Source of the DNA: Moraxella sp.
Lineage (GTDB): Bacteria; Pseudomonadota; Gammaproteobacteria; Pseudomonadales; Moraxellaceae
Direction of reading: 5' to 3'
NCBI GenBank assembly: GCA_030528385.1
Contig: JAUMYZ010000016.1
Coordinates: forward strand, 1-39,345
DNA length: 39,345 nt
A model generated the notes under the pieces. That model was given only the letters and a program-made list of their open reading frames with translations, did not search any database and had not been told where the DNA came from. Position numbers and translations under genes: made by a program. Shown one piece after another: positions 1 through 39,345 of this stretch; positions within the stretch are counted from its first letter, which is position 1, and the number at the start of each line of letters is the position of its first letter.

Positions 1-1
1 A

Positions 2-556
2 GAGATTGAAAATTCAGAGATTGAAAATGATAATCATTCAATCAATAAAATCAGGCAGCGGATTTATGAGCAAATCGTTGCTCCCAGCTGTGAGTTGGTG
101 GGCGCGTGGACACCTGAAAAGTGGGATTATTGGGTGTCTTTGGCGCGCCAAAATCGCTGGCTGGACGTGGACGAGTTGGCATTGGCAAACCGCTCAATGA
201 TGACGGGCGAGATTGGTGGCGCTTGTAGGTTGTATGTGCCTGATAACAATAAACAAATTATGGTGAGTTTTGATGGATTTGCCACAAAATTTGCCACATT
301 GTGTCCTGACAGTCAGCTGGACAAAACCATCTTTATGCTTGGTGATGACAAAAAGGTGCAAGCGCTGCAAACACCCGCCATAAAACGAGACCTGCGTTAC
401 CGAGCGGTGATTATCCAAGCCCAAGAACAACTGCTAAACAGCCCTGTGCTACAAACTTTGTGGCAAAGCGGCTACATTGATGACAAAGCCGATGGTGCGA
501 TTTTTGAAACCAAGCTGCTGCTGAGCGCGCCAACAAATCTGACCACAAAGGGTTGA
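2..556 (+). CDS. Probable DNA polymerase III subunit gamma/tau, C-terminal fragment (5' end outside window)
   Basis: The reading frame is open from the left edge to a TGA at 554-556, so only about 184 C-terminal residues are visible. There is an N-terminal polar stretch, then a W-x(2)-W segment followed by a helix ending in LALANRSMM, a beta-rich part, and a final helix with RAVIIQAQEQLLNSPVLQTL. This layout resembles the tau C-terminal domain (domain V) that binds the polymerase alpha subunit, where a tryptophan-rich helix precedes a KH-like fold and an RxxxIxxAxxxLLxxxxVQxL type helix. The identification is by pattern only; the ATPase domain that would settle it lies upstream of the window. 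In relatives dnaX normally precedes ybaB-recR, which here sits 12 kb away. It converges with pilZ, leaving a 4-base gap. Alternative: an unrelated protein of unknown function. Confidence 0.45.
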   Translation, partial: EIENSEIENDNHSINKIRQRIYEQIVAPSCELVGAWTPEKWDYWVSLARQNRWLDVDELALANRSMMTGEIGGACRLYVPDNNKQIMVSFDGFATKFATLCPDSQLDKTIFMLGDDKKVQALQTPAIKRDLRYRAVIIQAQEQLLNSPVLQTLWQSGYIDDKADGAIFETKLLLSAPTNLTTKG

Positions 557-560
557 TGGT

Positions 561-896
561 TTACATGGTGTACGTGGCTTTGTCGGCTTCAATTTGTCCT
601 GCCAACAAACGCTCAATTTCGTTTTTTAGGCGCAAGCTGTTGGCGTCTGTGCCAAATTGTAAACCAAATCCTGCAGGTTTGGTGGTGGTGCCTTTGTCAT
701 TGAGCCAGACAATTTTGCCGTTGATGGGGTAACGTTCGCTAGAATCTGGCAGCGTAACCGCCACGAAAACTTCTTCGCCAAGATGGTGTTTGCGAGAGCT
801 GGGCACAAAAATGCCACTATTGGCAACAAAAGACAAATAGCTGTTATATAAGACTTGAGTGTCGCTAAAATGACAGGTGATGATACCGCCACGCAT
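561..896 (-). CDS. pilZ: PilZ-domain protein, type IV pilus biogenesis
   Basis: A 111-residue protein with the compact length and sequence character of PilZ, the small cytoplasmic protein needed for type IV pilus assembly through PilB and FimX. It begins MRGGIITCHFSD, followed by a strand with YLSFVANSGIFVPSSR, GEEVFVAVTLPDSSERYPI, then GKIVWLNDKG and GFGLQF, which is the usual order of PilZ beta-barrel strands. The RxxxR and D/NxSxxG signatures of c-di-GMP-binding PilZ domains are not evident, as in the pilus-specific PilZ family, which does not bind the nucleotide itself. The start ATG has AAGGA six bases upstream. It lies 22 bases after corA on the same strand, so the two may be co-transcribed. 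In many gammaproteobacteria pilZ instead follows tmk-holB, so this linkage is slightly unusual. Confidence 0.8.
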   Translation of the reverse strand: MRGGIITCHFSDTQVLYNSYLSFVANSGIFVPSSRKHHLGEEVFVAVTLPDSSERYPINGKIVWLNDKGTTTKPAGFGLQFGTDANSLRLKNEIERLLAGQIEADKATYTM

Positions 897-918
897 GTTG
901 TTTCCTTAGACTAAAAAA

Positions 919-2142
919 TCATAGCCATTTTGCCTTTTTAAATTTGTAATGTAAATAAAAACATACAAAGAAAATCACAAATAATACAAGAAAATAACCA
1001 TATCGCCAGCCAAGCTCAGGCATGAACTCAAAATTCATGCCATAAATGCCTGCCACCGCTGTCGGCACAGCGGCGATACCTGCCCATGCTGCCAATTTGC
1101 GCACCACATCGTTTTGTCCCATGGTAACGATTGCCATATAAGTGTCCATCGCCACCGAGAGCATTTCATTTAAGCCGTTGACCGCGTCAATAGAGCGTAA
1201 TAAATGGTCGTTGACGTCCCTAAAATAGGGTTTGGCGGCGGCAGGAAAAGACGATAACAGCTCGTTTTTTTTGTGGTTGATAAAGAAGTTGCACACGTCT
1301 TGCACGGGCAAAATCACCGCACGCATATGCACCAGTTGGGATTTTAATTCATACAAATTACGCAAGGTGGATTTGTTAAATTCATAAGAAAAAATATTAC
1401 GTTCTTGTTCACGCAGATAATTGCCCAAACGGTCGGTGATGGGCAAATAGTTGTCCACAATAAAGTCTAAAATGGCGTGCAACACAAAAATAGGGCCTAG
1501 ACGCAGTTTTTCGGGTCGTCTGTGGCAATGCTCGCGCACAGGGCTATAAGAGTTGGATGCCCCACGTCTGATGGAGATGATAAAGTTTTTGCCCATAAAT
1601 ACCGCAGTTGTGCCATAGCGGATTTGGTTGTCTTCTAGTTTGGCGGTACGCACCACCACAAAGATGGTGTCGTTGCCATAGCTTTCTACCTTGGGGCGTT
1701 GGTGGTCGGCAAAGGCGTCTTCTAAGGCGAGCTCATGCAAATCAAAGGCGTCTTGGACTTCTTTGACGGTGTCAAAACTGGGATTATACAGCCCAAGCCA
1801 AATAAACTGGTTGTTGTTGTTTAGGGTGCGACTGACTTCATCAATCTTTAGGGGGTCAATGGGTTCGCCAGTTTTGCGAGAATAAGCATAACAAACCACC
1901 GTTTCGTCGCTGCTGGGATTGTCTTCTAAGTCTTCAAAACGGTCAGCGTCAGGGTCATAGACCGTCATGGTCTCTATGGTGTCTTCGTCGGTGGCGTCAG
2001 CATCACCATAGATATAGCTGTCGCCCATGTCCAAGGGGCTAAGCTCATCGTCATTGATGTCGGCGATGTCTTTGGGGTTGTCGTATTCTGTATCATCAAG
2101 GGGAGCTGTGCGGTCTGTGTCTGTTGCGAGCTTGTCGGTCAT
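919..2142 (-). CDS. corA: Magnesium/cobalt transport protein CorA
   Basis: A 407-residue CorA-family divalent cation channel of the inner membrane. The first 85 or so residues are very acidic (many D and E) and longer than in the E. coli protein. The cytoplasmic domain follows (WLGLYNPS, FDLHELALEDA, HQRPKVESYG), then a long helical region, and at the C-terminus two transmembrane helices. The signature YGMN is at residues 367-370, between the helices (the first contains VRKLAAWAGIAAVPTAVAG, the second YFLVLFVIFFVCFYL). The protein ends in the basic tail KFKKAKWL, as usual for CorA. The gene has a purine-rich GGGGGTG upstream of ATG 2142 and a promoter in the divergent region shared with hisZ. 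Function is clear by family; ion preference cannot be read from sequence alone. Confidence 0.95.
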   Translation of the reverse strand: MTDKLATDTDRTAPLDDTEYDNPKDIADINDDELSPLDMGDSYIYGDADATDEDTIETMTVYDPDADRFEDLEDNPSSDETVVCYAYSRKTGEPIDPLKIDEVSRTLNNNNQFIWLGLYNPSFDTVKEVQDAFDLHELALEDAFADHQRPKVESYGNDTIFVVVRTAKLEDNQIRYGTTAVFMGKNFIISIRRGASNSYSPVREHCHRRPEKLRLGPIFVLHAILDFIVDNYLPITDRLGNYLREQERNIFSYEFNKSTLRNLYELKSQLVHMRAVILPVQDVCNFFINHKKNELLSSFPAAAKPYFRDVNDHLLRSIDAVNGLNEMLSVAMDTYMAIVTMGQNDVVRKLAAWAGIAAVPTAVAGIYGMNFEFMPELGWRYGYFLVLFVIFFVCFYLHYKFKKAKWL

Positions 2143-2178
2143 GGCACCCCCTAAGTCGTTAAAGTTAAAAGGGCGACT

Positions 2179-2207
2179 ATTATAACAAGATTTGTGCCGT
2201 TTGTTTA
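2179..2207 (-). promoter_or_regulatory. Promoter of corA-pilZ
   Basis: Read on the minus strand there is TAAACA (2207-2202), a 17-base spacer, and TATAAT (2184-2179), with a TGT just upstream of the -10 box making it an extended -10 element. It lies about 37 bases before the corA start codon. The same TGnTATAAT form occurs before several other genes in this window. Confidence 0.6.
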
Positions 2208-2354
2208 AAATTTTTGTGCTGTGTCAGCAGCTTAATGGCGATTGGATAAATTTTTTGCTCAGCTTCTAGCCGAGTTTTTGTTTCTATGATACACTAAGGG
2301 CGAAAAACCCTTGAGTGTTTTTCTTTATTTTGTTTAAAACCAACAGGGGTTTTT

Positions 2355-3566
2355 GTGTCTGCTTCTTCTACCCATATCACATCAAACTGGCTACTACCCG
2401 ATGGCGTGGCAGATGTTTTATTTGATAACGCCCAAAAACAAGAAAGTCTGCGCGACGCTTTGTTATTTATCTTGACCGCACACGGTTATCGTTTGGTGTC
2501 GCCGCCGCTGATTGAATATACCGAAACGTTGTTGGCAAATGCCGATGAAGAATTAAAACGCCAGACCTTTAAAATCATTGACCAACTCAATGGTCGTATG
2601 ATGGGGTTGCGTGCTGACATCACCCCGCAGATTGCCCGTATTGACGCTCAACACGGCACGGGGGTCAGTCGTTACTGTTATGTGGGTCAAGTGGTCAAAA
2701 CATTGCCAACGGGGCTATTTGGACTGCGTACGCCCATACAGCTTGGGGCGGAAATTTTTGGTGTTGATGATGTGGTGGCAGAGTTGTCGCTGATTGATTT
2801 GTTGTGTGCTTTGTGTGATGAGATTGGCATGTCATTGGACAAGCTGCACATTGATGTGGGTCATGTGGCGATTTTTGAGCAATTGTGTGTTTTGCACGGA
2901 TTGACCCAGTTTGACATCAATCGTTTGATGAATTTTTATCGTAAAAAATCGTTGCCCGAACTTTATGCTTTGTGTGCCAACATGGGTGGCGGGGCAGACT
3001 TTTTGGTGCTTGCCAAACACACACTTAAGAGCAAATGTGTGCCATCGGCAGATAATTTGCTGGGCAAACTTTCACCCATCGCCCAAACCGATGTCCAAAT
3101 CGTCAAAGCCTGTCAAGAGCTGGCTAGGCTTGCTTGTCATATTCAACAAGCGGGCATGAGCGTTAGTATTGATGTTACTGAGCTGTCGGGTTACCATTAT
3201 CATACGGGACTGGTGTTTAATGTGTATCTAAATAATAATGACACCGCACAGACACAAGCTCTAGTGCGTGGTGGGCGTTTTCGGGCGGGTGGCACACGTC
3301 AAGCGACTGGATTTAGCATGGATATTAACCGTTTGCTTGACTTTGTGGAGCTGGAAGCTGATACGGTGATTTGGGTGGATTTTGATGATTGTCAAAATGC
3401 CACTCAAACCCAAAAAGATGATTTGATTGAACAAATCAAAACTTTACAAGATGAAGGTTGTGTGGTGATTAAGCCTTTGTCCATCAGCGATAAGCCACAG
3501 CAGATAGATGGCGTTTTACACCTTGATGATGGTGTGTGGTCGGTGAGATTGGTGGGCGATGAGTGA
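2355..3566 (+). CDS. hisZ: ATP phosphoribosyltransferase regulatory subunit HisZ
   Basis: A 403-residue class II histidyl-tRNA-synthetase paralogue that lacks aminoacylation and acts as the regulatory partner of the short HisG in the first step of histidine synthesis. The N-terminus carries WLLPDGVADVLFDNA, motif 2-like LRADITPQIARID near residues 94-106, then GLFGLRTPIQLGAEIFG, and later YHYHTGLVFNVY and ALVRGGRF. The start is a GTG at 2355; no ATG fits the conserved N-terminus. hisZ directly before purA is a conserved arrangement in Pseudomonadales. It overlaps the next gene by 8 bases, which suggests translational coupling. Confidence 0.92.
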   Translation: MSASSTHITSNWLLPDGVADVLFDNAQKQESLRDALLFILTAHGYRLVSPPLIEYTETLLANADEELKRQTFKIIDQLNGRMMGLRADITPQIARIDAQHGTGVSRYCYVGQVVKTLPTGLFGLRTPIQLGAEIFGVDDVVAELSLIDLLCALCDEIGMSLDKLHIDVGHVAIFEQLCVLHGLTQFDINRLMNFYRKKSLPELYALCANMGGGADFLVLAKHTLKSKCVPSADNLLGKLSPIAQTDVQIVKACQELARLACHIQQAGMSVSIDVTELSGYHYHTGLVFNVYLNNNDTAQTQALVRGGRFRAGGTRQATGFSMDINRLLDFVELEADTVIWVDFDDCQNATQTQKDDLIEQIKTLQDEGCVVIKPLSISDKPQQIDGVLHLDDGVWSVRLVGDE

Positions 3567-3894
3567 TAAGCTAAAATTGTACATTGCTGTTTTGGACAGT
3601 GTGCCGTCTTATATGGTGCCCACATTGGTGGCTCATGCGGTGCTGTCGGCACATTTAAGGTTTGATAAAGAGCAAGACAATACACTTTATCGGATTTGGC
3701 TGGAGCAGTCGTTTGCCAAAGTGGTGGTTAAGGTCAATCAAAAAGAATTTGATAAAATTTGTGGATTGCGTTGCCATTTGGCTTATGAAAGCACCATACT
3801 GGATGGTAAGATGTGCTGTGCGGTTGTCTGTCCGTTAAGTAACGTGGACACGCCCAATGTGTTAAAATTTGCCAAGTTGTGGCAGGCAGATTAG
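3559..3894 (+). CDS. PTH2-like small protein of unknown exact role
   Basis: A 111-residue protein. The layout KLYIAVLDS, a helix with VAHAVLSAHL, SFAKVVVKVNQKEFDKI, and CHLAYESTILDGKM is like the peptidyl-tRNA hydrolase 2 / DUF2000 fold, whose members have a strand, a helix starting near a histidine, a K-V-V-L-x-V strand, and a helix with xExF. The residues essential for PTH2 catalysis cannot all be matched by eye, so the activity is uncertain. The start overlaps the hisZ stop by 8 bases, placing it in one operon with hisZ and probably purA, which follows 114 bases later. Confidence 0.45.
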   Translation: MSDKLKLYIAVLDSVPSYMVPTLVAHAVLSAHLRFDKEQDNTLYRIWLEQSFAKVVVKVNQKEFDKICGLRCHLAYESTILDGKMCCAVVCPLSNVDTPNVLKFAKLWQAD

Positions 3895-3975
3895 GCACAG
3901 ATTTATCAGTTTTAATTTGCCGGTGTTAAAAGTTTATCAGTTTGAATTTGTCATGATGGATTTAATCTGTGATGA

Positions 3976-5298
<1,323 letters not shown>

Positions 5299-5311
5299 TT
5301 TTAGATGATTA

Positions 5312-5347
5312 AAAAACCACTTTGTGTTGAGTTGGCAGGTGGTTTTT
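5312..5347. terminator. Bidirectional terminator between purA and the convergent gene
   Basis: AAAAACCAC (5312-5320) pairs with GTGGTTTTT (5339-5347), a 9-base-pair stem with an 18-base loop, with A and T runs on both sides. It can serve purA on the plus strand and the convergent gene ending at 5350 on the minus strand. Confidence 0.7.
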
Positions 5348-5349
5348 AA

Positions 5350-6786
5350 TCAGTCAAATAAAAATTGTTTCAAATCTGTTTCTGATTTTAAAATTTTATG
5401 CTCTGGCACACCATAAGCACGAGCAAGATGGATGCTGGCGATTACAAGATTGGCATTTGTGTCAAAGTCAAATGCAAGCTGTCTAAGATTGGCGAATTTG
5501 GCAAACTCTGTATCAATTTTGTCAATTAAATTTTGATACACAACATCAATTTTTGTGATAAGGTCATTCAAAGCGTGTTCAAATTGTTGGGCAAGTTTTT
5601 CATCTTCTTCTAATAGGATTTTTGTGGCGTATTTGCCTGCTAAGGAACCTAACATTGCACCCAGTATGGGTATGGGAATGAGTGTTTGACCCAGCATTGC
5701 CCCCAAGCAAACACCTGCGCTGTCTGTGCATAGGTATAAAGTGTTGGTGCAAAACTGATTAAAAGTAATTTCGCCGCCTTTTAGTGCTGTTATTTGTAGA
5801 GCAACGCCTTTTGTGGCGGTAACAAATGCCCCTGCCATTGGTGCTGCTAAATCGGCACAGTTGGTCAGCCCATAAACTGCAAGCCCAGTAATGCCACCAC
5901 CAACCGCACCTACGCCAGTTTTGATACCAACGTCTTGCCAATCATCAGCGGTAAACTCTCCTTGAAACAAGTTTTTGCCTTCTTTGTGTTTTTGATATAA
6001 TACCGATGCAAGAGCTATTGTCCCAGCGACTGCTGCCCCACCCAAACCAGCTTGAAGAGCTTCGGAGAAAGATGCCTGATGACTTTTGTGAATTTGTTGC
6101 TTAATTTCTTGGTTTGTTTTGTTAAGTTCTTGGGTGTGAGCATCTAGCGTGCTGTGAATTTTGCCTTGTTGTATGTCGGCATAGCTTGACACACTGGGCT
6201 TGACAACATCGTCAAAAGATTTGCCAGACAAAGTTTCAATGTTCTTGATTTTGGCTTGTATGGCATTGATACTGCGCTGGCTAAGATTTTCTATGGGTTC
6301 GCCACAACGGATTTTATCAATAATCTCATATTGTTCTTTGGGAATGTGATAGTATGAACTGTCTCTACCAAAGTTTTCGTATTTTTCCATGTGTCGCAAG
6401 ACATGTTGCAAACCTGCATTGGTGCCATTGACAAATTTGGACTGAACTTGTATGCCATCAATAAGATAGTCTTCGGGGGCAGTGCGTCCCACTCCATCAA
6501 AAGTGGCACGCAGATTATCAAGCCCACGCCTGCCGTACAGTAGGTCTTTGGCGTTGGTGATGGCTACTTCTGCTTGTTCAGCAATCTCTCCGTGTTTGGT
6601 CAGATTGCTACCTAAAATATGTTCAGGTTTACCAACAAACTCACGAACCTTATCAATCTGTTTAAGTGCTGCTTGAAAATTGCTGTCTTGATTGGACAAG
6701 GCAAGCTGTTCTTGGGCGAGCCGTGATTGATTGATGGTGTCAATGACGGCACTGGCGGCTTGATTGGATACGCTGCTTGTTTTCAA
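5350..6786 (-). CDS. Large protein of unknown function with glycine-rich membrane-like segments
   Basis: A 478-residue protein I cannot assign to a named family. Residues 1-75 are helical and polar. Residues 110-215 form a soluble region with VQSKFVNG, HVLRHMEKY, YYHIPKEQYEII and SYADIQQGKIH, which look like conserved blocks. A coiled-coil-like stretch (HTQELNKTNQEIKQQIHKSHQ) leads to several hydrophobic Gly/Ala-rich segments, including GVGAVGGGITGLAVYG and LGAMLGSLAGKYATK, which carry small-xxx-small (glycine zipper) spacing. The C-terminal 90 residues are again helical. No signal peptide or catalytic motif is seen. The only reasonable start is a TTG at 6786, with AAGG 9 bases upstream. The next gene upstream on the same strand ends 10 bases away, so the two form an operon. 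Membrane insertion is inferred. Confidence 0.8.
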   Translation of the reverse strand: MKTSSVSNQAASAVIDTINQSRLAQEQLALSNQDSNFQAALKQIDKVREFVGKPEHILGSNLTKHGEIAEQAEVAITNAKDLLYGRRGLDNLRATFDGVGRTAPEDYLIDGIQVQSKFVNGTNAGLQHVLRHMEKYENFGRDSSYYHIPKEQYEIIDKIRCGEPIENLSQRSINAIQAKIKNIETLSGKSFDDVVKPSVSSYADIQQGKIHSTLDAHTQELNKTNQEIKQQIHKSHQASFSEALQAGLGGAAVAGTIALASVLYQKHKEGKNLFQGEFTADDWQDVGIKTGVGAVGGGITGLAVYGLTNCADLAAPMAGAFVTATKGVALQITALKGGEITFNQFCTNTLYLCTDSAGVCLGAMLGQTLIPIPILGAMLGSLAGKYATKILLEEDEKLAQQFEHALNDLITKIDVVYQNLIDKIDTEFAKFANLRQLAFDFDTNANLVIASIHLARAYGVPEHKILKSETDLKQFLFD

Positions 6787-6796
6787 GAGTTGAGCC

Positions 6797-7654
6797 TTAA
6801 TTAAGCAAAATTCTTTTTTTAATTAACAACGACAAACTTTCAATATGGTTTTTTATGGCAATCATCAACTGTTTTTGAGTGCTGTTCATTTGAGTGTAAT
6901 CAAAGTTTTTTAAAGACGCTTTAAGAATTGTTAGTTGGCGGTCTAATCCGCTTATATGCTCCCGAGTTTCTTTAATAAGCGTGTCCAGTTCATGCTGTGC
7001 GACTTTGAGTTTGCTATTTTCTGCAATCAATGTTTGAGTGTGGCGATTGGCTTCTTTGGCAATCTCTTTATTTTTGTTGGTTAAGTATATAGCACTGCCT
7101 GCTAATGCTACCCCACCAATCGCCCAGCCCACAGGTCCTGCCAAAGCAAGTAGGGCATTTCCTGCTGCCATGCCCCCACCACCTGCAGCTAGGGCGCCCC
7201 CGCCAAGCCATGCCAAAGCAGCGTTGGTTGCTGCTGCTCCGCTTAGGCTGGAGATGGCGACGCCTGTGGACGCTGTGCCAAAGGTTGTTGCAACTGCCAT
7301 CGCTGCAGTCGGGGCAAATGCCACAACGCCAATGCCTGCCGCCATGCCTGCACCAGTGCTGCTGCCTGCTATGGTATTGGCTTGTTGTGAAGATTGATAA
7401 ACATCGTGAAGTATGGATTGATATTCTCTATAATCTGCCTTAAATTTTTCAAAAGACTTATCAAAAGTTTTGGGCTTATTTGCCACCCGAGAAAACAACT
7501 CTTCGGCATTTGAAATAATTTCTACACTGTCTTTTTGGCGCAAAGTCATCAATCTTTCTGATTTTGCTTTAATTGCTTTTGCAAGTGTTTCGTATGTTTG
7601 TTGGGCTTTTTCTAGTCTGCTGATGGCTTGTTCTTTTAAATCACCGTTTAACAT
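6797..7654 (-). CDS. Coiled-coil protein with long Gly/Ala-rich hydrophobic core, unknown function
   Basis: A 285-residue protein: an N-terminal coiled coil (residues 1-95), a central hydrophobic block of about 100 residues rich in Gly and Ala (for example SSTGAGMAAGIGVVAFAP, LAWLGGGALAAGGGGMAAG and GPVGWAIGGVALAGSAIYL), then a second coiled coil (residues 195-285, IAKEANRHTQTLIAENSKL and on). Similar helix-hairpin cores between coiled coils occur in many uncharacterised bacterial proteins and in membrane-permeabilising or dynamin-associated proteins, but no enzymatic motif is visible. ATG 7654 has AAAGGAG five bases upstream. It is the first gene of a two-gene unit with the 478-residue protein. 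Role unknown; a membrane-acting effector or defence function is one guess. Confidence 0.85.
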   Translation of the reverse strand: MLNGDLKEQAISRLEKAQQTYETLAKAIKAKSERLMTLRQKDSVEIISNAEELFSRVANKPKTFDKSFEKFKADYREYQSILHDVYQSSQQANTIAGSSTGAGMAAGIGVVAFAPTAAMAVATTFGTASTGVAISSLSGAAATNAALAWLGGGALAAGGGGMAAGNALLALAGPVGWAIGGVALAGSAIYLTNKNKEIAKEANRHTQTLIAENSKLKVAQHELDTLIKETREHISGLDRQLTILKASLKNFDYTQMNSTQKQLMIAIKNHIESLSLLIKKRILLN

Positions 7655-7692
7655 GAATGCTCCTTTTAAATTGTAAAGACGTTTGTGTGGAT

Positions 7693-7698
7693 ATTATA
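7693..7698 (-). promoter_or_regulatory. Candidate -10 box for the glycine-rich gene pair
   Basis: TATAAT on the minus strand (7698-7693), preceded by TG, 38 bases before the start codon at 7654. No convincing -35 box is seen at the proper distance. Confidence 0.35.
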
Positions 7699-7750
7699 CA
7701 GTTTTTTGTTTAGAAATCTTGTTGGTATTGTGCCAGTGGTTGTTTTTTTA

Positions 7751-7759
7751 TGCTAAAAT
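7751..7759 (+). promoter_or_regulatory. Candidate extended -10 promoter of rnz
   Basis: TGCTAAAAT at 7751-7759 fits an extended -10 element (TGnTAnAAT) 17 bases before the rnz ATG. The resulting leader would be very short and lacks a clear ribosome binding site. Confidence 0.35.
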
Positions 7760-7776
7760 ACGCGTTTTGAAAGCCT

Positions 7777-8820
7777 ATGTTTAACATCACTTTTTTGGGC
7801 ACATCAAGCGGTATCCCCACCAAAGAGCGCAACGTATCTGCCATCGCTGTGGAGCTGATGGCAACCACCCACGCCAAAAGACACCCTTGGCTACTCATTG
7901 ATTGCGGTGAAGGCACTCAGCACCAATTATTAAAAAGCCATTTATCACCCAATGATTTGTGTGCCATTTTAATCACCCACACACACGGCGACCACTGTTA
8001 TGGACTGGCTGGACTTTTGGCAAGTCTGGGCATGCACGGACGCAACAAACCTTTAACTTTAATTGCTCCCAAAGCCATTGACAAATTATTGGACGCTTTG
8101 GCAGTTGTGAGTGAGTTGCATTTAAATTATCCCATAGAATTTATGGATATAGAAAGCATGATGGGTGATAATCATGATGTATCAAATGCCTTTACCTTAA
8201 CAATCAGCAATGAACACCATATCACTATTGACATTCATCGGCTGTCGCACCGCTGTGCGTCTTATGGTTTTGGTATGACACAAACGCTAAAAAAAGACAA
8301 ATTATTAACCGATAAATTAACTTTGGACAATATTCCTAATATTTACTGGGGCAAATTATTAAAATCGGACATGCCAATTATCATCAATGACACACCCATC
8401 AACCCCCATGATTATAAAACTCACCATCAAAGCAAATTAAAAATCGTCATCGCAGGCGACAACGACACCCCAGAGTTGCTCACAGACGCGGTGATTGGTG
8501 CAACATTGTTGGTGCATGAAGCAACCCATACCGATGAAATACGCCAAAAGATACTCGCCAGACCCTTGGCAGATGGGGGTTTTGACCCCCAGCATAGCAG
8601 CGCCAAGATGGTGGCGCAGTTTGCTCAGGCGGCAGGCATGCCAGCATTGGCGCTGACGCATTTTAGTGCCAGATATGCCAGTTTTGAAGACGTGTCTGAC
8701 CATAGACCAAATATGGCGCACATTCGCGCAGAAGCCAGTCAGCACTATCAAGGTCGGTTGATTTTGGCAAAGGATTTTTTGCAAGTGCTAATCACTGCTG
8801 ATAATGTGGATATCGTGTGA
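7777..8820 (+). CDS. rnz: Ribonuclease Z (tRNA 3' processing endonuclease)
   Basis: A 347-residue zinc-dependent metallo-beta-lactamase-fold endonuclease that trims the 3' side of tRNA precursors. The N-terminal MFNITFLGTSSGIPTKERN is typical, and the metal-binding HTHGDH is at residues 68-73. Downstream are the metal-ligand-containing IAGDNDTP and LVHEATHTDE, and near the C-terminus the LTHFSARY histidine. The length matches the short RNase Z form. No ribosome binding site is obvious before ATG 7777. Residues HPWLLIDCGEGTQHQL match the family block. It is not in an operon with its neighbours. Confidence 0.93.
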   Translation: MFNITFLGTSSGIPTKERNVSAIAVELMATTHAKRHPWLLIDCGEGTQHQLLKSHLSPNDLCAILITHTHGDHCYGLAGLLASLGMHGRNKPLTLIAPKAIDKLLDALAVVSELHLNYPIEFMDIESMMGDNHDVSNAFTLTISNEHHITIDIHRLSHRCASYGFGMTQTLKKDKLLTDKLTLDNIPNIYWGKLLKSDMPIIINDTPINPHDYKTHHQSKLKIVIAGDNDTPELLTDAVIGATLLVHEATHTDEIRQKILARPLADGGFDPQHSSAKMVAQFAQAAGMPALALTHFSARYASFEDVSDHRPNMAHIRAEASQHYQGRLILAKDFLQVLITADNVDIV

Positions 8821-8832
8821 TGGTTTTTGTGT

Positions 8833-8838
8833 TATACT
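8833..8838 (+). promoter_or_regulatory. Candidate -10 box of nrdB
   Basis: TATACT at 8833-8838, about 65 bases before the nrdB ATG. The -35 region is weak. I do not see a NrdR box pair in the 80-base intergenic region. Confidence 0.35.
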
Positions 8839-8902
8839 ATTGGGCAATTTATTGGCAATAAATATGGTATTTTAATAAAATCAATCACTTAAAAGGTAGG
8901 TC

Positions 8903-10000
8903 ATGCAGTATTCCATCTTTTGTCAAACCAAAAATGACGCCCTAAAAGAACCCATGTTTTTTGGACAGCCTGTCAATGTCTCGCGTTATGACCAACAAAA
9001 ACACCCCATTTTTGAGCAACTGATTGAAAAACAGTTGTCGTTTTTTTGGCGACCCGAAGAAATTGACGTCTCCAAAGACCGCATTGATTTTGCCAATTTG
9101 TCCGCGCCAGCCCAGCATATTTTTTTGAGCAATCTTAAATACCAAACCTTGCTTGACAGCATTCAAGGTCGCAGTCCCAACACGGTGCTGCTGCCAATTG
9201 TGTCTTTGCCTGAGCTTGAGACGTGGATTGAAACGTGGTCATTTAGTGAGACCATTCATAGTCGCAGTTATACGCACATTATTCGTAACATCGTCAATGA
9301 CCCCAGTGTGATTTTTGATGACATTATGGACAACCAAAATATTTTGGCGCGCGCCAAAGACATCGCCATTTATTATGACGATTTGTACGAAGCCAGTCAA
9401 CGCTACAATCTGAGTGGTGAAGGCGACTTAAGAGCGCTCAAAAAGAAGCTGTATTTGTGCTTGATGGCGGTCAATGTGCTAGAAGCCATTCGTTTTTATG
9501 TGTCTTTTGCTTGTTCATTTGCTTTTGCCGAAAACAAAGTCATGGAAGGTAATGCCAAAATCATCAAAATGATTGCTCGCGATGAAGCCTTGCATCTAAA
9601 TGGCACGCAGCACATGATTAACCTAATGCAAAGTGGCAAAGACGACCCAGAGATGGTAGAAATCACCAAAGAATGCACCCAAGAAGCGATAAATATTTTT
9701 AAGGTGGCCGCCGAACAAGAAAAGGACTGGGCGGATTATTTATTTAAAGACGGTTCAATCATTGGACTCAATCGCGACATCTTGTGTCAGTATATTGAAT
9801 ACATCACCAATAACCGTATGTTGGCGGTGGGTTTGCCAGCAATTTTTGACGCCAAGTCCAATCCCATTCCTTGGATTAATGCGTGGCTTGTCAGTGATAA
9901 TGTGCAAGTTGCGCCACAAGAAACCGAAATCACCACGTATTTGGTCGGACAAATTGACAGCGATTTGGACGATGTGGATTTAAACGATTTTGAACTATAA
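8903..10000 (+). CDS. nrdB: Ribonucleoside-diphosphate reductase class Ia, beta subunit
   Basis: A 365-residue radical-generating small subunit of class Ia ribonucleotide reductase. The iron ligands expected by family are present: Asp85 ([10 protein letters not shown]), Glu116 and His119 ([12 protein letters not shown]), Glu194 (NVLEAIRFY), Glu228 and His231 (ARDEALHL); the radical tyrosine is Tyr123. The C-terminal tail, ending DLNDFEL, is the peptide that docks into NrdA. Compared with the E. coli protein about 11 residues are missing in a surface loop after residue 174 ([13 protein letters not shown]). ATG 8903 has a GGTAGG purine stretch upstream. nrdA is not in the window, unlike the usual nrdAB operon; a YfaE-type ferredoxin follows instead. 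Confidence 0.97.
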
Positions 10001-10040
10001 ACACAACTTTAATAACAATAAACAGACAATATTTGGACAG

Positions 10041-10355
10041 ATGATGGGCTGGGTATTTACCGATGAAATGCGCTTTTATTTGCATGACAATGAGACTTTG
10101 TTAGAAGGCATGATACGCACTGGACACAAAGATGTGCGTTTTGAGTGTGGTCAGGGTTATTGTGGTTCATGTCGCATGCAGCTTAGGGCGAGCACAGGTG
10201 AGATTAGCTATTGCCACCAGCCCGTTGCTTGTTTGGCGGACAATGAAGTGCTGGCGTGCTGCTGTTTGGCAAATGGCACAATGGCGGTGAGTTATTGCCA
10301 GAATAAATGCGCTTCACTTAAGTTTGCTCAGCTCAAAACAGCGGTGGACCCATGA
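10041..10355 (+). CDS. yfaE: YfaE-like [2Fe-2S] ferredoxin, ribonucleotide reductase maintenance
   Basis: A 104-residue plant-type [2Fe-2S] ferredoxin. Cysteines 36, 41 and 44 lie in CGQGYCGSC, and the last ligand is one of the triple cysteine at 73-75 (LACCCL), the same pattern as E. coli YfaE, which reduces the diferric centre of NrdB to restore its tyrosyl radical. Position directly behind nrdB supports this role. Start chosen at ATG 10041, with GGA a few bases upstream; an in-frame TTG at 9990 would extend it back over the nrdB stop but gives an asparagine-rich, non-conserved N-terminus. It overlaps the next gene by 4 bases (ATGA). Confidence 0.88.
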   Translation: MMGWVFTDEMRFYLHDNETLLEGMIRTGHKDVRFECGQGYCGSCRMQLRASTGEISYCHQPVACLADNEVLACCCLANGTMAVSYCQNKCASLKFAQLKTAVDP

Positions 10356-11056
10356 TTAAAAGAGCCCACAAACACCTGTTGGCAAGCGCTTTGGTGTTGG
10401 TGGTGCTGGGCGGTGTGGTGTGTTTGCGACCAAGCCACAAGGCGCACAAAGGCAACCAATCGGCAACCACCGTCAGCAACCAAACCACGACCACTGCCAT
10501 TGCTGCGGTGGCGGTTTATGTGTCGGCAGACGAGCTGTTGTTGCCTGACGCAGAGCTTGCGGCGCTGCGCTTGCAAATTGCCAATTTACAGCGCACTGGC
10601 AGCACATCGGCAGGCGTGCTGACCAACGAATTTAAAAAATCCACCCACGCCAAGATGAGCTATCGCTTTGGGCGCAGACAAAAACTCTCCTTTAGACCCG
10701 TTTCGCTACAAAGCAAGTTGCCAGACGGTTTTGTTTTGACGGGCAGGCAATATGAAGGCGACATGGGCGAACATGGTTTTGATGGTTTGTATCGTTTGTT
10801 TGAAAACCCGACCAGTAAAGCCCGCTTAGAAATCACACAAACCAAGATTGACAAACAACCATTATTGCTGCCAAGTGAGCTGTTTGCCCAAGTGGTCAAT
10901 GACACGCCTGTACGTCTGGAGACTTTGAGCGATAAGAAGGGCGTGGCGTATCATCATGGTGAGTTTGTTTATCAAGACAGTTACATTTGCATGACCAGCA
11001 AAGGCATGGCTTTGGAAGATTTTTTGTGGCTTATTAATCAGATACTGACAGTTTAG
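10352..11056 (+). CDS. Membrane-anchored protein of unknown function
   Basis: A 234-residue protein with a basic N-terminus and one hydrophobic helix (LLASALVLVVLGGVVCL, about residues 9-25), then a threonine-rich linker and a soluble, probably periplasmic domain. The last 110 residues contain LPDGFVLTGRQY, GFDGLYRLFEN and AYHHGEFVYQDSYICMTSKG, which gives the look of a beta-rich domain reminiscent of MucB/RseB C-terminal or DUF4367 folds, but I cannot confirm that. The start codon overlaps the ferredoxin stop (ATGA), so it belongs to the nrdB-yfaE transcription unit. It runs 23 bases into the convergent rnd gene. Confidence 0.75.
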   Translation: MIKRAHKHLLASALVLVVLGGVVCLRPSHKAHKGNQSATTVSNQTTTTAIAAVAVYVSADELLLPDAELAALRLQIANLQRTGSTSAGVLTNEFKKSTHAKMSYRFGRRQKLSFRPVSLQSKLPDGFVLTGRQYEGDMGEHGFDGLYRLFENPTSKARLEITQTKIDKQPLLLPSELFAQVVNDTPVRLETLSDKKGVAYHHGEFVYQDSYICMTSKGMALEDFLWLINQILTV

Positions 11057-12278
11057 GGGAGTTTTGTGTCATTGAGCCATCAAAACCTTGCTTAATCTGT
11101 GCCTTATATTGATAAAGCAATGGCAAAATAACATCAACAACCCACTGATAACGATAACCCTTGAGCCCGTCAGGCAATGTGTTTATGGACAAATCTTGGT
11201 ACACCATATAAAGCAGCTGGTTTATCCAGCGATGACGCAATAACAAATTGGCGGGTATGTGCGTGGCTTGGCTGTGGGTTTTGATGGCATTTTCTAGAGC
11301 TTTTTTAAAGGGCTTGTGTTTGCTGGTGTGTCTGGGCAGTGGCAAACTTGGCAAGGCGTCTGCTGGCAGGGTTTTGGCGTGTTTGACGATGGCAATAATC
11401 GCTTCGCCATGACGGCGTAGTACGGAGCGCTTGATGGGGGTGAGTGCCAGTTGTTTGATGTTTTGTGGCATACAAGTGATGATTTCGCGCAGAACCTGTT
11501 TGCTCATGACAAAACTGCACGGTTCGTTGGCAGCGCGAGCGATGTTTTCACGCCATGCCACCAGTGCTTGCAGCGCTGCAAGTTGTGTGGAATCATAGTC
11601 GGGCGTGATGTACTCAAGATACAATTTGTCATCGGGGGTGTGATGGGAAGCGTGCAGTTCTTTGGCGTACAACAAGCTGTCTTCTATGGCGCACTCAAAA
11701 CTTAGGGTGTGCGTCAAAGCGTCTTTGATGGATTGGTACAAAGCAAGCAAATAGCGCACGTCATTATCGGCATATTGTATTTGTTTGGCGCTCAGTGGGC
11801 GAGCCAGCCAATCGGATTGACTTTCCGCTTTGTCCAAAGCAATGTCAAGCAGTTCGTTGACCGCTTGGCTATAGCCCATTTGTAATTTGCCAGTCAAATA
11901 AGCGACACTGATTTGTACGTCAAACACATTGGTCAAAGGTGGGCTGTTGGTGAGTGAATAAAAAATCAACAAATCTTCACCGCAGGCGTACCAGACCAGC
12001 GTGGGCACTTGGCGCAGTGCCTGCCAAAACGGCGTCAAATCTAGATTTGGCGCGTCCACCAAATAAATGCCTGTGCCAGTGTTGATTTGGAGCAGCGCCA
12101 AAATTGGATAGTAAGTGGTGCGCCTGATAAATTCGGTGTCTAAGGCGATGATGGGTTGTTGACCGATTTGCCAGATTAAATCGGCAAGTTCTTCGTCGGT
12201 GTGTACCCAAAAGGTTGGTAAAGATACATAAGCGTCCAAATTGTCGGCGACTTTGGGTGGGGCAGTGATGGGCTTCAT
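11034..12278 (-). CDS. rnd: Ribonuclease D
   Basis: A 414-residue 3'-5' exoribonuclease for tRNA maturation. The DEDD exonuclease core has DTEF at residues 47-50 followed by RRTTYYPILALLQI, VWYACGEDLLIF for motif II, and YADNDVRYLL for motif III with its Y-x(3)-D pattern. The rest is the HRDC-type helical region (ALVAWRENIARAANEPCSFVMS). It is the third gene of ybaB-recR-rnd, separated from recR by 3 bases. The 3' end overlaps the convergent membrane-protein gene by 23 bases; this is unusual but both frames are open and no alternative stop exists. Confidence 0.92.
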   Translation of the reverse strand: MKPITAPPKVADNLDAYVSLPTFWVHTDEELADLIWQIGQQPIIALDTEFIRRTTYYPILALLQINTGTGIYLVDAPNLDLTPFWQALRQVPTLVWYACGEDLLIFYSLTNSPPLTNVFDVQISVAYLTGKLQMGYSQAVNELLDIALDKAESQSDWLARPLSAKQIQYADNDVRYLLALYQSIKDALTHTLSFECAIEDSLLYAKELHASHHTPDDKLYLEYITPDYDSTQLAALQALVAWRENIARAANEPCSFVMSKQVLREIITCMPQNIKQLALTPIKRSVLRRHGEAIIAIVKHAKTLPADALPSLPLPRHTSKHKPFKKALENAIKTHSQATHIPANLLLRHRWINQLLYMVYQDLSINTLPDGLKGYRYQWVVDVILPLLYQYKAQIKQGFDGSMTQNSPKLSVSD

Positions 12279-12281
12279 AAA

Positions 12282-12875
12282 CTAAAAAAAGGCACGATTT
12301 TGTAGGGCTTGATATAAAGTCAGGCTGTCCACATAGCCAAGCTCACCGCCGATAGGAATGCCTTGAGCAAGACGGGTGATTTTGCCAACGTGAGCACGCA
12401 GCACATCGCTGATAAAAAAGGCGGTGGTTTGTCCTTCTATGGTTGCGCCTGTGGCAATGATAAGCTCGTTGATGGCTTTGTTTTTTGTCAATGCTATCAG
12501 CTCGTCAATGTACAAATCTTCAGCATGAATGCCATCTATCGGCGATAAATGACCACCCAGCACAAAATATTTGCCCCGATAAGCACCGCTTTGTTCAATC
12601 GCCACCACATCGGCGGCGCTTTCTACCACGCACAACAAGTCATCATCACGGCGGGTATCGCTACAGATGGAGCAAATGGCGTCATCGCTGAATGAATGGC
12701 ATTGGGCGCATTCTTGGATTTCACGCATGGCGGTTTCTAGGGCGTGTGCCAAACTGATGCCGCCATTGCGTTTTTTAGACAGCAGTTGCAATGCCATGCG
12801 TTGGGCGGATTTTTGTCCAACGCTGGGCAGAATTTGCAGCGCTTTGACCAGTTGGTCAAATTTGGGGGTCAGCAT
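12282..12875 (-). CDS. recR: Recombination protein RecR
   Basis: A 197-residue protein of the RecFOR pathway, which loads RecA onto gapped DNA. Order: N-terminal helix-hairpin-helix ([16 protein letters not shown], residues 14-29), a Cys4 zinc finger with cysteines 56, 59, 68 and 71, then the Toprim domain ([14 protein letters not shown] to [13 protein letters not shown]), and the C-terminal helix with [16 protein letters not shown]. Length is standard. It starts immediately after the ybaB stop codon without any gap, so translation is probably coupled. Confidence 0.96.
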
Positions 12876-13208
12876 TTAGCCAAACAGCCCCTGCATGCCT
12901 TTGGGCAGTCCCATGCCTGTGGTGGCACTTGCCATGATTTCTTCGTGCAGCGCGTCGGCTTGACGAACGGCATCATTGATGGCAGCAGCGACCAAATCTT
13001 CAATCATGTCAGGTTCATCGCCCATCAAACTTGGGTCAATGGACAAGCGTTTGACCACATGACGACCTGTCATGGTAACTTTTACAAGACCATTGCCCGC
13101 TTCGCCTTGCACTTCTTTGCTTGCCAAGGTTTTTTTGGCGGCTTCTACATTTTGTTCAACTTGCTTTTGCATGGCTTGGGCTTGTTGCATAAGTGCTTGA
13201 ATATTCAT
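12876..13208 (-). CDS. Nucleoid-associated protein YbaB/EbfC
   Basis: A 110-residue DNA-binding protein of the YbaB/EbfC family, encoded as usual directly upstream of recR. Visible features: an N-terminal helix rich in glutamine ([18 protein letters not shown]), then strands [18 protein letters not shown] and [10 protein letters not shown], and a long C-terminal helix. The ATG at 13208 has AGGAGA six bases upstream; a GTG one codon earlier is too close to that site. First gene of the ybaB-recR-rnd operon. In relatives dnaX precedes it, but here the divergent ubiH gene does. Confidence 0.93.
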
Positions 13209-13254
13209 CACTTTCTCCTAGACTTTGGTCTTAATCATCTAAAAATGGCTGGCT

Positions 13255-13263
13255 ATTATAACA
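13255..13263 (-). promoter_or_regulatory. Extended -10 promoter of ybaB-recR-rnd
   Basis: On the minus strand TGTTATAAT occupies 13263-13255, an extended -10 element about 47 bases before the ybaB start. No good -35 box is required for this type. It lies back to back with the ubiH promoter. Confidence 0.5.
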
Positions 13264-13302
13264 AAAATTGGCAGTCTTTGTGTTGATTTTTGTGGTGGTT
13301 GT

Positions 13303-13330
13303 TTGTTAATGGCGCGGTTATTGCTATAAT
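13303..13330 (+). promoter_or_regulatory. Promoter of ubiH
   Basis: TTGTTA (13303-13308), a 16-base spacer and TATAAT (13325-13330) with TGC upstream (extended -10). The start codon follows 18 bases later, so the leader is short. Confidence 0.45.
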
Positions 13331-13348
13331 GATGATTTTTGCTTGGTG

Positions 13349-14617
13349 ATGATAATGAAAAAGCATTTAGCACAACATGACAACAATCATGTCATCATTG
13401 TGGGTGGCGGACACGTGGGTTTGTCGCTGGCACTGCTGCTTGCCCACCAAAAGATTTATAGCACATTGATTGAAGCTGCCAAATACCCAACCATCTCACC
13501 AGATGACGACGTGGCGCGACAGTACTATTTGGACAGTCGCAATACCGCTTTGTCGCGGCGCACGGTGCAGATTTATCAAGAAATTGACTTGTGGCAGCGC
13601 CTGCAAAGCCACGCTTGTCGCATTGATGGCGTGAGCATTAGCGAGCTGGGCAGTTTTGGGCGGGCAATGCTGAACAAAACCCAAGAAAAGGTAGAAAGTT
13701 TTGGTCATGTCATGGAAAACGCTTGGCTGGGCAGGCAGCTGTTGCAAGCGGTCAAAGACAACCAATTTATCCAACTGATTGACGACACTTGCGTGGTGGA
13801 TGTTTGTCAAAATGAACATCTTGCCACCGTCAGCCTAAAAAACGGACAAAACGCAATCACCAGTCTTAGTGCGCCCTTGGTGGTGGCGTGTGATGGTCAG
13901 CATTCTCCGGTGCGTTGTCGGCTCGGCGTTGAAGTGGACACTTATGATTATCGGCAAGTGGCGATTGTGGGCGTGGTGCAAACCCAAAAGCCCCATCAAC
14001 ACTTGGCAATAGAAAGATTTAGCCAAGTTGGACCCTTGGCGCTGCTGCCATTGCCTGATGACCGAGCAAATGGGCAGACGCTGTATCGGCGTTCGGTGGT
14101 GTTTATTTGTCCACAAGGTCAAGAAAGTCGTTATTTGACCGATGATGATTATTTTTTGGACACATTAAAGACGGTGTTTGGCGACGAAGCGGGGCAGTTT
14201 GTCAAGGCTGGCAGGCGCGGGGCGTATCCTTTGGCGCGGGTGTTGGCACAAAAGCAGGTGGTTGGTCGCTTTGTGATCATGGGCAACGCCGCTCATACGC
14301 TGCACCCTGTGGCGGGTCAGGGCTTTAATTTGTGTCTAAGAGATGCCAATGCGTTGGCAAAAATGCTTGGTGAGACGTTGGCGGGCGCTTCTGATGGCAT
14401 GTTTGACTTTGGACACAGTGCAAAACTGTCGTCTTATGAAAAAGCGCGTCAAAAAGACCAAAAACGCGTCATTCGTTTTTGTGATGTGGTGATTGGCACT
14501 TTTACCCACACCAATCCACTTTTAAAGTTTGCGCGCAATGTGGGGCTGCTCGCTTTTGACAAAGTGCCAAACATTAAGCCATTGGTTGCCAGTTATGCGA
14601 TGGGATTGAAGTCTTAG
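13349..14617 (+). CDS. ubiH: UbiH/UbiF/VisC-family FAD-dependent hydroxylase (ubiquinone biosynthesis)
   Basis: A 422-residue class A flavin monooxygenase that hydroxylates the ring of a ubiquinone precursor. The Rossmann dinucleotide motif VIIVGGGHVGLSLALLLA is near residues 15-32, the DG motif in VACDGQHSPVRCRLG, and the second FAD motif in VIMGNAAHTLHPVAGQGFNLC (two parts), with LRDANALAKML following. The last signature is that of the UbiH/VisC family. Exact ring position (C6 for UbiH, C5 for VisC/UbiI) cannot be decided by eye, so the symbol is tentative. ATGs at 13349 and 13355 are both possible; neither has a strong ribosome binding site. Confidence 0.82.
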   Translation: MIMKKHLAQHDNNHVIIVGGGHVGLSLALLLAHQKIYSTLIEAAKYPTISPDDDVARQYYLDSRNTALSRRTVQIYQEIDLWQRLQSHACRIDGVSISELGSFGRAMLNKTQEKVESFGHVMENAWLGRQLLQAVKDNQFIQLIDDTCVVDVCQNEHLATVSLKNGQNAITSLSAPLVVACDGQHSPVRCRLGVEVDTYDYRQVAIVGVVQTQKPHQHLAIERFSQVGPLALLPLPDDRANGQTLYRRSVVFICPQGQESRYLTDDDYFLDTLKTVFGDEAGQFVKAGRRGAYPLARVLAQKQVVGRFVIMGNAAHTLHPVAGQGFNLCLRDANALAKMLGETLAGASDGMFDFGHSAKLSSYEKARQKDQKRVIRFCDVVIGTFTHTNPLLKFARNVGLLAFDKVPNIKPLVASYAMGLKS

Positions 14618-14661
14618 CACAATGTGGTTTGTCTTGATGGGTCAAACAAATTGGCAGCGAT

Positions 14662-14690
14662 TTGGCTGTTATATTGCACTGTGTTATACT
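14662..14690 (+). promoter_or_regulatory. Promoter of ksgA
   Basis: TTGGCT (14662-14667), a 17-base spacer and TATACT (14685-14690). The ksgA ATG is 25 bases downstream. Confidence 0.5.
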
Positions 14691-14714
14691 AAAAATTTAT
14701 CATAGGTTTTTAGC

Positions 14715-15560
14715 ATGACCATACGCACCCCCAAACAACTAAAGCACACACCCAAAAAACGCTTTGGACAAAATTTTTTGCACGACGCTGGCATTATTAG
14801 GCAGATTGTTGATGGCATTGGTTTGTCAAAGAGTGATAATTTATTGGAAATTGGACCGGGTTTGGGGGCGCTGACCGAGCCTTTGTTGGCCGAAGTTGAT
14901 GGCATGACGGTGATTGAGCTGGATACAGGTCTGGCAAACAGTCTAAAGCTCAATATCGGCGCAAACAGCCACCCTGATTTTACCATCATCAATGACAACG
15001 CCATGCACGTTGATTATCGCAGCCTTGCCCAAAAAATTGGCAAAGGCGCTTTTCGGGTGGTGGGCAATCTGCCTTATAACATTTCAACGCCCATTTTGTT
15101 TCGTTTGTTGGAGTTTTATGACGTCATCATTGACATGCATTTTATGCTCCAAAAAGAAGTGGTGGATAGAATTGTTGCCGAGCCAAATACCAAAGAGTAC
15201 GGTCGCTTGTCGGTGGTGATGCAGTATTTTTGCCAGACAGAGTACTTGCTGACAGTGCCAAAAGGTGCTTTTATGCCGCCACCCAAAGTAACCAGCGCGG
15301 TATTTCGTCTGGTGCCCTTTGTCCACAAACCCATCGTTGCCCAAAATGAAGCGCTGTTTATGACCATCGTGCGTGAGACTTTCAATCATCGGCGCAAGAC
15401 GCTGCGCGCCATTTTTAAGAGCAATCATCTTTTGCCTACCTTAAGCGATGAAGCGTTTTTGGCGGCTGGCATTCACCCACAATCTCGCCCCGAAAACCTT
15501 TTGGTTAAAGATTTTGTGCGTTTGTCCGATATCGCTTGGCAAAAAAGCCATTTTGAATAA
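14715..15560 (+). CDS. ksgA: 16S rRNA dimethyladenosine transferase KsgA
   Basis: A 281-residue SAM-dependent enzyme that dimethylates two adjacent adenines near the 3' end of 16S rRNA during 30S assembly. [11 protein letters not shown] is at residues 14-24, SAM motif [15 protein letters not shown] at 45-58, acidic ELD at 68-70, NDNAMHVD for the adenine-side of SAM, and the catalytic NLPY at 118-121. [13 protein letters not shown] lies in the C-terminal RNA-binding domain. In E. coli ksgA sits in a surA-pdxA-ksgA-apaG-apaH operon; here apaH follows after a 155-base gap and apaG is missing from this position. Confidence 0.97.
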
Positions 15561-15715
15561 AAAATATACAAAACAATTGCCAGCACCAAGCCAGCTTGCC
15601 GAGCGTATCAACGAATGTTGAACAATGGCAACCAAAAATAACCATTGAAGCCAACTTCCGTGAGTGTTTTGTTTTACAATGGTGTGTTGTGTTAGGTGTT
15701 GTTTGCCAAATTGAC

Positions 15716-16570
15716 ATGAGTTTTATGAAAAAATACAAAAATAGGTCTTATCGCCACGAATATGTGGTTGGTGATTTGCAAGGGTGTTTTGGGGCGTTTG
15801 AGCGCTTGCTACAAAAACTAGAATTTGACCCACACCAAGACAAACTTTGGTTGGCTGGCGATGTCGTGGCGCGTGGCGAAGATTCGTTGGCAACGCTGCG
15901 CAAAGTCAAGCAACTCTCAGAGATGGGCGCGCTCACCACAGTGCTGGGCAATCACGACATTACGCTGATTGCCACATGGCGCGGTGTGTTGCCCATCAAA
16001 AGCAAAGACAAAACGGCGGCGATTTTTGCTGCGCCAGACTGTGCCGAGCTGCTAAATTGGTTGCGCCGTCAGCCGCTGTTGGTGCTGCCTGACGACAAAA
16101 CTGTTTTGACACACGCAGGCATTCCACCCAACTGGACGGTCAAAGAAGCGCGCAAATACGCCAAAGAATTGGAAGTGCAACTTGGTGGCAGTCTGAAGCA
16201 ATTAGACCGTTTGTTGCCCAATTTGTACAGCAAAAAGGCGGACGTGTGGTCAGACAAACTCAACGGTTATCGCCGTATGCGCGCCATTGCCAATTATTTT
16301 ACCCGAATGCGCCTTTGTACCAAAGATGGGCTGCTTGAGTTTTCCTTTAAGGAAAGTTTGGACGATGTCATGCCCGATGGCTATTTGCCATGGTTTTTTT
16401 GGCAAGTGCCCAGAAAACGCAAAATTTTATTTGGGCATTGGGCGGCACTAAAGGCGCAAGTGGACACCAGTCAGGTGCGTGCCTTGGACGCAGGTTGCGT
16501 ATGGGGCGGCTCTTTGTTGGCATATCGTTTGGATAATGGTGCGGTGATTTGTGTGGAGCAATTAGAGTAA
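15716..16570 (+). CDS. apaH: Bis(5'-nucleosyl)-tetraphosphatase, symmetrical (ApaH)
   Basis: A 284-residue metallophosphoesterase that cleaves Ap4A to two ADP. Motifs: VGDLQGCF (GDxxG; the usual H after GD-x is Q, as in many pseudomonad ApaH), LAGDVVARGEDSL, GNHD, THAGIPPNW, and the C-terminal FGHWAALKAQ and LDAGCVWGGSLLAYR, which are ApaH-specific. The start is taken as ATG 15716; ATG 15725 is equally possible and no strong ribosome binding site is seen at either. A lipoprotein gene starts 5 bases after the stop, so they are probably co-transcribed. Confidence 0.93.
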   Translation: MSFMKKYKNRSYRHEYVVGDLQGCFGAFERLLQKLEFDPHQDKLWLAGDVVARGEDSLATLRKVKQLSEMGALTTVLGNHDITLIATWRGVLPIKSKDKTAAIFAAPDCAELLNWLRRQPLLVLPDDKTVLTHAGIPPNWTVKEARKYAKELEVQLGGSLKQLDRLLPNLYSKKADVWSDKLNGYRRMRAIANYFTRMRLCTKDGLLEFSFKESLDDVMPDGYLPWFFWQVPRKRKILFGHWAALKAQVDTSQVRALDAGCVWGGSLLAYRLDNGAVICVEQLE

Positions 16571-16575
16571 ATAAC

Positions 16576-17424
16576 ATGAGAGCGATTGATACAAACAGCA
16601 AAAACAATCATGGCAACAAGCGTTGTTATTGTGCTGCATTGGTGATGGCGACCACAGTTTTGTCCGCTTGTGTAACACAGCCAACCTACAAAAAAAATGA
16701 GCAGCCAGCCATTGTGATGAACACCAATGGGGTGCCAAATTTTTATAAAGTAGAGCGTGGCGATACGGTCAGTAAGATTGCAAGTCGCTATGGCATCAGT
16801 TGGCGTGAAGTCGCCAAATTAAATCGCTTGGACAGCAGCAACACCATTTATACAGGTCAATGGCTGGCGCTTTGGAAGAGCACCACTGAGCCTGCCGAGC
16901 CTGCCAAGCCCAAGCAAGATACGTTGTCCGTTGTGCAGACAAAAGCGCCGCCAGTAACGCCGCCCACTTCGCGCCTTGAGCACAACACGCCGTCAGCACC
17001 AATGGCGGGCAGTCATTCAACTTTGGTGGGCAGTGTGGGTTTGATGCAGTTTATTTATCCTGTGGGTAAAAAAAGCAAGATAGTGCGCCATTTTGGCGAA
17101 GTGCGTCAGGTCAACGGTATCAATGCCAGAGCAGAAGGCATGTGGTTTGATGGCAGCGTCGGTGATGAAGTGGTGGCAAGCCGCGCGGGCACGGTGATTT
17201 ATGCAGATGGCAATAACATGCAAAATGCGTCAATCAGCATACGCCATGCCGATGGTTTTACCAGCGAGTACCGTTTTATCAAAGACGCGGCTGTTCAACA
17301 AGGACAAAACGTGGTGGCAGGTCAGCGCATTGCCAGCATGAAACAAAACAACGGCGTGGTTGTGATGGAATTTCGCATTCAAAAGGGCAGTGCCTATATT
17401 GACCCTGAATCGGTCTTAAGATAA
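16576..17424 (+). CDS. NlpD-like lipoprotein: LysM plus degenerate M23 peptidase domain
   Basis: A 282-residue lipoprotein. The signal peptide ends in a lipobox VLSAC with lipidation cysteine 32. A LysM peptidoglycan-binding domain spans about residues 54-98 (FYKVERGDTVSKIASRYGIS, LDSSNTIYTGQWLAL). A proline-rich linker follows, then an M23/LytM domain (FIYPVGKKSKIVRHFGEV, VVASRAGTVIYADGNNM, GQNVVAGQRIASM, VVMEFRI). The zinc-binding histidines of active M23 enzymes (HxxxD and HxH) are replaced: the first site reads AEGMWFDG and the last MEFRI, so it should not be a hydrolase. Degenerate LytM domains of this layout activate cell-wall amidases (NlpD, EnvC), the most likely role in cell separation. 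Confidence 0.85.
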   Translation: MRAIDTNSKNNHGNKRCYCAALVMATTVLSACVTQPTYKKNEQPAIVMNTNGVPNFYKVERGDTVSKIASRYGISWREVAKLNRLDSSNTIYTGQWLALWKSTTEPAEPAKPKQDTLSVVQTKAPPVTPPTSRLEHNTPSAPMAGSHSTLVGSVGLMQFIYPVGKKSKIVRHFGEVRQVNGINARAEGMWFDGSVGDEVVASRAGTVIYADGNNMQNASISIRHADGFTSEYRFIKDAAVQQGQNVVAGQRIASMKQNNGVVVMEFRIQKGSAYIDPESVLR

Positions 17425-17445
17425 AACAAGCAGTTTATCAGCAAG

Positions 17446-17467
17446 CCACCCAAATTGGGTGGTTTTT
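17446..17467 (+). terminator. Rho-independent terminator after the NlpD-like gene
   Basis: CCACCC (17446-17451) pairs with GGGTGG (17457-17462), with AAATT in the loop, followed by TTTTT at 17463-17467. Confidence 0.75.
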
Positions 17468-17523
17468 ATTTGCTTGTCAAAGGTGCTTTGTCTTGTTATG
17501 ATAAGTGCAGCTTATTTAAGAAA

Positions 17524-18059
17524 ATGGCAATGAAATTTTTGGTTGTGTTTGGTGTTGTTTTGGCGCAATTGTCCCATGTCCAAGCTGACATGCATGTACA
17601 AATGGCGATTATCCAAAAAGTTTGCGCAGCCGCTTGAGCGCGGCGAGCAAATGAACCTGTGTGCAACGGCTCGGGTATTGGATGAAGCTCGGTTGTATGA
17701 CCACGCACTCTTTCTGGCGGTGATGGCAAATTGTCGTACATTTATCCAGTTGACAATCCAGACAGCCCGCTTTTGAGCATTCATTATGTGGTGTGGCTGG
17801 AGATGAGTGCTGGTTTTGGTGCGATGACTGGGGTGGGGGATTGTCGTTTTAAGTCTCAGCAATGTCCCAGCATGGAAATTTTAAACGCGCCTTAGGCGTT
17901 AAGGCGGTGCCCATCAACATGCCAACGTCGCCCAATTTATGGGCAAATCAAGGCGGTCATTACACCACCTATCATTTTTATTTGCCCAGTGGTAAAATCG
18001 TCTTTGTCAGCCATGACGGCTGTGAAATTGGCGCTGCTGCCCACGCAAAATTGTCCTAA
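17524..18059 (+). pseudogene. Decayed gene for a small exported protein (at least three frameshifts)
   Basis: Coding-like sequence continues through four reading-frame segments with no intact frame. It starts MAMKFLVVFGVVLAQLSHVQA, a plausible signal peptide ending near residue 21, then hits a stop at about 17637. The next segment (FAQPLERGEQMNLCATARVL) lies in another frame, the third (YPVDNPDSPLLSIHYVVWLE and on to ILNAP) is back in the first, and the last (ALGVKAVPINMPTSPNLWAN, then HYTTYHFYLPSGK to the stop at 18059) is in the third frame. Switches fall near 17620, 17735 and 17885. Joined, they would make roughly a 170-residue periplasmic protein with several cysteines. I do not recognise the family. 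Sequencing error could explain one shift but hardly three. Confidence 0.6.
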
Positions 18060-18084
18060 GCCTACAATCAACAAGGAGAGAATC

Positions 18085-18627
18085 GTGCGAATCGTCGTTG
18101 AAAATACCCAAGCCATCTTGATTGATGTGCAAGAAAAACTCACCCCACATATTGATAATTATCAAACAGTGGTGGATAACTGCGTCAAACTTATCACAGG
18201 TCTAAAACTGCTGGGCGTGCCACTGATTGCCAATGAGCAATATCCCAAGGGACTGGGTCATACCGTGCCTGCCATCAAAGAAGCCTTGGGTGATACGCCA
18301 ATTTTTGAGAAAGTAACTTTTAGTGGTTGTGATGACGAAGCGACACGGCTGGCACTCGAGCAGGCAGGCAAGAAGTGCGTCATTGTCTTTGGTATTGAGA
18401 CCCATGTTTGTGTGCTACAAACGGTGATGGATTTGCTAGATAAGGGTTTTGTGCCTGTGGTCGTGGTGGACGCTGTTGGTTCTCGTACTCACCAAAACAA
18501 ACAAATCGCCCTAGAGCGTATGAGCCAAGCGGGAGCGGTAATTGCCAGCGTGGAGATGGTGCTGTTTGAGCTGTGTCGCAGTGCCAAAAACCTTGTGTTT
18601 AAAGAGATTTCTAAGCTGGTCAAATAG
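18085..18627 (+). CDS. Isochorismatase-family cysteine hydrolase
   Basis: A 180-residue cytosolic hydrolase of the isochorismatase-like superfamily (YcaC-like group). The catalytic triad can be placed as Asp14 (LIDVQEKL), Lys76 (FEKVTFSG) and Cys109 (GIETHVCVLQT), and the cis-peptide-type GIETHVC block is intact. VVVVDAVGSRTHQN follows as in the family. The start is GTG 18085, with AAGGAGAG just upstream; an ORF extends further upstream but through the pseudogene. Substrate is not predictable. The DUF4424 gene starts 10 bases behind it. Confidence 0.88.
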   Translation: MRIVVENTQAILIDVQEKLTPHIDNYQTVVDNCVKLITGLKLLGVPLIANEQYPKGLGHTVPAIKEALGDTPIFEKVTFSGCDDEATRLALEQAGKKCVIVFGIETHVCVLQTVMDLLDKGFVPVVVVDAVGSRTHQNKQIALERMSQAGAVIASVEMVLFELCRSAKNLVFKEISKLVK

Positions 18628-18637
18628 CGGAGTGTGC

Positions 18638-19594
18638 ATGAAAGGTCGTTGTGCTGTATTGGCATTGGTGCTGGTGGCGACCGCAGCTTGCGCCAACGAT
18701 TCCACAGGCTATGTTGGTGTTGGTGGCATTGCATACCTAAAAAACCACAACATCAGCATGCACAGCGAAGCGTTGTTCATCAGCAAAAAGGTTGTGGATA
18801 TCAAATACCAATTTAAAAATCTTAGCAACCAAGACATCACCGAGACCATTTTGTTCCCTTTGCCAGCTGTGCCGGTGTATCGTCATGGCGACTTTGCTGA
18901 CACTCAAGGGCTGCTAGAGAGCTTTAGGGTTTGGGTTGATGGTGCACGTGTAAAACCAACCATGCACGTGCGCGCTTTGACAGACGATGAACAAGGCGCA
19001 GACATCACTCATGCGCTCAAGTCTTGTGGATTGACTGACAAGGAGTTGTTGTCTGGTTGGCTGTTTTGGTCGCTGTCCGATGCAGACGTGCGGCGTATCA
19101 ACAACAAAATAACACAATGCAACAACCCAACCATTAAGCGGCTAAGAAAAAATGGGCAGCCAACAGAAGATTTGCAGGTTGAGTGGCAAACCCAAGTGGT
19201 TTATAGCTGGCAGCAGACCTTTAAAGCCAATGCTATCACGCACGTCAGACACCGCTATGTGCCACTGGTTGGTACAGGATGGTATGGTTTAGAAGGCGAG
19301 TATCCAGAATTTTGTGTTGACGAAAGCATTAAAAAAGCGCTCAACGGTCAACGTGAGCAGCAAGGCGTTTATGCGTATTTGGCGATGAATTATGTCTTAA
19401 CCACAGGGGCAAATTGGGCAAAACCAATTAAGTGGTTTAAGCTGACGGTTGAACACGATGACGACGAGTTTGTTGCTTTTTGTTGGACAGGCAAAGGCAA
19501 AGTAACCAAAATTGGCAAGGGCAAATTTCAAGTGATTGAACAAGATTTTACCCCCACCCAAGATTTGGACATTGCCTTTATTAAAAAGCAATAA
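18638..19594 (+). CDS. DUF4424-family exported protein
   Basis: A 318-residue protein with a signal peptide (MKGRCAVLALVLVATAACAN; the LVATAAC stretch could also be a lipobox, though a poor one). The mature part opens with ANDSTGYVGVGGIAYLKNHN, the SEALFISKKVVDIKYQFKN block, and FPLPAVPVY, which match the pattern of DUF4424 proteins, beta-rich periplasmic proteins of unknown function. ATG 18638 has GGAG five bases upstream. It probably shares a transcript with the isochorismatase-family gene and converges with argD. The role is unknown. Confidence 0.8.
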   Translation: MKGRCAVLALVLVATAACANDSTGYVGVGGIAYLKNHNISMHSEALFISKKVVDIKYQFKNLSNQDITETILFPLPAVPVYRHGDFADTQGLLESFRVWVDGARVKPTMHVRALTDDEQGADITHALKSCGLTDKELLSGWLFWSLSDADVRRINNKITQCNNPTIKRLRKNGQPTEDLQVEWQTQVVYSWQQTFKANAITHVRHRYVPLVGTGWYGLEGEYPEFCVDESIKKALNGQREQQGVYAYLAMNYVLTTGANWAKPIKWFKLTVEHDDDEFVAFCWTGKGKVTKIGKGKFQVIEQDFTPTQDLDIAFIKKQ

Positions 19595-19625
19595 ACCTAC
19601 CAAAGCCAGACAATCTTTGTTTGGG

Positions 19626-20783
19626 TTACAGCAGTTTATCAAGCACAGCGATGAGTTTGCTGATGAGCAAGGTGGTGTCGTCGTGGTTGATGTTAAGTGT
19701 AGGCAGCAGGCGAATCACGTTGCCACCTGTTATATTAAGTATCAGTTGATGGTCGTTGCGAGCCATGTCCACGACGGCACTGCAATCCACATCGTCGGGC
19801 AAAACAATGCCAATCATCATTCCTTGTCCGCGAATCTCTAAGGCGGGAAATTTTGCCAAGACGCTTTGGCGAATGAGCTGACTCTTTTGTGCTGCGTTGG
19901 CGAGCACGTCGTCATTGAGCTGTTCATAAACAGCACATACCACACGGCTACCCAGTGGTGTGCCACCAAAGGTTGAGCCATGGCTACCCATCCCAAATAA
20001 ATCGCTTGCTTTGCCAGCGACCATACATGCCCCCACAGGAAAACCGTTGCCAAGTCCCTTGGCGGTGGTTGCAACGTCTGGTTGGATAGAGCTGTGTTGA
20101 TAGGCAAAATATTTGCCCGTGCGTCCATTGCCTGTTTGCACTTCGTCCAGCATCAGCAGCCAATCATTATCGTTGCAAATTTGGGCAACCGCTTCTAAAT
20201 AGCCGTCGGGCGGGGTGTGCAGTCCGCCTTCGCCTTGAATGGGCTCAAAAAACACCGCACAGATATTGTCATCATCTGCTAAGCTGGCTATTGCTGACAC
20301 ATCGCCAAAGGGCACGCGCACAAAGTCGTCATCAAGAGTGAAAAACCCCGCGCGCGCTTTGGGATTGGCGGTGGCGCTGACGGTCAAGAGTGTGCGGCCA
20401 TGAAAAGCGTGTTCCATGACGATGACTTTGGGGCGAGACAAGCCCTTGTTGTGGGCATATAAGCGCGCCAGTTTTAGGGCGCATTCGTTGGCTTCTGCCC
20501 CTGAATTGGCAAAAAATACTTTGTCCATGCCTGCCTTTTGGCACAAAACTTCGCCCGCTTTTTCTTGCCATGGTATGTCAAAAAGATTGCTGGTATGAAT
20601 GAGTGTGTCGGCTTGTTCTTTGATAGCAGCGCCGATGGCAGGGTGGCAATGCCCAAGTCCACAAACGGCAATGCCTGTCAGTGCGTCAAGATATGCCGTG
20701 CCATCTTTGGTGTACAAATATGACCCTTGACCGCGTTCAAAACCGATGGGTGCTCTGGCATAAGTTGGCATTAAATGGCTCAT
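19626..20783 (-). CDS. argD: Acetylornithine aminotransferase
   Basis: A 385-residue class III PLP aminotransferase for arginine synthesis (often also acting on succinyldiaminopimelate). Signatures: [68 protein letters not shown] with Asp213 expected to contact the pyridine nitrogen, and [14 protein letters not shown] with Schiff-base Lys242. Length and motif order match ArgD and not the longer GABA or DAPA aminotransferases. It overlaps yacG by 4 bases on the same strand. It ends 31 bases from the convergent DUF4424 gene. Confidence 0.95.
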
Positions 20784-20974
20784 GAATTGTCCTGTGTGCT
20801 TTTAAGTTCGCTGCTAAAAGGGGTATCGCTTGTGCTGATGTGATAACTCTCAGAAGCCCAAGCGCCCAAATCAATCAGTTTGCAACGCTCGCTACAAAAT
20901 GGTCTGTATGGGTTGTCTTGCCAGCGCGCCAAGCGATGACAACGCGGGCAGGGATAGTTTGACGGTTGGGTCAT
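20780..20974 (-). CDS. yacG: DNA gyrase inhibitor / zinc-binding protein YacG
   Basis: A 64-residue zinc protein with four cysteines, Cys9 and Cys12 (YPCPRC) and Cys27 and Cys31 (PFCSERC), followed by [15 protein letters not shown], the signature of YacG. E. coli YacG binds GyrB and inhibits DNA gyrase. Its stop overlaps the argD start by 4 bases; the usual partner in other gammaproteobacteria is coaE or the pilus operon, so the argD linkage here is a local arrangement. Confidence 0.92.
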
Positions 20975-21123
20975 AAGATATAAAAATAGATAAAACTATA
21001 ATCATAGCATAAATCTATATTTTTATCCATTTTGTAACAAATTTTATAGAATTTTATTACAATTTTTGCTTATTATTTGATAAATAAGCGGTTTTTACGA
21101 TAAATAGGATTAAAAAATAATAC

Positions 21124-21152
21124 ATGACAGTAATATCAAAGCAAGCTATAAT
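21124..21152 (+). promoter_or_regulatory. Strong promoter of the DUF3360 gene
   Basis: ATGACA (21124-21129), a spacer of exactly 17 bases, and TATAAT (21147-21152). Transcription should start near 21159, giving a leader of about 135 bases before the GTG start at 21294. The surrounding region 20975-21293 is very AT-rich, contains no convincing gene, and also has to hold the minus-strand promoter of yacG-argD. Confidence 0.65.
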
Positions 21153-21169
21153 CACCGACGCACAAATGC

Positions 21170-21183
21170 ACGCTTGTAAGCGT
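21170..21183. promoter_or_regulatory. Palindrome in the DUF3360 leader (candidate operator or hairpin)
   Basis: ACGCTTGTAAGCGT is a perfect 14-base palindrome about 11 bases after the expected transcription start. It could bind a dimeric repressor or fold as a short hairpin. No regulator gene is adjacent. Confidence 0.35.
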
Positions 21184-21293
21184 CTTATTTGTTGCTGTTT
21201 TGTAACATCCTAAAATGCGTTTTTTGGCACAATAATGATAAAAGAACCAAGATTTTGGGGTGTTTTATTCATCGCAATCCTAAGGAGAATGAT

Positions 21294-22799
21294 GTGAGTG
21301 ATTCAGAGGGTGCAAGTTTGAGCCAAGAGCAGCTTCAAGAGTTTGCAACAAAAAGCTATGTTCAGTTGCATAAGCCAAGTTCAAGTTTTGGTAGTCGCAG
21401 TGATTACTTAAACCATGAATTACAAATTATGAAGCCAAAGCGCTGGCGAATGAACTTGCCGTTTCGTGATTATCGTTTTGAGCTGGAAGATACCATTCCT
21501 GCGATGGCAGGCACCATCGGCAAAATTGTCATGGTGGGCGCGATGGCGGCGGCGTTTGCTGCACCGTTGGGGCTGGGCGAAGCCTTTGTGCTAGAAAATG
21601 TTCGTTACGAAATGCTCATTGCTTCTGTATTTATTTTGTTGTTTTCTGGATTTTTGTTGCCGACATCTAACTTGCCTGGCACACACGGGCCGCTTATTCC
21701 TTTGATTCCCATTGTGGTGGCAGCTGGCGGACACCCATTGGCTTTTGGGGTGCTGATTGGCATTTTTGGCTTGATTTTGGGTCTTAGTAAGGGTGGCAGT
21801 TTGATGGCAAAGCTCACCAGCAATGGGGTGGCGGGGGGATTGCTGCTTTATCTGGGCTTTGTGGGCACAATCGCCCAAGTCAAAAACATGATTGCTTGGG
21901 CGGACAAAATTGGCTTGCCGCACATTGCTTTTATCATCATTTTGGCGACCATCATCATGTATGCGCTGCTTGAGCATTGGCAAAAACGTTGGCTTGCTGT
22001 GCCTATTGGCTGTGCGCTGGCGGGGCTTTTGGCGTTTATTTTGGGCGCGCCATTTGAATTTAAAACCGAGCCAGGTTTGCCGCCACTCAACCCAATGTAT
22101 TGGTGGGGCGAAGACACAGGTTGGACACTGGGTTTGCCAGATTTAAAAGCCTTTATTGTGGTGTTTCCTTTTGCGGTGCTGGCGGTGGCAATGTGGTCGC
22201 CTGACTTTTTGGGTCATCAAGTGTTCCAAAAAATCAGCTATCCCCAGCATTCAGAACGCACCCACATGAACATTGACGACACCATGCTCACCTGTTCAAC
22301 GCGACAAGCGGTCGGCTCAATGCTGGGTGGGGCAAATTTTGCTTCGTCATGGGGAACGTACATCGTGCCAGCTGCCATTGCCAAGCGACCCATTCCAGCA
22401 GGTGCGGTTTTGACAGCCGTTTTTTGTATCGTTGCTTCTGTTTGGGGTTATCCAATGGACTTGGCGATTTGGCAGCCTGTGCTTAGCGTGGCGTTGATTG
22501 TGGCGGTTTTTGTGCCACTTTTAGAGGCGGGCATGGAGATGACGCGCAAGGGCAAAACCACCCAGTCGGCTGCCATCGTGGTGTTTGCTTCGGCGCTGGT
22601 CAATCCTGTTTTTGGTTGGTCGTTGACCATGATGCTTGACAACTTGGGTCTGATTGGCGACAAGCAGCGCAGCGTGGAGCTTGGGTTGTCAGGTCGTGTC
22701 GTCATTCCTTTGGTGGGTTTTGTGGTTTTGTGCATTTCTATGGGTGCTGTTGGCATGTTTCCAGGCATTCCTGCGTTTTTGCCCCAATTTAGGGTGTAG
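21294..22799 (+). CDS. DUF3360-family multipass membrane protein, putative transporter
   Basis: A 501-residue inner-membrane protein. After a polar N-terminus of about 50 residues it has KPKRWRMNLPFRDYRFELED, then ten or more hydrophobic segments. Strong blocks include TNLPGTHGPLIPLIPI-like (LPGTHGPLIPLIPIVVAAGG), SKGGSLMAKLTSNGVAGG, WWGEDTGWTLGLP, SPDFLGHQVFQK, GGANFASSWGTYIVPAAIAK, and LLEAGMEMTRKGKTTQSAA, which match the DUF3360 family as I know it. Overall it looks like the NCS2/SulP type of transporter fold, but the substrate is unknown. Start GTG 21294 with AAGGAG six bases upstream. It is monocistronic: own promoter and own terminator. Confidence 0.85.
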   Translation: MSDSEGASLSQEQLQEFATKSYVQLHKPSSSFGSRSDYLNHELQIMKPKRWRMNLPFRDYRFELEDTIPAMAGTIGKIVMVGAMAAAFAAPLGLGEAFVLENVRYEMLIASVFILLFSGFLLPTSNLPGTHGPLIPLIPIVVAAGGHPLAFGVLIGIFGLILGLSKGGSLMAKLTSNGVAGGLLLYLGFVGTIAQVKNMIAWADKIGLPHIAFIIILATIIMYALLEHWQKRWLAVPIGCALAGLLAFILGAPFEFKTEPGLPPLNPMYWWGEDTGWTLGLPDLKAFIVVFPFAVLAVAMWSPDFLGHQVFQKISYPQHSERTHMNIDDTMLTCSTRQAVGSMLGGANFASSWGTYIVPAAIAKRPIPAGAVLTAVFCIVASVWGYPMDLAIWQPVLSVALIVAVFVPLLEAGMEMTRKGKTTQSAAIVVFASALVNPVFGWSLTMMLDNLGLIGDKQRSVELGLSGRVVIPLVGFVVLCISMGAVGMFPGIPAFLPQFRV

Positions 22800-22810
22800 C
22801 GCATGTCAAG

Positions 22811-22834
22811 AACCACTCATTTTGGGTGGTTTTT
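22811..22834 (+). terminator. Terminator after the DUF3360 gene
   Basis: AACCAC (22811-22816) pairs with GTGGTT (22826-22831), loop of nine bases, followed by a run of T to 22834. Confidence 0.7.
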
Positions 22835-22894
22835 GCCAATTTGACAGCCGTGTTATGATTTGTTGTGTGTTCTTTGTATTGACGTATTATAGGC

Positions 22895-22922
22895 TTGCAA
22901 ATTTTATGAAGACTGATATAAT
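22895..22922 (+). promoter_or_regulatory. Promoter of the ribbon-helix-helix gene and panD
   Basis: TTGCAA (22895-22900), 16-base spacer, TATAAT (22917-22922). A second possibility, TTGACG at 22879 with a poor -10 box TTTTAT, overlaps it. Confidence 0.45.
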
Positions 22923-22963
22923 ACCTGCCCTTGTATTTTATATAAAATTTTAGGTGTTTTATT

Positions 22964-23131
22964 ATGAGCAATAATGAGCAAACCACATTCAATATGCGTG
23001 TTGATAAAAATTTGGTTGAGCAGTTTAAAAAGGCTGCCAAAGCGAACAACCGCACCGCCAGTCAGTTGTTGCGCGACTGCATGATTGACTATGTCAAAAA
23101 AAATCGCCAAGCTGACATGTTTAAAAATTAA
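22964..23131 (+). CDS. Small ribbon-helix-helix DNA-binding protein (antitoxin-like)
   Basis: A 55-residue protein. After MSNNEQ comes a strand TTFNMRVDKNL, a helix VEQFKKAAKANN, a turn and a second helix TASQLLRDCMIDYVKKN; this strand-helix-helix order is that of MetJ/Arc-type ribbon-helix-helix proteins. Such proteins are commonly antitoxins or plasmid copy regulators. No toxin gene follows: panD begins 3 to 9 bases after its stop. The best reading is a small regulator, perhaps autoregulating the panD transcript. Family is inferred from the residue pattern; function is not known. Confidence 0.65.
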   Translation: MSNNEQTTFNMRVDKNLVEQFKKAAKANNRTASQLLRDCMIDYVKKNRQADMFKN

Positions 23132-23140
23132 GACATGGGC

Positions 23141-23524
23141 ATGTTTAGGACTTTTTTGGGCGGCAAAATTCATCGGGCGACCGTAACGGGCGCAGATTTG
23201 AATTATGTTGGCAGTGTTACCGTTGATGTGGATTTGTTGGAAGCGGCGGGCATTGCCATCAACGAAAAGGTACAAATTGTTAATAATAATAACGGCGAGC
23301 GCCTAGAAACTTATGCCATCGCGGGCAGGCGTGGCAGTGGTGAAGTGTGCTTAAATGGGGCAGCAGCGCGCCTAGTACAAAAGGGTGATGTGGTGATTAT
23401 CATGTCTTATGTGTTGTTGTCCGAAGACCGAGCCAAAACCCATCAACCCAAAGTTGTGCTGGTCAATGGCGACAACAAAATTTATGACATCATTGATTAT
23501 GAGCCAGCTAATACGGTCTTATAA
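23141..23524 (+). CDS. panD: Aspartate 1-decarboxylase PanD
   Basis: A 127-residue pyruvoyl-dependent enzyme that converts aspartate to beta-alanine for pantothenate and coenzyme A. The self-cleavage site Gly24-Ser25 lies in NYVGSVTVD; Lys9 (GGKIHR) and the [16 protein letters not shown] block are in place. Start [12 protein letters not shown] at ATG 23141 matches the family N-terminus; an ATG two codons earlier (23135) is also possible. Translation is likely coupled to the upstream ribbon-helix-helix gene. A terminator follows. Confidence 0.94.
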
Positions 23525-23544
23525 AACCGTTTTATCGGCCTAAA

Positions 23545-23572
23545 AAAAGACCTTTAAAGGTCTTTTGTTTTT
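23545..23572. terminator. Bidirectional terminator between panD and rpsT
   Basis: AAAAGACC (23545-23552) pairs with GGTCTTTT (23559-23566) around TTTAAA, followed by T runs to 23572. It fits panD on the plus strand and rpsT on the minus strand. Confidence 0.75.
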
Positions 23573-23577
23573 GGTGA

Positions 23578-23844
23578 TTAGCCTTGCAGTGCTTTGACGG
23601 CTTTGTTTAGGCGGCTTTTGTGGCGGGCAGCTTTGTTTTTGTGGATAATGCCTTTGTCTGCCATGCGGTCAATCACGGGAACGGCTTTGTTGTATGCTTC
23701 GGTTGCCAACTCATAAGACTTTGTGTTGATGGCAGCAACAACACGTTTGATATAAGTGCGAACCATAGAGCGTTGAGAAGCGTTTTGTGCGCGACGCTTG
23801 ACATTTTGACGGGCACGTTTGCGCGCTTGAGCTGAATTTGCCAT
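23578..23844 (-). CDS. rpsT: 30S ribosomal protein S20
   Basis: An 88-residue, very basic three-helix ribosomal protein: [53 protein letters not shown]. All are typical of bacterial S20, which binds 16S rRNA in the 30S body. Start ATG 23844 has AAGGA nine bases upstream. The gene is monocistronic. The 190 bases upstream hold no other gene and should include its promoter. Confidence 0.97.
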
Positions 23845-24035
23845 GAGTTTTATTCCTTACTAAGGTAAAATAAACAAGATGATGGTTGGTACAGACCAAC
23901 ATTAACTTAGTGTAGGCGATAATTCAGGCAGCCACCGAATTACCCAACTAAAAAGTGGAGACACGTTGCCTAACACAATAAACGACTATCTTACCAAATT
24001 TTGTGGTTTTGCACAATATCCATTCGCCACTTAAG

Positions 24036-24737
24036 TCAATCAAAAATCTTACCAATGGCTTGAAAGGGTAAAGTAATCACATCAAAGGCAATGGCAAAAG
24101 GGAACAGCACCAGCTTTTCAATGGGGTCGCTGCTGCCTTGACGGTGGGCAGGCTTTTCTTCGGTGGTGTAGATGGTTACAGGATAGGCCTTGCTGAGCGC
24201 TTGTAGGCTGGCTTGGTTGCTGGCTGCTGGGTAGGACAGACCCTTAAGAGCAATGCTAAAACAAAAACTTTGTGCGCCCAACGCTTTTTCGCTGTGGTTG
24301 GTGCATTCTTTGACGCCATTTTGCAAAAAGAAATTTAATTCGTCTTTGCGCACGTCTTCTTTGAGTTTGGTGTATTTAAAAGACAGATTGCCAGTGAACG
24401 CTCCATCGTTGTTGGCAGAATAAAAGTTGAGTGGCTCGGTCAAGGAAATGTGTCTGGGGTCAAGCCGTGTGAGCAGGGCTTCAAATTTAGCCCCGCCTTG
24501 GGTTAGGACATAGCTGTGTTTTTGTCCGACAATCACGATGGCATCGGCAGGCAGATTGGGCAGTTTAAGACTGGGCTTGCCAAAGGCGAGTACATAGTCA
24601 TTGACCAAAGTTTTGTTCACCTTTTGGGTGTAGGTGCCACCAGAGTCCTTCCCAAGCAGTGTGTGGGTGGCGCAGCCAGACAAAGTTGATGAACCAATAA
24701 CGGCAAGAATCGTAACAGCAGATAGGGCAAATTTCAT
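24036..24737 (-). CDS. Lipoprotein of unknown function
   Basis: A 233-residue lipoprotein. The signal peptide ends in the lipobox TLSGC with lipidated Cys22. The mature protein contains AIVIVGQKHSYVLTQGGAKF, HISLTEPLNFYS and a hydrophobic C-terminal tail PIEKLVLFPFAIAFDVITLP, which is mildly like the end of YceK/YidQ lipoproteins; the match is too weak to name it. ATG 24737 is favoured because AAGGA lies six bases before it; the ATG at 24743 is directly adjacent to that site. It is the last clear host gene before the prophage. Confidence 0.78.
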   Translation of the reverse strand: MKFALSAVTILAVIGSSTLSGCATHTLLGKDSGGTYTQKVNKTLVNDYVLAFGKPSLKLPNLPADAIVIVGQKHSYVLTQGGAKFEALLTRLDPRHISLTEPLNFYSANNDGAFTGNLSFKYTKLKEDVRKDELNFFLQNGVKECTNHSEKALGAQSFCFSIALKGLSYPAASNQASLQALSKAYPVTIYTTEEKPAHRQGSSDPIEKLVLFPFAIAFDVITLPFQAIGKIFD

Positions 24738-24743
24738 ACGCAT

Positions 24744-25232
24744 TCCTTAGTTGTGCTACGCAAAATATATTAGCGATGGCTTTGATTATAAAAAAGTTTT
24801 TGTTGCTTGTAAACACTTTGTTGACTGCTGGTCAAAAGCGCAAATAACAACCGTCGCAGTCTGTGATGTGTGGGCGCTGCCATTTGTTGTCGTTTTTTGG
24901 CATAAGCTGGTTGTAAAGTTAACATAAAGTTGTCTTTTGTGTTTTTGTTTGCCTTTGAAGCCTGCCACAATCCACGCCACAACAAGCCCCACCAATGACC
25001 CACAGCCCATCTGCCCTATCTCATCACCACTGACTGCATACTACCGCATCGGTCTACAAAACAACACAGTCCAGTTCAATACCTGCTAAGCTTATCACCC
25101 ACCACAAAAACCCACCACACCCACTGCAATAAATGGGACAATCTAAGATGATGCTGCCAGCACCACCAAGGCAATGCCATAAACTTTTAAAAAAAGCGGC
25201 GGTACCTTGCTTGAAATTGGCTCGGTCTAAGA
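24744..25232. other. Gene-poor junction between host and prophage remnant
   Basis: No convincing gene. The part from about 24955 to 25200 is unusually C-rich on the plus strand with many short CCACC and ACCA blocks. A minus-strand frame begins at 25010 with MGCGSLVGLVVAWIVAGFK, a possible membrane helix, but its tail is not protein-like. It may be a degraded phage or host gene. No clear attachment-site repeat was found. Confidence 0.4.
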
Positions 25233-25579
25233 GACGCCCTAAAAGACAGTAAAGGGCTTGGCAATTTTAGAAATCTGTTCTTTTACTCACCCAATGGCAA
25301 AAAAGACGGCATTCAAATTCTACCCATCTCAGAGATTGCCGCCAAAGATGATTTTGCCAACATCAAATCGGTCAGTCGTGATGACGGGTTGGCAAGTCTT
25401 AGAATACCGCCACAACTGATGGGCATTGTGCCAAATAATACAGGGGGGTTGGCTCCATTAAAGAGACCAGTGAAGTGTTTTATCACAATGAAATTGTCCC
25501 ACTACAAAGCCGTTTTGATGCAGATTAAGATTGGGTGGGGGACGAGATGGTGAGATTTAGAAAATATTGTACATATTGA
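25233..25579 (+). pseudogene. Fragment of a P2-type phage portal protein gene (gpQ family)
   Basis: The frame from 25233 reads DALKDSKGLGNFRNLFFYSP, NGKKDGIQILPISEIAAKDD, FANIKSVSRDDGLASLRIPP, QLMGIVPNNTGG, which matches the C-terminal third of P2-like portal proteins (gpQ: KGPGNFRNLF, DGxxxxPxSExxxKDEF, RVPPQLMG, PxNxGGF). At the G run near 25443 the frame shifts by one base and continues GSIKETSEVFYHNEIVPLQS, then an in-frame TAA, then DWVGDEMVRF. The N-terminal two thirds are absent. This belongs to a different phage type from the siphovirus at 26-39 kb, so an older prophage lies decayed next to it. Confidence 0.7.
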
Positions 25580-25605
25580 CCAAGTTTTTCCTATTTCCCA
25601 TTGCT

Positions 25606-26004
25606 TTAATCACCCCAGCTTAACTTAATCAATGCTTTGGCATGGGCAATGGCGTTCTTTTTGGTTAAATATAACATGTTATTATTTGGGATATTTTTAT
25701 CCACTTCGCTGTTATCCCACATAACAATCGTATAAATCGGTTTCAGATAAATCGGGCGCATGGTAGGTCTGCCTAAATGCTAGCTCACCTTGATAAGGCT
25801 TGGGAAACGACACATCGCCAACGGCAATCATTTCTTATGTCAAGCGAAACTGATGTCTGTCATCCAATAAATCGACAACAGAATGCCAATTGTCTTTAAA
25901 ATACCCCCCCCATTTGTCATTGGGCTCACTTTTAGGTTTGAATTTAACACTTTTACCGTCAATCAGGGCTTGGAGCACTTCTTGGGGGTAAGTGAGTTGG
26001 TCAT
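25606..26004 (-). pseudogene. Decayed small phage-type gene
   Basis: On the minus strand an AAGGAG eight bases before an ATG at 26004 marks the old start, but the coding-like frame is displaced by one base just after it: DQLTYPQEVLQALIDGKSVK, then DKWGGYFKDNWHSVVDLLDD. A TAA interrupts, it continues MIAVGDVSFPKPYQGELAF with a TAG, and another frame then gives IYTIVMWDNSEVDKNIPNNN and ALIKLSWGD to a TAA at 25606. PQEVLQALIDGK-type openings occur in phage proteins of unknown function. The gene is broken in several places. Confidence 0.45.
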
Positions 26005-26080
26005 TGGTTGTCTCCTTAAATTTAACAACCTTTCTGTATGGACAACAGGTTGTAAATCAATAAAATTATAAGTCAAACAA

Positions 26081-26110
26081 AAAAGTCAATAACCTAAGTT
26101 ATTGACTTTT
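26081..26110 (-). terminator. Strong hairpin at the end of the minus-strand early phage operon
   Basis: AAAAGTCAATAAC (26081-26093) is perfectly complementary to GTTATTGACTTTT (26098-26110) with a CTAA loop: a 13-base-pair stem. On the minus strand it is followed by a T run. It lies 76 bases after the last minus-strand gene and fits a Rho-independent terminator; the symmetry would also allow use on the other strand. Confidence 0.6.
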
Positions 26111-26185
26111 AAGGATTTATCTGGTGGATGGCGGACTACAAATTAGCAAAATAACTAATTGATTAAAATAGATTTTTTTAAAATA

Positions 26186-26395
26186 TTAAAAATCCTGTGT
26201 GTTATTTGTGTGTAAATTTACTTCGCCACGCTGCATCTTGTTCAAAGTATCATCAACAGTGGCTTGTGTCCAGAATTTTCTTGTGCCAGTTTGCATCTGT
26301 GGCTCAGGAATATTTGGTAAATAATGCTTCTTAAATGTATTCAAACAAACACCAGCTTTTCTTGCAAATTCTGACATATTGACCCATTTTATCAT
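26186..26395 (-). CDS. Small phage DNA-binding protein, MerR/excisionase-like helix-turn-helix
   Basis: A 69-residue protein: MIKWVNMSEFARKAGVCLNT, FKKHYLPNIPEPQMQTGTRK, FWTQATVDDTLNKM. SEFARKAGVCLNTFKKHY reads as a helix-turn-helix that picks a tyrosine-rich wing, and GTRKFWTQATVDDTL as the wing-helix seen in excisionase-like and Nu1-type proteins. Its exact role is unknown. Its ATG overlaps the stop of the frameshifted gene upstream (ATGA), showing an operon. A hairpin terminator follows. Confidence 0.6.
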   Translation of the reverse strand: MIKWVNMSEFARKAGVCLNTFKKHYLPNIPEPQMQTGTRKFWTQATVDDTLNKMQRGEVNLHTNNTQDF

Positions 26396-26533
26396 ATCAA
26401 TTTCCCATGCTCATCAAAAAAACGGCACAACTTATCTGGGAAACTTGCTCTTTAGTCCCATCAGATACAACTGATAATGTTCAGGATTGCAGTAAGTTAG
26501 ATAAACGGCGATGTGGTTTGGTAGCTTAATCAT
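26392..26533 (-). pseudogene. Very small phage gene with a one-base frameshift
   Basis: On the minus strand ATG 26533 opens MIKLPNHIAVYLTYCNPEHY and QLYLMGLKSKFP, then stops after 33 codons at 26432. One base shifted, the frame runs DKLCRFFDEHGKLI to a TGA at 26392-26394 that overlaps the ATG of the next gene. The start also overlaps the end of the gene upstream (ATGATTAA). Overlaps on both sides imply an intact ancestor of about 46 residues; an extra C in the CCC run around 26440 explains the break. Sequencing error is possible. Confidence 0.5.
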
Positions 26534-26876
26534 CTTGCACCCCTTGATTGCGTCCAGCTTCGCCATCGGACGGCTCTGGCTCATATGGTTTTAAAAACTT
26601 GAATGCCACACGCTCATTGTGAGTTGTGGCATATATCATGGCGTCTTTGTAGTGTGTAAAATCGGCTAGTATCGTGTTGCCATCTTTGTTCACACAACGC
26701 AAGCGGACGTATCGGTATTCAGGGCGGATAACGTAGCTAAGGGCAATGCCTTCAGCTTCCCACGTTTCCGTTTTTGGCTTTGCCAAATCAGGGAGTGGAT
26801 TGTGTATAGCTTCATTTTTAGTCCTTGTTGTCGTGAAATTCAATAAATTCAGCGCCACTTTTAAATACGGGTGCAT
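26526..26876 (-). CDS. Phage protein of unknown function
   Basis: A 116-residue protein without a recognised domain. The region GIALSYVIRPEYRYVRLRCV and KDAMIYATTHNERVAFKF suggests a compact alpha/beta fold; the C-terminus is acidic (EPEPSDGEAGRNQGVQDD). ATG 26876 overlaps the DUF6283-like gene by 16 bases and has no ribosome binding site. A better site, AAGGA six bases before an ATG at 26815-26813, lies in another frame, so the true start is uncertain and a frameshift near the N-terminus is possible. Confidence 0.5.
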   Translation of the reverse strand: MHPYLKVALNLLNFTTTRTKNEAIHNPLPDLAKPKTETWEAEGIALSYVIRPEYRYVRLRCVNKDGNTILADFTHYKDAMIYATTHNERVAFKFLKPYEPEPSDGEAGRNQGVQDD

Positions 26877-27196
26877 TGGTATCTAACTGGCTGGGGCTCA
26901 TAGATACCAAGTGCAACTGCCATTCTTAGTGCTTGGGATTGGGCAGTCGCCCGCTTATTTTCAAGCATGATTAACGCCCCTGCACAAAACTGGTGGTCTT
27001 TTTGGTGGACAAAATTGCCCTGTTTATCATGACTGTCTTGGGAATGGTCATGTGTTTTGTGGCAGGGAAATAATCCACCATCAAGCAGATTGTCGTAGAT
27101 TTCTGTTGCCCGTGCTTCACCGAGCCAGCCCCGTTGATGGGGCTTGTCGTTTCTAAATGGGCAGTCTTTGCAGGGTTTTTTAAGATTGAATTTCAT
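26861..27196 (-). CDS. Cysteine-rich phage protein, DUF6283-like
   Basis: A 111-residue protein starting MKFNLKKPCKDCPFRNDKP with a C-x(2)-C-P-F-R motif, then RATEIYDNLLDGGLFPCHKT, HQFCAGALIMLEN and RMAVALGIYEP. The cysteine and histidine spacing (CxxCPFR, CHKT, CAG) suggests a metal-binding fold and matches phage proteins known as DUF6283. Function unknown. ATG 27196 has GGAG seven bases upstream; it sits 4 bases after the preceding gene. Confidence 0.65.
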   Translation of the reverse strand: MKFNLKKPCKDCPFRNDKPHQRGWLGEARATEIYDNLLDGGLFPCHKTHDHSQDSHDKQGNFVHQKDHQFCAGALIMLENKRATAQSQALRMAVALGIYEPQPVRYQCTRI

Positions 27197-27200
27197 GGGG

Positions 27201-27386
27201 TTACTCCACGTTTTCTAAAACATCTGTAACGACATTTAAAGCGTAATTAAGTGTCTTAAGAATAATTTGACTACGCTTAGGGTTGCTTATTGATGTATTC
27301 TCAATACGATTAGTGTCTAATTCATATTCAATTTTGTTAATCAAGGCTTGGAAATCTACATCAACTTCAACTTTCATATTAGACAT
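27201..27386 (-). CDS. Small phage protein of unknown function
   Basis: A 61-residue, acidic, probably helical protein (MSNMKVEVDVDFQALINKIE, YELDTNRIENTSI, ILKTLNYALNVVTDVLENVE). No domain recognised. ATG 27386 has AGGAG seven bases upstream. It is the first gene of the minus-strand block; the sequence beyond it changes abruptly into a truncated methyltransferase on the other strand, so upstream genes of this operon may have been lost. Confidence 0.5.
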   Translation of the reverse strand: MSNMKVEVDVDFQALINKIEYELDTNRIENTSISNPKRSQIILKTLNYALNVVTDVLENVE

Positions 27387-27416
27387 TTCTTACTCCTGCT
27401 TATCGGTCAGTAATTT

Positions 27417-27824
27417 ATGGACAAGGGCTATCAAGTATTAAGCACTGATTTAATAGACAGGGGATTTGGAACGGGTGGCATAGATTTTTTAACCACCAAT
27501 CAACGCTTTGATGGCGGGGTAATCATCACCAATCCGCCATTTAAGCACGCCAATCAATTTGTAACAACTGCCATCAATAAAATCTCTGATGGTGATTGGG
27601 TGTGCTTATTTTTACGCACATTGTTTTTAGAAGGTAAAATAAGAAAAAACTATTTGAGCAATATCCACCTAAATATGTGTATGTATCATCAGGCAGAATT
27701 ACTTGTAAAAAGCCAAATTATACAGGTAATCAATCCGCCATGAGTTTTAGCTGGTTTGTGTGGCAAAAAAGGTCATCACGGCGATACGATGGTAAGATGG
27801 TTTGATGTGGGGGATTACAGATGA
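27417..27824 (+). pseudogene. Truncated and frameshifted phage DNA methyltransferase
   Basis: The frame from 27417 (MDKGYQVLSTDLIDRGFGTG, GIDFL) continues to IITNPPFKHANQFV, the catalytic N/D-P-P-F motif of adenine-N6 methyltransferases. The SAM-binding motif I that should precede it is absent; an in-frame stop lies just upstream. Near 27645 the frame moves: KLFEQYPPKYVYVSSGRITC and SAMSFSWFVWQK continue in another frame, and near 27765 it moves again to KKGHHGDTMVRWFDVGDYR, ending in a TGA at 27822-27824. That stop overlaps the next ATG (ATGA), confirming that the shifted frames once formed the gene. It must be inactive. Confidence 0.7.
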
Positions 27825-28258
27825 CAGAATACAAAAACCTTGACATGATAAGACAAATGATGAGCCAAAAAAGCCCCAGTAACTTTAAAAGCAATGTTGG
27901 TCAATCCACCACCAATGATTTAGATTTGGCGGACGCCAGTGGCTGTTTGATGTACATCAGCAGACACACGCCCACCGACAACCCAAATCTTATGCGTACT
28001 GCCGTGGCGTGCTATGTACAAGACGATAAAAGACAAGCCTTTTATGATGAAGTGGTCAAACTGGCTCAAAATGGTTACCAATCCAAAAGATTGAGAAAGA
28101 AACACGCCAAAAATCTTGCAAAGGCGGTGGTGATTGATACAATGCAGTGTGCTTTAACAGACAAGCAAAAAGCAAAAACGTTAGGTATTACCAAATCAAC
28201 ATTTTGCGAGCATCACGCCAAAGTATTTGACCAATTATCAGGGGGAAGTCATGGGTGA
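27821..28258 (+). CDS. Phage regulator-like protein, possible Q-type late antiterminator
   Basis: A 145-residue protein. The middle region is alpha-helical (KRQAFYDEVVKLAQNGYQSK, RLRKKHAKNLAKAVV), and the C-terminal part ALTDKQKAKTLGITKSTFCE has the spacing of a sigma-like helix-turn-helix. Position immediately before a promoter-terminator leader and the terminase genes is where lambda-like phages keep Q. I cannot prove the Q function from sequence; a generic late regulator is the safer reading. The start overlaps the end of the broken methyltransferase by 4 bases. Confidence 0.5.
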   Translation: MTEYKNLDMIRQMMSQKSPSNFKSNVGQSTTNDLDLADASGCLMYISRHTPTDNPNLMRTAVACYVQDDKRQAFYDEVVKLAQNGYQSKRLRKKHAKNLAKAVVIDTMQCALTDKQKAKTLGITKSTFCEHHAKVFDQLSGGSHG

Positions 28259-28343
28259 ATTAAGTCTTGCTGATGACACAGCAAAAGACTACTGGCGAAA
28301 AACATTTAAGTCTTGACAAAACCGAACAAAAATAGTACCATTT

Positions 28344-28352
28344 TGCTATAAT
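28344..28352 (+). promoter_or_regulatory. Extended -10 promoter, candidate phage late promoter
   Basis: TGCTATAAT at 28344-28352 is a consensus extended -10 element. A TTGACA lies at 28313-28318 but is 28 bases away, too far for a normal -35 box; the proper window has only GAACAA. Transcription should start near 28359, about 120 bases before the terminase small subunit. Confidence 0.5.
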
Positions 28353-28402
28353 GGTGTGAAGTATAGATATATACCTTTCGCTATTTTTTTAAATTAAAAT
28401 TA

Positions 28403-28459
28403 AACCCAAAGCAGTACGCTACCACGCCATGAGTGAACAGCCGAGCCTTTGGGTTTTTT
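28403..28459 (+). terminator. Leader terminator between late promoter and terminase
   Basis: AACCCAAAG (28403-28411) pairs with CTTTGGGTT (28447-28455), loop of 35 bases, followed by T to 28459. The 9-base-pair stem plus T run would stop a transcript starting near 28359 after about 100 bases, as tR' does in lambda. Confidence 0.55.
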
Positions 28460-28481
28460 ATTGCCCAACAAAGGAGGGCTT

Positions 28482-28898
28482 ATGACAGCAAAGAAGCCCA
28501 AGATGGGCAGACCAACGATTTATAGTGATGATTTGGCAACAGAGTTTCTGTATCGCATTGCCAAAGGTCGTTCAGTAAAAAGCGTGTGCGATGATGACGA
28601 TATGCCACACCGTGCCACGATTTATGAACGGCTGTCTCAAAATTCGGACTTTTCCGACAGGTACGCGCGTGCGTGCGAGCAAAGAGCTGACCAGTATTTT
28701 GATGAAATGCTGGATATTGCCGATAATGCCCTGCCAGAAGAAGTACAAAAAGCCAAATTGCAAATCGATAATCGAAAATGGGTACTTGCCCGTATGAATC
28801 CTGTTAAATATGGCGATAAAACGAACAAGGACGCAAATACCAAGGTTATTGATTTAATGGCAGATTTCATGAAGGAGTTATCAAATAAGGGGGAGTGA
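28482..28898 (+). CDS. Phage terminase small subunit
   Basis: A 138-residue protein. KKPKMGRPTIYSDDLATEFL begins a helix-turn-helix region (GRSVKSVCDDDDMPHRATIY), then YERLSQNSDFSDRYARACEQ and a long helix; this is the pattern of small terminase subunits that recognise the packaging site. ATG 28482 has AAGGAGGG seven bases upstream, the strongest ribosome binding site of the region. Its TGA overlaps the following terminase start. Confidence 0.85.
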   Translation: MTAKKPKMGRPTIYSDDLATEFLYRIAKGRSVKSVCDDDDMPHRATIYERLSQNSDFSDRYARACEQRADQYFDEMLDIADNALPEEVQKAKLQIDNRKWVLARMNPVKYGDKTNKDANTKVIDLMADFMKELSNKGE

Positions 28899-30372
28899 TG
28901 TTTGATAAGCTAAAAGACCCCTTATATCGCCTAAATAACCTGTATTACATTACCGATAAGACAGGCAAAAAGGTCAAATTTAACATGACTGCCGAACAGT
29001 TGGTATATTTTCAAGGTGAACACCACAAAAACATCATTTTAAAAGCACGGCAATTAGGTTTTACGACCCAAGTATGCATTATGCAACTTGATTGTGCGTT
29101 ATTTGAAAGTAAAAAGTGTGCGTTAATCGCCCATACCTTGCATGATGCCAAACGACTGTTTCGTGAAAAGGTCAAGTATGCGTATGACCATCTACCAGAG
29201 CTTATCAAACTTGCCAATCCTGTCAAGATTGAAACCAAAGAAGAATTGGTTTTTGACAATGGCGGTAGTATCACAGTCAGCACATCATTTCGTGGTGGGA
29301 CTCTGCAGCGTTTGCATGTCTCAGAGTTTGGTAAGATTTGTGCCAAATACCCAGACAAAGCCCGTGAGATAGTAACGGGGGCATTTGAAGCTGTGCCTAC
29401 CCATGGCATTGCCACGTTAGAAAGTACAGCAGAAGGTCGGCAGGGTTATTTTTATGAGTATTGCCAAATTGCCGAAAAACTAGCCTTAGTTGGCAAAGAC
29501 TTGACCGCCCAAGATTGGCGGTTTTTCTTTTTTGCTTGGTGGCAAAACCCTGATTATCAGATTGATGTTAGTGAGCCGTTGCCTGAGCGTTTAGTGGTGT
29601 ATTTTGACGAATTAAGAGCAAAACATGGCATTGAGACCACGCCCAATCAACAAGCATGGTACTACGCCAAAGAGAAAACCCTTGGCGATGATATGAAACG
29701 CGAATATCCGTCATTGCCAGCCGAAGCCTTTGAGCAATCCATTGAAGGGGCGTATTATGCTAAGCAATTTGCTTACTTGTACGCCAATAATCGCATTACC
29801 AAGTTGTCTGACAATAACCATCTGCCCATTGATACTTTTTGGGATTTGGGGGTGTCAGACAGCACCACGATTTGGTTTATCCGTACGGTGGGTGATGAGT
29901 TTCATGTGGTGGATTATTACGAAAACAGTGGCGAAGGTCTAAACCACTATTTGAAAGTCTTAAAAAGGGCTACAAATACGGTAGGCACGTTGCACCACAC
30001 GATATTGATAACCGCCAATTAGGGGCAAATCGTGCCAAAACTTTGCGTGAGCTTGCCCGTGATGGCTATGAGATTGATAAAGAGCGGTATGGCGTGAATT
30101 TTGATGTTGTGCCACGCACAACCAATGTCAATGAAGACATTGAAAAGGTTCGCCAAATCCTACCCAAATGTGCTTTTGATGCAATTAAGTGTGAACAAGG
30201 CATTAAAGCACTTGAAAGTTACCGCAAAGAGTGGAATGACAAACTTGGGGTATGGCGTGATAGACCGCTACATGATTGGTCGAGTCATGGGGCGGATGCG
30301 TTTAGGTATTTTGCAGTTTACCAGACCAAACAGCAGTATGCCTATACGACAACCTTGTCATTAACTTATTAA
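28898..30372 (+). pseudogene. Phage terminase large subunit, frameshifted near its C-terminus
   Basis: The packaging ATPase/nuclease. Visible: Walker A-like KARQLGFTTQV near residue 50, Walker B-like LQRLHVSEFGK, and the ASTAEGRQGYFYEY-type coupling region (LESTAEGRQGYFYEY). The RNase H-like nuclease domain begins with TFWDLGVSDSTTIWF and ends with LHDWSSHGADAFRYFA, whose aspartates are the metal ligands. The first frame runs to 30022 and ends in NTVGTLHHTILITAN; from about 29955 a second frame gives ESLKKGYKYGRHVAPHDIDN, then GANRAKTLRELARDGYEID and on to the stop at 30372. A one-base indel near 29950-29960 breaks the gene. The truncated product would lack the last nuclease aspartate. Confidence 0.85.
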
Positions 30373-30385
30373 GATTAAGATAATT

Positions 30386-31789
30386 ATGCTAATTGACACC
30401 AAGCACCCAGCCTATGTGGCAATGCAAAAGCGATGGCAACGTATGCAAGATGTATGCAATGGTGAAGATGTCATTAAGGCCAAAAGCACACTATATTTGC
30501 CTAAGCCAAATCCGCATGATTTAAGTGTTGAAAACGAGCTAAGATATAAAGAATATTTAGAGCGAGCGGTATTTATTGAAGTTACCAAAGACACACTGGA
30601 TAAATATGCAGGACAAGCGTTTGATACTGACCCTATTTTAAATGTTCATCAAAACCTAGCTTATTTACGCCAAAATGCCACAGGCAAAGGCTTAACGATT
30701 TATCAAGTTGCCCAAAAGTGCTTTATTGATTTGTTGCGTTATGGGCGATGTGGGGTATTGGTGGATTATCCTGATACCACGCCTTTTAAAAATCAAGACG
30801 GTGAAATACCACTAAATATTAGCGAAAATTTACACCCAAATTTGGCGTTTTATGATGCGTTTAGTATCATCAATTGGCGTATCGTAGATAATCAGCTTGT
30901 TATGGTGATTTTGGTAGAAAATATTGAAATGGTAAGTGGTGATGGTTTTGGTACGGATTATGTCAAGCAATATCGTTATTTGGGATTGGATGAGCTTGGA
31001 TATTTTGTTGAGATTTGGCAAGAAAGTAAGGGTGATTTAATACAAGTTGGTGAGCGTGTTTATCCTAAATTTAATAACCAGACATTAAAAAATATTCCAT
31101 TTATTATCATGGAAGCAGATGGTAATGATTTTAGCGAACAATCCATTCCGCTTGAAAGTTTAGCCAAAATTAACCTTGCTCACTATCGCAACAGTGCTGA
31201 TTATGAAGACAGTGTATTTCGTTGTGGACAGGTACAGCCCTTTTTAAGTGGGGTCAGTCGTGAGCGTTTGTAGTATTTAGAAGATAAGGACATTAAGATT
31301 GGTAGTGCCACCGCCTTAATGCTGGAACCTAACAGCAGTTTTGGCTATGCCCAAGCCAGCCCTAATTCACTAGTCTATGAAGCCATGCAAGACAAATATG
31401 CCATGATGAAACAATTGGGAGCAAAACTGATAGAAACAACCGCCAATAAAACTGCCACACAAGCCAGCCAAGAAAACAGCACACAAAACAGTATTGCCAG
31501 TATGTGTATTGCTAACATCAATGAAGCCTTTAATTTGGCGTTACAGTACATTTATCATTTTGCCAATTTGGATTATAAAGATGATGTATTATTCAAGGCA
31601 AAACAAGAATTTTATACACCAACACCAGAGCCTAGCATGATGACAGGTTTGATGGCGTTAGTTCAAAGTGGACTTGCACCAAAAAATGTTGTATTTAATT
31701 ATTTGCGTAAACATAATTTAATCAATAGCGAGCTTAGTGATGATGATTTGCAAGGCATGATTGAAGCGGATAATCCAGATGATTTATGA
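30386..31789 (+). pseudogene. DUF4055-type phage portal protein with an in-frame TAG
   Basis: About 467 codons. It opens MLIDTKHPAYVAMQKRWQRM, then RAVFIEVTKDTLDKYAGQAF, FIDLLRYGRCGVLVDYP and a C-terminal part KDIKIGSATALMLEPNSSFG, QDKYAMMKQLGAKLIE; together these match DUF4055 portal-like proteins. A TAG at 31271-31273 follows SGVSRERL, and the same frame continues YLEDKDIKIGSATAL, so a single substitution (for example CAG to TAG) splits it. Reading past the TAG restores a normal-length protein ending at 31789. The stop overlaps the next start (ATGA). Confidence 0.8.
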
Positions 31790-33327
31790 AACATATTATC
31801 AACCTTGAACGCCTAAAAAGCCAAATGGCAAAAGAATTTGGGATAACCGTAGAATAAATTAACCAATATCTACAAAAAGAATTCTTCAATAAAGAAATCA
31901 GCCAACTTAACCAAAGACAGCTTCGCCAGACACTTACCAATGCAAATGGTGAGTTAAAAAGACTTTTTGGGGCGTATGCTAATGACTTAAAAGAAGATTG
32001 GAGAAGACTATTTGACCATCACTATCAATTACAAGCAGGTGAAACTTACTGCCAGTATTTAAACACACCCAAAGCCTTACAAGCCTATGCCGATAAAATA
32101 TTTGATAAGCCATTGAGTTTAACAGCCAATACGGGCATTAGCCTCAATGAGCTTTTAGCAAAATTTAGTGATGATGAAGCCAAAAAAATCACCAATGCCA
32201 TACGGCTAGCACACCATGAAGGCTTGCCTAATAGTAAACTTGTGCAGATGATACGTGGTTCAAAAGCACAGCGTTATCAAGATGGGATATTGGCAACTAC
32301 AACCCGCCATGCTAAAACCATTGCCAACACAGGCACGGCGATTATGGCAAGCCAAGCCAAACAGCAATTCATCAAAGACAACAAAGATACCGTGTGTGGC
32401 ATTAAGGTGGTGGCAACCTTGGATTTACGCACCAGCGCCATTTGTCGGCATTTAGATGGTGAGTTTATGCCCATTGAAAGGGCTAAATATCCGCCATACC
32501 ATTTTAATTGTCGTTCGTCTTTTGAGATTATTTATGATGGTTATATACCGCCAAAACAGCGTGCCAGCATGAATGGTGTGGTGGAAAATCAAACTTATTA
32601 TGAGTGGTTAAAAACCCAACCCAACAATTATCAAGATGAGGTGTTAGGAAAAAAGCGTGCTAAACTGTTTCGTGATGGGGGTATGACTGCTGAAAAGTTT
32701 AAACAACTTCAATTTGATAGGATTTTTTTACCGATGAGTCTCAAAGAGCTTATTAAGGCTGAAAATGTAACGTCAATCGCAAAACCAAGTTATCAAATTG
32801 TGAGCTTACAAAACCTAAGACCACGTCAAAGTGAAGTTGTAAGGTTGCAACATGAACCAATTAAGCGTGGAGAGAAACCTAAAACACCAAGACCTGCTGA
32901 AGCTGAGTTAGCAGACTTATTGCAACAATATTTTGGTATTTACTTGGTGCGATATGATGACCGCTATCATAAGTCAAGCCCAATAGGCAATCCACCAGAC
33001 TTCGCCCAAAAAGACAATGATTTACCCGTTAAAAATTGGCAAACATTGGATATGATGTTTACCATGCTGGCTGATGACATCAAAGGTATTGTTGCAATGA
33101 ATTACACTATTAGCGAACATAAAAGACACGCTAGAAATTGGCGTGTGTTACAAGAGCAAATCATTGAACATATAGAAAAGTCTGATATTGTCCCACTTGA
33201 TTTACGTCATTGGAATCATGAAAATCGTACTAAAATTATTGATTTTGTGCTATCATTGATGAGCAGCAACGCAAAATCCTATTTATTGAGAAATGACCAT
33301 GGGTGTAATTTTTATAAACAATCGTGA
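31786..33327 (+). pseudogene. MuF-type head protein with long C-terminal extension, in-frame TAA at codon 24
   Basis: About 513 codons. ATG 31786 overlaps the portal stop; a TAA at 31855-31857 interrupts after MAKEFGITVE, and the same frame goes on open to 33327. A helical part precedes the MuF/SPP1 gp7 core with VVATLDLRTSAICRHLDGEF and YPPYHFNCRSSF (conserved Cys, His, Cys). YYEWLKTQPNNYQDEVLGKK then closes the MuF part. About 165 further residues after full-length residue 350 are not part of MuF proteins: EAELADLLQQYFGIYLVRYD, YTISEHKRHARNWRVL, PLDLRHWNHENRTKIIDFVL. MuF proteins of temperate phages often carry C-terminal toxin domains, so this is a candidate toxin. The family of the extension is not recognised. 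Confidence 0.8.
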
Positions 33328-33562
33328 AATTTGGTTGCCAAAATCTGTCTTTTTTGCAATTACAGATGATGTATTGGATTTTTTAAAAACCAAGATTGAT
33401 GAAAAAACTTACACACAAATTGCTGGTACTGCCAATGGTGTTGAGCAATTGGATTTGAGTGATTTGGACAACAATCTTATTAAACAAATACTTGATATTG
33501 CCAAACAAAATGGTGATAAATATGGTGAATTAAAACCATATATGGAAAAACTGATGAATTAA
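33293..33562 (+). CDS. Small protein behind the MuF extension, candidate immunity protein
   Basis: An 89-residue acidic protein, MTMGVIFINNREIWLPKSVF, FAITDDVLDFLKTKIDEKTY, LKPYMEKLMN at the end. No family recognised. It overlaps the 3' end of the MuF gene by 35 bases in another frame, and a terminator follows 34 bases after its stop, so it is tied to that gene. Its size, acidity and position fit immunity proteins of polymorphic toxins, but that is inference. A second ATG at 33299 is equally possible as the start. Confidence 0.6.
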   Translation: MTMGVIFINNREIWLPKSVFFAITDDVLDFLKTKIDEKTYTQIAGTANGVEQLDLSDLDNNLIKQILDIAKQNGDKYGELKPYMEKLMN

Positions 33563-33595
33563 TTTTTCTCTTAATCTCTTTCCACTAAACCACAG

Positions 33596-33618
33596 GCACC
33601 TTTTATAGGTGCTTTTTT
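33596..33618 (+). terminator. Terminator after the MuF extension and its small partner
   Basis: GCACCT (33596-33601) pairs with AGGTGC (33607-33612), loop TTTAT, followed by six T to 33618. It separates this pair from the scaffold gene. Confidence 0.65.
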
Positions 33619-33643
33619 CATGTCAAAAATTTCGGAGAAATAT

Positions 33644-34357
33644 ATGACACTTAGTTTTACCTTGAATGAAGAAGCATTTAACGGCTTAGAGAGCCATTTA
33701 CAAGGGTTGTATGCCAAACAAAATGATGGCAGTTATCAGCTCGCTATTGATGGCTTACCAAATACTGATGGATTAAAAGCCAAAAATGAACAGCTACTTG
33801 GCGAAACCAAAAAAGAGCGTGAAAAACGCAAAGAGCTAGAAGCTCAATTGGCACAAATTCAAGCTCAAAAACAAAAAGCAGATGAAGAAAGCCATAAGAA
33901 AAATGGCGATATTGAGGCTTTGGAGAAGTCTTATCAAGCTAAATTGGATAAGCTAAGCCATGACGCAACCCATCGTGAAGAGGCCCTAAAAAAGCAGATT
34001 TATGATTTGACCGTGGGACAAACAGCAAACAGTTTGGCTAATGAATTGGCAATTAAAGGTTCAGCAAACGTACTATTGCCACATATTCAAAACCGCCTAA
34101 TACTTGAAACAAGCGATGATGGGCAAAAAATCCGTGTGCTAGATTTGCAAGGCAATATCAGTGCATTAACCTTAGATGAATTGAAACAAGAATTTATGGC
34201 AAATGATGCGTTCAAGCCTTTGATTGCTGGCAATAGTGCTTCTGGTGGGGGTGCTGTGGGCGTAAATCGTGGTGTACGTGCAGTGCCAAAAACCCTAGCC
34301 GAGTGCAAAACAGATGATGAGCGTATTGCATGGCTAAATAACCAACATGGAGCATGA
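33644..34357 (+). CDS. Phage capsid scaffold-like protein
   Basis: A 237-residue protein dominated by a coiled coil (LKAKNEQLLGETKKEREKRK, ELEAQLAQIQAQKQKADEES) in the middle, with a globular C-terminal part and a flexible glycine-rich stretch (SASGGGAVGVNRG) before the final helix. This layout and the position directly before the coat gene are typical of siphovirus scaffolds (DUF6651-like). ATG 33644 has GGAG six bases upstream; an in-frame ATG at 33620 lies inside the preceding terminator and is less likely. It overlaps the coat gene by 4 bases. Confidence 0.75.
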   Translation: MTLSFTLNEEAFNGLESHLQGLYAKQNDGSYQLAIDGLPNTDGLKAKNEQLLGETKKEREKRKELEAQLAQIQAQKQKADEESHKKNGDIEALEKSYQAKLDKLSHDATHREEALKKQIYDLTVGQTANSLANELAIKGSANVLLPHIQNRLILETSDDGQKIRVLDLQGNISALTLDELKQEFMANDAFKPLIAGNSASGGGAVGVNRGVRAVPKTLAECKTDDERIAWLNNQHGA

Positions 34358-35310
34358 TGATGACTTTTGATTTAGTAAAATTTAACCAAGAAACCCACAC
34401 TGTGATGACCGAAGTCATCGCTCAACAAGTAGAGCTATTTAATGCTCAATCTAACGGCACAATCCAAATGCTCGCCAAGCCATTTCGGGGTGATTTTGAT
34501 GTATCGTCTATGTTTAAGGCAATTGCAGGACTTGTGCGTCATCGTGATGTAGAAAATGGACAAAACGCCATTTCATCAGCACGCCTAATCCAACATAAAA
34601 ACGTGGCGGTAAAAATTGCCACAGGTACGCCTGAAATCTTATGGGAGCCCGCACAGTATCAATGGACTTTGCAAAATCCACAGCTGGCAGCGATTAAAAT
34701 CGGTGAACAGCTTGGACGAGCCACCATTGCCGATATGCTAAATGCTGCCATTAAATGTGGTGTTTCAGACATCAAAGGCAATACCGCAGTCGTTGAAAGT
34801 GATGGCATAAAACCGCTTGATTTTGCTACCTTAACTCGTGGTGCAAGTCGTTTTGGTGACCGCTCAGGGGCGATTAGTGCGTGGGTCATGCACTCAGGGG
34901 CGTTAACGCAATTGCAACTAAATGCACTAGGTAACAACGAGCGTCTATTTACTTATGATAATGTCAGCGTACTAAGGGACCCACAAGGTCGCTTGTTTAT
35001 TGTTACTGATTGTCCTGATTTGGTGGATAGTGGCAAGCATAACATTTTGGGTTTGACCAAAGGTGGTATCATTATCAACAACCAAAATGATTTTAACAGC
35101 GTGATTGTACCAAAAACAGGCAAAGAGAATATTACCAATGCTTATCAAGCAGAATGGTCATATTCGGCGTCTGTTAAGGGTTATAATTGGGACACTACCG
35201 CAGGTGGGGCAAATCCAAACGCAGGTGCTTTGGCAGCGCCTACCAATTGGAAAAAGACAGCAAGTGATAACAAAGACACCGCAGGGGTGCTTGTCATCAG
35301 CAAGGCGTAA
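34354..35310 (+). CDS. Phage major coat protein
   Basis: A 318-residue protein immediately after the scaffold gene. Features: TVMTEVIAQQVELFNAQSNG, FRGDFDVSSMFKAIAGLVRH, AISAWVMHSGALTQLQLNAL, FTYDNVSVLRDPQGRLFIVT and NILGLTKGGIIINNQNDF, a set seen in phage coat proteins with the HK97 fold. The C-terminal part (YSYSASVKGYNW-like repeats, TAGGANPNAGALAAPTNW) is consistent. ATG 34354 overlaps the scaffold stop. Function is assigned on position plus pattern. Confidence 0.8.
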   Translation: MMMTFDLVKFNQETHTVMTEVIAQQVELFNAQSNGTIQMLAKPFRGDFDVSSMFKAIAGLVRHRDVENGQNAISSARLIQHKNVAVKIATGTPEILWEPAQYQWTLQNPQLAAIKIGEQLGRATIADMLNAAIKCGVSDIKGNTAVVESDGIKPLDFATLTRGASRFGDRSGAISAWVMHSGALTQLQLNALGNNERLFTYDNVSVLRDPQGRLFIVTDCPDLVDSGKHNILGLTKGGIIINNQNDFNSVIVPKTGKENITNAYQAEWSYSASVKGYNWDTTAGGANPNAGALAAPTNWKKTASDNKDTAGVLVISKA

Positions 35311-35321
35311 AGGGGTAGGGT

Positions 35322-35561
35322 ATGCGTATTTTGTACTTTACCACCGATTTTAGCGAGAAAAATCAAGCCTTTGCCAAAGAGTATGGTTTATTAATCCGCA
35401 ATGCTGGTGCGTATGGTGTGATTGACTTTGTGGAGCGGTGCGACATGGTCTTTGGCGAAATTCCAAAGGCTTATGAGCATTTACCAAAGTTTGAATTGCA
35501 AAAAAGCAAACAAGAGCCAAAACACAAAACCAAACAACCAAAGCTCAATGAGCAAGAATAA
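35322..35561 (+). CDS. Small phage protein of unknown function
   Basis: A 79-residue protein, MRILYFTTDFSEKNQAFAKE, YGLLIRNAGAYGVIDFVERC, then a lysine-rich tail (KSKQEPKHKTKQPKLNEQE). It follows the coat gene after 11 bases. The location suggests a decoration or head-completion protein, but nothing in the sequence proves it. A terminator follows directly. Confidence 0.6.
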   Translation: MRILYFTTDFSEKNQAFAKEYGLLIRNAGAYGVIDFVERCDMVFGEIPKAYEHLPKFELQKSKQEPKHKTKQPKLNEQE

Positions 35562-35563
35562 AA

Positions 35564-35585
35564 AAAAGGGGGCTTACCCCCTTTT
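35564..35585 (+). terminator. Terminator after the coat-associated gene
   Basis: AAAAGGGGG (35564-35572) pairs with CCCCCTTTT (35577-35585), loop CTTA: a strong 9-base-pair stem ending in TTTT. Confidence 0.65.
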
Positions 35586-35643
35586 GGAATTTTTATGAAT
35601 GATTTTAATCATGAATTTAAAAAGCTGAGAAGTGGTGGTGTCC

Positions 35644-36015
35644 ATGCTTAGCTTAGATGATTTGCAAACAGTAGTGAGCGAACAAAAAGAAAGCGAGCAA
35701 CAGCGTATTTTACTGATTGTCAATGCCTACATTGCTGGCAAGGGGGTAAAAATCACAGGCGAAGTGCCAAACGCCATCAAACAAGCAGGAGTTGAACTGG
35801 CACAAGGTTTTATTAAGGGTGAACTGTTGGCAGGACGTAACGAAGGTGTTGTTGTCTCAAAAACCGCCAAAGCTGGTGAAGTTTCCACATCAAAAACCTA
35901 TGCACAAGGTGCAGATGGTCAAGCGATGGGGCAACATGAGATGATAGCCTTAACGCTGATTGAGCCTTATATTATTAAGGGTGCGCCTTTGTTTGTTGGA
36001 GTTGGTAGGATTTGA
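35644..36015 (+). CDS. Phage head-tail connector-like protein
   Basis: A 123-residue protein, MLSLDDLQTVVSEQKESEQQ, RILLIVNAYIAGKGVKITGE, HEMIALTLIEPYIIKGAPLF. The order in the head-tail module suggests a connector or head-completion protein. ATG 35644 has no strong ribosome binding site; an in-frame GTG at 35632 is possible. A tiny frame of 18 codons with a good site begins at 35595 (MNDFNHEFKKLRSGGVHA) and ends over this start, perhaps an older start separated by a frameshift. Confidence 0.6.
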   Translation: MLSLDDLQTVVSEQKESEQQRILLIVNAYIAGKGVKITGEVPNAIKQAGVELAQGFIKGELLAGRNEGVVVSKTAKAGEVSTSKTYAQGADGQAMGQHEMIALTLIEPYIIKGAPLFVGVGRI

Positions 36016-36359
36016 AACAAGAAATCACAAACGAGCTTAAACAAGCCTTTGACGCTGATTTAAAAGACGCTGTGAGAGCTTTTACCGCCACAAGAGATAC
36101 GCCAAGCGATGATGATTGGGCGAGTAATGACAACCAAAGCGAGCAAAGCACATATACAGGGCGTGGCGTGTTTAGTAATTATCAGGCACATGAAATAGAT
36201 GGACAAAGCATTGCTATACACGATGTTAAATTGATTTGTTTGGCTGATGAACTGACCGATACACCCAAGATTGATGATGTAATTGACGGTAAAAGAGTGC
36301 TTGCAGTGGGTGCTGACCCAGCAGGCATATCATTGACGATACAATTAAGGGGGCTATGA
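36012..36359 (+). CDS. Phage head-closure or neck-like protein
   Basis: A 115-residue protein beginning MKQEITNELKQAFDADLKDA, later STYTGRGVFSNYQAHEIDGQ and VLAVGADPAGISLTIQLRGL. The beta-rich second half (SIAIHDVKLICLADEL) resembles head-closure proteins that plug the portal, but this is by pattern and position. The start is a TTG at 36012 overlapping the previous stop; no ATG fits. It overlaps the next gene by 4 bases. Confidence 0.6.
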   Translation: MKQEITNELKQAFDADLKDAVRAFTATRDTPSDDDWASNDNQSEQSTYTGRGVFSNYQAHEIDGQSIAIHDVKLICLADELTDTPKIDDVIDGKRVLAVGADPAGISLTIQLRGL

Positions 36360-36796
36360 TGTGGAGTACGCCACCATCTTTATTCGCCAACTTGGTTGCT
36401 GATGAAGTGGATAGAAAGTATCGCAAGTTTGCCACTGATGTGTATAACAATTTGGTAGCACTTAGCCCAGTTGATACTGGCAGATATAAGGCAAACCATA
36501 TTATCAGTATTGGTTCACCTAATTTCAGTCAGCTAAGCAGTACAACCGAGCAAGGAAGTGGTGTTGTTCTCACCATTCCACGCCATACTTACCCAACGAT
36601 TTATATTCAAAATAATTTGCCCTATGCCAGCGTGATTGAATTTGGGGGTTATCCCAATCCTGTAAAACGTGGTACAAGGGTCAAAAGAAATGGTAAATGG
36701 GTGTATGAGATTCGTTCAAGTGGTGGTTTTAGTATCAAAGCCCCAACAGGCGTTTATGGTAACGCCTTTTGGTCAGCCATTGCCATGCAAATTTAA
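36356..36796 (+). CDS. HK97 gp10-like tail-completion protein
   Basis: A 146-residue protein with the HK97 gp10 pattern: DVYNNLVALSPVDTGRYKAN, where L-x-P-V-D-T-G-x-x is the family signature, then NLPYASVIEFGGYPNPVKRG and a C-terminal GFSIKAPTGVYGNAFWSAI. These proteins join the head to the tail tube. It overlaps both the upstream gene and, by 4 bases, the convergent higA gene. Confidence 0.82.
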   Translation: MMWSTPPSLFANLVADEVDRKYRKFATDVYNNLVALSPVDTGRYKANHIISIGSPNFSQLSSTTEQGSGVVLTIPRHTYPTIYIQNNLPYASVIEFGGYPNPVKRGTRVKRNGKWVYEIRSSGGFSIKAPTGVYGNAFWSAIAMQI

Positions 36797-37143
36797 GCCA
36801 GCAGGCTCTCATAAGGGATATTTAGCCCCTTGTGCAACTTTTTAATCATACTAAGGCTAAGTGAGCGTTTACCGTTTAGCACTTCGGATATTTTGCTTTT
36901 TGCTCCTAAATAAGGCACTAAATCATCACGGTTTAGTCCTTTTTGCTCCATGACAAAGGTAATGGCACTGATGGGGTCGGCATGGGGAATGGAATAGTGC
37001 TTGGCTTCATAGTTTTCAATGAGAGCGAGCAAGATGTCTCGCTCATCGGCTTGCTTTGTACCATTTTCGGCAAAAAACACCGTTTCAAGGGCGATAAAGG
37101 CTTGTGTTAGGTCATTATCATTGCGAATGGGCTTAATAGTCAT
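36793..37143 (-). CDS. higA: HigA-type antitoxin with XRE helix-turn-helix
   Basis: A 116-residue antitoxin. Its last 60 residues carry an XRE helix-turn-helix: ISAITFVMEQKGLNRDDLVP, YLGAKSKISEVLNGKRSLSL, ending MIKKLHKGLNIPYESLLA, the HigA pattern. The N-terminal half (TIKPIRNDNDLTQAFIAL) would bind the toxin. Start ATG 37143 overlaps the higB end by 11 bases, so toxin precedes antitoxin as usual in higBA. It lies on the minus strand within a plus-strand tail module, so it is an inserted cassette. It should repress its own promoter. Confidence 0.87.
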   Translation of the reverse strand: MTIKPIRNDNDLTQAFIALETVFFAENGTKQADERDILLALIENYEAKHYSIPHADPISAITFVMEQKGLNRDDLVPYLGAKSKISEVLNGKRSLSLSMIKKLHKGLNIPYESLLA

Positions 37144-37447
37144 TGATGGTCTCCACATCTATGTTGTCGTATTCGGCGTGTGTGCCGATGAATTTTATCC
37201 AAACCACACCAATTTGGTAGGCAATGGCAACCACCAAGCGGTATTTGTTGCCACCAATATTAAAAACCACTCGGTTGTTGGCAATAAAACTGGCGTGGGC
37301 AAACTCATCTTTGATGTCTTGAGGTGTTTGCCAATCGGCTTTACTAACAATGTCATGCCAAGCAATTAGGGGGCTTTTAGCATCTGCGTGGCTTTCATAA
37401 TATTTTACTAAGGTACGTTTGGCAATCACTCTCACAGCTTTATCCAT
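37133..37447 (-). CDS. higB: HigB-type mRNA interferase toxin
   Basis: A 104-residue protein of the HigB family (RelE-like ribosome-dependent mRNA endonucleases). MDKAVRVIAKRTLVKYYESH, WHDIVSKADWQTPQDIKDEF and NNRVVFNIGGNKYRLVVAIA, then VVWIKFIGTHAEYDNIDVET match the family; R-V-V-F-N-I-G-G-N-K-Y-R-L is the hallmark. Intact and in frame. First gene of higBA, 17 bases downstream of its -10 box, transcribed from 37447 leftward. With its antitoxin it stabilises the prophage or acts in phage defence, by family. Confidence 0.9.
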   Translation of the reverse strand: MDKAVRVIAKRTLVKYYESHADAKSPLIAWHDIVSKADWQTPQDIKDEFAHASFIANNRVVFNIGGNKYRLVVAIAYQIGVVWIKFIGTHAEYDNIDVETINDY

Positions 37448-37464
37448 GTTTATTTGTTGGGTTT

Positions 37465-37493
37465 ATTATAGTTCCCAAAATGGGAATTGTCAA
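37465..37493 (-). promoter_or_regulatory. higBA promoter with operator palindrome
   Basis: On the minus strand TTGACA (37493-37488), exactly 17 bases, and TATAAT (37470-37465): a perfect consensus promoter. Its spacer contains TTCCCA-AAA-TGGGAA (37472-37486), a 15-base palindrome, ideally placed for a dimeric HigA to block RNA polymerase. It also abuts the ribosome binding site of the next gene on the plus strand (GGGGA near 37494). Confidence 0.8.
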
Positions 37494-37503
37494 GGGGAAA
37501 TAG

Positions 37504-37893
37504 ATGAACAGTTTGCAGATTGAACAACTTATTTTACAAAGGATAAGCCAATGGGAACACTTTGATAAAAACCGCTTGGCAAGGGATAACCGCAATCTTA
37601 AACCACCCAATGATGGTGTGTGGGGTAGGATAACTGTGGCAGGTGGTGTGAATAGCATCGCTAGTATTAGTGATGAACCTTGTATCATGCAGGTTGGTAC
37701 ATTGATTATTCAGTTATTTTGTAGGGAAAATGTAGGCACAGTAGAACTAAAACGCCATGCTGACAGCCTAGCCAAACACTTAAAGGCATATACGGTGGAC
37801 AAGCTAGAACTGCTTGCACCAAGCATTATCAATGTGCCATCGGTTGATGGTCTGTATCAAATCAATGTCAGTTTGCCGTATAGGTATTATTAA
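37504..37893 (+). CDS. Phage tail terminator-like protein
   Basis: A 129-residue protein, MNSLQIEQLILQRISQWEHF, GRITVAGGVNSIASISDEPC, LIIQLFCRENVGTVELKRHA, PYRYY at the end. Beta-alpha pattern and place between the gp10-like and tail-tube genes fit the tail terminator (lambda gpU-type), which ends the tail tube. ATG 37504 follows AGGGGAAA. The gene was separated from the upstream gp10-like gene by the higBA insertion. Confidence 0.65.
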   Translation: MNSLQIEQLILQRISQWEHFDKNRLARDNRNLKPPNDGVWGRITVAGGVNSIASISDEPCIMQVGTLIIQLFCRENVGTVELKRHADSLAKHLKAYTVDKLELLAPSIINVPSVDGLYQINVSLPYRYY

Positions 37894-37915
37894 TTTTATA
37901 AATCATATTTTCACA

Positions 37916-37952
37916 ATCCCATAGATTTTCTTGTCAATCTGTGGGATTTTTT
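37916..37952 (+). terminator. Terminator before the Rha-family gene
   Basis: ATCCCATAGATT (37916-37927) pairs with AATCTGTGGGAT (37936-37947) with one mismatch, loop of eight bases, followed by T to 37952. Confidence 0.7.
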
Positions 37953-37988
37953 ATATGGCAAGAAATGTTACGTTCGGAGAGATTAAAT

Positions 37989-38501
37989 ATGAATGTAGAA
38001 CTGGTAACGGTTGATGACGGTCAGCCAAAAACAACAACCCTACAAATTGCACAGGGTTTGGATTTAAAACACAAAACTGTCTTTTAGTTGGTGAACAGCT
38101 ATTTGCCTGATTTTATGGAATTTGGCGATGTGGTATTTAAAAAGACGAATTCGGCATTTGAAATGCGAAATTCCACGCAGGGTCGTTGGACTAGATATGC
38201 TGAACTCAATGAACAGCAAGCCACGTTTTTAATGACACTCATGCGTAACAGCCCCAAAGTGATTGCCTTTAAAAAAGCATTGGTACAAGCATTCTTTTAT
38301 GCTCGCTCATTGCTACAAAGCGAAACTATGGGTCTGATGCAACAATACGCATTATTGAGTGATTTAAAAGAGCGTGAACAAGCATTTGCCAGTTTGTGTG
38401 GCAAAGGTCTATCAGGCTGGAAAAAGAAAAGAGACTGTTTGCAAAATGCCATTGCCGAAGTGCAAAAACAATTACAGCCCCAACTGCCTTATTTTGATTA
38501 A
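37989..38501 (+). pseudogene. Rha-family phage regulatory protein with an in-frame TAG
   Basis: ATG 37989 has CGGAGAG six bases upstream and opens MNVELVTVDDGQPKTTTLQI, AQGLDLKHKTVF, then a TAG at 38085-38087. The same frame continues LVNSYLPDFMEFGDVVFKK, RYAELNEQQATFLMTLMRNS, PKVIAFKKALVQAFF. Together this is the Rha (pRha) domain followed by a helical C-terminus. A glutamine codon CAG fits the interrupted position. Rha genes in phages are accessory regulators. It is bracketed by terminators at 37916-37952 and 38505-38528, the signature of an inserted phage cassette. It is broken unless the stop is read through. Confidence 0.75.
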
Positions 38502-38504
38502 CCA

Positions 38505-38528
38505 CCCACAAGTCAAGTGGGCTTTTTT
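38505..38528 (+). terminator. Terminator after the Rha-family gene
   Basis: CCCAC (38505-38509) pairs with GTGGG (38517-38521), loop of seven bases, followed by CTTTTTT. A modest stem, but with a good T run. Confidence 0.55.
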
Positions 38529-38540
38529 ATGGAGTAATTT

Positions 38541-39345
38541 ATGTCTCGTGGCTCAAAAGTGGTGCTGAACTACGCACCACAAACCAATAAAGACGTACCA
38601 AAAACGGGGTGGAAAAATCTACCCTATAAATCCAATGGTCTATCGGTGAGCATTGAAAACACCGAAAGCGAAACCATCACTGACAGTCGCATCACCCAAG
38701 CAGGTCTGCCAACAAGTGGACAAGTGCAAGGCGATATTGAAGTAGAGTTTGCCAAAGAAGCCTATGATGATTGGCTATCTGCCACCGCCTGCAATGAGTG
38801 GGCGACAAATGTACTTACCTTTGGCGGTAATGTTGCCAAAGCCTTTGCGGTGGAAGTATCTCACAAAGATGTGGGTGTAAACCATCTGTACGCAGGTCTT
38901 AGGGTGAGTACATTCAGTCTTTCCATTGGAGAAAGTGGCTATGCCACCGCCAAATTTGGCGTAATGGGAACTGACTATAAAAACCAAAATGACACCGCAT
39001 TTAGCAAAACCCCAACGCCATCAGGTGAGTTAAAACGTGCCACGTCTTTATCGGTAGAAGACATTAAAATTGATGGTGTTACCACCAAAGGCGTGGCGTG
39101 TGTTACCGAATTTAGCTTTGAACTGGATAACAACATTCAAGCCCAAAAGTGTCTTGGCGATGGCATCTTTGCAGGGGTATTGCTTGAGATGATGGCAAAA
39201 ATGAGCGGTTCTCTCACCCTAGCTTATGGCAAAAAAGCTCAAGAAATTGTCAATAGGCAAATGACAGGAGCAACCATTGCGATTGAACTTACCCTTAAAT
39301 TTAGCGATGGCTCAAAATATGTGCTTGCTATTCCCAAAGCCCAAG
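38541..39345 (+). CDS. Phage major tail tube protein (3' end outside window)
   Basis: The frame from ATG 38541, with GGAG seven bases upstream, is open to the right edge (268 codons). It begins MSRGSKVVLNYAPQTNKDVP, then VSIENTESETITDSRITQAG, VQGDIEVEFAKEAYDDWLSA and GLRVSTFSLSIGESGYATAK; the IETFSIE/STFSLSI-type strand, the E-S-E-T-I-T-D-S-R motif and length are those of lambda gpV/T5-like siphovirus tail tube proteins with an added domain. Position after the tail terminator supports it. The C-terminus and exact length are unknown. Confidence 0.75.
   Translation, partial: MSRGSKVVLNYAPQTNKDVPKTGWKNLPYKSNGLSVSIENTESETITDSRITQAGLPTSGQVQGDIEVEFAKEAYDDWLSATACNEWATNVLTFGGNVAKAFAVEVSHKDVGVNHLYAGLRVSTFSLSIGESGYATAKFGVMGTDYKNQNDTAFSKTPTPSGELKRATSLSVEDIKIDGVTTKGVACVTEFSFELDNNIQAQKCLGDGIFAGVLLEMMAKMSGSLTLAYGKKAQEIVNRQMTGATIAIELTLKFSDGSKYVLAIPKAQ

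Follow-up and report, generated by a model that had tools for sequence, protein, structure and literature searches.

The 39,345-nucleotide stretch of Moraxella DNA analyzed here (the window) very probably carries, within a decaying prophage, a MuF polymorphic toxin/immunity module in which a phage head protein ends in a predicted tRNase of the CdiA-CT E479 type and is followed by a cognate immunity gene; the toxin is broken and the immunity gene is open. The original prediction read the locus as a phage MuF toxin, probably inactive, followed by an immunity gene. Several lines of evidence support this reading: a domain match, conservation of the active site, membership of the small protein in an immunity family, structure models that match the two chains of a single toxin/immunity complex (more tentatively for the small protein), and exchange of the module among related MuF cores.

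The MuF gene lies in a head module, adjoined by terminase and portal genes as in MuF polymorphic toxins. It starts at an ATG at 31786 that overlaps the portal stop and runs for 23 codons (31786 to 31857, + strand) before an in-frame TAA at 31855-31857. This stop had been noted at codon 24, with the small downstream gene left intact, and both points are confirmed; relatives read through the position without a stop. Beyond the TAA, the frame is open from 31858 to 33327. Its head-protein part (31858 to 32760, + strand) matches Phage_Mu_F (PF04233, E 6.5e-8, 33.7 bits against a cut-off of 29.6) at residues 113-221 of the post-stop frame and the head morphogenesis family PHROG 241 (E 2e-87) at residues 12-301. 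By the PHROG 241 limit, the extension past the MuF core comprises ∼188 codons: it is present as proposed, and it is longer than the ∼165 residues first estimated. A linker (32761 to 32886, + strand), which is the gap between the PHROG and PF18664 matches, leads to the toxin domain (32887 to 33254, + strand), and the immunity gene follows (33293 to 33562, + strand, 89 aa, open). Behind the pair, a hairpin scan finds the expected terminator-like stem with a T run (33594 to 33614, + strand). Terminator-like sites number three in the scanned stretch against 1.2 expected from shuffles, promoter-like sites are not enriched (9 versus 7.9 in shuffles), and Rfam and tRNA searches of the window gave no matches. 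A DNA search of positions 26000-39345 against phage records returned one partial terminase match and nothing more. Elsewhere in the region, a HigB-type toxin (PF09907, E 9.4e-33; 36793-37447, − strand) is encoded among the head-tail genes, with a helix-turn-helix partner at E 1e-4, just below the cut-off, and a DUF6283 protein (E 2.2e-6, above the cut-off; 26861-27196, − strand) is encoded upstream of the packaging genes.

The C-terminal extension, initially described as unrecognized, is a CdiA_C_tRNase-type domain, matching PF18664 at 43.8 bits (E 3.6e-11) against a curated cut-off of 26.5. Alignments place all five active-site residues of the family in the window domain: E (32899-32901), D (32998-33000), D (33049-33051), H (33169-33171) and D (33199-33201). 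The predicted fold is PD-(D/E)XK of the E479 type, and on this model the domain is a nuclease in which His replaces the usual catalytic Lys. The invariant His is the one at 33169-33171, and neither of the two His-rich spots first proposed as catalytic withstands the comparison: EHKRHARNW falls in the most variable segment of the family (3/26 identities to the relative L005), and DLRHWNHEN contains no invariant His. A PDB sequence search with the window toxin domain alone returned one match only, to an aldo-keto reductase (E 0.048). The closest solved relative, E479 (PDB 5J4A), is listed as a tRNase (PMC9086364, PMC9990079); an identification of 5J4A as the CysK-activated UPEC536 toxin was dropped, as the entry is E479. 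The toxin domain of intact relatives most likely cleaves tRNA. That the nuclease attacks something other than tRNA, DNA for instance, or acts inside the lysogen rather than after delivery, is unlikely: the same fold does include DNases among the CdiA-CT toxins described in PMC9086364, but the distinctive His of the listed tRNase is invariant here.

The small downstream gene encodes an acidic protein (14 D/E versus 10 K/R by sequence count), as had been noted. A profile of 20 relatives, with the window protein held out, recovers it at E 2.6e-5, which makes it a member of their immunity family, and the best match of its structure model is the CdiI chain of 5J4A. A PDB sequence search with the 89-aa protein gave five matches, the best of them to designed helical repeats without a passing stretch, and no relative was found among viral contigs. 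A small ORF of at least 55 aa lies behind the toxin in 24 of 25 loci, a count that includes several overlapping stretches or mutual copies and scores the unreadable L039 as a miss; the start of the main candidate falls between −62 and +12 nt relative to the toxin stop. These ORFs are taken as immunity genes because their proteins form one family.

Between the window and L005, the toxin domains are identical at 49 of 57 positions in the first segment, at 3 of 26 in the middle one (5 gap columns) and at 22 of 33 in the third, and the immunity proteins share 16% identity. We infer that the middle segment carries the cognate contact, and binding of the two proteins is predicted to run through this variable stretch (residues 61-86 of the L005 domain). 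The correlation between toxin identity and immunity identity is weak over 16 loci (rho 0.17, p 0.06); for 12 MuF loci, with the near-copy L003 dropped, rho is 0.26 (p 0.03).

A second lesion accompanies the premature TAA. The toxin tail common to relatives is missing from the window MuF frame, and the same motif appears in another frame from ∼33249 (33249 to 33296, + strand, by comparison with relatives). This displaced tail stops at 33294-33296, so that its end and the immunity start at 33293 overlap in the sequence ATGA. The 35-base overlap between the two genes is thus literally present as described, but it is a product of the frame break near 33250 and was rejected as an ancestral feature. 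With its stop at codon 24 and the later frame break, the gene is not expected to yield a working toxin, and the fully inactive toxin earlier considered possible gains a second cause. An intact open MuF toxin gene is absent from the window and present in its relatives L003 and L005. The surrounding prophage is damaged as well. The terminase large subunit gene (28895 to 30372, + strand) has a frame break near 29965, with PHROG matches to both pieces; the portal gene (30386 to 31789, + strand) has an in-frame stop at 31271-31273, with both pieces matching PHROG 145 portal; and a Rha/ORF11CD3-type regulatory gene among the tail genes (37983-38501) has an in-frame stop within 37983-38492. With at least five lesions in ∼11 kb, the prophage is, as far as its sequence tells, defective and decaying. 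It is improbable that these lesions are sequencing or assembly errors hiding an intact toxin gene. Two of them are frame breaks, and they come from a single assembly, but three further ones are stop codons whose flanking frame is clearly open (portal 31271, MuF 31855 and the Rha-like gene), and the genome is scored 99.98% complete in 20 contigs. Only the immunity protein would still be expected to work in this genome, its gene being presumed to be expressed.

Comparison of related loci indicates that the C-terminal region is exchanged among related MuF cores. Among 16 of 19 fetched loci (the window itself, L069 and L070 being left out), the core carries a PF18664 end in two, a phosphoribosyltransferase-like end in three (two scanned, both below the Pfam cut-off, and one assigned by sight), an HExxH-motif end in two (by eye, without a family match), a Rel/XopAD-like end in one (partial NCBIfam match, E 1.2e-30) and a colicin D end in one (E 1.5e-11, above the cut-off); six have no extension, and one is a core fragment. 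Core identity to the window is 63-68% for L005 and five measured cores with other or same ends, and ranges down to 42% across all 16 loci. Behind HExxH, Rel-like and colicin D ends comes an ORF of 70-93 aa at −4 nt; behind phosphoribosyltransferase-like ends there is no convincing small ORF. Four of the six extension-less genes precede a long ORF that is scaffold-like by eye, and the other two (L071, L072) precede a 111-aa ORF. The small gene was never seen unchanged behind an unrelated extension among the loci analyzed. On these data it is hardly credible that head proteins of this type simply include the extension as a regular structural component: it does sit in a prophage head module, but 6 of 16 related loci lack it, others bear unrelated ends, and the same domain is found on VgrG-like and PT-VENN proteins. 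A role as structural decoration was accordingly rejected. Among individual loci, the MuF proteins of Moraxella phage Mcat8 (L055, 3429-5168) and of a same-genus genome (L062, 1372-3132) have phosphoribosyltransferase-like ends, and in L066 (1342-2925) the C-terminal part joined to the MuF core resembles the end of XopAD-family proteins, and a 70-aa ORF follows at −4 nt.

The toxin domain itself moves between carriers. By Pfam, PF18664 occurs on MuF proteins, on a Phage_GPD plus Gp5 protein of Serratia (L034), for which “VgrG” is our label based on these domains, and on a PT-VENN protein of Leminorella (L036). The window-type core shows no significant BLAST similarity to three Mu-type cores (E 0.21 or worse), and all of them bear the same toxin. 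PF18664 was detected in 8 of 348 genomes of the window's family, in the window's own genome only among 369 genomes drawn from its class, and in none of 14 control genomes. It occurs in 3 of 72,556 plasmid records, one of them an annotated phage minor head protein (Kingella potus), and in 0 of 50,697 phage records (two queries). The window's genome holds a second MuF-PF18664 gene (L020, 7961-9429; G000:C4:83960-85428), which has a Mu-type MuF, is apparently N-terminally shortened, and has its own downstream ORF of 99 aa with a 4-base overlap. Another Moraxella genome, G221, has two damaged MuF-PF18664 loci (L024, 8376-9663, and L025, 2542-3713), each with an open small ORF downstream.

Some immunity genes are found without a working toxin. 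The window's immunity protein matches in 4 of the 348 family genomes: its own, that of another Moraxella, G225 (E 1.2e-22), and two weak, broken matches (E 9.3e-4). The G225 homologue is 51% identical to the window protein; its genome has no PF18664 match, and its gene adjoins putative ileS and uracil permease genes (by eye). In the 210 bases upstream, a weak toxin-tail match, equalled by 1 of 1000 dinucleotide shuffles, ends just before the immunity start, probably a toxin fossil. When the surroundings of the G225 gene were searched for a MuF core, the best hit had E 0.006 and lay ∼5 kb away. Seven loci in all have a damaged toxin or carrier (the window, G000:C4, G221:C39, G221:C7, G225, G176 and L054); the C-terminally intact G000:C4 and G221:C39 are counted for a carrier truncation judged by eye, and L038, which is not a phage locus and pairs a shortened toxin with an open small ORF, is left out of the count. 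The immunity ORF is open in six of the seven, L054 being the exception, numbers too small to claim selection.

These loci bear on whether the immunity gene still has a function in the window. There is about an even chance that the toxin/immunity identity is right and that nothing but debris is left at the locus; the immunity gene would then be open only since it is short and not yet hit, and would be functionless here. At least five lesions in ∼11 kb make the survival of one 270-bp gene unsurprising; by length such a gene usually escapes, so its openness says little, and in L054 toxin and immunity frames are both broken. Set against this are the G225 homologue, which stands without a toxin behind a probable toxin fossil, and the six of seven open immunity ORFs, few as the loci are. 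A more tentative idea, possible if somewhat doubtful, is that antidotes from decayed prophages outlive phage-head toxins and are kept by Moraxella as a defense against incoming MuF-tRNase phages. If so, the window may represent an early stage, with the toxin broken and the antidote open, and the lone G225 gene a late one.

On the favored reading, a MuF toxin/immunity module, a few copies of the protein of intact relatives would be positioned by their MuF part inside the phage head, close to the portal. The MuF-tRNase would most likely enter the infected cell together with the phage DNA, the route that Jamet et al. (PMC5576092) suggested for MuF toxins generally. There the C-terminal domain would cut tRNA and stop translation, and the cognate immunity protein made from the small downstream gene would bind the toxin and protect prophage-carrying cells. 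One class of proteobacterial MuF extensions would thereby be recognized as a tRNase of the CDI type that comes with an immunity protein and is common to phage heads, a T6SS-type VgrG and PT-VENN proteins. Phage-head delivery of a tRNase becomes directly testable in Gram-negative lysogens, and loci in which the toxin is broken while the immunity gene stays open are natural material for the question of whether such genes are retained as a defense against phages.

Jamet et al. (2017) describe toxin-bearing MuF proteins mainly from Firmicutes and, in their account of proteobacterial extensions, leave the toxin nature of these open (PMC5576092). The window module resembles the MuF toxins described there in its MuF N-terminus, a C-terminal toxin common to other polymorphic-toxin families, a small downstream ORF and the portal/terminase neighborhood, and differs from them in its Moraxella host, its PF18664 domain and, in this genome, its broken gene. 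The Bxa and Apk2 MuF toxins (PMC11699363) likewise are MuF fusions encoded among prophage head genes, next to immunity genes; these are an ADP-ribosyltransferase and an alarmone synthetase, shown to be toxic, whereas the window domain is a predicted tRNase. With CdiA-CT/CdiI E479 (PDB 5J4A; PMC9086364, PMC9990079), the module shares the toxin family, the five active-site residues and the predicted toxin fold, and possibly also the predicted fold of the immunity protein. Unlike E479, it is borne on a phage head protein in place of the CdiA of a CDI system (CdiB/CdiA/CdiI), and its tRNase activity is predicted. As with the orphan immunity genes described for CDI and for other polymorphic-toxin loci (PMC9086364, PMC11699363), an immunity gene is kept without a working toxin; in contrast to these, the lost toxin here is phage-borne, and the protection is presumed. 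A pairing of MuF with an E479-type tRNase was found neither in phage records nor in the literature searched by title and abstract start, and the one paper found to name PF18664 makes no mention of MuF. MuF toxins and E479-type toxins are each already known.
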